Origin: Jaapia argillacea MUCL 33604
Lineage: Eukaryota > Basidiomycota > Agaricomycetes > Jaapiales > Jaapiaceae
Length of the DNA stretch: 64,000 nt
Assembly (NCBI GenBank): GCA_000697665.1
Contig: KL197713.1
Location: 832,593 to 896,592 of the forward strand
Direction of reading: 5' to 3'
Part shown: positions 1 to 64,000 of the stretch, in pieces
Numbering within the stretch: position 1 is the first letter of the stretch
Layout of the letters: each line of letters starts with the position of its first letter
Position numbers and translations under genes: made by a program
Notes under the pieces: generated by a model
The model's database searches: none
Seen by the model: only the letters and a program-made list of their open reading frames with translations
Told to the model about the DNA's origin: nothing

Positions 1-423
1 TCGGGATCATCCGGCTTACAGACCACCTGAGCGACTGATACTGCGTTCCCTGCAGGTTCGGATGTTGCCTGTTGACGTTTTGGACCTTAATGACGATCCA
101 TGAGGACATGGACCTTGAGAGGGGGGTAATGTCACGTTCTTTTTATTTTTGATCACTTGACCTGTAGAACATTCGTTAGTATTCTGACCAGTAGCATTAA
201 GATCTCAGTATGACGCCTTATTGCACCATCGGACTATTCTTAGCTAGCCATGTAGTATATAAGCTTGTACCATCTTAATGCAAACCCCAGTCTTGAGCTG
301 GTCTATTCCAAACCAGCCACTCTTGTGTGTCATCGGTCGACCTCATCACTCCTTGATCGCTATTCGCACTCTTCATTCAGCGCTGCTGCTAGTCACATCC
401 CTGGTTGTTGTTTGTTGCTGACA
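1..423 (+). mobile_element. 3' end of a Ty3/gypsy-type LTR retrotransposon (partial, cut by window edge)
   Basis: Positions 1-129 look like the tail of the internal region, ending in a purine-rich tract (about 113-126) that fits a polypurine tract. The LTR runs about 130-423: it begins TGTCAC, ends in ...TGACA, is about 294 bases long, and carries a TATA-like stretch near 252-262. A G-rich tract followed by TGTCAC is common for gypsy-class elements of agaricomycetes (family knowledge). Only the right end is in the window, so intactness, the matching left LTR and the target-site duplication cannot be judged. Age unknown. Confidence 0.7.
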
Positions 424-431
424 GGGAAGCA

Positions 432-1421
432 ATGGAGCGCCTTCCTGACCTCTCAAAGGATTGGTTGAAATCCGTTGACCAGGATCTCATATCGCTCCTA
501 CCTTCGACCCCAAAACCGGCGGCTGTGCATCAGGACGTGTTTAACAATGATACCTCCAGGTTGTATCTGGCAACGAGCTGTTTTACTTGCCGCGGATGCA
601 CTCCCCACGTACCCCTGGACTATCGTCGACTTCTTTCCCATCATTGCATGAGCAGGTATCACGAGTTCCTTGAGGAGGGATCTGACCTCAGGGAACGTTG
701 TTTGGAGATGAATTGCATGCCGTGGTCCAAAGCTCGAGTCAAGTTTGACGACATCGCTTCTAAATCGGTGAACGATATCCTTAAACTGTGCCAGAAGGAC
801 GCGACTATCACCACAAGTGCCGAATTTGAAGATTTGGATGTTCGATTGGAATGCACTACATGCTCTCGTGTGGCTGGTTATTACAGTGCGCGCGTCATGA
901 TGACCCCGAAGGCAGCGGTAGGAGATTGTATTATATCATGATGATCTTGTCTTATGTGGTTGCTCCCAGGTCAAACACCAGTTAGAAAGGAAGGGTCACC
1001 GGTTTAAGGTGCTCGACATGGCTGACACGGTTATGGTGAAGATGAAGGAGGTGCAGGCAACTTGTTTCGATCCCATCTGGCGATGTGTTCGGTGCAGACA
1101 GGCCCTCACGCCATACGAAACCCCGACCCATATGGCGCAGAGGTAAGTCGGTTCTGTTATTGTGAATTTGGGACTTGACCATAAGGAATTGTTCGCAGCC
1201 ATAACCTTGACGCAGTCGGCAAGGACGACACCTACCGAAACTATGAATGTAATATTATCCACCCAAAACCTATCAGCACTTTCGCTGTCGCAGATGAGGA
1301 TGACTTTGGTATTGGGGGTTGGCACGGGGGACTCTGGGAGGATCTCATGGATGATTTCTCGCAGGATTCTGACGACGATGGGTATTATGATGGGTTTGAC
1401 GACTGGTTTGGCTTTTATTAA
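432..1421 (+). CDS. Cys-rich hypothetical protein next to an LTR
   Basis: Exons 432-917, 970-1142, 1199-1421; 293 aa. I do not recognise a named family with certainty. The protein has paired cysteines typical of small zinc sites (SCFTCRGC near residue 57, CTTC near 143, CVRC near 200) and an acidic, aromatic C-terminus (DDDGYYDGFDDWFGFY). The cysteine layout resembles the C-terminal part of F-box-like proteins abundant in agaricomycetes, but no F-box is present here. The chosen ATG lies nine bases after the LTR end, and its frame is open back into the LTR. An original N-terminal part may therefore have been cut off or replaced when the element inserted. Both introns have clean GT-AG borders (52 and 56 bases). 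Function unknown. Confidence 0.6.
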
Positions 1422-1698
1422 TAATGGGCGGGCTATATGCACAGTTCCTACTCTATCGTACAAGCAAATATTTTTTGGACCGAGTGCACGATGTGCATGT
1501 GTACACGAAATCAGGCGAATTGCAAGTGGAAATGCAAGGAATCGGAGTGTTGAGTCGGGAAGAAACTCAACAAAACCAATCGGATTTAGCGGATGACGCC
1601 GGGTGTTGAGAGTCGGAGATGGAACTGGGCTTGAAATTGGGGAGGATTTCTTTCGCGTTCGGAATTGCTGGCAATATTCACCACCACAGTCGTCGACG

Positions 1699-3631
<1,933 letters not shown>

Positions 3632-4286
3632 AGGAGGGAGTGGGTTGCATGCGTCGGTATAGAGTAAAACCTTATACATATGTGGCGGCGATGAATCAAA
3701 ATCTTTTCCTCTGTTTTTGCGTGCGACCAAGCGCTTCCTTAAATATTTTAAATACATATGTGCCTTGACTAGATTGACTCCCGAGAGCTTGGAATTGTGG
3801 GGGCCATGGTATCCCCAGACTGTTTGCTCTCATGATGGAAATCGCCACTCCAGCACGATTCGTACCTGCGATATATGATGGAGAAGGATGTTGTGGTTGT
3901 GTCCCAAATTGCCGTTGATTGGTTCATACTTCCAATCAAAATCCATTTCCGGCAATTGCATCTCCATCTTTAAAGCATAACTTGGGTCAATCGAGCTGCA
4001 GCACCCCCCACCCGCCATAGCGCAGGTTCGAGTCCCGCCGGCGTGGGTTGTTGGTGATGCACGCCGCGCGAAAAGGAGGGAGATCGCACACGATTATGCC
4101 TACAGTAAGGTTTTGAGAATCCTGTGAAAAGTCTCTTGATACAGTTCCGAAAAATGATTCTCCCATGTCCACACTGCGCGTGGATGAGTGGTCTAAGGCA
4201 GAAATTTTAAATTTTACGGTGAAGTGCTGCTGGTCGCTGGTCGCTGGTATATCATAAATGGTATATAAAATGGTCAAAAATCAACC
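3632..4286. other. gap with tRNA-like relics
   Basis: No coding gene seen. It holds the ATP2 3' flank and two tRNA-like scraps on the plus strand. Positions 4020-4044 match the last part of the neighbouring tRNA-Ser (T-arm plus acceptor) at 24 of 25 bases. Positions about 4180-4199 resemble a tRNA D-arm/A-box (GAGTGGTCTAAGGC). They lie in reversed order and do not form one tRNA. Confidence 0.5.
4229..4248. repeat. short tandem repeat, 7-base unit
   Basis: The unit GCTGGTC occurs nearly three times in a row. It sits between the tRNA-like scrap and the intact tRNA-Ser. Confidence 0.6.
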
Positions 4287-4387
4287 CGACGCCGGCAGGA
4301 CTCGAACCTGCGCTCCCAAAGGGAAACAGATTATTATTTATTTATTTAAATTCTAATCTGTCGCCGTAACCACTTGGCTACAGCGCC
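4287..4387 (-). tRNA. tRNA-Ser(AGA) with a 19-base intron
   Basis: On the minus strand the acceptor stem GGCGCTG pairs with CGGCGTC (two G-U pairs), with discriminator G. The D-arm is GCC AAGTGGTTA CGGC, the anticodon stem ACAGA/TCTGT and the loop TTAGAA plus A, giving anticodon AGA. A long variable arm TCCC-TTT-GGGA and T-arm GCAGG TTCGAGT CCTGC are intact. The long variable arm and G73 are serine identity features. A 19-base A/T-only intron occupies 4332-4350, between bases 37 and 38, the canonical eukaryotic place. Without it the tRNA is 82 bases. A T-run follows immediately downstream (about 4276-4280), as expected of a Pol III terminator. Confidence 0.95.
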
Positions 4388-4697
4388 GTGAAAACTTATC
4401 CAAAGTAGAACAATATATCCCCAACCTTTACTCCCATCTCCCCACTTGGTAAGATTCTGGGATCTATGCTCTTCCATCGTTTCCGGGTTGCACAGACTAC
4501 TTATATTGTTCTAGTCACGTAGGGTACTTCAGTTAAATCCAACCGTGTTTTGCAGGGCCTTGTGATTAATCGGCCTTTCTTCGAGTAAAGTTACGCTAAT
4601 CCTGAATGGTTTAGCTGATTGATGCGGACGTATATAATATATGAGCCGGTTGCTAGTGCTCAAAGTTCTCTCCTCACCAATTCACCCTCTGTGCAAG
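4388..4697. other. gap upstream of the 4698 gene
   Basis: It contains the 5' flank of the tRNA-Ser gene and the promoter of the plus-strand gene at 4698. No further gene seen. Confidence 0.5.
4631..4640 (+). promoter_or_regulatory. TATA-like box
   Basis: TATATAATAT lies 58 bases before the ATG at 4698 and directly before another in-frame ATG at 4641. A TATA box at this distance favours transcription starting after 4641, so 4698 is the better start codon. Confidence 0.45.
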
Positions 4698-5811
4698 ATG
4701 GATGAGGGCAATAAAGTGAATCCCCAAGACTCAGCCCTTCCCCTTGTGCCACAGACACAGCCATTCGGTAAGACGTGCAGCTCTCCCCGAGTGCACATCA
4801 TTGGCAGAGATGGCAGGCGGTAAGTCATGAAACCATCTGTATATTGACCCTTGGCGACGACTCGCTCCCGTCTAGCGTCCGGTGGTTGAATAGGGAAGAC
4901 AGAGCAATTTGTAGGATTATGGACAAACAGGGGTTTAGCCTTGAAGTTATATGTGCAACAGTGGAATGCAGCGCGAAGCAAACCGCCGAAAAAGCTATTG
5001 GCAACCAACGTTCTGTGCCCGACAATGTCGACAGTGACATTGAGCATCTTCCAGAAGATATAAAGACAGCGTACACGACATTCTTGGAGAAGGTTGGCCA
5101 ATCTCCACTCCAACTTCAAGTTTTCACGCTGACTGTCTTAAATCAACAGCATCCGGATGGGTTTCCATATGCCTGCGGAGCTGGAAGAGGCAGTCGCAGG
5201 ACGGGAATCGAAGGAAAGCGACGTAAGAGAAAGGTTACGAAACCCGACGCCGCTTCCCCAGTCAGTCAACGAGTGAGTGAACAACCGAACCATGAGAACC
5301 GTCTTGAGTTCAGGTCGCAGACGGCAAAGAAGCCAAGGTTCGCGGAACCTCGCAGTCACGGTTCAGAGGTGCGTAACTCGTCCATTGGTGAGGTCGTAGG
5401 TACTGAAATTGACGCCAGATGCGAGATGGTTTAGCACCGAGAACCGAGGTATGAATTCCAAGACCGATGGTGATGCGAATCGGTTCTGATACGTCTCTGC
5501 AGGTGCCGCAGACTCGGAGAACCGTCATCACCATAATAGACGACGACGACAACGAATCAGTCAAGGTCGAGGAGTCAGCCGATCCACTGGAGCCCGTAAA
5601 GTTGTTCCTTCGATCCAATCGCTTGGATGAGTCCCGCTTCCTCCCGTTTCTTCAGGAAGGAGGGATTACGGACCAACCGAAGTTGCAGATGTTATTGGAC
5701 CTTCAACCAAATTTGCAAGGCGATATGTTGGAGAATTTGGACAAGCATAAGAAGTTGCTCATGATTGAGAGATATGCCCTTCTCGGCGCGCTGCAGAAGG
5801 ATGCCGAGTGA
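4698..5811 (+). CDS. hypothetical protein with HTH-like segment and SIM-like motif
   Basis: Exons 4698-4819, 4876-5368, 5503-5811; 307 aa. Not recognised as a named family. The segment near residues 41-85 (WLNREDRAICRIMDKQGFS, then EVICATVECSAKQTAEKAI) reads like a helix-turn-helix of the homeodomain/Myb-like kind, which suggests DNA binding (inference). A basic stretch follows (GKRRKRKVTKPD), a likely nuclear signal. Near residue 211 lies VITIIDDDDN, which fits a SUMO-interacting motif: a hydrophobic core followed by acids. The C-terminal 75 residues are a helical Leu-rich domain (PVKLFLRSNRL to LLGALQKDAE). The second intron (5369-5502, 134 bases) is long for this window, so an extra small exon there is possible. 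It runs tail-to-tail with the DUF1776 gene. Confidence 0.65.
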
Positions 5812-6069
5812 AGGATATCGTACGTCAATAGTGTTGACAAGCGTTGTTCATCGAATGTTTGTTGTGTATGTTGGTACCGTACTGAATGTAAATCGTGACA
5901 TGTGTAATGTTCAGTCAGAATCTCATGAAACGATGCAATGCAACACTCAGCTCGAATGACCGTATAATATAACACAGGTTGATACAGCATGGGTCCACTT
6001 ACAACAGATACACTATGCGTACAATGTCCCCATTCTTCCACAAGAGTTCATATACAACGAGCAACTGCG

Positions 6070-7963
6070 CTAAGCAGGTGAGGTCGTCTGGGATTCAACC
6101 ATCGATTTCTCGTGAAGATTGATCCAGCTTTCTCCAACACCAGAAGTATCACCAGCATTGCTCTCCACGTCAGCCTCAGAGCCAGCTTCCACACTTTCGT
6201 TATCATGGGAGCCTTCCTGATCTGAAGTCAGAGGCGACTCCTCTGAAACGGCCTTCTCGATAACAGTGGGTGCTTTCGCATGTGGGACTTGCGGCGGCGG
6301 TAGCCCGACACGAGGCGGGACGGGGAGTAACGCATTCCTGATGGAGATGAGTAGATGAGGAATATTGAGGAGTCCATCAAGAATGAGGTTTGGCAGATAA
6401 GAAGCCACGGTGTATGTTCCGGCTACGGCATGGTAAGTTAATAAAGACAAGTCTGAAAAATTAGAGTTGAATCACTCACCTCCAGCACCAATGGCAATCC
6501 TATCGCCTCGGATCCAATTGCGAAGGCTACCAAACTTCAAGCCGAAGATAGGCTTGAAACCCTTCCGCCCTCCAGTGACGACTGAAAGAAGGCAGCTCAC
6601 GAAGTGCGCTACATGGGTGGGCTTCCGATGAACGCGATACTGAGCTCCTTCGACTGCAGCGGTAAATGCTGCTTCGTAGGTAGATACCTCGGACGCCGTC
6701 CAATCTCGCATTGAACTATGAAGATCGAGATAGGGTTCGACAGCGTTCGATGACATGGGAGCGGCAACAGCGCCTACGTCAACTACGACGACCCTGATAC
6801 CCTTCATAGAGCGAGAGGGGTCGGTTAACGCGGCGATGTGAATCTCTCTTCGGAGTATCTCAACGCCACGGAGGGTGGCTGCAGCACTCATCGACTGTGC
6901 TGCGGCAAAAGGCAGGCCCACCCTCGCGTCGGTCGCTGGGACGCAAACGATGATGCTCTTCTGTTCTCTGTTGTTGGAAGCGTAATCCCGACTTCGAGAC
7001 GGCGTCGTCCTGAGAAGGGGGAGCAGCGCCTGGAGGACTTGAAGCGGCAAGATGTGGCTAGCGACGAGGAATGGCATATACGTGTCGCTCATCTGTATGT
7101 GCTCGAGAGGCGCCACAGAAGGTGATATCGCGGGAGATGGAAGTGTCAAAAGACAAATCACTGATTGAATATATGCGCTCGTTGACAGGGAAGCATGGGG
7201 GTCTCCCGAGGAGTTTATGGGAAAGCGTCGAGATAATGTTGACGCCAGGGAGCGAAGGAAGAACGGCAGCGTTCCTGGCTAGCATTCATAGGCATCGTAT
7301 GTCAGAATGGAGACTGACGACTAGCAGGAAGATGGCACACCTCAGTAGGATCGAGCACTAATGCCCGGACGTATCCATGGCCCCTCTGCTCTATTTCGTC
7401 GACAGCTTCGGGAGTGGCGACGCTAGTGATGACGATATACCCCTGCCTTTCGAGGTGGAGGATCAAAGGTAACGCAAGGGGTGTGTCGCCTCCCAATACA
7501 ACTGGTGGGAGGAGTATGTGAGGAACGGGGAATGGAACCATCGATCAGCCAACGCACCCACGACTTGTCTCCTCTCATTAGCAGAAAGAGCTTGAGCTCT
7601 TCTCATCCGTGCGCTTCTCCTCATGTAAACTGATCCATATCCCGCAAGGAGTCCCGCACCAACTGCACCAACTGCGATGCCTGCTGCAGTTCTTGGGTGT
7701 TCACCCACCCAATCGGCCGAGTGATCCCACCATGACTTTGGGGGCGGTGGGGGTGGTGGAGGCGGCGGGATCTCAAAATCTCCCAGCCCAGGAAGATGGA
7801 TCTCCGGGAATTGGGGGGGTCCATATCGCGTCACATCGGCCCATAATCTGTGGACGGCCTCTCGTACATTTGGGAGGTCGGGTGCTACGCCCGCCAACGA
7901 GGAGAAGACGAGGTCTTCAACTGATTCCAAATAGCTGTGGACTTGGTCGAGGGTGGACGACAT
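6070..7963 (-). CDS. DUF1776 family protein
   Basis: Four exons on the minus strand: 7963-7558, 7501-7341, 7278-6480, 6422-6070; 572 aa. The DUF1776 family is fungal, has a short-chain-dehydrogenase-like fold and no firmly known role (family knowledge). Visible features: a run of ten prolines near residue 70, one predicted membrane helix (TAAGIAVGAVGAGLLAGYGSVY, residues about 95-115) followed by Arg residues, then a Rossmann-like start (VLGGDTPLALPLILHLERQG) and PGTLPFFLRSLASTLSRR. The C-terminal 70 residues are acidic and low-complexity. Introns are 56-62 bases. It shares a 266-base upstream region head-to-head with the cyclic phosphodiesterase gene. Confidence 0.85.
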
Positions 7964-8229
7964 GGTGGTAGATCACCAACGTTGTCTCCGACATCATCCA
8001 GAGAATGGCCCGGACAAAACGTTGAGGGGCATTTCCTTATATGGGCCTTCAGGCACTCGCCTTTCTCAGTTTCTGTTCGTCGCGCGTATCTATTCATCGA
8101 GACACCCGACTGGGAGGTACGTGGGCTTACTTGGTTTGGCATTCGTTAACCTGGTTGCGAGAAAGCGATATCTTTCTGATCACAGCCCTGATTCCACCCA
8201 CTGACTGCCCACTTTGACTGAGGTCAACC

Positions 8230-8870
8230 ATGGGTGAGCCGTTTCACTTCTTTCCGAGGTGATTGCCACTTACCATCAGGCAATGCTAGGTATTGCGATA
8301 TGGCTGGTTCCATCCCCAGAGGAGGCGATCAAAATCAAGCAGATAATGGACATTCGCCCTTCCGACTCGGAGAGCAGTTCTCCATCTTCGTATCCGCCCT
8401 TTGACCCTCACATCACGCTCGCCAGCCTACCCTCCACGACGGGTATCGGAGCGATCATGAAATCCATTCCTCGCAACCAACCTGTTATACCCGTCTCGTT
8501 CCAGAGTGTTGAAGCAGGCGATCATTACTTTCGATCCGTCTACGCTGCTATTAAGCCTTCCGCGGCGCTCTCCGCTCTTCATGCATACATCCACAAATCA
8601 CTCGCTCTAGAGCCCAAAACACCCAAATTTCCCCACTTGTCCCTCTTCTACATCGACGATTCCGATGCGGAGGAGAGGCTACTTCTTGTGGAGGAGTTAT
8701 CAAAGTCTGGGGTGGTCCGACGAAATGATGACGGCGGTATCACACTGGATCCCAGTGCGGGAAAGGATCCCTCGTCTCAGCTCAAGGGTTTTACAGGGAG
8801 TGAAATTTGGGTCGCAGAATGTGATGGTCCCGTGCCAGGTTGGAGGGTCATTGAGACGATTTGCCTGTGA
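8230..8870 (+). CDS. CPD1: 2',3'-cyclic-nucleotide 3'-phosphodiesterase (CPDase)
   Basis: Exons 8230-8233 and 8290-8870; 194 aa. The enzyme opens ADP-ribose 1'',2''-cyclic phosphate, a by-product of tRNA splicing, and belongs to the 2H phosphoesterase superfamily (family knowledge). Two catalytic H-x-[TS] motifs are visible: PHITLA (His near 41) and PHLSLF (His near 117). The start chosen is ATGG, a four-base coding exon in a strong context (CAACCATGG) followed by a GTGAGC donor, which joins in frame to GTATTGCG after a 55-base intron to give MGIAIWLVPS. The alternative is the in-frame ATG at 8283 inside that intron, which gives MLGIAIW. A tRNA gene with an intron lies in the same window, but no functional link is implied. 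Confidence 0.9.
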
Positions 8871-9267
8871 TTGGGTTGCAGGCTCTTCTTGAGGGCTCTA
8901 ACATTCTCAAATTATGAAGTACTGCATATTGTATTTGTGTTTGCACGGTAAATGGATCATGGAATACACGACTGTATCAAACGAATCTAATGACTACACT
9001 GGTGAATCACGGAAGATGTCAAAAAGAACGACTGGGATACAAGGCAGAACGAAAGTAATCGGGGAAGTGCGCAAGCGCAATGCATCAAAATAACGAAAGC
9101 GAACGAATCAAATCAATCTGGAGATAAGGATAGGTTAGATATAATAATCAAGTAATGTATGAGCGTGACTTGGTGAGTGGAAGGTCGAGGAGACCAGTAA
9201 TAGCTACAATGGTTAATCAAGACGACGGTCGTGAGGAAGCAATCGAGAAATCACGGAACGGGAAGAT
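8871..9267. other. convergent 3' gap
   Basis: The 3' flanks of the phosphodiesterase (plus) and arrestin-like (minus) genes. A/T-rich, no gene seen. Confidence 0.5.
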
Positions 9268-11001
9268 TCAGAGCGATTCGTCAAACGCCGGTGGGTCAAC
9301 GGGGGCATTGGTAAGTAGGGGAGTCTTTTCATCATCGCCTTCATCCTCGTCAAGATGACTGAGTGACGGCGTGTGGGGTGAAGGAGTGTAGAGGGGGAGA
9401 GGAATAGAGTAGTCGATTTTGCGATCCCCGTTGGAATGGAAGAGCTGGGAGTATGCTGGAAGGGAGGAGGCGTATGGCAGACTAGGCTGTGTTGAAATTA
9501 ACGGAGCAACGGATGAGACGGAAGAGATGGAGGATGCAGGCGAGTGCGATCGAGAACCGGAAGGGATGGGAGAAACTCGCGTCGCAGGTTGAACCTGAAC
9601 AAATTCCAAAGGAATCGAAAAGTGCACTCGCTCCGAGATCTGTTTGGGAGTCTCCTGGGCCTCCGCCGAAGCCTCGTCCAGGTCGTAGGTGCAGGACAAG
9701 GAGATATGGAGTTTGTGGCGAACTAAGAAGAGAGGTGTATTTGCCGTCACTCGGAGCTTCTTGGCACCAGCCCAGCTGTAGTCCTTATCCGAGGCGTCTT
9801 CGCCATGGCCAAGCTGTGAGAAGGGAACATCTGTCTCCATACAGAACCAACGATTGGTGGAAGAGCCCTCGTTGGCATCCTCAGCGAAGATAGACCCGTC
9901 TCCAGAAAGCTGAAACCTCCCGGATTGATTCTGGGGTAATAGAGAAAAGGTGCGGGTTACGTAGGAATGAGGTCCACCAACGACGAGACCTAGGTCGAAA
10001 AGTGTCGAAACGGAATGGGGAGCAAGCAGGGGCTCGAAAGGAGGCTGTGAGCTCTGAGAAGGAATAGGGTATTGGGTCATGTACTCCGAAGGGGGAATCG
10101 TGCTGCAAGTAACAGTCAATCTCTGCGCAGCAAGAGCTTCGACGAGGAAGACGAACCGGTATTTCTCGTACTGCTCGATATCCACCGAAAAATCCGTTAC
10201 ACGCAACTTTTTGCACTCTGACTCTGGAAGATCCCGAGTGCGGAGTCGAAGGCAAAGTGGGAACTTTGATGATTCAACGTCAACGAGCTCGGGCACTGAC
10301 GCTAAGATCTGGATCTTGGAAAGTATTTCCAGGGGAATCACGGAAGAACCACTAGGTAAATCCACGTTATCCGAGCGAGCCTCGATAGCGTAAGTGGCGG
10401 TTGGGAAAGGGCTCGTCGACGACGAAGGACGAGCCGGTGGGACAGCGAAACGACTCAGGAAGATGTCGCAAGGGTTCGCCTCGATGGTCCTCGTCTTTGA
10501 TCGGAAAGGTGAGCAGAGGGAGGAAAACCATGCGGTCTGCGAACCGTCGTCGACGACCAGGAATTTCGCAGTGGCATGTAACGAATAACAATTCCCGGCA
10601 GGGCCATGTTGGGAGTCGCCGAATTTTGAAGTAGCTGGTAACCAGCCGGGAATGGGAAGGTTAAAGACGACGTTCCACGTGCAAGGCTTATCGGAGTCCT
10701 CAAGGCCCTCGTTATTCAGCTCAACGCGTTCGGCAGGTGCCAAATCTCGTGTGATGGAGCAGAGGCGTAGAGGAGAGTAACCGGTCTCAGGGGTGACCAA
10801 CTCGGCCTGGCCCTCAAAGGTGATGTGGAGCGACTGGAGGAGCAGACGAACGGCTCGGCGGCGTTCAAACAGGGAAGAGGTCGATAGCAACGAAATTGAT
10901 ACATGACCAGATAATGAGTAGGCAGCGCTAGAGAGAACGGATTCTATATGTTGTCCGACCAAACAAATGAGAGTATACGTACGAGGAGTCTGGCCTGCCA
11001 T
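9268..11001 (-). CDS. arrestin-like protein with LPxY motif
   Basis: A single exon of 577 aa, which is unusual in this intron-rich window. The chain has long beta-rich stretches (ISIPLEFV-like, LRVTANTPLFLVRHKLHISLSC), a Ser/Pro-rich tail near 480-530, an LPAYSQLF motif and a final EKTPLLTNAPVDPPAF segment. This layout resembles fungal alpha-arrestins: an arrestin fold plus [PL]PxY motifs that bind Rsp5/NEDD4 ubiquitin ligases for transporter turnover (family knowledge). Sequence similarity that I can judge by eye is weak, so the family call is tentative. The ATG at 11001 has no in-frame competitor nearby. Confidence 0.6.
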   Translation of the reverse strand: MAGQTPRTYTLICLVGQHIESVLSSAAYSLSGHVSISLLSTSSLFERRRAVRLLLQSLHITFEGQAELVTPETGYSPLRLCSITRDLAPAERVELNNEGLEDSDKPCTWNVVFNLPIPGWLPATSKFGDSQHGPAGNCYSLHATAKFLVVDDGSQTAWFSSLCSPFRSKTRTIEANPCDIFLSRFAVPPARPSSSTSPFPTATYAIEARSDNVDLPSGSSVIPLEILSKIQILASVPELVDVESSKFPLCLRLRTRDLPESECKKLRVTDFSVDIEQYEKYRFVFLVEALAAQRLTVTCSTIPPSEYMTQYPIPSQSSQPPFEPLLAPHSVSTLFDLGLVVGGPHSYVTRTFSLLPQNQSGRFQLSGDGSIFAEDANEGSSTNRWFCMETDVPFSQLGHGEDASDKDYSWAGAKKLRVTANTPLFLVRHKLHISLSCTYDLDEASAEAQETPKQISERVHFSIPLEFVQVQPATRVSPIPSGSRSHSPASSISSVSSVAPLISTQPSLPYASSLPAYSQLFHSNGDRKIDYSIPLPLYTPSPHTPSLSHLDEDEGDDEKTPLLTNAPVDPPAFDESL

Positions 11002-11995
11002 ACATCTGTAAGGAATCGGATAATGGGTGTATTTCTATGGAAATAGACATGGCGATGGAATGCCAAGGAGGTCGGGGAACGAGAGGGTGAAGACATCGAA
11101 CTGCTGTGCGCCGGGCAGATTATATACATGATTTGCCACTAGCTTTGAGCAAAGAACAAAAGCTTTGTTCGGAAGCGGAGGGGTCGCATGGTTGGCCAGT
11201 CAGCCTGGAAAGATCAAATGAAAGCGTGTAAGACGGAGTAAACGCCTCCAGAGAACAGCCCAGCGTCTTCTTGGTATAGATTTCCTTTTGTCCCTCCAAC
11301 CTTTGTTGATCCTTTTTGGGAATAAAGTGCTTCTCCGATGCTGACTCATCCAATCCTCCAGCTGCGTTCTCCATGTCTTCTCCGAGGACAATGGGGCTCA
11401 TGGCAATCGTATCGCACAGATTACTGTACGACCGAGTCAACTTTAATGAATGCAGACGAAATGATCTCTCTGCGGGGAAGGCTGCTACGTACACATTTTT
11501 TTCACCCATTGTTCGAAGCCTGCGTGTCATGACCCAACACAGACAAGAAAAGACAAGAGCGTGTCTCCTCTCCTTGTCGGCGTCTTTAGGAAATACTGTT
11601 TCCGGAATCCTTTCGTCGATCCCTTTGTGAGATGGTGAGATGCGACTCAAGGAACCCAGACGCCTCCGAGGCGCCGACGGGAGATCTGGAGATAAGTGGA
11701 CATCACACAATGTCCCACAAGCTTAGCTGCACTTATCGAGATCATACTATTACGACTTCCCAACTCAATACTAATGAATCGTCGTCGACTCGTCGACCGT
11801 TGTGACTTGTGTCGACTCCGAGTTTCAGAAACCAAGCTAAAGTGTTCCATTCGGCATTACCAACGTCTTCTCCAAGTGTTTGAACTACTGTATGTGGCCG
11901 TAAAGCATCTTCAGTAACATTACATGGAACCCCCACATGCCCTACGGGTGAGTGGGCGATAGTTGCCGACCGCCACAGCGTAGTAGGATGATCAA
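11002..11995. other. gap: arrestin-like promoter and BRX1 3' flank
   Basis: A minus-strand open frame covers 11120-11710 but lacks an ATG at its start and shows no recognisable motif. I see no supportable gene. Confidence 0.5.
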
Positions 11996-13128
11996 TCACG
12001 CGAACACCTTCGAAACAGCAAGTTCGTCCTCCTCCAGATGTCTCCGCTCTTGCCTGCCCTTGCGTTCCTCTTGAGCTTGTTTTCGGATCCTATATTTATC
12101 ACCCCGGTCTTTCGTCATGGCTGAACGTATGGCAGCAGGAGATACGAATTCTGAAGAAAATTGATCTCAAATAATGCACCGCAGGCAGTGAACTCGCTGT
12201 GTGACGCACCAGGATTGGAGAACACGGTTGCACCGCTGAACGCTCCTTCAAATATCCGTATAGGTGTCAGCACGAACCGCGGACCGATCTCAATCAGAGT
12301 CGTCTGAGGAGGTCCGTTTGGCTGCAAAGGGTCCTTCTCCATAATCTGGCGATCTGGTCAGTAGGAATTGGGTCGGACAAGAAAACGGAGCATACTTGAT
12401 AATTTCGGAACCAGATTTTCCCATCCAAGAGGGAGAATGTCAGTACGTGGTCGATGAAAGGCTTCGCTTTCCGTGCTTGAGGGGGTACCCCAAATATCTT
12501 CATCAAGAACCATATCAATATTGGATTCGAGATCGACGAAACAGTAATACCAGACTCACATGAGTGAAAACCTCCTTGGTTAACCTCCCCCATTCAGTCT
12601 CATCAAACCCTTTGTCGAAACTCAGGATCCCTCGACTACCCTTCAGGCAATTCCCCGTCATCTTCAACTCGTCCATCGTATGAATATTCTGGACATGCAT
12701 TTTGATACTCGGCCCGTTGGGCGTTTTGGCGGCCCACATATACAAGTCTTCATGTCTCCGAGCTTCAAAGTAAAGCGTATTGTTACAGTTGTTGAGATCA
12801 GCAAGTTCGGGTAGAAGGCCGAGGTGATTTTTTGAATCAAGTTTCGAGTCTACCGAGGAAACCGTTTTAAGTATCAAGGGGTGATATTATCATTGGAGAC
12901 AAACGACACACCCTTCTTCACATGGGGGAGGAGGACTTCCAGATCGTTCATCAGATGTCGCATACGATGCGTAACACCTCGCGAGGAGAGCATGAGCACC
13001 CTCTGCTTATTTTTCTTCTTGGGCCGGAGCTCTGTCGCTGCGTCGTCCTCAATGTCCATATCTTCAACCTTTCGCTTCCCTTTCCGCTTTTCTTCCCTTT
13101 TTGAAGCGAGTTTGAGTACAGAGGCCAT
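11996..13128 (-). CDS. BRX1: ribosome biogenesis protein BRX1 (Brix domain)
   Basis: Five exons: 13128-12912, 12849-12560, 12497-12396, 12345-12210, 12150-11996; 299 aa (yeast Brx1 is about 291). It is a nucleolar factor for 60S subunit assembly. The N-terminus is basic (KREEKRKGKRK), followed by the Brix domain from about residue 42: RVLMLSSRGVTHRMRHLMND, then NNTLYFEARRHEDLYMW, GNCLKGSRGILSFD, FGVPPQARKAKPFIDHVLTF and RFVLTPIRIFEGAFSG. The C-terminus is basic and helical (EFVSPAAIRSAM and RIRKQAQEERK). Introns are 50-62 bases with standard borders. Confidence 0.96.
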
Positions 13129-13565
13129 GACGAGTGCTAGGTGTAGAGAGATTGATTCCTCGAATCGAAGAGTTGTGGTCCTGGACTTGGAAATTTCACG
13201 CCACGTGGCTCGATCGTGTTACCTCACGTTCTCGCTTCTGTCAACGTTCGCAACTTTGCTCTGGCACATTCGAAATAGCAGACAGCGTACAGTACTCGTT
13301 GAGATTATCAGTTTATATTCACGACGCAATATGACAGCAAAGCGACAGACAGCAGTGGATATCAGAGACGATGAGGATACGATGATATAAAGACAATAAA
13401 GGATTTTGGGTACAAGGCTTGAGCAACATCATGAGGTAACGGGGGGACAAGGAAGTGGAGATGATCGGGAGGGACGTCACCAACGCAACATTATTAGAAG
13501 GTAAGACCTTGATGATTGGATCAGCATCAACCCAGGAGAAGGAAAATAGAATGAGCCCAAGAAGA
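13129..13565. other. BRX1 promoter and KH-gene 3' flank
   Basis: No gene seen. Open frames here are short and antisense. Confidence 0.45.
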
Positions 13566-15085
13566 TCATGCATTGCTGCCTGATGGTTGTTGGGCTCGAA
13601 GTTGCTTCTGCTTTTCTTGTTCCAAGCGCTAGATCGACAGATAGTCAGCGACTAGGAGGAAATAAAAAAGAAACGTTAGCACTTACATGATACAGCAACT
13701 GAACCGCCATCTGGATATTCGCTGGCTGACCGGTGATCACAACCAGCCTCTCCCCTTCAGTCGCCGCCGGCGCACCGCTCACAGGCGCACCCGTAGCACC
13801 AGGTTCCATAATCTTGATCTGACTAGCGCTCATGTGCCTAATCTCATTGATTTTACTGCCACCCTTTCCGATAATGCACCCAACCAAATCATTCGGAATA
13901 TAAATCTGCTGCGTTTGAAGGGGTCCTTGTGGTGGCACCGGTGCTGCAGGTGCCGTTTGCGCGTACGGGTTTGAATAGCCAGGGACATAGGAAGAACCGC
14001 CGCCTCCCACAGAAGAGCCGCTGGTACCGCCTACGGGGTAAGGAGGCCGCCGTGATACCGTGGACGGGCGATACGACGAGTTGCTAGAGGTTGGCATGCG
14101 CTCGTTTGCTTCGATGAGGATGTTGCCAATATAGTAGGTGGCTATATGGATGGCGTCGGCAACTCCTGAAACACTCAGCACTCTCTGTACGAGGCGTTGA
14201 GACGGGGAATCCAATGCATATACAGTCTGGGACGTACCTCCGTAGACCCAGGAAGCATGCCTTCGCTAGCATTCAATCTCGCACCACTGGCTTCTTGAAT
14301 CTCCTTGATTTTGGACCCACCCTTTCCGATGACTGATCCCATACGAGAGTTAGGAATCATAAACTTGATTGTGACGGCGCGACTGCCCGGCACTGAAGGC
14401 TTGTCAAATGGCTCGTCGTTGATTCGCCGCACGATCAGACCAAAGGCCTATTAAACGAGTCATTGAGTATGAGGTCAGACATGGGGATTCAGAACCTGGA
14501 ACTCACCTTTGAAACAGCATCTAACGGTCCGCTGACATTCAATATTCGTTCAGGATTTCCTGGTATGCTCTCCGAAACCATGACCCTAGCACCACTCTTG
14601 TCCCGGATCTCGTTGACATGCGCACCAGCCCGCCCAATGATGATCGACGCATCTTGGGTGACGATGAGACAGCGCATATGAATGTGCGCGGAAGGTGGTG
14701 CTTGGCCAGACGACGACGACGAGGGACCACCCGAAGTAGAGGCACCATTCCCTTCCCCTAAACTACTGGGTAGATCTCCCACGGAGCGTTCACCTTTTGT
14801 GTAGGCCATAGAAGAATCGGTAGAGGGACGGGAGGGAGAAGGAGTAGATGCGGTACCGTCGTCGTTAGAAGGGCGATGATGTTGGTGAGCATCGGCCATG
14901 TTTACGTCACGCGCGACGACTCCTCCTGCTGCGGGGGTAGCAGAGCCTTGGGTAGAGCTTGTAGTCGAGTCATGCGAAGCTGATGGTGGGAGACCGGTGT
15001 TTGGTCGCTTGTGATGCTTTTGGTGTTCACTGGAATCGGACGGGGAGCGAGAACGCTTGCGGTTCGAGTCAGTATTGTCTGGCAT
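13566..15085 (-). CDS. triple KH-domain RNA-binding protein (PCBP/hnRNP K-like)
   Basis: Four exons: 15085-14507, 14447-14238, 14184-13687, 13628-13566; 449 aa. Three KH domains are visible by their GxxG loops: IIIGRAGAHVNEI near 146, GSVIGKGGSKIKEI near 233 and VGCIIGKGGSKINEI near 372. These proteins bind C-rich single-stranded RNA or DNA and act in mRNA stability and translation (S. pombe Rnc1 and yeast Pbp2 are relatives). The N-terminal 130 residues are Ser/His-rich and disordered with a basic patch (NRKRSRSPS). The linker between KH2 and KH3 is Gly/Ser/Pro/Tyr-rich. The last exon encodes a short helical tail (RLEQEKQKQLRAQQ). Confidence 0.93.
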
Positions 15086-15610
15086 GGCCGGTTTAGTGTT
15101 TATAATTTTGGATTCAGATAGGGATTGGTTTCAAGGACTTGTCAGCAAGAAGCACGGAAAAGGGGATTTGGGAACAGGAGGTCGCGGTCTGAGGGAAAGA
15201 GGGATTGGGAGTGGTGAGGTGGGGAATGCGAGGAGGGTTGATGAAATCATTGGCCTTCAACTACACTTACCTTGGGTGACGACGGAGAATGGGGGCAACA
15301 CAGCGGCTGGCGACGAGGACGATGGTAAGGCAGTGTCTTGAAGTTGTTCGACAAGTTCTGATCCCAAGTCCCAAGCGCCGCAAATAAATACCAACATCTT
15401 GGTGGCGGGTGCTTCTTAGCTCTCCTCATGTCTACCAAACTCTTCGTATACATCGAAACTACGACGGATCCTTACATGCAGGTGAATCTTTATGTGAAGA
15501 AGCATGCGCCTCAAAGGAATGGCGTCTGTGAAGGGGCGCCAAAACTCCGTCAAACTCAAAGGGATCCCACATAAGAAACTAATTATTCCAGCTCGCATGT
15601 CTCTTCGAAA
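15086..15610. other. gap upstream of the KH gene
   Basis: Promoter of the KH gene and 3' flank of the deaminase gene. No gene seen. Confidence 0.45.
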
Positions 15611-17803
15611 TTAATTCGCGAGCGTCCCTTGATGGGCAACATATTCGCAAAACTTCAACCACCTCTTCTCCCATAAAGCAATAGCTTGACTCTTTTCAGA
15701 CCCTTTCAGTGTTGAATGCTGTGGAAGGAGTTCTCAGCAAATGCGAGGCGGGTCAACCAAAATTCACAAACCTCAAGACTATCCCTAGCCATCTGCCCCA
15801 ATGTAAGAAGGCCAGTGATCTCACTCCCCATAAGGACCTGGAAGAAATCAAAGGACAGCCCCATGTTTCCAAATACTGCCGGGTCATCGGAACACAGGGC
15901 AACAGGTATCCCTTGATTTAGGATGATAGGGAGCGGATGCATGGGCATAGAAGTTGTTAGACGCTGCGAGGACATGTCAGAATGCCCAAGTCGCAGATGT
16001 ATGCCACGCCAAGTACCAGGATCTCGTTTCTGTAGAAGCGCAGCGTTAGGATAAAGGAGAAGGCAGACCCTATATAGACACTCACGAAATGGGACAGATC
16101 TCAATGGCAATGCCCTCCTTTTTGCAAATCTCCATCAACTTCGGGTGCTTGGCCAACGAGAACCTATTCCTCGCGGTTGTACACGTCGACAAGAACCAAT
16201 ATATTATGGCGCTCACCCATGACCAATGCGTTTTGTACCCAAAAGTATCGCATCGTAAAGATTCATATCCGCATCGGTTCCATCACCCAGTGTTTCACCT
16301 GCGTGGAAGATGAACGGAATATCCAAACCCAGCTGCTTCACGCGTTTCTGGAAGCGAATAAGCGGCTCAATGTAGTAGATGAGGGGTTTCAACGAATCTT
16401 CATGACCAACAAGATCAAAACCTGGGAATAGCAACGTACAGGGTCAATCCTGATTTACAGGGAAGACTCCTTGACAAACCTGCGATCAAGTGAGGGAACT
16501 CTTGCTTGAGAGCAATACAGTCCTCAAGGTACCACTCGAGTTCTTCGGGGGTCATGAAGCGAATGGTGGTATAGATGATCTGTAGTGATTGGTTAGGAAA
16601 TGTTCAACCCGTCACGCTCAACGTGAAATCACTCTGGCACCGATGAACTCATCCTCGCGTCCTTGCTCCTTGAGCTCGGCCTTGACGTCTCTGATAGCAC
16701 GGTCAAACTCGAGAAGCCACTCCCGATGAGGGATATTCTCCTCGCCGTCCACTCCAGTCATGAACCTGGTCACTCGCCTTGAGCGGATAGGAGGCATAAA
16801 ATAACGCGCCACTTACTTGTACAAGAAGTTGATGCGTGCCTCAATGTATGAGATACCATCTTCCACGGACGACAAGAAAAACTCCTTGATGTACGGGTAC
16901 CAGATTGGATAAAAGCGGATCAGGTTCTAAATGTTCCTTTATTTGTAAGACATCGAAGTGAAGTCATCCGCCAGGACCTACCGTCGCAACAAGAAAAGTG
17001 CTCGTAAATTTAGCCCAAATCTGTCCGTCGTCATTATCAAGTTCCCATATAAATGTTAGTGGATGAAGTCACCTTCTCCGTAGTCTTATGGGTGCCGTAG
17101 GCTTCAGCGGGATTGATAGTCAACGCCCCGAGAACCCAATCGTCAAATCCCTGCGGTCCGCCGAGGCCGGGATCGAAGTTCTCTCTGGCTTTGCTCATGG
17201 GGACCCATTCATCCGGAGGGTATCCAGTTTCCGTTAACGACGTGAGGTCAGAAAACTGATTCGGGGGGAAGACCTTGAATTGCGGGAGGGTGGACTTCAT
17301 GTTTTGCAAAGTGAGTGAAGCTGGGGAGCGGACATGGAAACAATCGTGTTGCATGGCCAATCGAAGAAGTGTGCTTGCATTGACCATAGCATCCAAGTGT
17401 GCGTGGAGCAAGGCACCTTTGGGCATCTGCATACGTGGTGAATGAAGATGTTTCACGATTAGCGGAGAGCCCTCACCTTGGCCAGGATCCGAAACACCTT
17501 GGTTTTCGTGATGACATCCTTTGCTGCGCCAAGTCAGAGGGGGGCGAGAGACGTGAACACTGAAAGGGACGAACCAGTCAGGAACTCCATGCCTGGAAAC
17601 ATATGCGGGATCATATCATTCTGGTCATTCCACACAGATTTCACCTCTGCAGCGCGTATCTCTCGCACTACCAAATCAGCATCTTTCTCAGCGGATGAGA
17701 GGGTGGGTAAATTGGCATGATCTCTGCGCAAAGACCGTTCATCGTTGATGAATTGGGTCCTTTTGGAGAGATAGCTCTCAACGTCGGCTTGAGTGGAGGT
17801 CAT
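15611..17803 (-). CDS. ADGF/ADA2-type adenosine deaminase
   Basis: Twelve exons on the minus strand: 17803-17575, 17523-17477, 17426-17073, 17020-16982, 16926-16817, 16765-16633, 16579-16480, 16421-16217, 16163-16086, 16029-16017, 15963-15772, 15718-15611; 535 aa. It deaminates adenosine to inosine. Zinc and catalytic motifs are visible: LLHAHLDAM (near residues 99-105), the IFHAGETLGDG block with His near 377, and LCSDDPAVF near 459-467. Spacing fits the ADGF (CECR1/ADA2) branch rather than the short classical deaminase. That branch is mostly secreted (family knowledge), yet the N-terminus here (MTSTQADVESYLSKRTQF) is polar with no signal peptide, so a cytosolic enzyme is likely. Exon 10 is only 13 bases. 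The gene is head-to-head with the Csm1 gene, 204 bases apart. Confidence 0.93.
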
Positions 17804-18007
17804 GGGAGAGCGAAAATATGTGAGTCAATCCATGAGGAGCTCTCTCAGATTTGTGGTTCTTCGGTGCCATGAAAGCATGTGGCATTCACTTGCTCGACAC
17901 TTATCTCAGATCTGCCATCGGCTCGAAGTCAGGTTAGAATTCCCACGAAATGGGCGCGTGGTGGCACGTGTGGACGCGATTGTTTACCGTCACACCACAG
18001 TCACAGG

Positions 18008-19795
18008 ATGAGCTCCGGAGACGAACTCGGTGAGTTTTTGGCGTATTTTGTCGTTCATTGTGCTTGGTGAGCTTTGGATTCACGATGGACTGATTGAAAT
18101 CAACTATAGCATCTTATGAGCCCACCACTCCGTTCCGAGCTGCGCCTCCGAACCCTCCTCCTCGAGTGAGAAGGGCGACCAGTCAAGGAGCAGTCGCCGG
18201 GCCTTCCAAGCCCAAAGCTGTTGCGAGAAAGGTTCCTGCGAAACGCACGAGTTCGAGACGATCCCCAGAACCCTCTGAGATTGACGAGCCCGACGGAGCA
18301 ATCGAGATCTCGTCAGATAGTGGTGAACCTACGGTCTTACAACCCGCCAATAAGGGGAAGCGGAAGAAGGGAGAGACAAGGGCCGCAAACGGACGACCGC
18401 CGTCGAAAGATAAGGGCAAGGAAAAGGAAATGGCGGAACCTCCACCCAAGCGGGCGAAGAAGGCGCCTCCTCCAGAGGATGTAGTCGAAGTGGACGAAGT
18501 TGAGGTGGAGGCGGTTGAAGAATCCGCTGCTGAGGAAGCTCTTCCCACTACCCGTCTTCCTCGCGCGTCAGTAGCGAACGGGAAGCGGAAATCCGTCAAG
18601 CCTCCACCCGTCCAGGCTGTGGACGACGATGCGACCACTCGTCAATTGGAGCGACTTCGAAAACAGAGAGATGATGTGTGTTCGAATTCTCTTCGCCATT
18701 TTGTCCCATCCCTAACTTCTGTCTGTTTGCTCAGGCTCTTCACCAACGAGATGAATTTTCCACCCAAATCGAAGCGCTTTCCAAAATACGCCACACAGAG
18801 GCTGAGTTAGCACTCGAACAACAAAGCTTGCAGTACGAGGCGAGATTGCAAAGTCTGTCAATAACTTCCGGCTTTTCGTCGGAACCCTAACCTGATCTTG
18901 ACGTCTCCTAGCGCAAGAGTCTCTCATCAAAGAGCTTACCACTCAGCTTGCTAGAGTGGAACCACTGGCACGTTCGGGCACCACGTCTTCCCTTCATTTC
19001 CTCACCCGAGAGGCAGCAGATGAAGAGAAGCGAGCTCTTGAGCGAGATCTCCAGAAGTGGAAAGATGCTGTCCGCGAGAAACACGAAACGACCGCCCAGA
19101 AGGACAAACGAATAGCAGAACTCGAACAAACAGGTAAAGTGTAGCTTACACTACCGAAGCTCGTCACCTTAACCGTAATCATGCGTAGAAAAAGACCTTC
19201 GTCTAGAGCTCAATGCCGAGATCGAGCGCTCCAAGCAGGTACTCGCCGCTGCTAGACGTGAACCTCCACCGTCCGCTACGCGAGGCAAACCCCGTCCCAA
19301 AGGAGGCAACAAAGACGAGACACCAGAAGGCCGTGTCATCCGCTTCTACGAAGACACCACGAATCTGCTTGTAACCAACCATGTTGTGGAGAGGAGTCCA
19401 TACCCTGATGTAACGGATCAAGACGCCTCGTTCACATGTGTCTACACCCATTCAGAGACGAACAACGGTCTGTACTATCACCATTGTCTCTTTAGTCATA
19501 CCTGACAGGTTTTGTCCGCGCCTTGTTAGCTCTTAACTTTACACTACGCTTGTTTTGGGATGAATTACCAAACGAGAGTGGGGAGCCCGAGATGGTGCAG
19601 AAGGTTAAGTACACCCCTCACAACTTGGAACACGAGAGCCCAGAGTTCAGAGATTCCCTGGGCTTCCTTTCTGGCGTTTTTACTTTCGAACGGGATCAGT
19701 TGCACGTCTTCCTCAAGACTGTTGCAGACCGATTGGGACCACCCAGGGTTGAGGACTCCGGTATAGAGGAAAGTATGGAGATGGATGATTCGTAG
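18008..19795 (+). CDS. monopolin/kinetochore clamp subunit Csm1/Pcs1-like
   Basis: Exons 18008-18029, 18110-18675, 18735-18852, 18912-19133, 19189-19467, 19509-19795; 497 aa. The N-terminal 190 residues are disordered, basic and acidic in blocks (nuclear signals such as KPKAVARKVPAKRTSSRR). Residues about 195-340 form a long coiled coil (QLERLRKQRDDALHQRDEF onward). The C-terminal globular part (from VIRFYEDTTNLLV near 358 to DRLGPP) fits the Csm1/Pcs1 C-terminal domain. In yeasts this protein clamps microtubule sites at kinetochores and anchors rDNA (family knowledge). The last intron (19468-19508) is 41 bases, short but in frame. It is tail-to-tail with the asparaginase gene. Confidence 0.82.
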
Positions 19796-19927
19796 TTAAT
19801 TCAGGGTTCTGGATCTACCCCACGGTGACACCCTTCGTTCTGCGTATTGTTAACCGTGATTATTCTTACATCTTCATACCTGCGCAACCCTGCATGTAAC
19901 TCCTATATCCTAACCCTTTCTGCGCCG

Positions 19928-22616
19928 TTATCTTGACCTCCTCTCGTCTGGTGATAACGATCGCACTTTGACCCCGGTCAATCCCCATGTCTTCAGACTA
20001 CGGTCATCGCCTGCCCTCCACGCTTTCTTAATCGCAAGGGAGACAAAACCGCCATCTACATCCGAACCTCCAAGGTTTGCACCTGCTGTCATGAGTAAGT
20101 TAACTGTGCTTTCGTGTCCTTGTCGAGCAGCCTAGGAAATGCGATCCAACAAAGTTCGACGAGACGGAACGGTGGTGAGCTTGGGGAATCGAAATAGAGG
20201 AGTGGAGAACGAACATAGTAAAGGGCTGTATGCCCCAGCACATCCCTAAGGTGAACCAAAGCCCCAGCTTCTAGCAACGCACCCACACATTCCGTACTCC
20301 CATTGATGGCGGCCGTGTGCAAGGGTGACCTTCCTGACCCCTGATCCAAAGCGTTAACCGCCCCTGCTCCTTGTTGTACATTTCCTACCACACCATCACC
20401 AGTGACAAAATCAGAATTCAAACAAAATGCCACTCCCTCGACCGAATTCCGAGCAGCTGCGAGGTGGATCAAATAGGGGATCAACGACGCTTCTATCGAA
20501 GTAGCTTCTGAAGCAGTCCAGGACCATGGTGCAGCGGCGCTTTCCACTGCCTTATCTATGGTCGGCGTTGATGGCGAAACAGTGATGGACGGTACGGGAA
20601 CCGAGGAGGCAGAACGAGAAGATGAAAGGTAGGTAATTTGGGAGAGGAGACCTTGGATGCTTTCGAGGTTTTGAGTTATGGTTGTTGGTTGCGCGACGGT
20701 GGTGGAGGATGATGTGGAGGTGGGGGCTATAGGTGGAGCTGGACGGGTGAGTTCGCCTCGGAGAGAGGCGCCTACTAGATCTCTGACTTCTGTGACGGAG
20801 AATTCGGATTTGGAGAGGAGATAGCTCAGTTTCGTCAGCGCACACTAGGAGTTTAGTATTAGCTGCCAATATAAAATGGGACGGGCCTGATGATTCTTCA
20901 TGGAAGACTGACCTCTGGAGTCATATCCCCACCGGGTACTACGCCGACCTTGACTAAACCTCTGCCAGTTTCATAGGCGTCACTCACGACGCTCCCTTTC
21001 GCGCACTGACTAATCGCAATAATCACTACGTCTACAAGCGCGAATTCAGCTTAAGTCCCACAGGTATGTGGAGCAACTCACCTCGATCACAAGCTTCTTT
21101 GAGTGCATTGAGGAGGTCTGCTCTGGCAGGGGCGTTACCAGCTCCAAACGTTTCCAGAACAACTCCCCTAATGGGAGGATTTAGGAAGGCGCGGACTGTG
21201 CTGGGCGTTATCCCGGGGAAGAGGCGGAGTGTCGCTAAGTAGGGGGATGATTGACTGAGACGAGAGTGGATGAGAGGCTAGGGAGAAAAAAGACTTGCCG
21301 ACATGCGGGCTCATGTCTGGTGCGATAGAAAAATCGTTGAGTATTCACAATGAGATTAGAAGCGTTGATTTGAACAGACCTTTATGGGCCTTGAATCGAC
21401 GTAGACTAGTTTGTCTGATGACATCGTTCCAATTCACGTTGATGTCAATGCCAACTGATATCCTGCTGTGAGTAACGAGATCAAAGGTCGAATTTTCTCC
21501 TTACCATTGACCAGAGGGGGAAAGTTTGGGCTACCGAATGCATTGAAGTCGTAGGATGACATCTTTGATACCCTATTTCCTCGATATAGGGTGTGATTGA
21601 AATATAGGCAGCATTCTACAGTCACGTAAGGCAAATGACGACAACAAGAGAGGAGGTGGGAAGCAGACCTGGTATGATATATTGCCCAGCAATAACCAAT
21701 GCTCCCAGCAAGTTGTCGATCGCGTCGTTCCGCAATTGAGAGAGAGGTATTTGTGCTCCTGTCAAAATCTTTACAAATGAACGCAATCAAACGGGGAGGT
21801 TGGGCGGAAGGCAGGAAAGAGACAAACGACTGTCTTGCCCAGATCCTCGAGCATGAAGCTTAGAGCACTGGACGTGTAGGACATGGTATCTGTTCCGTGT
21901 AAAACGACGAACGCGTCGAAGAAGGAGTAGTTGAGTTCTATTTCCGTGGCTATGCGTATCCAATCTGTGCTATGCAAGCATACATCAGCCATTGTCGAAA
22001 GTCACGAGTTCAAGAGCGAAACGACTCACCGGAGATCTCAATGTTGCTGCTGTCCAAGAGTGGATTCCACTGGAGATATTCGTCATGTATTCTTACAGGA
22101 AATTGGAGCTGAATTTACCTCCAAAATTGCATAGCGTATGCGCTTTCCGAGTCCATGGCCTGCAGCGCTGGTACGGGGGGTCACCAAGCTCGGGAGGTGA
22201 GCTTCATACAAATCCTTTCCCAACTTGGCACAGTACGGCTCTCTTATATGCGATTGCTGAGCAGCTGGCATCAGAGGAATCGGTGCGCCTATAGGCCTGG
22301 ACGATCGCACTGGCAAGGTATGAGTGGCAACGTTTGGACGAGGTGAGGGGGCTGGTGAATGATCTCGGGGTGACGAGGATAGGCTGGGACTTGCGCGTCC
22401 ACTGTGTGTACTCCACTCTCTAAAGCCTTCTACAGACGAGGCGTTGGAGAAAAGCGAGTCCTGGAGAGGATCATGGAAACGTTGTTGGGTTCGAAGGTTT
22501 TCTGTAAGAAAATACGGTTCTGGAACGTAGCCTTGATTGCTGACGAGCATTCCAATCGTCCCACCCGTGTATATGACCAGGACCTTGGATTCATCTGAGG
22601 CTTGCGACAATTCCAT
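19928..22616 (-). CDS. L-asparaginase with C-terminal ankyrin repeats
   Basis: Eleven exons on the minus strand: 22616-22119, 22069-22030, 21964-21828, 21768-21669, 21615-21505, 21454-21380, 21316-21299, 21234-21082, 21031-20913, 20844-20215, 20131-19928; 694 aa. It is a type I asparaginase (asparagine to aspartate and ammonia): [10 protein letters not shown] near residue 14, [39 protein letters not shown] and ISQCAKGSV. Ankyrin units follow near 590-660 ([24 protein letters not shown] and [14 protein letters not shown]), as in human ASPG and fungal relatives. A Ser/Pro-rich insert sits in the N-terminal domain at about residues 60-110. Exon 7 is 18 bases and its intron begins GCAAGT, a GC-AG intron. 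Start: ATG at 22616. The gene is head-to-head with TRP5, 193 bases apart. Confidence 0.94.
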
Positions 22617-22809
22617 CAAAGTTGAGGGATGTGGTTGAAGTCAAGTTTACGGCAAAGTCACGGTTGTTCCTCGCGGATAAGATAACCGTACGCGCGCGTG
22701 TGGCGTACAGCTTTTCAGATAAGATCCTCTCTCGACATGATGACTCGCCACTTTACTTTCAAATCCTCACTCCCACCCCCATCCCTCCCTCTGAACCTTT
22801 CCAGCAACC

Positions 22810-25471
22810 ATGGAAGCTCTCAAAAAGGTTTTCGAGGCTAAAAACCAAGCAGTGGGCATAAAGTCTTGTCTCTCGCTTCCAGTCTAATTGAATTCTGCAG
22901 GGCAGCCCAGCTTTGGTCACTTTCGTGACTGCAGGGTATCCCACCGTCAAGGATACAGTACCCATATTGCTCGCCATGCAAGAAGGGGGTGCCGACATCG
23001 TTGAGCTTGGCGTTCCCTTCTCCGATCCCATAGCAGATGGTCCTGCGATCCAAGAGACGAACACAGTGCGTCCCCCTCCGAGTCAACTATTCTCTTGTCC
23101 TTAACTGTACTACGACCCTTTCAGGTGGCGCTGAAAAATGATGTTGAATATGCGACTGTCCTTGGCTTGCTGCGCGAGGCACGTAGCAAAGGTCTCACTA
23201 CTCCAGTCCTACTCATGGGTAAGCTCGGTCTCGTTCCAACCAGTCCCCATTCTCATGTCACGTCTTAAGGCTACTACAACCCCATGCTGGCTTACGGGGA
23301 AGAAAAGGCCATTCAGGATGCCAGGGAGGCAGGTGCGAATGGCTTCATCATGGTTGACCTCCCTCCGGAAGAAGCCATCGTATTCCGTGACAAGTGCACC
23401 AATTCCGGGTGCGTATATACTCCCGTTTTAAATTCCAATATCTTAATAGTTGTATCAATACAGCCTCTCCTATGTTCCCTTAATCGCTCCTTCCACGTCT
23501 CTGCCGCGGATTCGGTTCCTTGCATCTATCGCCGACTCCTTCATCTATGTTGTATCCAAAGTTAGTACCCTCTGATGTCTCCACAAATGAGTTATCTCAC
23601 CTTCCTCATATCCAGATGGGAACGACCGGTTCATCTGCGGGAGTGGCCATGAACAGTGCACTTCCAGATATCATCGCTCGAGTCCGCCAATACGCCACCG
23701 TCCCTCTCGCAGTCGGCTTTGGAGTAGCCACTCGCGAACATTTCGACGTGGTTGCGGATGCAGGAGCAGACGGTGTCGTTGTCGGTTCCAAGCTCGTCAG
23801 TGTCATGAAAACATCTCCCCCTTCTCAAGTAGCAGCGAATGTCGAAGCCTACTGCCGAGAGCTCAGCTTGAAAGGACAACCGTCGAAACCTCGCACACCT
23901 CCGGTGAGTGGTATCGTCACCACTCCCACTGTCAACGTCAATCGCGATGGCCCCCCCGTATCCAACTCTGCTTCCGAGCCCACTGTCCTACCAGCTAGGT
24001 TCGGTGAGTTTGGTGGACAGTATGTGCCAGAGGCCCTTTTCGATTGCTTGGTGGAGTTGGAGGAAGCCCACAAGACTGCCGTGTCGGATCCAGAGTTTTG
24101 GAAGGAGTTTGAGAGCTACTATGGGTATATGAATCGGCCTTCGAAGTTGTATTTTGCGGGATCGTTGACGAAGCATGCTGGTGGTGCCAATATTTGGTTG
24201 AAGAGGGAGGATCTGTGAGCTCTCCGATACGTATCATTCGCCACCCGTTACTGATAGTGTTGGGGCACCAGGAATCACACCGGTTCCCACAAGATCAATA
24301 ACGCCATTGGTCAAATTCTACTCGCCCGGCGCATAGGAAAGAAGCGCATCATCGCAGAGACTGGCGCAGGCCAACATGGTGTGGCAACTGCCACAGTCTG
24401 TGCCCGCTTCGGCCTCGAGTGCGTCATCTACATGGGCGCAGAAGACGTTCGCCGACAGGCCCTAAACGTCTTCCGTATCCAGATGCTCGGAGCCAAGGTC
24501 GTCCCAGTTCACTCAGGCTCATGTACACTCAAGGATGCCGTCAACGAAGCCATGAGGGACTGGGTAACCAATTTGTCCACCACTCATTATTTGGTCGGGA
24601 GTTGTATTGGGCCTCATCCGTTCCCCACCATTGTCCGAGACTTCCAGAGGGTGATTGGGAAGGAGATCAAGAGTCAGTTCAGGGAAGTGAAAGGGAAGCT
24701 GCCGGATGTTGTCGTCGCATGTGTTGGAGGGGGCAGTAATGCGATCGGAACATTCTTCGATTTTATTCCAGATAAGAATGTGAGGCTGGTTGGGGTTGAG
24801 GCTGGTGGCGAAGGTACGTACAAAATCCGGGATTCCCCTCCTCGCTTAGGGTGTTGGCATATCTATTCCGCTGCTAACCCCGGTTTGCCTCGCACGTGCG
24901 AACACACGCTTACCTCGATCACTTGCAGGCATCGATGGCGATCGACACAGTGCAACTTTATCGAAAGGCCAGCCAGGAGTTTTGCATGGTGTACGCACGT
25001 ACATCCTCCAATCACTAGCGGGACAAATCGTCGAGACGCACTCGATCAGCGCAGGTTTGGACTATCCTGGAGTGGGACCTGAACATGCTTGGTTGAAGGA
25101 TTCTGGAAGGGCGGAGTATGTCGTCGCTACCGACGAAGAGGCCCTAAGGGGGTTCAGGATGTGTACCCAATTGGAGGGGATTATCCCTGGTACGTGATCC
25201 CCTTTCTCCTTTCAAGATGGGATGCGCTGACCGGAAACTAAGCCCTGGAGTCCTCGCACGCTGTCTGGGAAGCCGTCCGATTGGCGAAGACCTTGGGAAA
25301 AGACGTGGATATTGTCGTTGTAAGTCGCCTTTCTATCGTCGTTGCCCATCGGCCCACTAACACGATTTCTTGGATAAGTGTTTATCTGGTCGTGGAGACA
25401 AGGATGTCGAGCAAATCTCGGAGCTACTTCCCAAGTGGGCGGATACCCTAGACTGGCACGTATCGGCGTAA
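22810..25471 (+). CDS. TRP5: bifunctional tryptophan synthase (alpha-beta fusion)
   Basis: Ten exons: 22810-22851, 22901-23065, 23125-23218, 23270-23408, 23464-23560, 23616-24214, 24272-24813, 24929-25189, 25243-25319, 25379-25471; 702 aa (yeast Trp5 707). It converts indole-3-glycerol phosphate and serine to tryptophan. The alpha half (1 to about 265) shows VTAGYP, the catalytic Glu in [20 protein letters not shown] and [11 protein letters not shown] linker of about 35 residues leads to the beta half: [18 protein letters not shown], the PLP lysine in [10 protein letters not shown] (near 386), [22 protein letters not shown] and LSGRGDKD. The alpha-beta order is the fungal one. Intron 7 (24814-24928) is 115 bases. 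Codon use is C-biased. Confidence 0.98.
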
Positions 25472-25857
25472 TATGTGTGGGATGTAAAAGTGATGTTTGA
25501 ATATAACTTGGAGGAGTAGTTCTGAGCCGTTCCAACTCTGAGTTCGCGTCGTGTCCACGTGGCGGCTGATGAGTATCCTCGTGACGCGCAACTTCGTTCA
25601 GCTCGCCCAAACCCCAGCACTGGCCAACATCACTGGGCTATATTCACAACATTTCACCCGGGAAGGTGCATAGCTAGGGATACATATCTGAGATCCTTTG
25701 TTTACACTACTCCAAGACCTCCGGTTATATACCGCCAACTGCTCTGTCTCTGGCAGTCATCGAACCTTGCCGAATTGTCGACCCTCGCTGCCCTCTAATT
25801 GACGCACCTCTGCAACGTTAGTTCTTTGGAACCCTCCTTTCTGGTAATCTACATGTT
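25472..25857. other. gap between TRP5 and VPS54
   Basis: TRP5 3' flank and VPS54 promoter. No gene seen. Confidence 0.45.
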
Positions 25858-28800
25858 ATGTCAGAATCTAGCTTCACTCCCTCCCGTACTGGCTCCCCAA
25901 TACAACCACCTCCCGAGCCGCAGCCAGCACCCCAACCATTCAGGTTTAATTGGGATTCTGGCACTCGAAAGGGCCCAGGGAGCGTTTCTGAGACGACAGA
26001 AGGGAGAGGGGGAGACTACTTTGCATCTGGTGCGACAGTGCGTCTGGATGGTTTGTTGAACGCTTCCACCACCTCCCTTGCGTTGGGCGCTTTACCCCCA
26101 GATTGGAGCAGCTCTAAGCATGGATTTCATGGTGAGTTCAGCCGAGCTTATATCGCAACTCTGTTGTTAAGTTGTTACATTTCAATAGCCATCTCGACTG
26201 TCTTGAACAATCCTCACAAGCGCGGTGCTCCCCCCAAAGCACATTCCTCGCTGCCACCCGTTCCTGCGACAGAGCTCCCAAGGGTGCGAAGAAAGGATTT
26301 TGACTCTTACCTAAAGGCTATTGCACCGGAATGGGAGTCTTTTGAGAGAAATATGAGCCTGAGCCGAGGTGATGAGGCCCCTGGTATGCTCAGACGGTCT
26401 TCGGTTACCCTCCCCCCTCTCGATGCCGTACCCGAAGTGTTCTTCAAACCACACTTCAATCTTGGAGATCCTCAGACATTTGCTCTCGTCACCGAACAAG
26501 ATTCTTCCTTGTCGCAGTCGCCCTCGTCATCACCAACAACCCTGGATTTTGGCGATCCTACTTCCCTATCGCACTCCCTGCCCCTGCTTGACAAGTTATC
26601 TCACTACACCGATACTCTCGAAGCTCATCTAACTCACGAGATCTCACTCCGTTCGACCTCGTTCTTTGCCGCTCTAACAAATCTTCAGGACTTGCAGAGC
26701 GAATCCACAACGTGCTTATCTCGAATATCCCAGCTCCGTGGGTTACTCCAGGAGGTAGATCAAGGGACGGCACGAAGAGGTGTGGAAGGGGTCAGGCGGG
26801 AACTCAAGAAAGATCGTCTGGGTGTTGTCAAGGAAGGCGTGAAACGGATGGGGGACGTTTGGGATATGCTGGGGATTGGGAGGGGATTAGTGGAGGCAGG
26901 CCAGTGGGAGGAAGCGTTAGGTGTCGTGGATTCCTTGTGGGGTCTCTGGGAATCTCTCCCTCGGGAGCCATCGAAACCCTCCGCCAAATCACTGCCATCC
27001 CTTCCCGAGGAAGAAAGTGGATCTTCGCTAGATACTATCCACGAGTTCGACTATTATCGGAGGTCTCCGTCAGGCTCTGGTTCCCGAGAATCTGCGTCGC
27101 CACCACCTGCTATTCCACTGTCGTCCCTCCATGCCTTCTCATCCTTGCCTGATCACCTTCAAGATTTGACCTTTCACATGGCATCCTCTCTCACCACTGA
27201 ACTCGTCACAATTCTTCGCGTTGACCTCCTGACCCGCATTGACTCGGATTCAGCAACACCTTCGGCCGATCAGGATCTAGGACTACGAGATCAGGTAAGG
27301 CCCCTGCTCAGTGGCCTTATGAGGGCGAAAGGGAAGGGTAAAGCGCGAGACAGTGGTCCAAACGTGAACGTTGGGGCCGAGGAGTTCGTGGAGCCATGGA
27401 GGGAGGCCGTCCTAACGGAAGTCAAGAGTACGGTCAAACGAGTGAGTTCAACTCTTGCCTCCCCCAATAGGGCCTTTCACAGACTTTTCAGTGTAGCACT
27501 TACCCCCAGGATTGGACTTGGAATCCTTGGACCTCCAGATTACCACACCTGCTAGTGAGAACGACTCCAGGTAACAGTTTTCCAACATGTTGAGCATACA
27601 TATGCTAACAGCACACATAGCTCTGCATTCGCGACTCATATTCGTTCGATGACACACGAACAGTACTTAGCGTTCAGCAAGGCAGTGTTTGGGAGCTTAT
27701 TGAACTGCGTGGAAGGTGTGCGAAACCAGAACGCTGTCGTTGTGGAACTTGTGGAAACGATGCAGTAAGTCCGCCTCCAATGTCTCCGCCACCTTATTCT
27801 CAGAAGCGTCTTGCAGGCCACGGCCCTCCCCGAAACCACTTTCGACCAATTTTACGTCCACATCATTGTCACCACAGATCATCCAAAATTCCCTCTCGGA
27901 GCTGCTGGTCGCCTCTGCGGAGCTGGCAAATATCGTTTGCGCCAACATACTCGCACTTCGCTCCGAGCAGCACAGCAAGCTTGATCTACCCCAGTTTGTC
28001 GAGTTGTTCGACATCACATGGAACTTTGTGGTCAGCTGTGAAGTGGTTTGTAGAAGGATGATTGTCAACCTTCGCGGTGCAGCTGTCACCCAAGCCAAAG
28101 GATTCCTGCAGTCCTTCCATCAACTCAGAATCTCACAATCGGCGAAGCTTGTGGAGGACGAACAGTGGGTCGCTGCTGATGTGGCATCGTCCATGCAGAG
28201 GATCGTGGATACTTTGGTTGATTGTGCCGTCCGCGATCCTACCGAGTTACAGCTGAAACGCCTCGAACCGGGTTCTCCTCCTTCACGCTCTCCTTCCATC
28301 AATGGTCCTTCCTCACCGAAGACTTCCCCCTCCCAATCGAATGGAACCGCCATCTCGAAACACCTTCGCATTGAAGATCGACAATATTTCGCTGTCAGCG
28401 CAACGTTGGAGACCCTCATTCTCCTTGTGGACTATCTGAAGTTGATTGTCAATCTGTCCATGTTAACGACGGATGCCATGAGCAGGGTGATCGAATTCTT
28501 AAAGGCGTTCAATTCTCGGACATGTCAAGTGGTTCTAGGTGCAGGTGCAATGAGGAGTGCGGGGTTGAAGAACATTACTGCTAGACATCTTGGTAAGTGC
28601 AGAAAGTTGATTCGTAGGTGACTTTGGTCCTCACCTGACATCCTTAACGTCCAGCCCTTGCTTCCCAGTCGCTGTCCATCATGATCGCACTTGTGCCATA
28701 TGTTCGTGAGACATTCCGTCGGCACCTGAATCCTAAACAGGCTGTCATGCTTGTGGAGTTTGACAAGTTGAAACGGGTTTGTGTCGGATTTCGCTTGTGA

Positions 28801-29705
28801 CATTGGACCACTCCTAACCATCCTTGATTAGGACTTTCAAGAGCACCAGAACGAAATCCATGCCAAGTTGATTGCTATTATGGGAGATCGTCTGACTGCT
28901 CATATCCGGACATTACAGGTATGTCTCGCCATTGGTTGCAACCCGCACGTTCAACCCTGATTCTATCATCTCAGACCATCAACTGGGAGACCATACAGAA
29001 GGGTGCTGGGTTGAATGGGTACATGGAATTACTAATCAAGGAAACTGTTACCCTACACAAGGTCCTCTCTCGCTACCTATCTCCACAGGTCGTCGAAGTA
29101 AGTCTACTTTCTCCTTGGGGGTGCGCTGCTCCTGACTCTGGTTTGCTTGCGTCAAGTATGTTATGACCCAAGTCTTTGCGGCTATCAACCATCGATTATC
29201 AGAGGAGTTCACGAAAATCGACTTGCCAAGTTTAGAGGCGAAAGAAAGGTTGGTGATAACCAGATACGTTTCTTCTCGGTCACTGAAAAGGCTCCCCTCG
29301 TCACACAGATTAGTTGGGGATGCTCAATATCTACACGAAAGATTGTCTTCTCTGAAGAATGTTGGCGCACCCTCGAACATGCTCGAAACAGTTGCGATGG
29401 AGAAGAGCATACGATCGCAATCTTCACCGTCGCTGCACCATGATCATGCCCCTGGATCTACTGCCAATCAACGGATTAAGAACATGTTCGCCAGATCTGC
29501 GGTCAAACCTCTAGAGCTGGACAAACCTCTCCCTAGCCCCACGCCGTCGCCGTTACCGGTACCTCCTCATTCCAACGGTGTTCCGGAGAAGGATGTTCCT
29601 GTTGGCGTCGACATGGGAATTTCGCAATCTAGGGATCAAGCACCCAGCCCAATGACTGCGCCCATACCTGATCAATCACCGGCATCCGTGGCCACGGCGT
29701 CGTAA
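25858..29705 (+). CDS. VPS54: GARP complex subunit VPS54
   Basis: Exons 25858-26131, 26189-27441, 27497-27570, 27621-27764, 27817-28592, 28655-28776, 28832-28918, 28975-29097, 29157-29705; 1133 aa. It tethers endosome-derived vesicles at the trans-Golgi with Vps51-53. Visible: a disordered Pro-rich N-terminus, a conserved RVRRKDFDSYLKAIAPEW segment, coiled-coil regions (LEAHLTHEISLRSTSFFAAL), and a C-terminal Vps54 domain from about residue 770 (DRQYFAVSATLETLILLVDYL, RHLALASQSLSIMIALVPY, FQEHQNEIHAKLIAIMGDRL, MTQVFAAINHRLSEEF). Intron 1 (26132-26188, 57 bases) has no in-frame stop, so retention would add 19 residues. The acceptor of intron 2 was chosen by phase (TGTAG at 27496). The intron 4 acceptor (27816) is less certain. 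Confidence 0.9.
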
Positions 29706-31897
29706 CCTTCATCGTGCGGAGCGGCGGGTTTGTGTCTTGCCCATTCACAAGGTTTTCCCTACAGGCCGATTAGAAGTTCGGAACGGGACTATATTTACAT
29801 GTAGCCATCTCTTGGATTGTTCGACGCGGCTGTAATTGTGATAGGTCGCGATATGTACGTGAGAAGGCGACCGAGGCGGTCAATACACACGGGGTTGGTG
29901 ACCCAGAGCCGATAAGGTCATACCTGAGATAAGGGTGAACACAGATGGGTGGGCAGGCTCCGTCGGGTCAGGGCAGATTGGCATGATGCAATTATTCCCG
30001 CCCCTCATCGTTGAAACCTCGTCCTCGTGGGGCCATCTTGGAAACCTTACCCCTTACTGTCGTTCAACTCAAACTCACTAGGATCTAAATGTCGTGGCCT
30101 GATAAATCAGTTCGAATTCGGTCATGTCAACGTTGTTTTGGTGAGAGTGATGACGACCTGGCGTGAGCGGGAACATGTGGGATGTTGTTCGGGGCAGGAC
30201 AACATCTCGTGATCAGGATGGCAACGGGGGGGCAAGTCATTGAATGTCGTCATCGATGATCACGATGATCCCAGCATACGTCGAAGTCGCTCGAGATTCT
30301 CTGGGCAACCGAGCACTGAGTACATGCTGAGATATTATGGGATATTCGAGTCCAGAGCGAAACCCAGAGGCAACGCAACCCCACTTGGCCCAGATTTCAA
30401 AAACTTTGAGGACCGGGGTGACGGAAGACGCTCCCATTAAATTCAGAAAATTGAGGAGGTTCTTGCGACGCACGCACTCGGCAGCTGCGCATGTAGGTCA
30501 GGCTATTTGGGGCTTTGGGGATCAAACCCACGTTGCACAGGTGATCAGCGCACAGGACGCCACAGAACTTCACAGTTCCCATCCAGATAAGGTAAAGTCT
30601 TGCTCTCAAGTAAGCTCGATGTCTCGCGCAGGTGGGTCGGTACGCTGATGACGCAGACCCGTGCATGCAGCAAATTGTGTCGGCCGCAACCAGCGTATTC
30701 CCGACGTCACTGCGTCCATAATTATTTGCGAGCATCTGCGCATGCACGCAGGAAATCCGGTGGCTCGGAGTGCGGACCAAACTGTGGGTGGGTTTCGGAT
30801 GTCCCGAGAGCCAGTCAGAGACCATGACCGCAAGGAAGCTATCTCTGTGGCAATGCAAATACGATCTCGGTTCTACACTCGAAGGACCTGGTGGTTCAGC
30901 GCAAAAGGAAATCGCAGTGGAACAGATGGATGATCTGGAACTTGTTTCGATACTTGGTTCGCCCGCTCACGGCGGCAGTGTCAACGGAGAAGTATGCCAT
31001 TGGGCAGAATGACTTGGAAAGTCTGGGAACAATGGGTTAATATTTGCGTTACAAACTGGATTCGCCAAGACGCGGACGCCCAGCTACACGACTTCGAGGG
31101 TGACTGGAAAAAAGAAGGGTGACTCTGCGAAACGCGGATAATTGATCCCGTGTTCATGGAGGCGCCCAGTTGCTTTGGTGAAATGACACAAGGTTGGACA
31201 GCGAACGCGACAGTTGGGAAAGATGTTCGCGGGCAATGGAATGAGCTGTTGATGGCGTGACATTGTCAATGAAGGAAAGGAGAATGCATCAGGCAGGAGT
31301 CGTCATCTGACGGGGCAGTTGAGCAATTCAGGGGAGCCACGTCGGCTTAGTCTGGAAACGTGATGAGAAGCTCATGGCTGGAAAGGATGGACAGATGGGC
31401 GCCATCGCTCCTAAGCGAGGGTGAAGATTACTTGAAGCGCTGCAGATGGACAGTACACGACGATTTACTAAAGTACGGAGGTCACGGAGAGAAATACAAT
31501 CTGGCTTGGCCTAGCCAATTGCACGTTTGCAACAGCAAGAAGCGGAGGGAAATACAACAAGGAAAGAGGCTGGAAAGATCTCGTAGGAACAAAAAAGGGA
31601 CAACGTGCGAGTTGGTGGGGTGGGATTGTAGACTGGTTCGCGGTTCGACTCAGGAGAACGGCAACAAGGGTCCAAAACGGGATCGATCGAGAATGGAAAT
31701 GTGACAATGTGATCGAGTCAAATGCCGTAACAATTCTTTCACCTTATTTGCCTTCCCGTATAAAGCCTCCAACCTATCTCGCAATTCATACTCCTCCCAC
31801 CGCACCCGCATCCCTTATTACGACGCCCTATTTGCCATCTGGTCGTGTTGTGCGTCCACCAGACAGCGCTCGATTCGTACATTACACATTCAGCCGC
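29706..31897. other. 2.2 kb gene-poor gap
   Basis: The largest stretch without a supportable gene. Open frames are short, start without good context and show no motif. Only a promoter-like TATAAA near its right end stands out. It may be a long promoter of the gene at 31898 or hold a noncoding transcript. Confidence 0.5.
31759..31764 (+). promoter_or_regulatory. TATA-like box
   Basis: TATAAA followed by AGCC, 134 bases before the ATG at 31898. The distance leaves room for a 5' UTR of about 100 bases. Confidence 0.4.
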
Positions 31898-33301
31898 ATG
31901 TTCGAAGAAATTTGTTTGCAATGCGGCAAACCCATCGACGTCGACGGGTACGTTTATACCATCCTCTCCACCGCACGCGCCGTTCATTGACAATCTTCAA
32001 CATAAAGGCGCGCGTATTGTTCGGGCGATTGTGAAGGACTTGACGCATCCACATCACCATCCATATCTTCCGCCAGTAGCGCATTTCCATCGCCACACCT
32101 TTCACACACAATGACAGGTCCGGTTTCTGACATACCCGCCCTTATGCCTTCAGCATTGGGGAGAGCGCTTGCTTCGCGAGCGACAAGAGATCAGTACTCC
32201 CTCTCGTCAATATCGGCGTCAAATTGGGCCGGTGCCATCGTCACCGACGAAGACGACTATGACTACGATAATGCTCCCGTTTTTGGAGTAGAGGATGATT
32301 ATACTTACATTCCGGACGTACCGTTGGACCCTTCGGATGGTACAACGACGAATCATTCGGTCTCGTCTTCCGCTTCGATCCACCCTCTTCTGAAAGCCGG
32401 GTCATTTGGTCTCTCATACACGAGGCGACCTTCGACGACGAATAACCGATCAATTTTGCCTCGTTTGCACCGTCGCGTTTCCTCCGAGTCAACATCGAGT
32501 GCTACGCCTGCCAACCTCGCGAAGAGTGCACCCTCCGTCGGCCTGTACCTGTCCGACGACGATTCGCTCAGCTTGTCGGACGTACCCTCCTATTTGCCGC
32601 CCCCGAAGCGCGACCAGACGCAACGTCCACGAGAGGCGAAAACCCCAGAGCACGAAGGGACTGCGAAACCCAAGCAGCGCCGGAATCGGGCAAGTCTGCC
32701 AGCGTACTTTGCGCTGCTTCAGGGTAGCTCCCCATCACCAGCGGAGAAAGCTTCGTTTGGGTCCTCTCACCCGAAGGTATCTTATTCGTCTACCTTGCGT
32801 GCTTTGGAAGCGCTGCGGCTAACGCCGTCGACTCCCACCACCTCTCGTCGGGCTGTAGACAACTCCGACTTGGAAGAGACGATGACGTTTGCCTCCTCAG
32901 TCATCACCGCCGTCCCGACAACCCCCCGTCGAGGTCGTAGACGAGAGCGCCTGAACGAGGAGGACGATACAGAGAGGAGCAGTAGTCGTCGGTCGCCGTC
33001 GTCACGTTCTCCATCTCGCTCTTCTCGTCCTCGCGACTATGGCCGAGAAGTAGAAGGCGACGAACATATGATGGGATACAGTCAACGTGGTCGGGTGGCT
33101 GTACGGCGGAACAGTAATCCACATCCTTTGTCTCAGATGTCTTTCGTTGGGAGGACAGACCGGGAGAGGACAGAGTCGGAGGGTAGGAGGGGGAGGTTGA
33201 AGCCGGAGGAGTTGGAAGAATTCGCTTACAGGCCAACTGTGGCCCCTGGATATGGAAGTGGAAGGAGTGGCCTGAGAGACCGACGAGAACGGGTGAGGTG
33301 A
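31898..33301 (+). CDS. Cys-motif N-terminus, disordered protein conserved in basidiomycetes
   Basis: Exons 31898-31947 and 32008-33301; 447 aa. The first exon and the splice create a compact site, CLQCGK then RAYCSGDC: two CxxC/CxxxC pairs 12 residues apart, very likely one zinc site of zinc-ribbon or treble-clef type (inference). I recall similar proteins beginning MFEEICL in other mushrooms, but no function. The rest is low-complexity, Ser/Arg/Pro-rich with recognisable islands: DIPALMPSALGRALASRATRD, APSVGLYLSDDD, RNRASLPAYFALLQ, a helix VSYSSTLRALEALRL, and an Arg/Ser repeat (SSSRRSPSSRSPSRSSR) like those of splicing regulators. No membrane helix. Confidence 0.75.
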
Positions 33302-34379
33302 CCATGAACCTCGGACACCCACGACAAAATTCACGACCGAACGATCTTGTTACACCAACCAAAAGCTTCCTTCGCATCAAATCATCATTATTCATCCTCC
33401 CACAATCATATTTATCGGTCAACTCTGGAATCATCTCGTCGTCCCTTCGTTTTGTTCGCATATTCGTATCCTGCACCGCCGTCGATTTCTCGCAACATCC
33501 GCTCAATTCGTACTCAGCATCAGCATAACTCATTCATCGCATCGTTATATCACCAGCAATTTTTTCGCGTTCGCCCTCAAAAGCCTACAACCACAGGGAC
33601 ATACGTTCTTCGGGATCCCACGTTTCCTTAGTCTCTTCCATTGTTGGCATCGGTCACCATACCGCATCTTTTTTGTTTCGCTTCCCCCCTCATCCCATTT
33701 GACGTTCAAGTAATGGTCACCTTCATGACATACATATATCAAACCATCATGCAGTCTTCACTCATAACAAACTTATCGCATAAGTAGTCGCAGCAGCGGT
33801 CGTAGTAGTCACTTTGCATGGAAAAATCGAAATTTTTTGGGAAGAGCATTGGCTCGTCCATTTGCTCAACCAAAGATAGCAGTGATCGTTGAAAAGTTGA
33901 GGGCTCTCCTATTCCACCCTATCTCTCATCCGCGGATAGCGCAATCATTCGAAAGAAGATCGAATCGAACTCGAGGCGAACTGACACCAAGTTCGTGCGT
34001 GTCGATGCCGAAGTAGCAAAACTGCCGGGTTTGAGGTTGGGATGAGATAAGTAGATAGGGTACATCGGGATGATTGACCAGCGATGGGACACGGCATACT
34101 GTGTTAATCGGTCTCAGCGCTGTGGACAAGGACAAGGAGAAGGACGACGACGAAACGGGAACCTGACACATGGCAAAGCCCACGTGGAAAAGGACCTGAC
34201 TGCCGCCGGACTCTATGGCACGGCGAGCAAGGACAAGCAGCAGCCTTTTACTCGTCACTATCGATATTCTCCTGTGCGCTTGAACCTTTTGTTGACTTTG
34301 TTTCGTCGGTTTCTGGATGAAAACTCTCCAATAATCAGAAATACTCGTATCCAACATTGATTCATCGACCTTTTCCCAA
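33302..34379. other. gap that may hold the first exon of GID7
   Basis: 3' flank of the 31898 gene and 5' region of the WD-repeat gene. The latter's frame has no ATG at its visible left end, so a small first exon with the start codon probably lies here. I could not fix it. Confidence 0.4.
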
Positions 34380-37300
34380 TTGCCCACACCGACTTCGGTC
34401 CCGTCTTCACTACAGGCTCAACTACACCAAGGCGAAACTCTGGAATCTTTGACTGGCACCAATATCAGTGGTGTTACTGCTTCTCCGTCACCTGTCCCAT
34501 CGCCCTCGACATCCAATAGAACATCCCGGTCGAGGTCCAGTCTCGTACCCTCCACCCGCACGAGGTCTCTCCTCGAGGAGGAAGAACAGGACATCGTCGC
34601 TGTCCGCGATAGTTTGGCTGCTCTGTCCTCGGATCCTCCTGGTGAGTCCATTGTTGCATTCCCCTTCGTGTTTGACAGATTGTGCTCATGGGAATTCCAT
34701 GTGAAATGTCTTACGGCAGCAGCCCCCGAACAGCAGGAACGGGCCCGCAAGCGACAAAGGATCGACAGTCTCTCCTCCACCAGAACGGATTTTTCATCTT
34801 CGTCGTCGCTGAACGCGATTGATAACAGTCTGCAACTGCCACTCTCCGACGACCAACCCCACATTCTACGCGATAACGTCAGCGTCTCCGTCAGCTCGAC
34901 CACCATGAGGCTAACTGACGCGGACGGTTTCCAAGAACCTTCTTCATATGACTCGGGCCCTGAAGCGGGCCCTTCGTCTTTCGGATTAGACGGTGTTGTT
35001 GGGAGACCAATGGGCATAACGAATGGCCATGGAGCGAGCACTAATGGATACTCAAATGGCACGTCGGGACCGGGCTGCGGCCCACACCAACCCTCTCATA
35101 CAAGGAAGGCTTCGTCTTCGTCTATCGCGAGGGTCAACCTCCCAGGGACCACTCTCTACGATGATACCTTTGTCGACCGCGAGGAATTTGTTCGGTTGGT
35201 TATTCAGAGTTTAAGGGATGTTGGGTATATGTAAGTACTGGACTTCTGCCCTTTCCGCGGAATGGCACTCACGTCGCCATGATAGCGAGTCGGCAGCAAC
35301 CTTGGAAGCCGAGTCTGGATACACAATGGAAACCTCGGAGGTTTCCAAATTCCGACAATACGTACTGGATGGTGCCTGGGAACAAGCTGAGACGATGTTA
35401 GTGCGGTTGGGCGTTTCTGACGAGGAAGGTTTATGGGTACGCTCTCAATCATTTTTTGCACAATCACCACTCAACTGTCCACTCTAGGAGGTCCGGTTCT
35501 TAATTAGTCAACAGAAGTACCTCGAATTATTGGAAGAGGAGAATACAACGGCTGCTCTCCATGTTCTACGCAATGAGATTGCGCCCTTGGACGTTGATCC
35601 CGATCAACTCCATTCGTTATCAAGGTACGCCGTTACGCCATATCTGAGTGCTGGAAGCCCTGAAATATCCCTTGGCGCAGTCTAATGATGTGCACGGATG
35701 TGGCCGATTTGCGACAACGTGCAGGCTGGGACGGTGTTTCCGGTTCATCAAGACGTCGACTTCTGTCCCATCTCCAACGTACGTTGACCAACGTTCATTT
35801 TTATTGTCTCCCGCTCACCAAAGGCTCTTCACTCATTTCCAGAATACATACCATCTTCGTTAATGATCCCACCTCGACGATTATCAACCCTACTCGGCCA
35901 TTCTCTTCAATATCAACGTGCCAATTGTCTATACCACAATGCCCCTCTATCCCTGACTTCGCCCAATCCGAAGTCAAGTTTTACCTTGTATGCCGACCAC
36001 CAATGTGATAAAGACAAGTGTTTTCCGAGAGTGACTACGACGATATTAGAGGGACATGTGGATGAGGTTTGGGCGATCGAGTGGAGTCATTGCGGGCGGA
36101 GGTTGGCCAGCGCGGGTAGTGATCGATGTGCTGTAATTTGGAGGATCGGGGTGAGTGTTCGATTTGATTGTCCGCCCCAACGTCCTTCGGAGGTCGCTTG
36201 TTGTGCCGGGGCAGTTATGGTCATAGAGAGTGGTGTCGAAATGGCGCCTTCTCGCTCCATTGACTTCTCAGTTTTGAATCAGCCTTGTGGACTAGCCGCT
36301 GATAACCTCTTTGCTCCAGCCCGAGACAGACTCGTCTATCCGGACATATTCAGCAGAGCATGTGTTACGTGACCATACTTTCCCCGTCGGCTACTTAGCC
36401 TGGTCATTGGATGATTCAGTATTGCTCACCGCGTCAGAGCACACGATCAAGATGTGGAATACTAAGGTTTGTCACTTCATTATGCGAGATCTGTTTTGAT
36501 CACCTTGATGGAGGTATCCATGGTTGTTGACTCGAATTTGTCATCTACTCAGACGGGAATGCATATTCGGGCGTTGGATGCCCATAATGATACGGTCACG
36601 TCGCTTGCCTGGCTGCCTGATGGTAGTGGGTTTATCTCTGGTGGTTTGGATCGGAAGATTATCCTTTGGGTTCGTGGTTTGTCCATGGTGACCCTCGCGA
36701 GATTCTAATTTTGCTCATTTCATTCTCGGTACGCAGGACGCAGATGGGAAACAGCGTGACACATGGGGTACCACATCTATCCGAGTAACTGACCTTGCTA
36801 TCACTCCTGATTTTACGCGGGTGGTCGCGGTGGGCATGCACTATCTCGCTTCCTTACCTTCATCTGGAGGCAACGGCCGTGGTGAGAGCGTTACCCCTCC
36901 AACTGGAGGTGGCGGTGCACACCCACACAACGCCACAAATGGCTCAACGGGGTCGGAAAACCGCATGATAATATATGATCTCGCGACAAAGCAAACGGAG
37001 GCGTAAGTCGCCATGTTTTGCCTACACACGCATTCTAATTCGCTTCGTATTTTTAGTTCCATCCGTTTGGATGGAGAGCTCACAAGTGTCAAGATTTCGT
37101 ATGATTCACAGTTCGCTTTGATAAATCAGGCGCCAGATGTGAGTATTCTCGGATTATTTTTAACATTAGTTGCTCACCCTATCCTGCGTCATCCCTTACA
37201 GGAAATCCACTTGTGGGATCTCTCAACCGGGCGGATAGCACGCAAGTTCACCGGCCAGAGACAGGGACGACATGTTATCCGGAGTTGCTTCGGAGGCATC

Positions 37301-37699
37301 GATGGGAATTTCATCGTCAGCGGAAGCGAAGGTCAGTCCGCCACCGTTTGATTCTCACTCCTCGCGTCCCTCGCATCCTCAAGTTTGCTTACTCGACCTT
37401 CTTTAATTTCAGACGGTAACGTCTACGTCTGGCATCGTGACACGGGAACGTTACTCGAAGTTCTGACAGGCCATGGTGCTGGCAGTGTCAACTCAGTGAC
37501 ATGGAATCCCATGAACGAAAGGATGTTTGCTTCATGTTCGGATGATAACACTATCCGCATATGGGAAGCACCGGAGGTCCAGGAGCCCATCTTGACCTCC
37601 GAGCAGGACTTGGAGGAGACGGCTGGGAAAGGAAAGGGTAAGAGTAGGGAGCGGTGGGACGGGGAGGGAGGGTCAAATCCCAGACCAGCCCCCCTTTGA
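34380..37699 (+). CDS. GID7: GID7/WDR26-type subunit of the CTLH (GID) E3 ubiquitin ligase (5' end unresolved)
   Basis: Exons <34380-34641, 34720-35230, 35286-35436, 35488-35624, 35681-35778, 35843-36150, 36320-36466, 36553-36669, 36737-37002, 37057-37138, 37202-37331, 37413-37699; at least 790 aa. Order of parts: a disordered Ser-rich N-terminus, LisH ([19 protein letters not shown]), CTLH ([20 protein letters not shown], then [20 protein letters not shown]), then WD40 blades ([45 protein letters not shown]). In yeast the complex degrades gluconeogenic enzymes, and WDR26/Gid7 drives its higher-order assembly (family knowledge). No ATG opens the first listed exon. Intron 34642-34719 is 78 bases and stopless. 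The C-terminus ends in a basic low-complexity tail. Confidence 0.88.
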
Positions 37700-38209
37700 T
37701 CAAGATCTTCTTCATCCTCCGCCGCAGATCGCTATTGTCGTTGCTATCGTTAGCTTGTATACTTCACACGATATTTTCCCCCATCATTTGCATTTGTTCT
37801 CGTACTCACACATCCCACACTCTTATTTTTTTTACGAACCAGCACGTAGATCTTGTTGCATAACATCACGAGTAGGAAGGAAAGGACCCTTGTTCGATAT
37901 GCTGTTGCCTGAGAAACATCTACAAACTAGATTACTTCTGCCACACTAGTATAGCACCCTGCAACACTTTCTCAGTCGAACATAAGCTACAAATATTCCC
38001 TTTCGATCCTACGCGTGTACATCCACTACGCTACAAAATGTGATGAGATGAGGGGGGCTTCCTTGAGAAGCCAACGTAACGCAGAAACCATTATGGGTCG
38101 AGGGATGAATGTTGTGACAAATGATCCAGTAAACTAATGCAAAACAACAAGTGAGTGATAGAGTTACACTACAATACAAAAGAATATAATGCGTGGGGAA
38201 GGGTAAATA
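37700..38209. other. convergent 3' gap
   Basis: 3' flanks of GID7 (plus) and the Elongin A gene (minus). A/T-rich, nothing else seen. Confidence 0.5.
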
Positions 38210-39450
38210 TTATCTAGCAGGAACCTTCCTAGTGGACACAGATTGCATAGGACGCTGAGAGTGTGCTCGGTGTTTAGGCATAAAGAGAGTCGACATCAAG
38301 TCCTTCTTCCCCGGCGAACGACCGAAGTCAGAATCTGGAGGCGGAGACATTTGTGATGGGGCAGGCAAGTCGGAGTCTGAGCTAGGTTTGGGTGTGGGGG
38401 ACGGTGTCGGCAAGTAGGTTGAGCAACCTTGATCAGCGTCCTTCGAGGACTTCTTGGGTGGCGAAGTCGGCTTCAGTGGAGAAAGTGAAGCAGTCGCAGG
38501 ACGTCGAACAGCAGTGACAGTGACCCTTGGATTTGATGAAGGCAATGGCGGTTTCGGCGCCAAAGATGTCGAGATGACGGCATAACTCTTATATGGGGGC
38601 ATCGCAGGAATCATGCGGGGCCCGTACACGCTCTTCTGCATTCGCGCAGCATCAGATCGGGTCTTTTGAAAGAGCGTCTTTGGTTGCGAGGGCATAGACC
38701 CTGCGAGATCGTATTAATCACCGAACGAGCGGCATTGAGGAAAGGCTTACAGCGACCTCGTTTAGCGGGAGGCAACTTGTCGGTGATCTTGATCTCCCTC
38801 TCTCTCTTCCGCTCCTCCGCTTGTAAGCGCTGATTTCGGATTCTTGACCCCACCTCCTCTAACCGCTTGGCTTCCAGTTCCCGCAATTCCTGGCCACGAA
38901 TGAGTGGTGTGCATTTCACGATGGGACAACAACATACGAAGAAGACTTCCCGCCACGATTCCGGCTCCTTATCTGTGTAGTGCAACCCTAAGGCCATGGG
39001 ATAGACCCGCTCGCAGTGGCACTTCCATAGTTCTGGAAAGAAGTCAGTAATATGGACAAAGCAGCCATTGGTATTTGGTGTACCTGGCGTATCTGGTTCG
39101 ATGTACTGCATAAGTCCATCATTTAGCATTGTGTTAGAAAGATTAAATGATAGGACGGACCGGAGATGCTGTTTCGAGTCTAAGAAGAGTCTCAGGAGAA
39201 CAAAAAGTCAACACGGGCTTGATAAGTTCATAGCGAATCTCATCGCCGACGCTGGAGAGGGCTAAACAAGGTCATCACTAGACGGTAAGGCAAACGGAGG
39301 GGTTAGGACACACCATCTGCATGGGCGGTCGCCACTGTGCCATAGGATCATGTCAAGCACGGTTTTCTGGCGGGAGAAGAGATACATACCTCGCTGACAA
39401 TATTGGACTAAGCTGGGGATCTTACGAGTGGGCTCGCCGTCGCAGGACAT
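38210..39450 (-). CDS. Elongin A-like protein
   Basis: Six exons on the minus strand: 39450-39390, 39334-39314, 39261-39161, 39105-39084, 39032-38751, 38700-38210; 325 aa. The N-terminal part fits the conserved Elongin A region (BC-box plus F-box-like): IPSLVQYCQRVATAHADALS, VGDEIRYELIKPVLTFC, SPETLLRLETASP, then TPELWKCHCERVYP and PESWREVFF. Elongin A stimulates Pol II elongation and, with Elongin C, ubiquitylates stalled Pol II (family knowledge). A charged helix follows (AKRLEEVGSRIRNQRLQAEE). The tail is Ser/Pro-rich. Exons 2 and 4 are only 21 and 22 bases, and both are needed to keep the conserved sequence in frame. Confidence 0.88.
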
Positions 39451-40959
39451 GTGTGCACAGTGAGTGATCTGAACAAGGGGAATGTGATGTGTCGCGTTTA
39501 TAGCCTTCTGCTGTGGCTGAGTTCCCACGTCATTCAAGTCGGCTGGCTGCGGTAACTCTGTTCACCTCTGTTCACTGAGCTTCACTCGCTACTTCGACTG
39601 ACCCGACGCCAACTGGAAATCATATCTTCTCCGTCTCCAATCATCCAGCGCACGTCTTGCATTCGTCCAACACCGAAGTCTCCGGTGGACCGTCTTCCGA
39701 GCTCCCTGATATCCGCTTCGGTCGGCGATACCACAGTGAGACAAGACAGACATTCAAACGAAGATTTTGCGCGACGGCTGCCTTCGGTGAGATACCTGTC
39801 ACCTGACGGTACGCAGACATAAATCGACGACATCCAAGCTGACAGCACTGGGCAATCCTACGGCTTCAGAAAACCATCTGGCACCTTCCTTCTCACCTTG
39901 TGCCTGGAATATCAGCGACGTCGCTATTCTCGATCTTCCCCCTTCTTCCCCCTCCAGTCTGATTGACTTAAGTACGCGTCTGCCTTTCCTAATGTGCCTC
40001 GAGGCTTTGATTTTGCCCTCTTCATTACCGAAGGGATCCTTCCAGCCAACCGACCCCGTATCTTGGATGATGATCCATCTCCGAATAGAGCATAGTTTGC
40101 CAGGGGGGAGTTCGTCCATGTACTTAAGCTCAGAGACTACCCCACATACGACTGACTGCCGTCGGCTGTTAACATCGTAACCTGGATTCAGCACGCCTGC
40201 GGGCCAATGTTGAAGGCTCTTGCAAATGGAAGAACGGAAAGGGTCCCTGCGTTCATGTGATGACCTGGGAAGTATTGCCGAGATGAAATACCAACCCTGC
40301 TCCTCCGTTGAATCTTGCGTTGAATACATAAAACCATTCCCGAGGGTCGATGTGACTTGACGGCATAATGTGCCCATCCATGCTCACGAGCAAGACTGAC
40401 TACGGCGATAACTGAAAGGGTCCAGAGTGGGGCCGATAGAGCGAGGGACGGTCAAAATGCAAATTTTCTCCTTCCCAAAGACCAGATCTGCGGAATCTCG
40501 GGCAACTCTGCTCAACGGCGAGAGCGCTACGGTCTTCCAAGGACTCGATCTGTCGACCTTCGCGGATTCAACGAGACAAGATCAAGGAGAAGCCTCTGGA
40601 CGAAGTCTGGTTTTGCGGGTGGTATCGCCCAGAGGGCAGATTGCAACATCGAACCGACCCGAACACGTTGTCCGAGACTGCTTGGTCACGGTTTGGTGTG
40701 CGTCTGAGAATGCATCCAATCACAAGATCGTCAACGTTGTTTTGCCGTTCACTTCTGACACGAGGCATTGGGTACGTACAAGAAGTGGCAACTCAAAAGC
40801 TAAGCGAATCGCACGTTCGGTTAGTGAGTAACGGTGTGGTGAAGTGGGGGAAAAAACTTGAAGGTAGAGATTAGCCAATTGCACGCCATGAGAGGTTAAG
40901 GAACTCACCCTAAAGATACAGTGGGAGCAGGGACGCAGAGCCATGCGAAGGAACGCGAA
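39451..40959. other. unresolved 1.5 kb stretch with opposing open frames
   Basis: Between two minus-strand genes. A 192-codon ATG frame lies on the minus strand (39799-40377), and on the plus strand a frame from an ATG at 40448 to 40831. Neither has a recognisable domain. See the separate low-confidence entry. Confidence 0.4.
39799..40377 (-). CDS. possible hypothetical protein
   Basis: An uninterrupted ATG frame of 192 aa beginning MGTLCRQVTSTLG. It contains a plausible folded stretch (KLCSIRRWIIIQDTGSVGW) and a basic stretch (KASRHIRKGRRVLKS). No family recognised. Absence of introns and motifs makes it uncertain, and it could be a chance frame. Confidence 0.22.
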   Translation of the reverse strand: MGTLCRQVTSTLGNGFMYSTQDSTEEQGWYFISAILPRSSHERRDPFRSSICKSLQHWPAGVLNPGYDVNSRRQSVVCGVVSELKYMDELPPGKLCSIRRWIIIQDTGSVGWKDPFGNEEGKIKASRHIRKGRRVLKSIRLEGEEGGRSRIATSLIFQAQGEKEGARWFSEAVGLPSAVSLDVVDLCLRTVR

Positions 40960-41602
40960 TCACTCTTCGTCAGAGTCACCGTCTTCTTGCATTTCTGATT
41001 GTTGCTGAGCACGCATTGCCCCCACGAGGTCGTCAGACTCGCCCTTCTGTGCAGCAAGCCTTTGTCCTGCAAAGACGAAATGGATAAACCGCGGAGTCGC
41101 GAACTGTCAGGAAAGAGGCTCACGGATCAACGCATGGATGGCTCTCTGCGTTTGCTTGTCCAACTTGGCAAGTTTCTTTTCCAACTCTCGCTTCAGGTCC
41201 CAATTGGGACGCTTTGGGGCAATATTGAACAGGTCCTAGAGAAGTGCAACCCATCTGTTCGGCAAACTTCATATCCACCTGGGTTTGCAACTCACGAGGT
41301 CCTGGGCTCTTCGCTCTTCATCTTCCGCCACAATTTGTTCCGCCAAACCTGCAATGTTCTTCTCGACGGTGTCTTCCATTTCTACATCTTCACCCAGAGT
41401 ACGTTTTCTGAGCGTTCTCGTCTCTGGGTCATAATTTCTCCCTCCAATGACGGGTACACTGTTCAATTCTCATGATGAGCAACGGAAGTCTAAGCGACAA
41501 TGAGGAATAGTACCTTGCATCCTCGGGGGCCTCTCCAGCTTTTCTCTTCCTCAGAGCAATCAGTCGGGATTTCCTTGCTTCAGAGGCTTCAGCGAGAGAC
41601 AT
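40960..41602 (-). CDS. pre-mRNA-splicing factor cwf18/CCDC12
   Basis: Four exons: 41602-41514, 41458-41296, 41235-41124, 41066-40960; 156 aa, typical for the family. It is a small spliceosome-associated protein (S. pombe cwf18). The N-terminal helix SLAEASEARKSRLIALRKRK, the core RNYDPETRTLRKRT, the acidic EDVEMEDTVEKNIAGLAEQI, then PKRPNWDLKRELEKKLAKLD and an acidic tail are all as expected. The acceptor of intron 1 (GAACAG, 41459) was fixed by reading phase; the nearer ATGAG breaks the frame. Head-to-head with eIF2B beta, 175 bases apart. Confidence 0.94.
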
Positions 41603-41777
41603 TTTGGCAACAGAGTGGAGGGAGCACTGACAGTGATGACGAGCAGCCACAATTGTGACGAACAACTCGTGACCGAGTCACGATCCACTTAGTCACGCCC
41701 ATAAGCTCGAGTCATTCCAAGTTCCATCGCCCAAGCCAACCTCAGCTCGACTAGCCACCTTAAGAAATCTCCTGAAA

Positions 41778-43277
41778 ATGGCCTCAGATATACAAAACTA
41801 CGCCAACCAGCGTATAGTGGAAGTTCTTGCGTCCAAATTGCGGAGAAGGTGAGTGTCCGCCATTGTCCTGGATGTTCCTTGAGTGATCCCAAATTTCCCC
41901 GACAGACAAGTTGTTGGCTCTCGAAATGCAGCCATAGAGACTACCTTGGTTCTACGTCAAGTAGTGTCAAAAGCCCGATTCTCAAATATTGATCAATTGG
42001 TGGACATAATTCGGAGTGTCGGTAGAAGGCTTGTGGAGGCGCAACCAAAAGGTGCTCATCTGTGCCTGCATCCTACTCGTTGTACCAATATCCAGACCTC
42101 TTATGCGCCCCCCAATGGAATTGTCGTTTCTCTACAGAACACACTGTTGGAAATACTGTCCGGAAGGTGTTGCATCATATCCGAGAAGAGTACCATACAG
42201 CTGTGGAAGGAACGGCTGCAGCAACCAAGAAGGAAGATTTCTCAATATCGAGATTCGTCTCCCAAGGTCAACCCAGAAAGCAAAATATCCCCGTGCCAAA
42301 GTCCGAGGAAAGGACGACCACGCTGAGAGAGAATGATCCAGATGACCCGGACTCGTTCGCCAAAGGGTTGAAACCTGTGCTTATGGAGGCGATCCAAGAT
42401 GTCCTCGATGAGCTGGAGACGGTCTACGACAACGTCTCCAAGAATGCAAGAGATCATATTCACTCCGAGTGAGTCGCATAACTAAACTCGTTCCATCTCT
42501 CGTATTGAAAGACAGTTGTCCAGCGAGATCGTGTTAACCATCGGGCACTCAAAAACGGTCGAAGCATTCCTCAAATCAGCAGCTCACTATCGAAATTACA
42601 CCGTCATTGTAGCTGAATCATCCCCCTCGTACGCACCCCTGACTGCCCTCTCTGTACCGTCCCTATCTCACAACGATACTACCTTCCACAGATATAGCGG
42701 TCACGAAATGGCCCGCTCACTCTCCTCTTCCAACATCTCCACATTCCTCGTCCCCGATTCATCAATCTACGCCCTAATGTCCCGTGTCAACAAAGTCATC
42801 CTCGGCGCCCACGCCATCCTCGCCAACGGCGGAATGTTCGCCCTAACTGGATCCCTCCTAGCAGCATCCGCCGCTCACGCACATTCCACCCCAGTCGTTG
42901 TATGTGCCGGTCAATTCAAGTTGACCCCACTATGGAATCTATATCACGAATATGGAGCGCTGGATTTTTCGGACCCGAGTAGTGTGCTTGGGTTTGAGGA
43001 GGGAGACTTGGTTGATAAGGTTGATGTGATCAATCCTTACTTTGATTATGTGAGACCGGAATTGGTGGATGTGTATATCACGAATGAGTGAGTACCTTTC
43101 GATATCTGTTGACGATTACGGTTCTGATGAGGGTATGTTTCAGCGGTGACCACCCCCCATCATCGGTGTATCGGTGAGGATCCTCATTATATTATCACCA
43201 CTCCCATCACTGACGAAGCCATGACTCCTCCCAGACTCATTAAAGAGAGCTACGACGACGACGATCATGAACTATGA
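41778..43277 (+). CDS. GCD7: translation initiation factor eIF2B subunit beta
   Basis: Exons 41778-41848, 41906-42051, 42138-42468, 42512-43087, 43144-43173, 43235-43277; 398 aa (yeast Gcd7 381). It is part of the regulatory alpha/beta/delta core of the guanine nucleotide exchange factor for eIF2. Visible: RNAAIETTLVLRQVVSKAR, GNTVRKVLHHIREEY, EIVLTIGHSKTVEAFL, VILGAHAILANGGMFALTG, VVVCAGQFKLTPLW, PYFDYVRPELVDVYITN and the C-terminal YRLIKESY. Intron 3 is 43 bases with acceptor GAAAG, chosen to keep EQLSSEIVL in frame. Exon 5 is 30 bases. It is tail-to-tail with GUF1. Confidence 0.95.
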
Positions 43278-43523
43278 CCAGTCCGTCGGTCAACCCATCT
43301 GGCCAACACTACCAAAGAACTCGCGCCGGGCCCTGGTGACAATGGAATAGTTGTGCCGACAAACCAGTACCAGTGTATCATTGCCTCCCTCGCTGTATCC
43401 ACTCCACCATTGTCTTGCATTACTCGCATTTGTCGTGTTACAATAAAGCAGTCGTCCTCACCACATCCCACACCACGTAGCATAGCACCAAGTAGACTAC
43501 CACCATCGCCCTGTAGATCCACA

Positions 43524-46500
43524 TCATCTATTCTTCGTACTCAGAATATCAAAGAACGCTTCTTGAGGCAAGTCGACGTTCCCAATCCTTTTCATCTTCT
43601 TCTTTGATTCTTTTTGGTTATTGAGGTGTTTCAATTTACGTTCGTAGTGACCTGTGAACCCCCACGAACATCAGTATGGATGCAAAAACGAAGGGAAAGG
43701 GGGAAGGAGCAGGAGACGGACCTCCGTAAAGCCCAGCTGTGACATCCGCTCGAACGGCAGATAGAGTCTCGCGAGCGACGATCTTGTTACCTACAGCTGC
43801 TTGGATGGGTACCTCGAACAACTGGCGAGGAATTACTTTATCTACCCCATCAATCACAAAAAATGAGTTGTTGGAAAGGGAAGGGGGAAGAGAGAAGGAC
43901 GAACGAAGTTTCTTCACCCATAACCTTCCCACTTCCTGTTCAGCTGAACGATGGACGATCAAAGCGAGCGCATCGACAGGTTTTGAGTTGAGTAGGAATG
44001 ACATCTACACGATTTTCGTCAATAACGCTGTGATACGAGCCGAATTCAAGCGTGGTACGTCACCACATTACTTACCTTGACCAAATTACTAGCTTGATAC
44101 CCCGCATCTTCATAACTACATTCCCACATCAACCACCAACTCCAACCAAAACAGGAAAAAGGAAAGAGGAACTCACTCAAAACTAGCAAACCCCGAACTC
44201 CTACTCTTGAGTTTATCAAAGAAATCCGTCACGATCTCACTAAGCGGTAAAACAGCCGTCAAGAGTATCCGACCTGACGAGTCAAGATACCTATGATCCA
44301 TAGCGGTCGCTCGATGTGTGAAACATAAATCCATCATTTCGCCCAGGTATTCTGTGTTCAAGATAAGATATATATCGCAATCAGATTTCGGTGTGCGGAG
44401 AGGGGGGGAAGATGGTGAGGAGAGAAAGTGTTGGTCTCACCTTCAGGAACGATGATAGATGCAGTCACAATCGGTTCTTGAACCTCCTTCACTTTCCCAC
44501 TCGAATCCAACACATCAGGAAAATCAGTAGGGTTACTAACGAACTTCTCCTTTTTATCCTTATACACCACTGTTTCCAAAAACAACCAAAGTCAACACCC
44601 CAACCCCCTCAAAAAAGGGGAACACGAACCTTTATAAGGAACGGTAGGGGCAGTAACAATAATACTAGCATCATACTCATCCTCCAACCTCTGTCTAAAC
44701 ACGTCCATATGTAACGTTCCTAGAAAACCAAGACGACAACCTTGGCCGAGGGCAGTGGATGATTCACGAGAGATGGTGACGGAGCGGTCTGTTAACGTTA
44801 ACTGTTCGTTGCGTGTTAGGCACCAGGGGTGGAGGGTCAAGGGGGAGGGACGAACGCGCTTGATTGATTCTTCAAGTTTTGGGAAATCGTTGCTGTCGAC
44901 TGGGAATACACCTGCGTATACCTACCAACCAATTTTTATGAGATGGTTGTGTGACAAAACAAAGTGGGGTAGGTAAAGGGGTTTACCATTGCTTTTGAAG
45001 GTTTGAATCCAGGCATTGGGTCTACAAGTTCCCCAACTCGATGAAGGGTATCGCCGATATGAGCTACGAACGACGACCCCGTCAAATCAATTCCACCCTT
45101 TGGTTCCCCAAGTGGGAAATGGGATGTTATGACATACCTTCCGAGCTCTCTTTCATATTACAAGTGACGTAACCAACTTGGCCCTCCCGCAGAGATTCGG
45201 TCGAGACTTCTTCTGGAGACATTATACCCAAGTCGATTACGTCGTAACGTTTGCGGGTGTGGTGGGATTGGATCTTGTCACCTGTGTTCTGGGTGTGAGT
45301 GAGGGAGGTGGAATGAGGAGATGAAGCCTTACCTTTACGAAGAACACCAGATTGAACAGAAACGAGTGAAATGACACCTCGATACCTATCATACCTACCC
45401 CCAAAAAACAAACCAATCAGCACCACCTTCACACCACCCAAAAAAGCGACTCACGAACTATCAAACAAAAACCCTTTAAACCTCCCTTCTCCTCCCCTCT
45501 CCCCCTTGCCCTCACTCAAAATTTGCGGCGGAGGCACCCGCTCGATAATAGCTTTCAAAACTGCTTCTACTCCTAAACCCGTTTTTGCTGATATTCGGAG
45601 GATGGGGTCGGGGTCGGGTGTAATGTCGAATGTGGAATGCATTTGGGCTGCTATTAGGTTTGGTTGGGCTGCCGGGAGGTCGATCTGTACCAATAAGTGA
45701 GTGGGTGGGTGGGGGGTGGAGAGATGTAGGAGGAGTACCTTGTTTAGAATGGGGACGATCTCTAAACCTCTATCTTTTGCTACGTGAAAGACGCTGAGAG
45801 ATTGGGCTTGGACACCTTGTGTTGCGTCTACTAGGAGGAGAGCGCCTTGGCATGCAGCGAGGGAACGGGATACTTCCCATGAAAAGTCTACATGGCCCTG
45901 TGATGAGGCAAGGTTAGGTCGAGAGGAGGAGGGGGTGGGGGAAGGGGCGTACGGGAGTGTCGATCAAGTTCAGAAGGTATCTCTGGCCGTTATACGTATG
46001 TATCATGCTGTGCGGAGTCAAATTCTCGTCTCTATTGAAGGGGTGATATGACTGACCTAGCTGTCTGTGCCTTGACTGAATAATTGAATAGCATTTAGTC
46101 GGGTGGGATGGAAGGATGGGGAAGAAGCATACCTGTGATGCCACGATCCCGTTCTACTTTGAGCTTGTCCAAGAACTGTTGGTTTCCTTTTCCTTTCTTG
46201 TCGATGGTGCCTGTTAACTGAGATGCGAAGGGGCGTGAGGTTAGGTGCAGAGAAGCGCGGAGAGGGAGGGCATGCCTCGAGCAGCCTGGTAGTAGGGAGA
46301 TGGGTGTGAACAGTGGAGAGCGGAAGAGGGTGAAGAGACGGACCTGTCGGCCAGTGTTGACTTGCCATGGTCTGTTCCAAGGGTCAACGAGAGTTGGGAA
46401 CGACTGGAAATGACTGACCAATGTGAGCGATGATGGAAAAGTTCCTGCATGAGCTCGTTAGTATCGTCAAGTTCGGTGGAGAGAGAACACACCTTATGAG

Positions 46501-46710
46501 ATGACAAGGAAAGTCCTCCATGCGAACGGTCTTTTGTGGAGGAGCCCATCGCACAGCTGACGACGCAAAGGAGCGTGTATGCGCATTGATGATGATGTTG
46601 AGACAAGCGCGTCTCCAAACATCGACCATGCCACAGCGACGAGTGCGTTCAAGAGGCCAAGTGTCGTTGAGAAGTCGTCGAAGGAAAGAACGTGACTTTG
46701 CCGACAACAT
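43524..46710 (-). CDS. GUF1: mitochondrial translation GTPase GUF1 (LepA/EF4)
   Basis: Nineteen exons on the minus strand; low ends to high ends: 43524-43651, 43722-44004, 44076-44115, 44177-44351, 44441-44569, 44630-44801, 44856-44921, 44987-45063, 45138-45281, 45333-45394, 45455-45684, 45739-45897, 45953-46007, 46057-46075, 46133-46217, 46276-46285, 46344-46371, 46419-46444, 46493-46710; 701 aa. It is a ribosome-binding GTPase that back-translocates or remodels mitoribosomes. G motifs: [27 protein letters not shown] and NKID; LepA-specific parts follow (LGTLHMDVF, YPxE-type [11 protein letters not shown], and the C-terminal [20 protein letters not shown]). The N-terminus is Arg/Ser-rich, fitting mitochondrial import; a second ATG at 46629 could also start it. 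One exon is 10 bases and the intron after it (46218-46275) starts GCATGC, a GC-AG intron. Intron 44802-44855 is stopless and a multiple of three. Confidence 0.94.
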
Positions 46711-46749
46711 CCCGATCAGACTCGACTTTGAACCCTAACCAGCCCCGTC

Positions 46750-47849
46750 ATGTCCGCCCTCCTGACCATCCCCAAACCACTGCAGTCCTTCTTCGCCCTC
46801 TTCCCTCTGCACACATACCCCCCAATCCCCACTCTCTCCCATGTCCCCTCCCACACCCCAACCTCCGCAACAATCTGGGTCCACCCACCCCACCCGGCTT
46901 CCCAACACTCGCTCCTCTCCAGCGACGTCGAGTGTCTCAAATGGCAAGCCTTCCTCGCCTTGCGCGGTCTCAAATCCATCCGTGTAAGATTCGACGTCAA
47001 GTCCGACGGTGGTGTCGATGGCAGGTTACCTTGCTTGCACGTACCCACCCCCCTCGTCGATCCTAGCGTCCCCATCAAGGAGAAGAACGGGGACGAGTGG
47101 AGTGCACGCGTTGGCGAGGTCTTGCCCGCACACCTAATCCCCGAGTGGGTCGACAAGACTCTCGCAACAGAGGCAACCGAGGGACAAGTAGAGGAGAAAC
47201 TATTGGAAGGGTATAAAGATATTGAAGCAAAAGATGAAAGTAGGGCTTGGGTAGCTCTACTCGAAGGAACAGTCCACTCTGCTCTCCTTGTCAGTCTCCT
47301 CCCTCCTCCCTTCACTTCCTATCTCACCTCTCGTTTCCCCTCAGACATTAACACCACCACCACTCCTCTCCCTCCTCTCCCTCGCCCCCCAACGAAACCC
47401 ACCATCCCACTCAACTCTCATCACCCCTCCCCCACCTCCCTTTACAGGTTTCTCCTCCCTCCTCCCTCCCTACGGTACAAAAGTTTCCATCGAAGACATT
47501 GAAACAAAGTACATAGACGCCATCGGCGCTTTGAGCGAGAGATTAGCAGGCGACCGTTGGTTCCTCGGCTCCCAGTACGTTCATTCCTTTCAACCCACAT
47601 CACATTCTCACTTTTTGCTTTGTACGTAGAAACCCAACTCCCCTAGACGCACTCCTATTCGCATACCTCCACACAATCCTAAACACTCCCATCCCTCCCC
47701 CATCCTCCTCCCCATTATCTTCTTCATCTCCAAAAGCGCGAGCCAAGTCCGCCGTCCTCCGCATTCAAATCACTCGTCGTGTTAACCTCGTAGCTTGGGA
47801 GAAGAGGGTTCGGGCGTTGGTCAGCGCTGCGTTTGTACCTGCGGAGTGA
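46750..47849 (+). CDS. SAM complex subunit SAM37/metaxin-like
   Basis: Exons 46750-47289, 47345-47574, 47630-47849; 329 aa. The N-terminal half fits the Tom37/metaxin thioredoxin-like region: FPLHTYPPIP, TIWVHPP, LLSSDVECLKWQAFLALRG, RFDVKSDGGVDGRLPCLHV. The middle GST-C-like part has KYIDAIGALSERLAGDRWFLGS followed by NPTPLDALLFAYLHTIL. Metaxins sit on the mitochondrial outer membrane and help sort beta-barrel proteins (family knowledge). No clear membrane helix at the C-terminus. It faces GUF1 across only 39 bases, so two mitochondrial genes probably share one promoter. Confidence 0.87.
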
Positions 47850-48079
47850 GGGCTGAGGGGTTGAGGTGAACGCCGCCAGCGCGACAAGATGGGTGCCTTT
47901 GTGCAAGAAGAAATGATTTACATACTCTATCTTCACTGTCTCCTACAACTACTTAGATACCACACACCAATCACAAAAAACCAATCTCCCTTCTACTCGA
48001 TAGCAATCCACAAAACAATCAACATCACAAGAAACTCGAAAGCACACAACCTCCAAATCCAAAAACGAACCCCACCCAC

Positions 48080-49497
48080 TCACTCAAAACCGTTCCTCAC
48101 ACTCCCATCCCCATCCCCACTCATATAAACAACAGTATTAGCACTCCCATTCGCCTTTCCATGCCCATTCCCATTCATCACCACCCCATTTCCATTCCGG
48201 ACCCGCTTACTTGGTTCTCTCCTCGTCTTATTCTTGGACGTTGGAGGAGAAGTGAACCGTTTCTTCAAAGCCGAGATCATTTTGAATAACCTACAAGCCG
48301 TAAATCAGAGCCGAACGACGACAACGACAAAGCGAAAGCGAAGGGGATACCCACCAAAACCAATTCAACCCATTCAGAACAACATTCCCAACTCCATACA
48401 CAAACACGAAAACCAACGGGATCTGATCCATCACATCTTTCAGGGTATAAAAGAACCTATACGACTACCGAATTCACAAATAGATTCAAGTCAGTGTGTG
48501 CGCACGCGAGAGTAGGAAGGAGCAAGTTAGAACAGACCATCAAACCACCATAAACGATCCTGACTCCAAAGAAAGTCGACAGCAGGAAGAATCCATTGAT
48601 GAGTTGTAGAGTTGAGCCTGTGCGGTTGGTCTTGTCCAAGAACCTATTGCACAGTTAAAGGGTCATGAGGGACAAGCTACGCGTGGAGAATGTGTGAAAG
48701 GGGTTTACCAGTGAATGTTAAGAAACGGTGTGCTCCTGCGAGTTTGACATGGGGTTAAAAAGCGATCTCGAAGGAAGAGAGAGTTTACGCACAATTCCCA
48801 AAGCAGGAACCTCGCTGCGTAATATGCGAGGAACGGTCTCTGGTGAAAGAAACCTATCAATGTCACATTCGTCGACGCTAATACAAATGGACTCACGAAG
48901 CCCATGGCGTATATCATCAAACATGCTAGACCTAAACCCCAGCGCGTACGTCAGTTCAGCTCCGAGACGAAAAAGAAGAGTGAAGAGGTAACATACCATG
49001 TATGACGAACCCGATATCACTAAACCTAACGATAGTCTCTATACTATCCCACAAGAAATACCTATACAAGCGCTCAATAATCAGCGTCCCATTCGAATAC
49101 CACGTCTGACAAGCGAAACGCACCCACCCACAAGCAACACCAGCCATACCAGCAACCCTCTCATCCCACCCAAACGCCCTATCTTTATCCAACGCTGGGA
49201 GGTCCAGACATTGGAAGGCGAGTGGGCAAATGAGGAGAGCGTGAACCATTGAAGTTAGATGTATTGACCTGTCCCAAAAGTCCATTAGTATCAAAGTTAT
49301 GTATTCGTGTGTAGGGAGGAAGGAAGGACGAACCAATTGTTGCTCTCCCTCCTAACATCCAACCCCCTCCTCTTCCACTCCCTCTCCTTTCCCATCGCTC
49401 GCCATATCAACGGTCCTATGATGGTATTTAGGACCGTAAAGGCTGTGAAGGAGTATAAGACAGTGGGTAGGTGCGCAGGTAGCTCGCGTAGGAACAT
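48080..49497 (-). CDS. TLC-domain membrane protein (TMEM56-like)
   Basis: Nine exons on the minus strand: 49497-49334, 49268-49128, 49061-48997, 48931-48897, 48839-48793, 48735-48709, 48643-48538, 48464-48355, 48290-48080; 301 aa. The protein has several hydrophobic helices and TLC (TRAM-LAG1-CLN8) landmarks: GYFLWDSIETIVRF, GFVIHG, FLLWELSTPFLNIHWFLDK, then GVRIVYGGLMSYRFF and GLNWFWLFKM. The conserved WD and HG pairs are present. The family acts on or senses lipids in the ER (family knowledge), and this TMEM56-like branch lacks the ceramide-synthase His-His motif. The C-terminal 60 residues are basic, then Gly/Asn-rich. Exon lengths of 27-65 bases are typical of this gene. Confidence 0.87.
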
Positions 49498-50497
49498 CTC
49501 GATACTGTATGTCCTGTCCAAGGGAAAGACAAGGCGTCGTTGTCAACCCTCGCTGGGGTTGTGAACCAGAAACTAGAAAAAGTGGGGATCTTGGATATTG
49601 GTTGGACCGCCGCAGCTCTGTATAAACGCGTGTTTCTTCAACTCGCCCGATCGCGAGGTGCCGGTCCTAGCGATCGTCGTCATTGTCAAGAAGATAGAGT
49701 AAGGCGCTAGAGAACAATAATCATTCGACGTTGTGTCTTAGTACAGCAAGATTTTTACGCTAAGTTGTTGGACAAAGGATGAGACAACAATTATGGGATT
49801 TAGGATCTTGGAGGATTGCCATTTTTGTGTTCCAATGTGGGTGGTTCCCGGAGAAGTTCCCGATACCTTTGTCAAGGACCCAACTTTGGCTCATAATTCC
49901 ACACTCTGAACGTACGATGATGAACACAAGGGCAATAAAAAACGTGGATTCGACCTTGTGAAAGCAAGCCGAAATCACATAGTATCAAATCCCAATTACA
50001 CCTGGGTATCAGGAAGAATCAGGAGAAGGAGCATGCAGACGGAGGAATTCGTCAAGTATCCACACACGATTGGTTCGGCACATTCAGGATTCTGAGTACG
50101 AGGATGGTCAAGACTAAACGGAGAGAAGCATTGCAATTAGGGTTGCTAGTGTAACACGGCACAGTTGTACAAGGGGGACGACGAGAATACAGTGAGCGGG
50201 CCGAGAGATACGGAGATGGGCGAAGATACCAGCTGGCTAAGGCGACGAATAAGGTCTTGGGGAGTGACAACGGCGGCAAATCAGGAATTGCCAGGAGAAG
50301 GCGTCAAGAGTACTCACCAGTGGCGAGAAGAATCCAAATAAGCGACAGATTGGACCGAGGCACAGGGGTAAATAACAATAGGGAGGCTCCAGGAAGTTGG
50401 CGGCAAGCATACGAGCAGAAGGAGGGGGAAAGTGGGAAAGCGAGACAAGGGGCACAGAGACACGACAGGCACAAGTAACATCAACAGAGGAAGGGCA
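49498..50497. other. 1.0 kb gap
   Basis: TLC gene promoter and 3' flank of the 50498 gene. No tRNA or coding motif found. Confidence 0.45.
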
Positions 50498-51612
50498 TCA
50501 CAGTTTATCCAGAAGGCCTTTGAGCATCTTCTCCTTCGATTTGGCGGTGACACCGCTGTCCTTATCGAGGTCTTTGGATTTTTGTTCAATCCTAGCGACG
50601 GTCTGGTCGAGTTCGCTTGGGAGTTCGTTCAGGTGGTTGATAGTTTGTATGGCTGGAAGGTCACAAGAGACTAGTGAGAGGGACGAGACATTAAAGGGCG
50701 AATGGACCTCACATTTTTCTTCCATGGCCTTTTGGAACTCGGACCATACTCGATCGCGGCGGTCGTAGGCTAGCTTGAGCTTTGTGAACAGGCCCTTTAT
50801 ATCATTCTATTCCCATGGTCAGGCGAATCTTCAGTGCTGTGCAAAGATCAAGGCACCTACGCGGACTTCGGCAGATAAAGTTTTGAGTTGGTCTTCATCC
50901 TTCATGACAATCCCTTCGAATTTCTTGCAAACTTCGTCGATAGCTATGATTCCAGTCCCATAGGTTATATCGATCTTTTCTTCGAGGATTGTGTGCACTT
51001 CTTTGACGTGTCTGGTTGCTGGTACGAGAGTTTGGACGAGGTGCTGCTTGAGCGCTAGGCCCTGCGCGTTCATGGGATTCTTGATCTGGGTTGCGAGCTT
51101 GATGAGCTCTTCACGTTCGCTGTCAGCTGGATCTCTGAGCGCATATAGGCATCAGAAACCAAAAGCTGCAATGCATATAGTGACCGGACGAACTCGTCCT
51201 GAAGCATGGCCACGAGAGTCGTCTCTTCGTCCCAGTCAAACGAGAAGTCTTCATCGTCGCTCTCTTCTGCTTGTCGGGAAGGGTCGTTATCGCTTCGAAA
51301 CGGGTCCCGAGGGATATCAAACGGCGAGTTTTCATCCTGAGCTGGGCTTTCTTCGCGTAGGAGTGGCAAGCCACGCTTGGATTTGAGGAATCGACCGTGA
51401 GAGAGAACATTAGACCTAGCCACGCCATTGGATGCCCTCGTTCTTGATACCAGGGGTGAGCGTTGTGGAGCTCTTCTCAGGCCTTGATAGACTTGACTAA
51501 AAAAAAGTAGCCTCTCGTGATCGATATGGTACATACCAGATGTCAAGGACTTGGGTGGTGCTGGCCTGTACGGCGAGGCATGGCGAATGTATTGTGGGCG
51601 TTGTCGAGCCAT
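50498..51612 (-). CDS. coiled-coil protein of unknown function
   Basis: Five exons on the minus strand: 51612-51537, 51491-51185, 51134-50861, 50806-50713, 50652-50498; 301 aa. No family recognised. The first 90 residues are basic (MARQRPQYIRHASPYRP...). An acidic block follows (EESDDEDFSFDWDEE). The rest is predicted helical and coiled-coil: MLQDEFVRDPADSEREELIK, ALKQHLVQTLVPATRHVKEV, then VCKKFEGIVMKDEDQLKTL and IKGLFTKLKLAYDRRDRVW. The Lys-rich end is DSGVTAKSKEKMLKGLLDKL. Intron 1 (51492-51536, 45 bases) is stopless in frame. A scaffold or complex subunit is a reasonable guess only. Confidence 0.7.
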
Positions 51613-52067
51613 AGGTCCTAGGATCAAAAGATAACCTCTGTGGGAGCCAGAGCTGGAGATCTAGAAAATGAAGATAAAAATGACAGAACACGGCTCTAGA
51701 GTTCAGATCAAATGCGGTTGAAACTCCGCTGTTAGGCACCATTTACATCTCCATCCGAAAACACTCATTCCGCACCAGTCCGTCGCATCGCCGTTCGAGA
51801 CACATAACCTTCTTCATCCCTTGTTCACCCACCCCCTTTTTTCTATTAATTCGGTCCTCCTCTCGACTCCTTGCAAGGTTCGTATAGCTTGTGCTCCCCC
51901 AACCACCGCCCGTCGAAGCTCACATCAAGGGTCGCGTCACGTCTTCAATAGGAATCACGTTCGCTTAACCTCGCCAACCAATTTTCCTCATAATCAACCA
52001 ACAACGCTCTTCCCGTTGAAGAACCGTACACCTCTTTCCCTCGTCTTTTAATCCACTTTCTGCAACC
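51613..52067. other. divergent promoter region before G-gamma 1
   Basis: Between two divergent start codons (51612 and 52068). Contains C/T-rich stretches typical of fungal promoters; no gene. Confidence 0.5.
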
Positions 52068-52654
52068 ATGAACGTCCGACCACATAAACAATCCATGTCC
52101 GAGCTCAAGTTGAGGAGGTTGACAGAGCACAATCAACGGCTGAGGGAAGACTTATCCAGGCCAAGGATAAGGGTCAGCGAGGCGAGCGCCAGGTATGTCG
52201 AGGTGTCGACTCGGTTCTGTGGCGTTCTGTCTTCTCAACGAGCCTTCTTTAATGCCCAGTTTAATTCGTTATTGCAAGACGACAAAAGACCTGTTGGTAC
52301 GTTATTCGTCATTAATCTTTGCCGTTGAAATGTTTTCGTGGCGCTGTGGCACATACTGTCGTTCTCTATTATGAGATTGCTCCTGTGTCTACTTGCTGTC
52401 CTCTGTCGATGGCGGCTGTCGCAAAAGTTTTCAATTTCCTGATTCGTGCTTGTCCGCGGACAAATGATCTGCCGATTTGGTGTTAGCGTTCTTCAACCCT
52501 TCAACCCGCCATCGACTTTGTTGACCTGGACCACAACACCTTAACTGACATCGCTGTGTCCCGTCTTTAGGTTCCATCAGTATGGGGTCCTGTTGGGAAG
52601 GGCGAGGATCCCTACGCACCCCCGGCGCAGGGCTGCAACTGCACCATTATGTGA
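52068..52654 (+). CDS. heterotrimeric G-protein gamma subunit, copy 1
   Basis: Exons 52068-52192 (125), 52260-52296 (37), 52571-52654 (84); 81 aa, normal for fungal G-gamma. The core is visible: [19 protein letters not shown], then [30 protein letters not shown] and a final C-T-I-M CAAX box with another Cys two residues before it. This Cys78 should be prenylated (Met at the last place favours farnesyl) and the neighbouring Cys may be palmitoylated, anchoring G-beta-gamma to the plasma membrane in pheromone or nutrient signalling (family knowledge). Intron 2 (52297-52570) is 274 bases, the longest within any gene model here. It contains a perfect 14-base palindrome. Confidence 0.95.
52450..52463. 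repeat. perfect 14-base palindrome in an intron
   Basis: TTGTCCGCGGACAA reads the same on both strands. It lies in the long second intron of G-gamma 1. The CCG...CGG halves are of the kind bound by fungal Zn-cluster regulators, but with no spacer (inference). Confidence 0.6.
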
Positions 52655-53534
52655 TTCGTCTCGACCCACCCATATGCCCGCGCCGTGCGCCACACGTCGT
52701 ACACTATGTTATTTGGCTAAGGTGTTGGGAGAGGGGGAGGAAGAGGGTGTTTGCAGATGTGTGGAGGTCAAAAGAGGGAATCGAACTGGAAGTGACAAAA
52801 ACGTTTCACGCGCAGGATTGGGACCCTCGACTATGCGTATCGTCCTCCTCGAACTCCACCTTGGCCAACTCCGCGACGCTCACGCTCCTTACCGTCCATC
52901 TCCTTGTCGCAACATACAGTCACCGATTGTTTAGATTCCCCTCGTCGTCTATTTGCTTTGCTCCTGGGCTGGTTGCCTCCCATTTTTACTGGCCAATTTA
53001 TTATTTCTTTGTCTCTTGTACTGGGCTCACTCGGGGTCTGCGTATCTTAGTGTTCATAATGATTCAATTCTACTGCTGCTTTGAACACTTCCCGCCCTTG
53101 CGTCGTGGTTTGATGGCATCTCCGCCACGTCTCAGGATTTGATGAACACAGCCACCCGGTGACGTTCCCATGGTCACATGCCGCCATGCCCTTGATTGTG
53201 GAGAATGGTATATTTACCGTATCTTCCCACTGCCCTTCACATCCTCCATCAATCCACTTGCTGGCTCCCTGAATATCGCGTGCGACGCCTGCGGACACAC
53301 TCCTTTATTCTGAAGCCATCCTCCTCATTTCTTCTCCAACTCCACCCACTCCCCCCATTAGTCACCACGTTGCTACGTACGGCCCTCTACTACCCCCGTG
53401 TCACAACAGGTGAGCGCTACCAATTCCCTTGCTCGGCCGTTGCGCGCTGAAAACTTCTCTCTCCTCCCATAGCCCCTCCCTCTCCCGCCTTTCAGTTTTG
53501 AGACCCCTCAACCTCATCTTTACACCCTCTCGTC
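52655..53534. other. gap between the two G-gamma genes
   Basis: 3' flank of copy 1 and promoter of copy 2. Open frames here are short and have no motif. No gene seen. Confidence 0.5.
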
Positions 53535-53901
53535 ATGGATACCCGTCGAACGAAGCAGTCAATGGGCGAGTTAAAGCTCCGGAGGTTAGTCGAGCACAAT
53601 CAACGGTTAAGGGAAGATCTGTCGCGACCCAGAATACGGGTGAGCGAAGCTAGCTCTAGGTATATGCCGCTCTCTACTCTTCGTGGACGGAGTCGCTCAC
53701 GCTCTCGATTTTCCAGCCTGATTCGATATTGTAAGACCACAAAGGATCATCTTGTGCGTAGCGCTGGCGGCTTCGTTTTCTCGTCAAATAGGAAGCTGAT
53801 AGCTGCTTCTTTTCTAGGTACCATCTGTATGGGGTCCCGTTGGCAGAGCCGAGGATCCCTATGGACAACAGGCAGCAGCGAAATGCTGTACCGTCCAATG
53901 A
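53535..53901 (+). CDS. heterotrimeric G-protein gamma subunit, copy 2
   Basis: Exons 53535-53659 (125), 53717-53753 (37), 53818-53901 (84); 81 aa. Exon lengths and intron phases are identical to copy 1, so the pair is a tandem duplication. By my count 62 of 81 residues are identical; residues 20-52 are almost unchanged, the N-terminal six and C-terminal twelve differ. The end is C-C-T-V-Q: a CAAX box with Gln last and a Cys directly beside the prenylated one, unlike the C-N-C-T-I-M of copy 1. Codons differ widely despite the conserved protein, so the duplication is old and the protein is under purifying selection. Intron 1 (57 bases) is a multiple of three with no in-frame stop. Confidence 0.94.
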
Positions 53902-54467
53902 TTCGTCGCATCCAGCACCATCTATCCACCATCGGCGCTCCCCTCTACCACTTTCCATTTCCAAACATCCTTCAATGCGGCGTTCCGGCTTCGTCGCATC
54001 CTGTGCATAGAGGTGTATAAGGCACATATAGCCTGTAGAAAAGGTTCACCGTCGAAACACGAGGACATTCGGAATTCGATGTTTCACGTTACATACCTTT
54101 TTACCTTTTCGATCCCTCGGGTTTCTTCCTTGCGTCAGTTCTTGTTTATCCTCTTATCTCATTTCTCTCATCATCATCAACCACAACGTTCTTTTGCCTC
54201 AATTTCTTAGTACCGTACAGGATTCTTGTTGTCGGTTCGTCCTTGTTATCTATGTTTTCAGTTTCCTTTGCACATATTGTACTACTCTCGCGTATCTCTT
54301 TCCCTGATTGTTGTACCTACCGTCCCAGCTAGTTGTCTCAACGAAGCGATATCCCCCAAGGGACACCATTATGGAAGGCGTCTATGATCTAAGTTGTATT
54401 CTGGGTGTTGGTGGCGCGTAGGTGGAGACAATTGACACGGGGGAATGATTATGGATACAGCGTTTAC
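53902..54467. other. convergent 3' gap
   Basis: 3' flanks of G-gamma copy 2 and the thioredoxin gene. T-rich, nothing else seen. Confidence 0.5.
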
Positions 54468-55128
54468 TTATAGGTCGCTCAGGAACTTCCTGACGAGAGT
54501 TTCTGGGATAGCCCCAGAAAACTTGGCAACTTCTTCTCCATCTTTGAAAGCGACAACCAAAGGAATTGATGAAACCTGATGGGGATGGAAATTCAGTAAT
54601 GGGCATGGGACGTAGAGTTGATGAGCCCACCTTGAAGTCGGCGGCAAGCTCGTATTCTTGGTCTACGTCAATAGTGACGAGGTCTACAGACCGGCCTGAG
54701 CCGGTTTGCACGGAGGGGTCGTCAGCAAGCTTCTCCAGGATTGGGGAAAGTTGTTTGCAGGGGCCACACCAACTAGACGTGAGTGAGGGTACGTGAGTTC
54801 TTCTCAGGCCGCGCTCGTTAGCTTGGGAGAGAGACTCACTCTGCGTAAAAGTCGATCAGGACAAGTTTCCCTTCTGACCGGTCTGCCGCGATTGCGTTCT
54901 CAAAGGTCTAACCAAACGCAGAGCATGACGAGACGTTGTCTTCATTACCATCACATCGGGTGCGAAGGGGATCCGAAATGACCGGTGAGGGATAAGTACC
55001 TGTGGATCTGCATTCAAGAACTTTTCACATCTCCGCGAGGAGCTCTGGAAGCCTCTTCGACATGAGGCTGATGCGGCCAACCGGAGACTTCGCGACAAGA
55101 CACGAGAGGAGACTGATGAACTGATCAT
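54468..55128 (-). CDS. thioredoxin, likely mitochondrial
   Basis: Four exons: 55128-55000, 54907-54840, 54772-54631, 54575-54468; 148 aa. The redox motif WCGPCK lies at about residues 66-71 in LIDFYADWCGPCKQLSPIL, followed by VDLVTIDVDQEYELAADF, the cis-Pro segment SSIPLVVAFKDGE and FSGAIPETLVRKFL. The first 35 residues (MISSSVSSRVLSRSLRLAAS..., SCRRGFQSSSRR) are Arg/Ser-rich with no acids, a mitochondrial presequence as in yeast Trx3. It reduces protein disulfides using thioredoxin reductase. Confidence 0.94.
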
Positions 55129-55778
55129 GTAGTTGCTTCGATACTCGACTTTGTAGAGGCCTTTTGAGTTGAAATGGTAAGGTTCACAAGGACCGTGTGG
55201 TGGACCTGAACAACGAATGGGAAGCTCCGAGCAACTTGTGGGAACTTCTCGGGCTGAATTTCAATTTGGAGAGTTATTTTTGCTCCTCTCAGAACCAACG
55301 CTCTCTGCCAGAAAAATCCCAAAATATCAGCTCTCTTGCTTTCCGCCTATCTAAAGCTATGCGGATCTCTATGTTCATGTCCGCCAACAACATCTCAATA
55401 TCGAGCTTTTTTTTGAGGCAATCCTATCGGCCAAAATGTCTTGATTGGTTGTTCATTTTTTGTGTGGAGAAACTTTGCAACTGATCGGCTTCGGACGCTA
55501 CACGGAACGAGGCCGTTACCAAAGCAGAAATGGAAAGAGGTATATAAACCCTCATTCAACCATCGTTTTTGATTATCCCTCCTTCGTCTTTTCTTTGAGC
55601 TACTCATTCTTTTAGCATCCACGAGCGGGGTAAGTTCTGTCCTTCAGGTCTCTGAAGTGTACCCAATGCTCATCTTCATCACAGCCTCGAATCTTTCCCT
55701 TCTTTCAGATACTTTCATTCCAGAACCCGTACTCAACCCCTTCATTTCGCTTTTACTTGCTCGTTGTCCTAGTGCAAA
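55129..55778. other. divergent promoter region
   Basis: Between thioredoxin and cupredoxin start codons. It contains a TATATAAA box and a probable 5' UTR intron of the cupredoxin gene (GTAAGT at 55630 to CCTAG at 55772). Confidence 0.55.
55541..55548 (+). promoter_or_regulatory. TATA box of the cupredoxin gene
   Basis: TATATAAA in good context, 238 bases before the ATG at 55779. About 80 bases downstream a GTAAGT donor and, just before the ATG, a CCTAG acceptor suggest a spliced 5' UTR. Confidence 0.65.
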
Positions 55779-56668
55779 ATGCGTTTCACATCTTTCATCG
55801 CTGCTCTTGTCTTGCCCGTTCTCGCTGTCTCTGCTCAAAGCAAGACGATCACTGTCATTGTCGGTGGTAACAGCTCCCTGACCTTCAACCCGTCCAGGTA
55901 AGCGTTGTCTAACAAGCGCTGTTGAATTGCACTGACTTTGTGCCTCTTCAGCGTCACTGCTGCAGTTGGTGACACGATTGCCTTCCAATTGTACGTCCCT
56001 GTTTTCTCGAGTACACGGCCTGATACTCACAATATCTTTGCAGCCAATCGAAGAACCACGTTCGTCCGCTATGCCTCGCCGATTGAAAGGGAACTGACAT
56101 TGTTCTCATTTAGACCGTTACGCAATCGACTTTCGCCAACCCTTGTACTCAGATGACCACACCAGTGGAGGGCATCGACTCCGGTTTCCAACCCGTTGCC
56201 GCCAATGCCACCTCCTTCCCCCAGTACAGCTTCACCATGACCAACGCCAGCGCTCCTCTCTGGTTCTACTGCAAACAGACTGGGTGAGTCAATCCATCTA
56301 TTGATAAAGTCCTCATTTGACACCCAATCCTCTCAGTCATTGTGGAAAGGGAATGGTTTTTGCCGTCAACCCCACAGCCAACAAGACATTTGCCGCTTTC
56401 CAGGTAAGCCAGCTGGTCCATTTCTTCAGACGGTAGCTGAGTATATTTATTTTCGCAGGCTGCTGCAGAGGCATCTGGAGCCACCGCTAGTGGTTCGACC
56501 TACGGATCTCCGGCAGCTACTGGCGCCACTGGAGCGACACCTGGTGCATCAGGTACAGGTGCAGCCTCACCCAGTGCATCAGCCAAGTCTAGTGGTGCAC
56601 TGAGAGTTGGTGGCAGCGCCGCCGGCGTCCTCACTGTCGTTGGTCTTGTTGCGGGATTGGCTCTGTAG
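55779..56668 (+). CDS. secreted cupredoxin-like, probably GPI-anchored
   Basis: Exons 55779-55897, 55952-55990, 56044-56059, 56114-56283, 56337-56403, 56459-56668; 206 aa. A signal peptide (MRFTSFIAALVLPVLAVSAQ) leads into a plastocyanin-like domain: TITVIVGGNSSLTFNPSSVT, GDTIAFQFQSKNHTVTQSTF with a copper-ligand-like His, then CTQM, WFYCKQTGHCGKGMVFAVNP with Cys, His and Met in type-1 copper spacing. A Ser/Ala/Gly/Thr-rich stalk and a hydrophobic C-terminal tail (AGVLTVVGLVAGLAL) fit a GPI signal. Such proteins are abundant in mushroom cell walls and lignocellulose or fruiting tissue (family knowledge). Exon 3 is 16 bases. Confidence 0.92.
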
Positions 56669-56963
56669 TTTGTGATATGATTCACGGATAGGTTATCTTT
56701 GATAGTAACCTGGTGTATCGTACTCTGAGAGTATGGATGCTATATTGATGATTACGCTCAATCACCCCATTGTTTGAACACACTGCCTTCAGTGCGAATG
56801 AACCGTATCAGGTTACCTTTGAGGCTGTGGCGTATTGCTCCTGAACACTTCCTTCACTGCATTCCAAGTCAGATTGCGGCTTCTATCGACACGCGTCGCG
56901 CATTGACTTCGTATTCGCGCCTGTGAACTGCACCACCCTTTCATTACTAGCAGATAAATCGCA

Positions 56964-59900
56964 ATGGACGCTATTCGAGTCACAAAGGTATTCCAGCAAC
57001 ACCGCAATGCCTCGGCTCTCCTGATCATATCCTCACAAGGTCGAGAATGTTCTGTGCAGTAAAACTGGCAAGACATCATTGGGGACGATTCATCTGACCG
57101 CCCACCATCTGATCGTTTCATACGACGGAGGGGTTGAGGAGGAATTCTGGGTGAGTACCTGCAGATGAAGGTGGTTTTGGAGTTCTCATTGAGCGCTGGT
57201 CGCAGGTACCATACCCTTTGATTTCGCTTGTCACGCGATTGCCCCAGACTTTGCAAGGTCGATGTCCATTGACTGTCCGGTGCCGAACGTTTGAGACCTT
57301 CTCTTTGGTGTTTACGAAGGAGAGCGAAGCCGTGGACGTTTTCGAGAGCGTAAAGGAGTTAACAGTCGTCAGTACGTTGCCTGTTCGCTCGTGGAATCCC
57401 GCAATTTACATCCATGATCAGCATCAGTCCAGCAACTCTATGCGTTTTACTACAACCCCTCCCCTCCCCTCGCTGTCAAGGGCGGATGGTCCATCTACTC
57501 ACCACGAGAGGAGTTTGGCCGTATGGGCGTCGGCACTCGGACAAAGGCATGGCGTTTCACTGATGTGAACAAGGATTACACTGTAAGTAGCTCAAGACCA
57601 TGCAATCCATTTCATTCACGTATAACATATAGTATTTCTAGTTCTGTCCCACATACCCCACGCGCTTGGTTGTCCCCACCAAGATCAGTGACACTACACT
57701 ACAATACGCATCGAAGTACCGCAGCAAGTGCAGGATACCTGTATTGACCTACTTGCATTGGTCAAACTATGTGCGTTGACCTCGTATGCCCCCTGGATCC
57801 GGTTTTTGAGGTTGATGGAACCTGTTTTGTTTCTTTATTTAAGGGCAGTATCACCCGCTCTAGTCAACCTATGGTCGGCCTCACGCAGAGCCGATCCGTC
57901 CAGGATGAGAAACTCATCGAAGCCGTTTTCCAATCCCACTACTCTCCCGACTCTCGAGCTTATGCTGCTCCGGTATATGGCGCGACCGCTACCAACCTCA
58001 TCATTGACGCGAGACCTACAACCAACGCAGTAGCCAATACCGCAAAAGGAGCTGGGACGGAGAACATGGATCATTATAAGGAAGCGAAGAAGGCATACCT
58101 TGGCATTGACAATATCCATGTCATGAGAGATTCGCTCGCAAAGGTGGTGGAGGTCCTTCGGGATACTGACATCATGTCGTCCAACGCCAGTGGCGATCTT
58201 CCAGGCGAAGGTCCTACCATGGCAGTTTTGGATCGACACACGCTGCGACGCTCAGGGTGGTTACGGCACCTTTCAGCAATCATAGAGGGATCCCTCCTCA
58301 TCATTCGCAATGTGCATGTCAACTCCTCCCATGTCCTCATCCATTGCTCAGATGGCTGGGATCGCACAGCACAGCTATCATCATTGTCACAACTCTGTCT
58401 GGATCCCTATTATCGAACCATGCGCGGTTTCCAAATTCTCATCGAGAAGGACTGGTTATCGTTCGGCCACAAATACCTTGATCGTTGCGGACATCTTTCT
58501 TCGGAAAAGTTCTTTGTTGCACCAGTCGAAACTACCGGAGGAGGGGGGGCGGATGCTGCACAGGCGTTCTTCGCTTCGGTGCAGAAGCGCTTTGTTTCTC
58601 AAAGCGACATCAAGGAGACGAGTCCAGTTTTCCATCAGTTTTTGGAGTCGGTGCGACAGATTCAAAGGCAGTATCCCGAGCGATTCGAATTCAACGAACG
58701 CTTCCTCCGCCAACTCTACTACCATCTTTATTCCTGCCAGTTCGGTACCTTCCTGTTCAATTGCGAGAGGGAACGCAGGGTCGGGGAAGGAGGCCCCCCA
58801 CCTTGCGAATCGACCGTCAGCGTTTGGGACTACTTCAATTCGCCCTCGGAGATAGAGAAGAACACCAACCCCGACTATGACAAATCACTAGATGACCCAT
58901 CAAGTCGAGCTCCCAAAGCCGATATGGGGGTGTTATATCCCAATCCCAAGAATGTACGATTCTGGAACGAACTCTACGGCCGTTCTGACGAAGAAATGAA
59001 CGGAAGAGCCTTTGGCGCCCAAGCGCAAGTCCCTGGTGTTGAGTTCACAGGGCCAATCGAAGGGGATGATGACGATTCTGCCATCACACGGTCAGCAACT
59101 CCTGCCACGATCCCGTTACCCCCCTCGCCCGCCAAGTCGCCTCCACTCAACCTGTCTTCGTCACAGCCCGCCATTTCGCCGTTGGCACAAACGACTTCAT
59201 CCATTTCGCCGGTCGAGCCATCATCGCTCGTAACTTCATCTCTACCTGACCTTAATGTTACACTTACCGAGGACCCATTCAAGTTGCCTTCTTCGACATC
59301 CTCAGAGATTTCATTACAATCCCATGTCGGCAATCGACCCCATCGTTCGTCTTCTCCAACTCCTATGAGAGGCTTCACCTCTAGAGCGCAGAGACCCCCT
59401 GACTGGGCAGGTGGGATGAAATCAGTCTGGGGCAAATTGTCGTCCAACGCATCAGCCGCACTCACAGCTGTACAAGGTGCATACGACGGGGTCGCGAAAG
59501 ACTTCGTTGCCAAGACTTTGTCTGGGCCTGAAGGGGATTCAGTTGCAGGAGGAGAGCTGCGAAGCCGTGACCAGATCACTGCCTGGGTCGAAGAACCTTC
59601 ATCGCCACCCCGCACTACGTCCCCATCATACACACCCACCACCTCCAGCAACCCTTGGGTCCCTACTTCAAGGACAAATGTCCCTTCTATTATTGCCGAC
59701 AATCCTTGGAACTCGGTGCGGCCTCCTCCCAGGCAAAATACGGACAATCCGTGGAGCACTGCCAGTCAGAACGTAGCCTTTAATGATATGCCATCTGATC
59801 TTCTCAATTCCCTTCCAGTTGACCCCACGATCGTACAGCCAACTCCACGGCCATCCCAGTCTCGTCGTACCTCCGCACTGACTCCGGAACGATCATCGCC

Positions 59901-60015
59901 ACCTGTGAATTTGCCAGCTCATACACCCGATAGGCTCGCAAACTCGCGTCACATAGAGTCTCCTCGAGGAGGTACTCAATCAAACACGGACCCTCTGGGT
60001 GTGGGTCCGTTGTAG
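56964..60015 (+). CDS. YMR1: myotubularin-type phosphoinositide 3-phosphatase
   Basis: Exons 56964-56987, 57040-57150, 57206-57371, 57428-57582, 57642-57770, 57844-60015; 918 aa. N-terminal GRAM/PH-like part (VENVLCSKTGKTSLGTIHLT, then VPYPLISLVTRLP and CRTFETFSLVF), followed by the phosphatase domain with FRxxDVNxDY-type WRFTDVNKDYTFCPTYP, VPVLTYLHW-like RIPVLTYLHW, and the active site HCSDGWDRT with Cys near residue 363 and Arg 369. It removes the 3-phosphate from PI3P and PI(3,5)P2 on endosomes. The C-terminal 300 residues are disordered, Ser/Pro-rich, with three NPW motifs near 59655-59760. The yeast protein is 688 aa, so the tail is an extension. Confidence 0.95.
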
Positions 60016-60339
60016 TGTATAGAGCTGACTTGTACCACATCCTCTCAGCACCATTGTTTACATACTAGAATGTCTTCTGTGTCCGCAATCAAACTCATCG
60101 TGTAACCATTTGAGCTGTTATGCCCATTTTTGCGTCCCTGACCAGCTTCCCGTGGAAGATTGGCAGACGCTTCGACTCAGATGGCGTGATAAGTCGCTGA
60201 AGTAAGCACGTCTTCTTCGCGTAAATAAATTCGAAACAATCACCGCTTTTAAGTCCCCCAGGTTTCCTCTCCTCCACTACATCTCGCCTCCTTTTGTTCT
60301 TCACCTTCTCTCACCTTCTTCTCAATCCTCCAGTTCACC
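60016..60339. other. gap before the SAM synthetase gene
   Basis: YMR1 3' flank and SAM synthetase promoter, ending in a C/T-rich leader typical of highly expressed fungal genes. No gene seen. Confidence 0.45.
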
Positions 60340-61847
60340 ATGTCTAACGGTCACGCCAACCCCGCTCACGCTGCCCTCCAGCCCGGGCACTTCCTCTTCA
60401 CTTCTGAGTCTGTCGGCGAGGGTCATCCTGGTACGTTTGTATGTCGTTTTGCGAGTATTGTACCTTACAACACTTCCAGACAAGATCTGTGATCAAGTCT
60501 CCGATGCTATCGTATGTGCCATCCATGCCAGCGAGACCTTCAGAACTGACTAACGTCTCCTCAGCTCGACGCCTGCTTGGCTCAGGACCCTTTCTCCAAG
60601 GTTGCTTGCGAGACTGCGTCCAAGACCGGAATGATCATGGTGTTCGGTGAAATCACCACCAAGGGTCTGATCGACTACCAGAAAGTCATCCGTGACACCA
60701 TCAAGCAAATTGGTTACGACGATTCGTCCAAGGGTTTCGATTACAAGACTTGCAACATTTTGGTCGCCATCGAACAGCAATCCCCTGATATCGCCCAGGG
60801 TCTCGACCACGGTGCTTTGGAGAACATCGGTGCTGGTGACCAGGGTATCATGTTCGGTTATGCCACCGATGAGACCGAGGAGTACATGCCGTTGACAATC
60901 ATGCTTGCTCACAAGCTCAATGCTGCGATGGCCGTTGCTCGTCGCAATGGCGTCCTCCCCTGGCTGCGCCCCGACTCGAAGACCCAGGTCACCATCGAAT
61001 ACAAAAAGGATGGTGGAGCCACCATTCCTCTCCGGGTTGACACTGTCGTTATCTCAACGCAGCACGCTGAGGAGATCTCCACCCCTGAGCTCCGCAAGGA
61101 GATCCTGGACAAGATCATCAAGAAGGTCATCCCCGCCAACCTGCTCGATGACCGGACCGTATATCACGTACGTTATTTGCTCACTGGTTTTATGTGTTCA
61201 GCAAGTCTTAAGGTCTTCATTTCGCGTAGATCCAACCCTCAGGACGATTCGTCATTGGTGGACCCCAAGGAGACGCTGGTTTGACTGGTCGCAAGATCAT
61301 TGTCGACACCTATGGTGGCTGGGGAGCTCACGGTGGAGGTGCCTTCTCTGGCAAGGATTGGTCGAAAGTCGACCGATCGGCTGCGTATACTGCTCGCTGG
61401 ATTGGTGAGTAGCTTTTTCCTCGGTGAGGCTGCCCTGCTGACTTGTGATCCTTCGCTGTGAAGCCAAGTCCCTCGTTGCTGCTGGTCTCTCTCGCCGCTG
61501 CCTGGTACAGCTCTCGTATGCCATCGGTGTTGCTGAGCCCCTATCCGTCTACGTGGATACCTATGGCACCAGCAAGAAGACTGATGAGGAGCTTGTGGAG
61601 ATCATCAGAAAGAACTGGGATTTACGACCTGGTGTCATCGGTACGTATTCCTCCACCTACCCATGACACGTATCTCATTGCTCTGCAGTCCAGCAGCTCA
61701 ACCTGCAAAAGCCCATATATCTCAAGACTGCTTCGTACGGCCACTTTGGTAAGATTGTTAGTCTCTTGTTTTACCCCCCTCCACTGAATATAATCCACAG
61801 GCAACCCCGAGTACACTTGGGAGCAGCCCAAGAAGCTCGTCCTTTGA
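60340..61847 (+). CDS. SAM2: S-adenosylmethionine synthetase
   Basis: Seven exons: 60340-60430, 60480-60511, 60565-61167, 61230-61404, 61464-61640, 61689-61748, 61801-61847; 394 aa. It makes S-adenosylmethionine from methionine and ATP. Family signatures are complete: [68 protein letters not shown] and the C-terminal GHFGN. Codon use is strongly biased to C-ending codons, like ATP2, which points to high expression. Symbol by family; yeast has two copies. Confidence 0.98.
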
Positions 61848-62616
61848 GTTGCGCTCCTTGGCTTGTAAAAATTTGTATCAACCAGCACCACGTTCACTTT
61901 TGCATGGGAAGTTCATCCTTCCTTGATTTATTATTGTCGCATTGCACTGTCGCACTAGATACCACTACCCTGGGGGCACCGTCGACCATTCCCGCCGCAT
62001 ATCACGCCACTTTACCCTACCGCTGTCATCCGCACCTGCTGTGCTTAGCTAGTCGTAGAAGATTATTAGGAGTCACGACAATAATAATGACTGCGTTCAA
62101 CCGCGCTACATAATCCTGGTCTGTCGTCGTGGAAATGAAGTTTTTGTGTTGAATTTTGAACCCGACTGCTGTGTTTCTCCATTCTATCATAATAAGTTAC
62201 CAAAGCTCCGGCGTTGACCAACGTGTCTGCACCTATTGGCGATGCAAGCTTTGTTATCATCCATCTCAGCCTACCTTGCTATCGATTTCCCCTGCACTCT
62301 CGGTGTATCATCGCTCATTCGAAATCCCATCGCAGTGTCCCATCGGACGCAACTGAGCAACAGAATTTCCGCCAAGGAAGCCCGTCGTCGCCGCCAGATC
62401 GGACAGATTTGATCGATAGAGTTGGGCTTCTGCATCCCGATAAGATAATTCTCCCAAGAAAAATTTGGCCTTGTCATGGTTATGCAACCGTCCACCCCCG
62501 GAAACAACCTCAATCCTATTCTCAACGCACGTTCCTTCAAAAACGCACGAAGAGATTCCCATCTCTTCATTCAACCCCCCTGACGGGCCTACCTTTGTTT
62601 GTACATCAGTTCAACC
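61848..62616. other. gap before the ADE4 gene
   Basis: SAM synthetase 3' flank and ADE4 promoter/5' UTR. Open frames here are without support. Confidence 0.45.
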
Positions 62617-64000
62617 AGTGAGTGGTTCGTTTCGCCTACACGAACAGTCGATCACACGTTTGTTTGTTTCGTAGTGTGCGGGATCCTGGGTTTACTCTTG
62701 CACGACCCCAACGTCGATGCTGCTCCAGAGATTTGTGAAGGGTTGTCGCTTTTGCAGCACAGAGGACAAGATGCCTGCGGCATCGTTACTTGTGGACCGA
62801 AAGGTCGTTTTTATCAGTGCAAAGGGAATGGAATGGTAAGAGATGTCTTTGACTCCAATGCCATCTCGACTTTGGTTGGGGGAATGGGTGTGGGGCACGG
62901 TGAGCACTTTAGATCCGGCAATGCGTCAGCACGTCTAAAGTCGTATTTCCCCGCCAGTCAGATACCCTACTGCTGGAAGTTCCCATCACGCGGAGGCACA
63001 ACCTTTCTATGTTAACTCTCCGTACGGGATCGTTTTCGCCCATGTGAGTTCTTGAGTTATCTCTCCTTTTCCAAGCCGAGTTCAACACGATATCAGAACG
63101 GAAACCTCATCAATACCGCATCCCTATTGCAGTATATGGATGCAGAAGCCCACCGACATATCAATACGAACTCGGATTCGGAACTACTCCTCAACATCTT
63201 CGCAAATAACCTCCAGCAAACTGGAAAGTTCCGTATCAACGAGGATGATATCTTTACTGCTATCGGTGGGCTGATGGAACAATGCAAAGGGGCGTACGCA
63301 TGCGTGGCAATGTTGGCTGGTTTCGGGATTATCGCTTTTCGAGATCCCAATGGCATCCGACCCGTGGGTATGGGCACACGGAAGGCGGGATCAGGAAAAG
63401 ATTATCTCTTTGCAAGCGAGAGTGTTGTCGCGGACGCCAGTGGTTTTGGGGATTGGGAGGACGTCAGGCCAGGTACGTTTTCCTTTTTCTGGTGGGTCGA
63501 GAATTCCGACTGAACTGATGTATGGTCATGGGACATTGAATTTGTAGGTGAAGCCGTTATCATTACACGATCATCTATCACACGGCGTCAAGTCTCTAAC
63601 CCTGCAACCTTCGCTCCGGATATCTTTGAATATGTCTACTTCGCTCGACCCGATTCTGTTCTTGATGGCGTTAGTGTATATAGAAGTCGGATGGCCATGG
63701 GTGATGCCTTGGCTGTGGAGGTTAAGAGGGTTTTGCACGAAAAGAATATCTGTGTCGATGTTGTGATTCCGGTATGGCTTCAATCTGCTTTTCTCCTCGT
63801 ACCACGTGACTTATCAGGGTCCCTTAGGTGCCAGACACCTCTCGAGTAGCGGCTCTGAATCTCGCCCAAAAGTTAGAACTCCCTTACCGGGAAGGATTCA
63901 TCAAAAATCGATATGTCGGGCGGACCTTCATTATGCCCGGGCAACAGATGAGGTGAGCCTTGACTTTTCATACACCTTGGCGACATACAGTAATTCGCGG
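62617..64000 (+). CDS. ADE4: amidophosphoribosyltransferase (5' part; runs off the right edge)
   Basis: Exons 62617, 62675-62899, 62958-63043, 63097-63472, 63548-63771, 63828-63952, 63991->64000; about 349 aa present. First step of purine synthesis: PRPP plus glutamine to phosphoribosylamine. The start codon is split: A ending TTCAACCA at 62617, then TG at 62675 after a 57-base GTGAGT...GTAG intron. The product begins [11 protein letters not shown], which puts the catalytic Cys at residue 2 as the N-terminal-nucleophile mechanism requires. Other motifs: [47 protein letters not shown] and [10 protein letters not shown]. The last listed intron (63953-63990) is only 38 bases, so its acceptor is provisional. 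Confidence 0.93.

Follow-up and report, generated by a model that had tools for sequence, protein, structure and literature searches.

The window analysed here, a stretch of 64,000 nucleotides, lies on contig 5 of the 43.7-Mb genome of Jaapia argillacea (95 contigs) and carries two genes for G-protein gamma subunits arranged head to tail on the forward strand (52068-52654 and 53535-53901). Copy 1 is composed of exons of 125, 37 and 84 b (52068..52192, 52260..52296 and 52571..52654) separated by introns of 67 and 274 b, and copy 2 of exons of the same lengths (53535..53659, 53717..53753 and 53818..53901) separated by introns of 57 and 64 b, so that only the second intron of copy 1 is long. Intron positions and phases were identical in both copies and all four introns displayed GT...AG ends. 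Each gene model, drawn from the sequence alone, has a start, two introns and a stop, and predicts a protein of 81 residues ending in GCNCTIM (copy 1) or KCCTVQ (copy 2). A tandem pair of intact genes with this exon pattern and protein length had been announced in a preliminary description of the locus, and coordinates, orientation and C-termini agreed with it; the spacing, given there as 0.9 kb, was measured at 880 b from stop to start (52655..53534). This intervening stretch, which was submitted to blastn and motif counts, presumably comprises the 3' end of copy 1 and the promoter of copy 2.

G-gamma was the sole Pfam family matched by both proteins at E <= 0.001. Exon 1 of either gene matches PF00631 (GGL), and the proteins scored 83.4 bits (copy 1) and 76.1 bits (copy 2) against a cut-off of 27.1, which bears out the proposed G-gamma identity. 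The matches covered positions 2-69 and 2-68 of the 69 profile positions and corresponded to residues 12-81 in copy 1 and 12-80 in copy 2. With 81 residues each, both are small stand-alone G-gamma proteins, unlike the GGL domains found within RGS proteins, and both display a CaaX box at the extreme C-terminus (CTIM and CTVQ, encoded by the third exons), for which prenylation is predicted. The nearest solved chains were 7ad3_G and 9sh6_G, listed as G-protein gamma, which we take to be Ste18 of Saccharomyces cerevisiae. Copy 1 shared the same core with these chains over residues 10-66 (E 1.8e-10) and copy 2 over residues 9-62 (best E 4.7e-10), while animal-type gamma-2 chains were far behind for copy 1 (E 0.039 and worse in a search up to E 1). 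Ste18 differs by a longer N-terminus, the aligned part beginning at chain residue 26 or 27. It has a cysteine before its CaaX box, as in both copies, and is a single gene that is not known to have a tandem partner. Both genes of the pair are thus predicted to encode canonical fungal G-gamma subunits.

The C-terminal ends were initially described as different prenylation boxes. This holds for the sequences, CTIM and CTVQ being distinct, but not for the predicted class: a terminal M or Q of the CaaX box favours farnesyl transferase, and both boxes are of the farnesyl type according to this rule. Because both proteins end in C-T-(I/V)-(M/Q) with one extra cysteine just before the box, the two G-gammas likely carry the same lipid. 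The extra cysteine is directly adjacent to the box in copy 2 (CC) and one residue further in copy 1 (CNC), and is a candidate acylation site. The tail difference may alter acylation or membrane dwell time.

The two proteins were identical at 62 of 81 residues, unequally distributed along the chain: five of nine in the N-terminus, 54 of 60 in the core and only three of 12 in the tail, in agreement with the near-identical core and differing end noted earlier. Among the 82 codons compared (stop included), 29 were identical, 34 differed silently and 19 changed the residue, and 13 out of 21 fourfold-degenerate sites with shared first two bases were different, a pattern that departs widely from chance and is compatible with constraint on both copies; the wide codon divergence reported for a conserved protein was therefore found again. 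Method LWL85 gave dN 0.21 and dS 1.98, that is a ratio of ~0.10, which is a rough guide since dS is saturated, as indicated by NG86, which returned no dS, and by the maximum-likelihood method, which gave 9.3. Being derived from two sequences only, dN/dS is a joint value and does not describe either copy separately. The near saturation of silent sites points to an old duplication with both copies kept under constraint, and together with the intact frames it matches the initial impression of two functional-looking and old genes.

Neutral evolution was simulated for four branch lengths, with 2000 copies per length, each copy being compared with its own starting sequence; the simulation is crude, in that mutation is taken to be uniform and one copy to be entirely free of constraint. 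At the shortest branch the best-preserved copy retained 56 of 81 residues, and at the longest 27, in contrast to the 62 observed, and a stop was gained in 88.5 to 96.7% of copies. Simulated conservation thus fell below that observed, which argues that selection has very probably maintained both copies from the duplication onwards. The strong differences in tail and N-terminus would also fit a real functional divergence. It is highly improbable that copy 2 is a duplicate in decay or confined to this species: its score against the family model is slightly lower than that of copy 1, but its reading frame, splice sites, conserved core and CaaX box are all intact despite near-saturated silent sites, the simulation never reached the conservation seen between the copies, and a very recent origin in this species only is unlikely because silent divergence is saturated.

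Outside the exons, corresponding stretches (introns and flanks) displayed no alignment above chance. By blastn, the best match of the 880-b stretch had an E of 0.60 with the sequence preceding copy 1 and of 0.75 with the sequence following copy 2, and a duplication wider than the genes was rejected as corresponding flanks showed no better match than these. One match of 27 bases (85%, E 0.006) linked the DNA just upstream of copy 1 with that downstream of copy 2; these places do not correspond, and it was counted as simple-sequence similarity.

No convincing third G-gamma was found in the 43.7-Mb genome by Pfam search and by protein searches with both copies, a scope that a very divergent or short-exon gene could escape. 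Copy 2 also gave two weak matches, on C14 (E 0.013) and C1 (E 0.046), which were rejected by eye as the conserved gamma core was missing from the matched stretches. A typed G-beta stretch used as query detected one canonical G-beta (99% over 78 residues, C2:552596-552829), and the DNA around this place, when read by eye, looks like a G-beta gene interrupted by short introns. The other 30 of the 31 matches listed did not exceed 36% identity, a level to be expected from other WD40 repeats. Since one canonical G-beta was found by sequence search, two beta-gamma dimers are possible, as had been suggested.

G-alpha family matches (45) were grouped by hand into 20 places, 18 of which included a match over the cut-off; these places, counted as family matches, are candidate G-alpha genes. 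They were distributed over contigs 5, 6, 12, 14, 15, 16, 25, 26, 37, 40, 43, 60, 72 and 91. Among the 14 control genomes of this search, one bacterium gave a match below the cut-off. By comparison, four G-alphas are reported for Flammulina filiformis (PMC9030616). A G-alpha complement that is expanded and in part divergent, next to one canonical G-beta, may outrank the G-gamma pair in interest. The 62 STE3-type receptor matches, also grouped by hand, defined 17 places, a large number that is in keeping with a basidiomycete. Contigs 50 and 47 carry 14 of these places, with clusters at 14843-61251 on contig 50 and 6814-42230 on contig 47 that are probably mating-type receptor regions. Single places were found on contigs 20, 23 and 75, and also at C50:191 kb. 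None of the 17 was located on contig 5, and the G-gamma pair is therefore not beside the receptor clusters.

G-gamma subunits form a coiled-coil with G-beta and anchor it through the prenylated cysteine of the CaaX box. We consider it likely that one G-gamma gene was duplicated in tandem long ago, introns included, that both products bind one G-beta and carry a prenylated anchor, and that both copies persist because they are partly redundant and share out expression or dosage between them. Given the near-identical core, both copies should bind the same, single canonical G-beta, each probably engaging its N-terminus in a coiled-coil. The dimer would be held at the plasma membrane via the prenylated CaaX cysteine, probably farnesylated and aided by the nearby acylated cysteine. 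In this scheme, the copies could differ in their short N-terminus, in their last 12 residues and in their regulatory DNA. Such partial redundancy would be a likelier cause of retention than service in two separate pathways.

A division of labour, in which one G-beta is sent to two destinations as a pheromone dimer and a nutrient/cAMP dimer, by way of the tails or their acylation, appears doubtful. The weakly conserved tails, the different cysteine spacing and the lack of alignable similarity in corresponding introns and flanks are all consistent with it, and the 20 G-alpha and 17 STE3-type places seem to share one canonical G-beta. The lipid predicted from the CaaX boxes is nevertheless of one class in both copies, and ACAAAGGG, which we take to be a pheromone response word, was missing from either strand of 51560-52067 and 52655-53534. 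The same intervals lacked the regulatory motif TGACGTCA on both strands, while words such as AGGGG, TGACG and CCAAT were present but are short and uninformative. Gpg1 and Gpg2, the two G-gammas of Cryptococcus neoformans, are moreover reported as shared between the mating and cAMP/PKA pathways (PMC6592070). A strict split of pathways between the copies is possible but unsupported.

It is quite unlikely that the G-gammas, through cysteine spacing and tails, direct their common G-beta to different membranes or receptor pathways, specificity coming from G-gamma and not from G-beta. If this were true, a fungus with about 20 places for G-alpha and numerous receptors of the pheromone type would gain specificity from its G-gammas. 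Provided that both copies are used, the locus would offer a clean natural test of the G-gamma contribution to fungal G-beta-gamma signalling, because the G-beta-binding core is nearly constant while the tail varies.

The gene pair can be compared with a few known fungal systems. Fungi had been said to possess usually one G-gamma; this applies to Neurospora crassa, for which GNG-1 is given as the one G-gamma alongside one characterised G-beta (PMC6776386), but not to Cryptococcus neoformans, which already has Gpg1 and Gpg2 with one canonical G-beta, Gpb1 (PMC6592070). GNG-1 resembles the present genes as a fungal G-gamma with one G-beta and differs in being a single gene, whereas the Cryptococcus set, compared by description, is similar in combining two G-gammas with one canonical G-beta. 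Because of Gpg1 and Gpg2, two G-gammas in a basidiomycete are a known situation. The locus is an old, real gene pair of a known family and a small addition to this theme. No G-gamma count was given in the G-protein passages of mushroom papers PMC8161036, PMC9866537 and PMC9030616, and no basidiomycete count in those of PMC12842992, PMC11943073 and PMC10393545. Within the open-licence literature searched, subscription literature being mostly outside this scope, no Agaricomycete was seen to be described with two G-gamma genes in tandem.

Chances seem evenly balanced that the pair is of ancient origin and widely distributed, and so ordinary, in this fungal class, which would be compatible with the other accounts. 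Near-saturated silent divergence suggests that close relatives should share the pair unless it was lost, and another basidiomycete likewise possesses two G-gammas (PMC6592070), whereas scans of viral contigs and prokaryote genomes with copy 1 gave no credible relative. These scans reach close relatives only, since copy 1 was the sole query. In viral contigs, one stretch matched the peptide pattern and none was confirmed by tblastn; in prokaryote genomes, 63 stretches were obtained with one confirmed match. A Rhodopila metagenome bin (L018:5001-5102) displayed a 34-residue match to copy 1 (41%), which holds the eight residues sought by the scan; no gamma core was seen in it, and it was taken by eye for chance and not for a G-gamma.

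The surroundings of the G-gamma pair were ordinary. Out of ten neighbouring frames submitted to Pfam, six matched something and four nothing. A frame of the initiation factor 2B family was found upstream (42486-43088, forward strand), followed by a frame with weak GST_N_4 and SAM35 matches below the cut-off (46732-47499, forward strand), which is perhaps a mitochondrial outer-membrane sorting (SAM/metaxin-like) gene. Downstream, a myotubularin-like phosphatase (57748-60012), an S-adenosylmethionine synthetase (60550-61281) and a glutamine amidotransferase domain (63016-63510) were encoded on the forward strand, and a thioredoxin gene on the reverse strand (54385-54855) adjoins the pair; these frames and that of the initiation factor 2B family could serve as synteny markers.
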